NCBI GenBank assembly: GCA_017519965.1 | Contig: JAFWRK010000015.1 | Coordinates: 1-8,333 of the forward strand | DNA length: 8,333 bases | Direction of reading: 5' to 3' | Origin: Bacilli bacterium | Lineage (GTDB): Bacteria > Bacillota_I > Bacilli_A > RF39 > UBA660 | Part shown: piece by piece, positions 1 through 8,333 of the stretch | Layout of the letters: each line of letters begins with the position of its first letter | How positions within the stretch are numbered: the first letter of the stretch is position 1 | The notes under the pieces: generated by a model | The model's input: the letters and a program-made list of their open reading frames with translations, nothing else | What the model was told of the DNA's origin: nothing | The model's database searches: none | Program-made: the position numbers and the translations under genes

Positions 1-11
1 ACTCTATTCAT
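1..11 (-). CDS. Start of an unidentified gene (first codons only)
   Basis: An ATG at 11-9 begins an open frame reading Met-Asn-Arg before it leaves the window. It has a good ribosome binding site (AGGAG at 21-17, 5 nt spacer) and lies 10 nt beyond the stop of the lipoprotein gene, so it is probably the next gene of the same operon. Three complete codons say nothing about function. Confidence 0.5.
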
Positions 12-21
12 AATGTCTCCT

Positions 22-474
22 TTAATATGTTCTGCATTTACAATTTAAATTACTATTATTTTCTATCTCTTCTTTAATCTCTTTTATACTTTTATTATAA
101 TTTTTTATCTTTTCTTTATCGATTGTTAGTATAGATGTTAACTTATTATCTCTTACTTTATTTGTGCATTTTCCATATTCAATTAAATCTGTCATTACAT
201 CAGTACTACACATATTTAATGTATTTAACATTTCTTTTTCTTCAATACTGGAGTTTTCTGGAAATATTACTTCTAATCTTATTCTTCCATCTGATATTAT
301 ACCATTATAGTAATTTATATTTATTCTTACATTATTTTTAACTCCATTATCAACTGTAGTTGATTCACAACTTAGATGTTGCTTTTTTATTTCTCTTCTT
401 TTTACATCTTCTTTTTGACTACTACATCCTGTAATTAATAGAAATAATAAAAATAATACTACTATTCTTTTCAT
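22..474 (-). CDS. Small putative lipoprotein, cysteine-rich, 150 aa
   Basis: Predicted membrane-anchored lipoprotein of unknown function. Residues 1-17 form a type II signal peptide: basic Lys-Arg, a hydrophobic stretch, then lipobox ITGC with Cys17 as the lipidation site. The mature part (about 134 aa) has five more cysteines (36, 89, 103, 145, 147), so disulfides are possible. It ends with a charged helical stretch rich in Lys, Glu and Ile (about 118-140). Residues 34-60 (LSCES then NYYNGII) match the same region of the upstream lipoprotein (LLCSR then DYKNGYI) with nearly the same spacing, so the two look like paralogues. The start is well set: AGGAGG at 483-478 overlaps the stop of the upstream gene, only 7 nt away. 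It is most likely the third gene of the DUF1003-lipoprotein operon. I recognise no named family beyond generic Bacillota lipoproteins. Confidence 0.85.
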   Translation of the reverse strand: MKRIVVLFLLFLLITGCSSQKEDVKRREIKKQHLSCESTTVDNGVKNNVRININYYNGIISDGRIRLEVIFPENSSIEEKEMLNTLNMCSTDVMTDLIEYGKCTNKVRDNKLTSILTIDKEKIKNYNKSIKEIKEEIENNSNLNCKCRTY

Positions 475-481
475 ATTCCTC

Positions 482-994
482 CTATTTTTCTATACAAGTA
501 GTTCCGAATGTTTCAGCAAATGTTAACCAATCTTTTAAAGATACTTTTCCATTTTTAATAATGGAATCTTCTTGAGCTTCTATTTCTTTTAGTTTTTCTA
601 TATCAACTTTACTATAGTCTATAGTTGTATCACTTACAACACTACTTTTTGATCTTGTTATATTATTATCATAATATTTTAAATCTTCATATGCTTTGAA
701 AATATTTCTATATGCTTCTTCATAAGTATCTAATACTTCATCACTACTTGATGTAATTTCTTCTTTTGAATGTAACTTAGTTATGTATCCATTTTTGTAA
801 TCAATTTCATAAATAAAACTAGCTTTAGCATTATTTTGGGCTTCTGCACTTCTTGAACATAAAAGTGTTCCATTCTTATTAGAAGTATCTGTTTTAGATG
901 ATACTGTTATACCTTTTTCCATATCTTCTGTTCCACAAGCTGTTAATAATAATACACTAATAACTAGAATTATACTTTTAATTATTTTCTTCAT
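482..994 (-). CDS. Putative lipoprotein, 170 aa
   Basis: Predicted lipoprotein anchored on the outer face of the cell membrane. The signal peptide is residues 1-20 (Lys-Lys start, hydrophobic IILVISVLLL, lipobox LTAC with Cys20). After a Ser/Thr/Lys-rich linker (about 25-43) comes a compact domain with LLCSRS (Cys46), an IDYKNGYITKL strand motif at 64-74, an acidic helical region (about 84-108) and a C-terminal segment with Cys167. Cys46 and Cys167 could pair. The Cys-to-NG layout resembles the next gene, suggesting tandem duplication, and loosely recalls small Bacillota lipoproteins of the DUF1307/YehR type; I am not sure of that assignment. The start overlaps the end of the DUF1003 gene by 17 bp, with GAGGG at 1004-1000 and a 5-nt spacer, indicating translational coupling. 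Confidence 0.85.
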   Translation of the reverse strand: MKKIIKSIILVISVLLLTACGTEDMEKGITVSSKTDTSNKNGTLLCSRSAEAQNNAKASFIYEIDYKNGYITKLHSKEEITSSSDEVLDTYEEAYRNIFKAYEDLKYYDNNITRSKSSVVSDTTIDYSKVDIEKLKEIEAQEDSIIKNGKVSLKDWLTFAETFGTTCIEK

Positions 995-1505
995 CTTTAC
1001 CCTCTAATTCATCTAATCTTTTAATAATTTTATTTTGATTGGATACAAGTTTATCTACTTTTTCAGCTATTTGCTCTAATATTAATTCACTCTTTAAATC
1101 AATTCTATAGTCATTTTGGTTTCTTAAACTATCTTTTTCAGCTTGTCTATTTTGACTCATCATAATTACTGGAGCTTGTAAGGCAGCTAAACATGATAAT
1201 AATAAGTTTAATAAAATAAATGGGAATTCATCTATTGGATTTAATAGTAAGAATCCATTTAGTACTATCCAAAATAATAAGAAGCAACTAAATCCTATTA
1301 TAAATCCCCAACTACCTGCTACTTCACTTACTTTGTCTGCTACTTTATCTCCAAATGTCTTCTTTTCTTCTTGTTGTTTATCAATATCAATTGATAATGG
1401 TTGTTCAATTAATAAATTAATTAATTCTTCTTCATCTTTTTCATCTAAGTTTTCTTGTTTTAGTAATGCCTTTACTAATTCTTTCTTTGAATTTATCTTT
1501 TCCAT
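978..1505 (-). CDS. DUF1003 family membrane protein
   Basis: Inner-membrane protein of the DUF1003 family, function unknown. The family core is clear: DKVADKVSEVAGSWGF (53-68), first membrane helix about 66-88, a short loop with NPIDEFPF (89-96), second membrane helix about 94-116, and the hallmark QAPVIMMSQNRQAEKD (110-125). These are followed by a charged coiled-coil-like tail (about 135-172) facing the cytoplasm. The first 50 residues are an acidic, Lys/Glu-rich cytoplasmic extension. At 175 aa it has typical family length. GGTGAT at 1514-1509 sits just before ATG at 1505. The gene opens an operon with two lipoproteins, and its last 17 bp overlap the first of them. That pairing suggests an envelope role, but this is inference. 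Family assignment is secure; function is not. Confidence 0.93.
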   Translation of the reverse strand: MEKINSKKELVKALLKQENLDEKDEEELINLLIEQPLSIDIDKQQEEKKTFGDKVADKVSEVAGSWGFIIGFSCFLLFWIVLNGFLLLNPIDEFPFILLNLLLSCLAALQAPVIMMSQNRQAEKDSLRNQNDYRIDLKSELILEQIAEKVDKLVSNQNKIIKRLDELEGKDEENN

Positions 1506-1514
1506 TTTATCACC

Positions 1515-1529
1515 ATTATAAATATAACA
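1515..1529 (-). promoter_or_regulatory. Extended -10 promoter of the DUF1003-lipoprotein operon
   Basis: Read on the minus strand, TGT-TATATT (1529-1521) is an extended -10 element, followed by TATAAT (1520-1515) and then GGTGATAAA-ATG. If TATATT is the -10, transcription starts near G1514, the first base of the ribosome binding site. If TATAAT is used, the RNA would start inside the site. There is no good -35, since the upstream bases belong to the preceding terminator. The same TTTTTATGTTAT...GGTGATAA layout precedes the hydrolase gene. Confidence 0.5.
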
Positions 1530-1530
1530 T

Positions 1531-1556
1531 AAAAAAAGAAGTATTAAAATACTTCT
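1531..1556 (-). terminator. Intrinsic terminator of the hydrolase-like gene
   Basis: Inverted repeat with arms 1556-1548 and 1545-1537 (AGAAGTATT / AATACTTCT, effectively 8 bp with a 4-nt loop) followed by seven T on the minus strand. The first arm starts within the TAG stop codon (1557-1555) of the upstream gene. Confidence 0.85.
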
Positions 1557-2226
1557 AAATAAAATCTTTGATTTCTTTTATATAATCATTAATAATATCA
1601 TAATCCGTACTACTTAAGAATCCAGAGCTAGCATTTTCTATTATCTTATATGTACAATTATATAGTTTTTCACTTAGTGATTTACCTATATCTTTTGTAC
1701 TATCTAATTCACCATTAATTATTAATCTTTCTCTATTAGTATTTATTTCTTTATCATCTACTAATGGATATAATAGTACTTCTTTTTTAATATTAGTATT
1801 AATTTTTATTGAGTAATTACTACCTTCTGAATCAGACATAAGAATTATATTATCTTTAGATATACCAGTTCTTATTAATTCTTTATATAGATAATCAACA
1901 ATATTACTTATATTTTTTTGTACTTCATTTTCTGCACTATAGTAGTCAATTGCAATAATAGTAGTATCTACTTCTAATGATAGTTTACTAAAAATACTTG
2001 TGTATTTATATTTACAATTTTTATTTTCTCCTGGTATAAATAGTATTACTTTTTCTATATTAGATACTTTATTTGGATAAAATACTCTTACTGGTAATAG
2101 TTCATCACTAAATACTATTTCATAGTTAGATATATTCTTTTTTGATATAGATGGAGTTATTAATTCTTCTACTGATCTATATAATCTATATACAGTATTC
2201 TTATCAAAATAATTGTCATGTTCCAT
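1555..2226 (-). CDS. Alpha/beta-hydrolase-fold protein, probably degenerate
   Basis: A 223-aa soluble protein with the order of landmarks seen in small esterase/lipase-type alpha/beta hydrolases. There is a strand-turn VILFIPGE (60-67) where the family has an HGG oxyanion motif, a nucleophile-elbow-like MSDSEGSN (130-137) in place of GDSAGG with Ser133 as the would-be nucleophile, and LIINGELD (168-175) at the usual acid-residue position. In SSGFLSST (200-207) the catalytic His of the usual HGF is replaced by Ser. The HGG His and the first Gly of GxSxG are also missing. I infer a fold-level relative that may be inactive or use different chemistry. It is transcribed alone, with its own short-leader promoter and terminator. 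GGTGAT at 2235-2230 supports the start. Fold assignment is moderately sure, and activity is unknown. Confidence 0.75.
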   Translation of the reverse strand: MEHDNYFDKNTVYRLYRSVEELITPSISKKNISNYEIVFSDELLPVRVFYPNKVSNIEKVILFIPGENKNCKYKYTSIFSKLSLEVDTTIIAIDYYSAENEVQKNISNIVDYLYKELIRTGISKDNIILMSDSEGSNYSIKINTNIKKEVLLYPLVDDKEINTNRERLIINGELDSTKDIGKSLSEKLYNCTYKIIENASSGFLSSTDYDIINDYIKEIKDFI

Positions 2227-2238
2227 ATTATCACCATT

Positions 2239-2266
2239 TTTATAATAACATAAAAAGAAAGTTCAA
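2239..2266 (-). promoter_or_regulatory. Promoter of the hydrolase-like gene
   Basis: Two overlapping readings exist. TTGAAC (2266-2261), a 16-bp spacer and TATAAA (2244-2239) make a classical promoter. TGT-TATTAT (2250-2242) makes an extended -10 that would start RNA near G2235, the first base of GGTGATAAT-ATG. The -35 of the first reading lies inside the hairpin of the upstream acyltransferase terminator. Confidence 0.5.
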
Positions 2267-2282
2267 TTTTTGTAAACTTTCT
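2252..2282 (-). terminator. Intrinsic terminator of the acyltransferase pair
   Basis: Arms AGAAAGTT (2282-2275) and AACTTTCT (2263-2256) form an 8-bp stem. The loop can extend it by pairing TTG/CAA bases. Five T follow on the minus strand. It begins 10 nt after the stop codon of the downstream plsC-like gene. Confidence 0.8.
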
Positions 2283-2292
2283 CTACTTTACA

Positions 2293-3144
2293 TTATTTTT
2301 CATTATTTCCTTTAATTAGACTATATATTTCATTGTATAACTTCTTATTTACTTCTGCTAAGTCATCATCTTTAGATACTTTAAATGGTTTACCTATTCT
2401 TATTACTAAGTTCTTACTTCTAAATTTGTAATCACCTGATATACCGAATGGTAATAGATAAGAATCTGTTTTTTGAGCCATAGATACTGCTCCAAATTTA
2501 AATGGTAGTAGGAAATGATCATCATAATCTTTTTGTTTTATCTTTTTACTCTTTACTAATTCTTGTAGATAATCATCTACTCTATTTATATTTTCTTTAA
2601 TATCTTTTTTCTTTATTATTTTTTTATCTAATAATTCTTCTAAATAGTTAACTTGTGATGTTCTTATCTTTTTAGCTTTTTTATAGAAGTCTTCAAATGA
2701 TATTTCATTACTATCTACATATTTATCATATACTTCTTTTGCTTTTGCTTCTTTTAATCCATTTCTTGTTCCTTCTGGGAATAGACCTAAAGCATGTCCA
2801 TCATTTAATACATCTAGAGCTGCTCCTTTTGCTGCATCATCATGTATTTGTCTATCTACTGGAATACATCCTGCACTTCTAAAGAACCATCCAAATTTAC
2901 CTTCTTTATATTGTGGATCAAAGTATTCTTTTTTTGCCATATAATGAATTGGTCTTTTTGTAGATATAATTACATTACATTGATCCATTATATGGATATG
3001 ATTTCCTACTACTAACATTGAACCATCTTTAGGTATATTTTCTTTTCCAATTATTTTTGGATTGTAATACCATTTATATATAGGTCCTAGTATTGTTCTA
3101 AATATTCTAAAAATATAAATCTTATCTTTCTTATTTGTTCGCAT
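2293..3144 (-). CDS. PlsC-type lysophospholipid acyltransferase with triplicated helical insert
   Basis: Putative 1-acyl-glycerol-3-phosphate acyltransferase, acting at the inner membrane face to make phosphatidic acid. Numbering from ATG 3144 (283 aa), the PlsC blocks are NHIHIMD (His-x4-Asp, 48-54), GCIPVDR (92-98), FPEGTRN (122-128) and LLPFGISG (230-237). A basic amphipathic N terminus could bind membrane. Between FPEGTRN and LPFKFGAV lie about 80 Lys/Glu/Asp-rich residues absent from the neighbouring paralogue. They form three similar helical hairpins beginning VYDKYVDSNEIS, VNYLEELLDKKIIK and VDDYLQELVKSKKIK. I prefer ATG 3144 because GGGAG (3157-3153) sits 8 nt upstream. The ATG at 3159 would give 288 aa but has no ribosome binding site. 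The gene overlaps the preceding acyltransferase by 14 bp, so the two are co-transcribed. Glycolipid or lysophospholipid acceptors are also possible. Confidence 0.9.
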   Translation of the reverse strand: MRTNKKDKIYIFRIFRTILGPIYKWYYNPKIIGKENIPKDGSMLVVGNHIHIMDQCNVIISTKRPIHYMAKKEYFDPQYKEGKFGWFFRSAGCIPVDRQIHDDAAKGAALDVLNDGHALGLFPEGTRNGLKEAKAKEVYDKYVDSNEISFEDFYKKAKKIRTSQVNYLEELLDKKIIKKKDIKENINRVDDYLQELVKSKKIKQKDYDDHFLLPFKFGAVSMAQKTDSYLLPFGISGDYKFRSKNLVIRIGKPFKVSKDDDLAEVNKKLYNEIYSLIKGNNEK

Positions 3145-3727
3145 TCTTTTCACTCCCATTTTTAATTAAGTTATTGCTTACTACTTTCATTAGTTTTTCA
3201 TTATCTTTATCTAAGTTTCCTGTTAACTTTATTGGTTTTAAGAATTCTACTCTAATACCTTTTCTAAATAATCTATATTTTCCAGTGATTGTAAATGGTA
3301 CTAGTGTTGCATTAGCTTCATTACTCATTTTAACTGCTCCTATTTTAAAAGGCATTATTACATCATCTGTTCTATTAATTGTTCCTTCAGGGAATATTCC
3401 TATACAAAGTCCTTTATTTAAGGCAGATATTGCACTATGTAGGGCATCTTTATCATGTATTTTTCTATTTACTGGAATAGAGCCCATACCTTTAGTAATA
3501 ATACTTACAGGTCCACTAAATAATTCTATTTTAGCTAAGAAATGGACTTGTCTACCTTTAACTACTGAACATAACATTGGTGGATCTGACCATCTAGTAT
3601 GATTACCTGCTAATACTACTGGACCTTTCTTTGGTATATTTTCTCTGCCTACTATTGTAGGTCGATATAGTATAAAAATTAAGATATTTAATAATGGTTT
3701 TACTATTCTATAAAACATTGTGTCCAT
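3131..3727 (-). CDS. plsC: PlsC-type 1-acyl-sn-glycerol-3-phosphate acyltransferase
   Basis: Likely transfers an acyl chain to lysophosphatidic acid in phospholipid synthesis at the cytoplasmic membrane face. Numbering from ATG 3727 (198 aa), there is a hydrophobic N-terminal helix (about 9-24, IVKPLLNILIFILY), NHTRWSD (catalytic His-x4-Asp, 42-48), GSIPVNR (82-88), FPEGTIN (112-118) and TLVPFTITG (141-149). Length is normal for a compact PlsC. Block III has Ile where most members have Arg (FPEGTR), which may alter phosphate binding. An upstream in-frame ATG at 3745 lies inside the -10 box of the promoter and has no ribosome binding site. ATG 3727 has AGGTGAT (3737-3731), so I chose it. The gene is first in a two-gene operon with a second, longer acyltransferase, suggesting different acceptors or membrane roles. 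Confidence 0.92.
   Translation of the reverse strand: MDTMFYRIVKPLLNILIFILYRPTIVGRENIPKKGPVVLAGNHTRWSDPPMLCSVVKGRQVHFLAKIELFSGPVSIITKGMGSIPVNRKIHDKDALHSAISALNKGLCIGIFPEGTINRTDDVIMPFKIGAVKMSNEANATLVPFTITGKYRLFRKGIRVEFLKPIKLTGNLDKDNEKLMKVVSNNLIKNGSEKNANK
3153..3157 (-). promoter_or_regulatory. Ribosome binding site that sets the start of the second acyltransferase
   Basis: GGGAG lies 8 nt before the ATG at 3144, within the 3' end of the upstream acyltransferase gene. The in-frame ATG at 3159 has only TTAATTAAAA before it, so 3144 is favoured. Confidence 0.65.
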
Positions 3728-3743
3728 CTTATCACCTAAATTC

Positions 3744-3772
3744 ATTATATATAAAATACTATTTTAAGTCAA
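3744..3772 (-). promoter_or_regulatory. Near-consensus promoter of the acyltransferase operon
   Basis: TTGACT (3772-3767), a 17-bp spacer and TATAAT (3749-3744) match the housekeeping sigma consensus at 11 of 12 positions. The expected start is near A3737, which is the first base of AGGTGATAAG-ATG, giving a leader of about 10 nt. The -35 box overlaps the T-run of the upstream prs terminator. Confidence 0.85.
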
Positions 3773-3803
3773 AAAAAAGAATTATATTAATGATAATTCT
3801 TTT
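3771..3803 (-). terminator. Intrinsic terminator of the PRPP synthetase gene
   Basis: An 11-bp perfect stem (AAAAGAATTAT, 3803-3793, with 3785-3775) and a 7-nt loop, followed by an eight-T run on the minus strand. The TAA stop of the gene (3784-3782) lies inside the second arm, so the stem encodes the last codons (Lys, Glu, Leu, Ser, Leu, Ile region). Confidence 0.9.
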
Positions 3804-4861
3804 GTTTTTTCTTTTTTCTTATTTATTAATTCTAATATTTCTTTTTTACCATTTTTTAATGGCTTTATTGATTTATGCTCATGAATAGTTTTTATTATAT
3901 TACTTAGCTTATCAGAACAATCTACTACCTTAAACCATTCTCTTTCTTTATACTCTTCAGGTATATAAGTTAAATTTGTTGTATATACTTTATCAAATAT
4001 TTCTGCTTTTTTGGCTATATCAAATTTATTAATACCTTCTGTAAATAGTGAGAATGTAGATACTAGTATAACTTCATTTGCTCCTTGCTCTTTTAACATT
4101 CTCCCTACATCTAGCATTGAACCTCCACTAGCTATCATGTCATCTACAACTATTATGTTTTTACCATTTACTGGAGGACCCATATATACATGTTCAATAA
4201 TTGGGTTTTTACCATTTACTACTCGTGATGTATCTCTTCTTTTAGAAAATATTCCAGTTTCTACTTCTAATATATCAGTAAAATTTTTAGTTCTATCTAT
4301 TGCTCCTTGATCAGGACTAATTACTAATAAATCATCTATATTTTCATTTTTTATTATTTCTTTTAATATTTCATTAGTTGGAAAGAAATTTTCAAATTGA
4401 AGTGTTGGTATAGCATTACAAACATCTGGATCATGACAATCAATTGTTATTATTCTATCTACTCCTAGGTTTTCTAATTCTCTTAGTGCTAAGGCACAGT
4501 CTAGGCTCTCTTTAGGTTTCTTTCTATGTTGACGGGACTCATATAACATTGGCATTACAACTGTTAGTTCTCTAGCTTGTCCTGACATAGAAGCTATTAC
4601 TCTTTTGATATCTTGAAAATGATCATCTGGACTCATTCTTTGATTTTTACCATGCATTTTATAAGTAATACCATAGTTGCCTACATCAGATATTATATAA
4701 ACATCTTTTTCTCTTATTGTTGAATCAATATTTGCTTTTCCTTCTCCATTGCTAAATCTAATTGTTTTAAAATCAACTTTGCATTCTTCCCCTAGGTTAT
4801 CGATAATTTTATCTCCTACTTCTTTAAAATTATCCATGATTATCAACTTTAAATCATCCAT
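3782..4861 (-). CDS. prs: Divergent ribose-phosphate pyrophosphokinase (PRPP synthetase)
   Basis: Makes 5-phosphoribosyl-1-pyrophosphate from ribose 5-phosphate and ATP, the cytosolic precursor for purines, pyrimidines, NAD, His and Trp. Landmarks: RFSNGEGKANI (35-45, matching FxxGE), SRQHRKKPKE (109-118, for the ATP-loop YARQDRK), DCHDPDV (141-147, for DLHxxQ), SPDQGAIDR (182-190, for SPDxGGVxR), SKRRD (206-210) and the PRPP/ribose-phosphate loop VVDDMIASGGSM (238-249). It is 359 aa against about 315 for classical Prs. The extra length is a 14-residue-scale insert near 62-80 (YGITYKMHGKNQRMSPDDH) and a Lys-rich tail after about 328. This matches the divergent longer Prs form of some Clostridia and Mollicutes relatives. 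GAGGAG at 4873-4868, 6 nt before ATG, supports the start. It lies 31 bp after yitT, with a terminator-like hairpin between. Confidence 0.92.
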   Translation of the reverse strand: MDDLKLIIMDNFKEVGDKIIDNLGEECKVDFKTIRFSNGEGKANIDSTIREKDVYIISDVGNYGITYKMHGKNQRMSPDDHFQDIKRVIASMSGQARELTVVMPMLYESRQHRKKPKESLDCALALRELENLGVDRIITIDCHDPDVCNAIPTLQFENFFPTNEILKEIIKNENIDDLLVISPDQGAIDRTKNFTDILEVETGIFSKRRDTSRVVNGKNPIIEHVYMGPPVNGKNIIVVDDMIASGGSMLDVGRMLKEQGANEVILVSTFSLFTEGINKFDIAKKAEIFDKVYTTNLTYIPEEYKEREWFKVVDCSDKLSNIIKTIHEHKSIKPLKNGKKEILELINKKKEKTKELSLI

Positions 4862-4883
4862 TTCTTACTCCTCTTTCTCCAAC

Positions 4884-4914
4884 AAAAAGAAGTTAGTTTT
4901 TACCTAACTTCTTT
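4884..4914 (-). terminator. Hairpin between yitT and prs: terminator or attenuator
   Basis: An 11-bp perfect stem (AAAGAAGTTAG, 4914-4904 with 4896-4886), a 7-nt loop and five T on the minus strand. It encodes the last residues of YitT (KKLGKN) and includes its TAA stop (4895-4893). The prs start codon is only 22 nt beyond the T-run. I find no convincing promoter for prs inside this gap, so it may act as a partial terminator. Confidence 0.75.
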
Positions 4915-5768
4915 ATTTTATTAGTTGATTTTATATGATCTCCTATTATATCTTGTACATCTAGAATAGTTACAAATGCACTTTCATCCATTTCATCTAT
5001 TATTCTATTCAATTCGTATACTTCTATTCTAGTAAGTACACAATATAATACTTCTTTTTCTCCACTAATTAGTCCTTTACCTTTAATTGTAGTTGTCGTT
5101 CTACCTAATCTATTGTATATTTCTTTAGATAAAGATGTTCCTTTATCAGTTACTATTAAAGCTGCTTTAGCTTGTTCTAATCCTTCTGATACAAAGTCTA
5201 TTACTTTAAATGTAATAACATATGTAAGTAAAGAAAACATTGCACGATCAAATCCGAACATGAATCCTGCTACTGTATATATTATTAAATTAAACATTAA
5301 GACTACTTGTCCTACTGAGAAAGATGTTTTTTTGCTAACTACTATTGCTACACTTTCTGTACCATCTACACATCCACCAAAATGTATTACTATTCCTACA
5401 CCTATACCTAGTAGTACTCCTCCATAGACAGTTGCTAAAAGCATTTCTTCTGTAAATGGTTCTAATAAATTAAAATATGATAAAGATAATGAAAATACTG
5501 CTACTGAGTATATTGTTCTAATTAAAAAGTTTTTACCTAGATTTTTATAACCTATATACATAAATGGTATATTAACTATTAATACTAATATACTTAGAGA
5601 TATACCAGTAAGTTTAGAAATTATAATACTTATACCTGTTACTCCACCATCTAATATAGTATTAGGTATTAGGAATGTTTCTAGAGCTAGAGCTGCTAAC
5701 ATACATCCAAATGTTAACATTATATAAGATATTATAGTTCTTATATTTTTATTTTTTACTTTAGCCAT
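4893..5768 (-). CDS. YitT family membrane protein (YitT core plus DUF2179)
   Basis: Integral membrane protein of the YitT/YpjC family, 291 aa, normal length; molecular role not established. About five to six membrane helices fill residues 10-195. They include the family motifs TFLIPNTILDGGVTGISI (31-48), HFGGCVDGTESVAIV (129-143, usually GGSTGGTD) and GQVVLMFNLIIY (153-164). Residues 202-276 are the cytosolic C-terminal DUF2179 domain (AALIVTDKG, TTIKGKGLISGEKEVL, VTILDVQDIIG), thought to bind a small ligand or mediate regulation. AGGAG (5780-5776, 7 nt spacer) precedes the ATG at 5768. It leads a short unit with prs behind its own TTGATA/TATAAT promoter. The GGCVDGTE variant is a small departure from the common sequence. 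Family assignment is secure. Confidence 0.95.
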   Translation of the reverse strand: MAKVKNKNIRTIISYIMLTFGCMLAALALETFLIPNTILDGGVTGISIIISKLTGISLSILVLIVNIPFMYIGYKNLGKNFLIRTIYSVAVFSLSLSYFNLLEPFTEEMLLATVYGGVLLGIGVGIVIHFGGCVDGTESVAIVVSKKTSFSVGQVVLMFNLIIYTVAGFMFGFDRAMFSLLTYVITFKVIDFVSEGLEQAKAALIVTDKGTSLSKEIYNRLGRTTTTIKGKGLISGEKEVLYCVLTRIEVYELNRIIDEMDESAFVTILDVQDIIGDHIKSTNKIKKLGKN

Positions 5769-5793
5769 ACTACCACTCCTATTCTACATATTA

Positions 5794-5822
5794 ATTATAT
5801 AAGAATATACATTTATTATCAA
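5794..5822 (-). promoter_or_regulatory. Promoter of the yitT-prs unit
   Basis: TTGATA (5822-5817), a 17-bp spacer and TATAAT (5799-5794), 11 of 12 consensus bases. The expected start is near G5787, giving a leader of about 19 nt with AGGAG at 5780-5776. Confidence 0.8.
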
Positions 5823-5856
5823 TTACCTATATTTTAAATTAAACACTATTTAACAC

Positions 5857-5880
5857 AAAAAGAGTTATTAAATAACTCTT
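5857..5880 (-). terminator. Intrinsic terminator of the BspA-like gene
   Basis: Arms AAGAGTTA (5880-5873) and TAACTCTT (5867-5860), an 8-bp stem with a 5-nt loop, or up to 10 paired bases, followed by TTTTTGTG. The stem starts within the TAA stop codon (5881-5879). Confidence 0.85.
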
Positions 5881-8173
5881 ATACGTACCATGATGGGAGT
5901 GTTGTTGTGTAATTTGTCCAAAACATTGCATTATATACTAGATTAGCATTTAATTTAGAGCTCCAATCATCTAAAGCAGAGGCATCTGTTAGATTAGTAC
6001 ATCCATTAAACATATATGTCATATCTGTTACACTTGCAACATTCCAAACTCTTAAAGAGCTTATAGATGATAAATTGGGACAATCTTTAAACATGCTTGA
6101 CATGTTTGTTACACTACTTACGTCCCAATTATATAATTCGTTATTTAGAGATGAAATAGCAGTTTCACTAAATAAACATTTCATATCTTTTACTTTACTC
6201 ACATTCCATTGTGATAATGCACCTAAATTACTTAAACTTGTACATTCTGAAAACATATATCTCATCCATTCAACATTACTTATATTCCATTGTGATAGGG
6301 CCGAAATGTTTGTCAAGCTAGTACAGCCTTCAAACATATATTGCATGTTTGTTACATTACTTACATTCCAATTAGCTAGTGCTGTTATATTAGTTAAGTT
6401 GGTACAGTTTTCAAACGCTCCTCCAGTGCTGGTTACTTTGCTCATATTAATACTATTTAATCCATTTAGTGATGTCAAACTAATACAACCTTGAAATATG
6501 CCTGAGATTTCTTCTAAGTTGGTAGTACTCCAATTTGATAAAAAAGATAAGTTTGAAATGCTACTGCAGTTTGTAAACATGTCATTCATATTTTTAACAT
6601 TGCTTACATTCCAATTTGATATTGCTGTTAAATCTGTTAGGCTTTTACAGTTAGCAAAAGTCCAATTCATTCTTGTAACCTTATCTGTGTTCCAGCTACT
6701 TAATCCTGTTAGTGTTTGAAGACTTTCACAGTATTCAAAATTATCATCTAACATTGTTAAACTGCTTGTTGTCCAATTTGATAATGGTGTTAGATTTTGT
6801 AAACTTAGACAATAATAAAAAGTTCTTCTCATTTCCGTTACTTTGCTTACGTCCCAATTTGATATTGCAGATAGGTTTGTTAATCTTGTACATCCATAAA
6901 AAATAACTATCATTTCAGTTAAATTACTTGTATTCCAATTACCTAGACCATTTAAATTTGTAAGATTTTCGCATCCCCAGAATACTCCACTCAAACTTGT
7001 AACATTACTTACATTCCAATTTGATAATGCAGTTATATCTGTTAATCCTGTACAGTTTTCAAAAAGTGAATAAATTTCTGTTACATTAATAGTATTCCAA
7101 TTACCTAGACCATTTAAATTAGTAAGATTTTCACATCCCCTGAATACTGCACTCAAACTTGTAACATTACTTGTATTCCAATTGGATAGGCCGGATAAGT
7201 CTGTTAATCCTGTACAATTAAAGAAGAAATAATCCATTGATTCTACATTACTTACATCCCAGTTGGATAGGCCAGATAGGTTTGTTAGATTGCTACATTT
7301 ATTAAATGTATTCATCATTTGACTTGTAGTACTTGTATCTAAATTTTCTCCATTAAAATCACTTAAATTATAAAGATACGTGTATGCATTACTCATGTTA
7401 TTATTTGCTAATACTTTTGATCTATTTTGACCTATAACTAATTCATATAATCCATCATTATCGTTGTCAAAATACCATGCTATTACTGTTCCATTTTGTC
7501 TTTCTGAAACATCCCATGATCCAATTGCATTGTTTGGTACTGTGTTTGTATTTGTATATGTTATTGATTCTATTGTATTATTTAAAATAGGACCATTTAA
7601 ATACTTATAGGTTGATGTTGATGTAGTTCTATCATAATTATAATCATACTCAGTATAGTCATTTAACATAATCATATCTTCTATAAAATCATTAAATGTA
7701 AACTGTATATTGACTGAATTAATTATATTACTTGCTTGAGTTATATTATCTTTATATTTTAATTTTATTCTAAATGTTATTTGTTGATTAGGAGAAATTT
7801 TAGTATTTAGTATATTATCTAACACTTCAACTGTGGCATCAGTATTTATTGTATTCCATATACTTGTGATTGTTTTATTTGTACTTCCAAAGTTTTTTAC
7901 TGTTGCTAATAATGTGACTGATGAGTCTAGACTTGGAAGTGTTATAGCATTTGAAAATCTATCATAATTAAAGTTTAAGTCATAATATAAACTTGCATTA
8001 TTTGTTGCTTCTGAAAAAGTTAAATTAGTAATTCTTACATCTTCATATTTTCTATAAGCTAAATCTCCTGATACTGATAGTGTTTTTGATAAGGAAGAAT
8101 ATCCTATGGATATTAATCCACACAAAAGAAACATTAATATAAATATAAAGTTGTTAATGATTCTTTTGTTCAT
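5879..8173 (-). CDS. BspA-like leucine-rich-repeat (DUF285) surface or secreted protein
   Basis: A 764-aa exported protein. Residues 1-26 are a signal peptide or signal anchor (basic start, FIFILMFLLCGLISIG). Residues about 28-165 form a beta-rich domain (LSVSGDLAYR, TVKNFGSTNKTITSI, KISPNQQITFRIKLKY) resembling the N-terminal Ig-like or TasA-like sandwich domains of other low-GC surface proteins. Residues 218-285 hold the BspA pre-repeat segment (GSWDVSERQNGTVIAWY, ELVIGQN) with a possible calcium loop DNDNDG (236-241). Residues 286-744 are 17 tandem 27-residue repeats (consensus MxxMFxxCxxLTxLxxLSNW then NxSNVTx), and 745-764 a broken last copy. There is no lipobox, LPxTG or C-terminal membrane helix, so the protein is released or held by its N terminus. 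Relatives bind host proteins, bacteria or matrix; the target here is unknown. AGGAG at 8185-8181 supports the start. It is transcribed alone. Confidence 0.93.
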   Translation of the reverse strand: MNKRIINNFIFILMFLLCGLISIGYSSLSKTLSVSGDLAYRKYEDVRITNLTFSEATNNASLYYDLNFNYDRFSNAITLPSLDSSVTLLATVKNFGSTNKTITSIWNTINTDATVEVLDNILNTKISPNQQITFRIKLKYKDNITQASNIINSVNIQFTFNDFIEDMIMLNDYTEYDYNYDRTTSTSTYKYLNGPILNNTIESITYTNTNTVPNNAIGSWDVSERQNGTVIAWYFDNDNDGLYELVIGQNRSKVLANNNMSNAYTYLYNLSDFNGENLDTSTTSQMMNTFNKCSNLTNLSGLSNWDVSNVESMDYFFFNCTGLTDLSGLSNWNTSNVTSLSAVFRGCENLTNLNGLGNWNTINVTEIYSLFENCTGLTDITALSNWNVSNVTSLSGVFWGCENLTNLNGLGNWNTSNLTEMIVIFYGCTRLTNLSAISNWDVSKVTEMRRTFYYCLSLQNLTPLSNWTTSSLTMLDDNFEYCESLQTLTGLSSWNTDKVTRMNWTFANCKSLTDLTAISNWNVSNVKNMNDMFTNCSSISNLSFLSNWSTTNLEEISGIFQGCISLTSLNGLNSINMSKVTSTGGAFENCTNLTNITALANWNVSNVTNMQYMFEGCTSLTNISALSQWNISNVEWMRYMFSECTSLSNLGALSQWNVSKVKDMKCLFSETAISSLNNELYNWDVSSVTNMSSMFKDCPNLSSISSLRVWNVASVTDMTYMFNGCTNLTDASALDDWSSKLNANLVYNAMFWTNYTTTLPSWYV
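5942..7318 (-). repeat. Seventeen tandem 81-bp units encoding 27-aa BspA/DUF285 repeats
   Basis: The coding region for residues 286-744 divides into 17 units of exactly 27 codons with no insertion or deletion. Within a unit, Phe is at position 5, Cys at position 8 (16 of 17), Leu or Ile at 11, Trp at 20 (16 of 17) and Val or Leu usually at 25. The exceptions are unit 15 (no Cys8, Cys at 3 instead) and unit 11 (Ile for Trp20). A degenerate 20-residue copy ends the protein. Confidence 0.92.
6932..7172 (-). repeat. Recent 162-bp (two-unit) duplication inside the BspA repeats
   Basis: The 79 bases at 6932-7010 and at 7094-7172 differ at only four positions and are offset by exactly 162 bp, two repeat units. 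In protein terms, units 4-5 copy units 2-3: GCENLTNLNGLGNWNT occurs at both sites. Other units are much more diverged, so this copy is young. Confidence 0.85.
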
Positions 8174-8193
8174 ATACAGTCTCCTACTCTTTC

Positions 8194-8202
8194 ATTATAT
8201 CA
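8194..8202 (-). promoter_or_regulatory. Extended -10 promoter of the BspA-like gene
   Basis: TGA-TATAAT (8202-8194) is a full extended -10 element with no good -35, since the upstream bases are the histidine-kinase terminator. RNA should start near G8187, giving a leader of about 14 nt with AGGAG at 8185-8181. Confidence 0.7.
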
Positions 8203-8216
8203 CACTTTTTAACAAT

Positions 8217-8241
8217 AAAAAGAGTCTATTTAGACTCTTTT
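8217..8241 (-). terminator. Intrinsic terminator of the histidine kinase gene
   Basis: A 10-bp perfect stem (AAAAGAGTCT, 8241-8232 with 8227-8218) and a 4-nt loop, then a T-run on the minus strand. The TAG stop (8228-8226) spans the loop and second arm, so the first arm is coding. Confidence 0.9.
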
Positions 8242-8333
8242 GTAATTATAAATGATACTCCTACTTTTTCATTCTTTATAGTTATATCATATTTCATTAA
8301 ATTTAGTGTTTTTTTAACTATAGATAATCCTAA
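8226..8333 (-). CDS. C-terminal end of a sensor histidine kinase (partial)
   Basis: The last 35 codons of a gene that enters from beyond the window. The peptide begins LGLSIVKKTLNLM and continues DITIKNEKVGVSFIITKE before the stop. This is the end of a HATPase_c domain: the G2 box of the ATP lid (usually GxGLGLSIVK), the following helix, and the two final strands in which histidine kinases typically end with a G-x-F pattern, here GVSF. The kinase would phosphorylate a partner response regulator in response to an envelope or small-molecule signal. The sensor part and partner are out of view, so neither the signal nor the family can be named. Confidence 0.82.
   Translation of the reverse strand, partial: LGLSIVKKTLNLMKYDITIKNEKVGVSFIITKESK

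Follow-up and report, generated by a model that had tools for sequence, protein, structure and literature searches.

A conserved, SHOCT-like repeat insert within a PlsC-family acyltransferase of uncultured Bacilli

The second of two neighboring PlsC-type acyltransferases encoded in an 8,333-nucleotide stretch of Bacilli DNA (the window) carries 84 residues inserted directly after one of the conserved motifs of the family. This insert is a conserved, lineage-restricted stretch, within which a unit of about 25 residues is duplicated. Judged by profile comparison, the two copies are SHOCT-like, and formal membership of the SHOCT family is not supported. We are highly confident of the sequence anatomy, which is as follows:

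2293..3159, minus strand: PlsC2, a 288-residue PF01553 acyltransferase with the insert
2509..2760, minus strand: the insert, residues 134-217 (84 residues), flanked by motif III FPEGTRN and by LPFKFGA
2662..2748, minus strand: unit 1, residues 138-166, weak, with register kept, not significant alone
2584..2658, minus strand: unit 2, residues 168-192, SHOCT-like
2509..2583, minus strand: unit 3, residues 193-217, SHOCT-like, repeating unit 2 at 25 residues
2761..2781, minus strand: motif III FPEGTRN, residues 127-133, bearing an arginine with a proposed role in binding the acceptor phosphate
2983..3000, minus strand: motif I HX4D, residues 54-59, catalytic
3131..3745, minus strand: PlsC1, a 204-residue upstream paralogue without the insert, in which EGTI replaces EGTR

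The insert and its internal repeat

The genes of PlsC1 and PlsC2 overlap by 29 bases, and both proteins belong to PF01553. PlsC2 matched this family with 68.2 bits (E 8e-19, gathering cut-off 23), and the match bridged the insert, with residues 35-241 aligned to positions 3-132 of the 132 in the profile. This places PlsC2 in the LPA acyltransferase family, with a putative activity. LPFKFGA (residues 218-224) directly follows the insert. At the same site PlsC1 has six residues (RTDDVI) rather than 84, a difference of 78, which is the figure given in the first-pass annotation of this DNA; the span that it assigned to the insert, 2497..2747, was also close to the 2509-2760 measured. HX4D and EGTR were both found in the window PlsC2 and in all 79 PlsC2 sequences longer than 150 residues from loci L001-L080 (the one remaining sequence was too short and was left out), and PlsC2 retains its catalytic motifs despite the insert. 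The block flanking the insert had been described as facing ATP or an acyl carrier; instead, the proposed role of the EGTR arginine (R159) is to bind the lysophosphatidic acid phosphate, according to an excerpt of PMC6688108, citing Robertson 2017.

The core of PlsC2 was aligned to the PlsC of T. maritima (PF01553, PDB 5KYM), with which it shares motifs I (HX4D), II, and III (FPEGTR), as well as the motif IV proline. The first aligned piece ran to chain residue 160, immediately beyond FPEGTR; a second piece, which was weak (7.0 bits), began at residue 165. Thus, where PlsC2 has 84 residues, the loop in 5KYM is of about 4 residues (S160 to 165 unaligned), subject to the weakness of the second flank. 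The two proteins also differ at the N-terminus: residue 6 of PlsC2 aligned to residue 35 of 5KYM, so PlsC2 has about 29 fewer residues there.

A profile built from 153 aligned insert carriers (the best 120 of 5099 homologues, and 33 loci) was compared with itself, and the scores were compared with those of 2000 column shuffles. The top score, 34.3, was at offset 25 (residues 171-192 against 196-217) and was reached in none of the 2000 shuffles, for which the maximum was 19.0. HHalign gave a probability of 97 for unit 2 against unit 3 over 22 residues. Units 2 and 3 are a duplication, and the alternative that the insert lacks an internal repeat signal can be set aside. The second-best offset, 29 (unit 1 to unit 2), scored 11.2 and was reached by 93 of the 2000 shuffles, while offset 54, the sum of 25 and 29 (unit 1 to unit 3), ranked fifth with 8.0 and was reached by 796. 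When unit 1 was compared with units 2 and 3 averaged, 167 of the 2000 shuffles reached its score, and HHalign gave 3.3 and 2.7 for this unit. In other words, the offsets of unit 1 agree in register with units 2 and 3, and on their own are not significant. Of the three related units described in the first-pass annotation, two were therefore recovered, and the first did not stand as a statistically independent third; triplication including unit 1 is plausible.

We infer a helical fold for the insert. Helical periodicity was not convincing: the hydrophobic moments of hand-drawn segments were 0.24-0.38 at 100 degrees, with best angles of 75-140. The net charge of the insert was +3 in the window, with a mean of -2.7 over the 153 carriers (range -10 to +12).

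Two other genes on the minus strand of the window were examined. The first (1555-2226) encodes a 223-residue protein that was unmatched in Pfam at E ≤ 1 and whose one NCBIfam match, to a model for alpha/beta hydrolases, was weak (E 0.005). The second (5879-8173) encodes a 764-residue protein, probably a surface protein, in which six stretches matched DUF285 (E 5e-100). In the related locus L001 (1369-3840), an Asp/Glu racemase-family gene lies between PlsC1 and the counterpart of the window's PRPP synthetase gene, which was matched by place and size; this racemase-family gene is not present in the window (3131-4861).

Likeness to the SHOCT domain

The units were scored against 17 SHOCT rows, 15 of them distinct because of an overlap between two loci, all taken from genomes of the same order. 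Unit 2 scored 21.9 and unit 3 scored 19.9, neither reached in 2000 shuffles, and the whole insert scored 21.9, reached by 1 of 2000. Unit 1 showed no likeness (8.1, reached by 678 of 2000). HHalign probabilities to SHOCT were 91 for unit 2 and 90 for unit 3. Units 2 and 3 were also modelled together, and the model was used to rank 807 scored non-PlsC open reading frames, among which 15 of the 17 SHOCT rows were scored; these were found at ranks 1, 3, 5, 6, 11, 17, 24, 26, 38, 39, 51, 57, 58, 83, and 89, and other proteins occupied ranks 2, 4, and 7-10. The resemblance to SHOCT noted in the first-pass annotation is thus upheld for units 2 and 3, and neither unit 1 nor membership of the family is borne out. 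The profile search suggested there, of the insert alone against Pfam SHOCT (cut-off 27 bits), gave no match for the window insert at E ≤ 10.

It is possible, though doubtful, that the units are true SHOCT domains recruited into PlsC, so that the likeness is one of homology and not of convergence. Units 2 and 3 share the spacing and profile of SHOCT (PF09851), with a common internal pattern, read by eye, of L-x2-L-x5-I-[ST]-x2-E-F; HHalign probabilities are near 90, SHOCT proteins are enriched in the ranking, and 12 of 60 genomes from the order contained a SHOCT match above the cut-off. However, SHOCT matched only 9 of 43 insert relatives at E up to 10, compared with 14 of 43 for CARD and likewise 14 of 43 for HTH_69, and its best E value, 0.0022, was weaker than that of CARD, 0.00061. 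In the published description, in the portion consulted, the glycine and the glutamate of SHOCT are strongly conserved and 89.2% of the domains are C-terminal (PMC3581485). The insert, in contrast, is repeated, internal (residues 134-217 of 288), and without the conserved glycine (Gly in 7 of 153 carriers at residue 180 and 4 of 153 at residue 205), though the acidic residue is retained (E or D at residue 186 in 152 of 153 carriers). The likeness may be real and yet a product of convergence.

Other families were considered as well. No convincing match was found in the PDB (best E 0.02 for the insert profile) or in Pfam, NCBIfam, or PHROG (best E 0.00017, 0.00036, and 0.0003, each in 1-2 of 43 members). 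A literature search on SHOCT or an insertion together with acyltransferase or PlsC, which left most subscription journals outside, found no paper on the subject. Among the matches listed, none on PlsC insertions and structure concerned such an insert by title.

Distribution and history of the insert

All of the best 120 of 5099 homologues contained the insert, which was 81-85 residues long in 119 of them and 52 in the remaining protein, P0077. The 29 residues absent from P0077 amount to about one unit and stretch between the EEF of unit 1 and that of unit 2, a pattern that unequal exchange between units would produce; it could also be an assembly error. Among the best 80 of 178 relative loci, 33 encoded an insert of 79-86 residues and 47 had 6-7 residues at the site; L055 and L059 were both without it.

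The insert was found in at least 15 of 241 genomes of a single order, that of L001. In this sample, where the first pass scored up to 22 candidates per genome and may have missed some, the insert profile matched 16 genomes: 15 with PlsC proteins (among them G006, identified through L030) and 1 with a weak match outside PlsC (L093), which was read as chance. A class-wide sample of 395 genomes, with up to 13 candidates per genome scored in the first pass and misses likewise possible, gave 9 matches, 4 strong and 5 weak. All four strong matches fell in genomes that the sample of the L001 order already contained, and the newly drawn genomes gave no convincing match among the candidates scored. The weak matches (L116-L120) were also read as chance; PlsC motifs were absent by eye from the four inspected, and the L120 match did not recur among the open reading frames called. 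When the most divergent insert was used to search regions, the single protein recovered among 65 candidates was 100% identical to the query and therefore uninformative. The first-pass annotation had considered such a repeat inside a catalytic domain unusual; its absence from 5KYM, and the lack of a convincing match among the candidates scored in the newly drawn class-wide genomes, agree with this. Within the 13-22 candidates at most that were scored per genome, the insert was not a common feature of ordinary PlsC proteins.

A tree was inferred from the core of the protein, with the insert columns removed, for 73 rows: 37 with the insert, 28 without it, and 8 paralogues. Carrier rows were thinned at 72% identity and all other rows at 80%, and P0077 and short rows were left out. 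Seven changes of insert state were needed on this tree, at least three of which were forced by starred branches; a quick tree gave eight changes, and a single change was sufficient in 0% of 200 bootstrap trees. Because the inserts are recognisably homologous, an old gain followed by repeated loss is the simplest history, and horizontal transfer could also have contributed. Two loci in this tree (L033 and L043) were labelled Mycoplasmatota. In two of the 15 genomes with an insert-bearing PlsC (L091:3292-4752 and L092:2260-3732), this protein is extended by about 200 residues at its N-terminus and is encoded downstream of a ligase gene; the extension in L091 matched HAD-type Pfam models, only below their cut-offs.

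This history bears on the possibility that the insert is a near-neutral decoration, an old insertion tolerated at the surface and repeatedly lost, which we consider rather unlikely. The seven changes of state, the missing unit of P0077, and the lower identity of the insert are all in its favor: over 3000 random pairs from 151 carriers, mean pairwise identity was 0.50 in the insert, compared with 0.72 and 0.64 in the two parts of the core, and alignment gaps within the insert were mainly at residues 151-153. However, seven residues of the insert were near-invariant in the 153 carriers (K136, F158, S168, Y172, L176, I182, and Y212); these and the identity of about 0.50 show purifying selection.

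Phospholipid synthesis and possible roles of the insert

The pathway surrounding PlsC2 was examined in 33 related genomes, 23 with the insert and 10 without. These are metagenome-assembled genomes of 0.8-2.0 Mb, with completeness not given; they exclude the genome of the window itself and include G001, whose PlsC2 is 95% identical to that of the window. PlsX, PlsY, and DegV/FakB were each found in 0 of the 33, and PlsY in 0 of the 241 genomes of the order sample, while CdsA was found in 32 of the 33 and a FabF-type ketosynthase in 2 (G008 and G011). The same searches in 14 named genomes, used as positive controls, detected PlsX in 8, PlsY in 8, ketosynthase in 14, PP-binding in 11, CdsA in 13, and DegV in 6. 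A homologue of long-chain fatty-acid ligase was present in all 33 genomes at E ≤ 1e-20 and adjoined PlsC genes in many of them. In G006 (C14:50266-53189), a 460-residue PlsC-like frame adjoins a 779-residue ligase frame.

A gap of 1640-1752 bases separated PlsC1 and PlsC2 in 33 of 45 insert-less loci, compared with 2 of 32 insert loci, with the genes adjacent in the other 30 (3 of the 80 loci, L001-L080, had no PlsC1 and were not counted). The gap genes scanned, in L031, L034, and L036, encoded AMP-forming ligases of the long-chain fatty-acid type. Because these pass none of the listed NCBIfam cut-offs, that their acceptor is CoA rather than ACP can only be inferred. The idea that the insert replaces the ligase of the operon was rejected, as more divergent carriers have a ligase beside PlsC2; the adjacency in insert loci probably reflects shared ancestry within the clade of the window. 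The arginine of motif III was missing from PlsC1 in 76 of 76 loci (replaced mostly by I, and also by F, T, or H), which suggests a changed acceptor site.

Coupling of a PlsC-type acyltransferase to an AMP-forming acyl ligase is also seen in acyl-ACP--phospholipid acyltransferase fusions of the Aas/PRK08633 type (NF006386), a model that PlsC and the ligase each match in part; here they are separate genes, with two copies of PlsC, and PlsC2 scored 63.7 bits against the model's cut-off of 1221. The mycobacterial PlsM/PlsB2 route is a precedent in which bacteria use other acyltransferases to make phosphatidic acid; its enzymes differ and, in the available portion of the source, no insert is mentioned (PMC10593935). 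In the genomes studied here, PlsC2 most probably takes its acyl groups from acyl-CoA that is made with scavenged fatty acid. Among the families searched, PlsC1 and PlsC2 together are the best candidate seen for supplying CdsA with phosphatidic acid. We have moderate confidence in a pathway fed by acyl-CoA.

For order RF39, a mechanism 'recently described in Firmicutes' was suggested in the portion consulted of Nayfach et al. 2019 (PMC6784871). That the 33 genomes belong to RF39 is our guess. The work cited there as reference 31, Cronan 2014, reportedly describes the fatty acid kinase route. Because FakB, PlsX, and PlsY were found in none of the 33 genomes and the ligase homologue in all of them, the data point to a different route. 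Among the matches listed for RF39 and phospholipid, none was on an acyl-CoA-fed PlsC pathway by title.

Our proposal is that the ligase would make acyl-CoA from scavenged fatty acids, that PlsC2 would use it, and that PlsC1 and PlsC2 together would supply phosphatidic acid to CdsA. The insert would form a small bundle of helices bordering the acceptor site, where it might dock a protein partner (PlsC1, the ligase, or a second PlsC2) or act as a lid, and in this way might tune turnover or hand-over. Catalysis itself would not need the insert, because close relatives are without it. As a whole, the reading of the insert as an accessory module, for docking or as a lid, on an acyltransferase fed by acyl-CoA seems to us evenly balanced between right and wrong, and the docking or lid role taken separately is tentative; the 'docking or regulatory device' of the first-pass annotation is likewise conjecture. 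The features behind this role are the conserved hydrophobic residues of the repeat, the slight acidity, the neighborhood of the acceptor site, and the absence from close relatives. Against it are the weak helical periodicity, the lower conservation of the insert relative to the core, and a published oligomerisation test in which one SHOCT domain gave a negative result (PMC3581485). The repeated absence of the insert could mean that it has little function. A more specific and speculative version, which we think unlikely, is a route to phosphatidic acid fed by acyl-CoA (ligase, PlsC1 with EGT[I/F], and PlsC2 with EGTR), operating without PlsX, PlsY, FakB, and mostly without ACP, in which the SHOCT-like repeat holds the assembly together or hands over lysophosphatidate.

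It is unlikely, too, that the insert is a membrane-surface anchor replacing the larger N-terminal two-helix motif of the T. maritima enzyme. The shorter N-terminus of PlsC2 would fit such a role, but insert-less orthologues and the window PlsC1 have similarly short N-termini, and the insert is slightly acidic on average with modest hydrophobic moments.

Least probable by far is a dock for acyl carrier protein that brings acyl-ACP to the active site, because 26 of the 33 genomes had no PP-binding match and FabF was found in just 2. Two of the seven matches lay inside open reading frames of more than 1000 residues (the only one in G001 was inside a 1231-residue frame), leaving five stand-alone candidates of carrier size, of which two were in the 23 insert genomes (G008 and, weakly, G019). 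In G008 (C42) and G011 (C14), the carrier gene was immediately beside a further PlsC, on a contig also holding FabF, but this PlsC was a copy without the insert. Other PlsC enzymes use acyl-ACP, and the insert is beside the active site with a charge of +3 in the window; however, with a mean of -2.7 over all carriers there is no consistent basic face. Compared with a catalytic element, a carrier dock, or an anchor to anionic membranes, a helical bundle serving as a contact surface or lid would be the better fit to the features of the insert.

It is unusual for a housekeeping enzyme of lipid synthesis to have a conserved repeat module adjoining its substrate site. The patchy presence of the module among close relatives gives natural pairs, with and without the insert, in which its role could be tested, and the genome context opens to testing how phospholipids are built in uncultured Bacilli without fatty acid synthesis.
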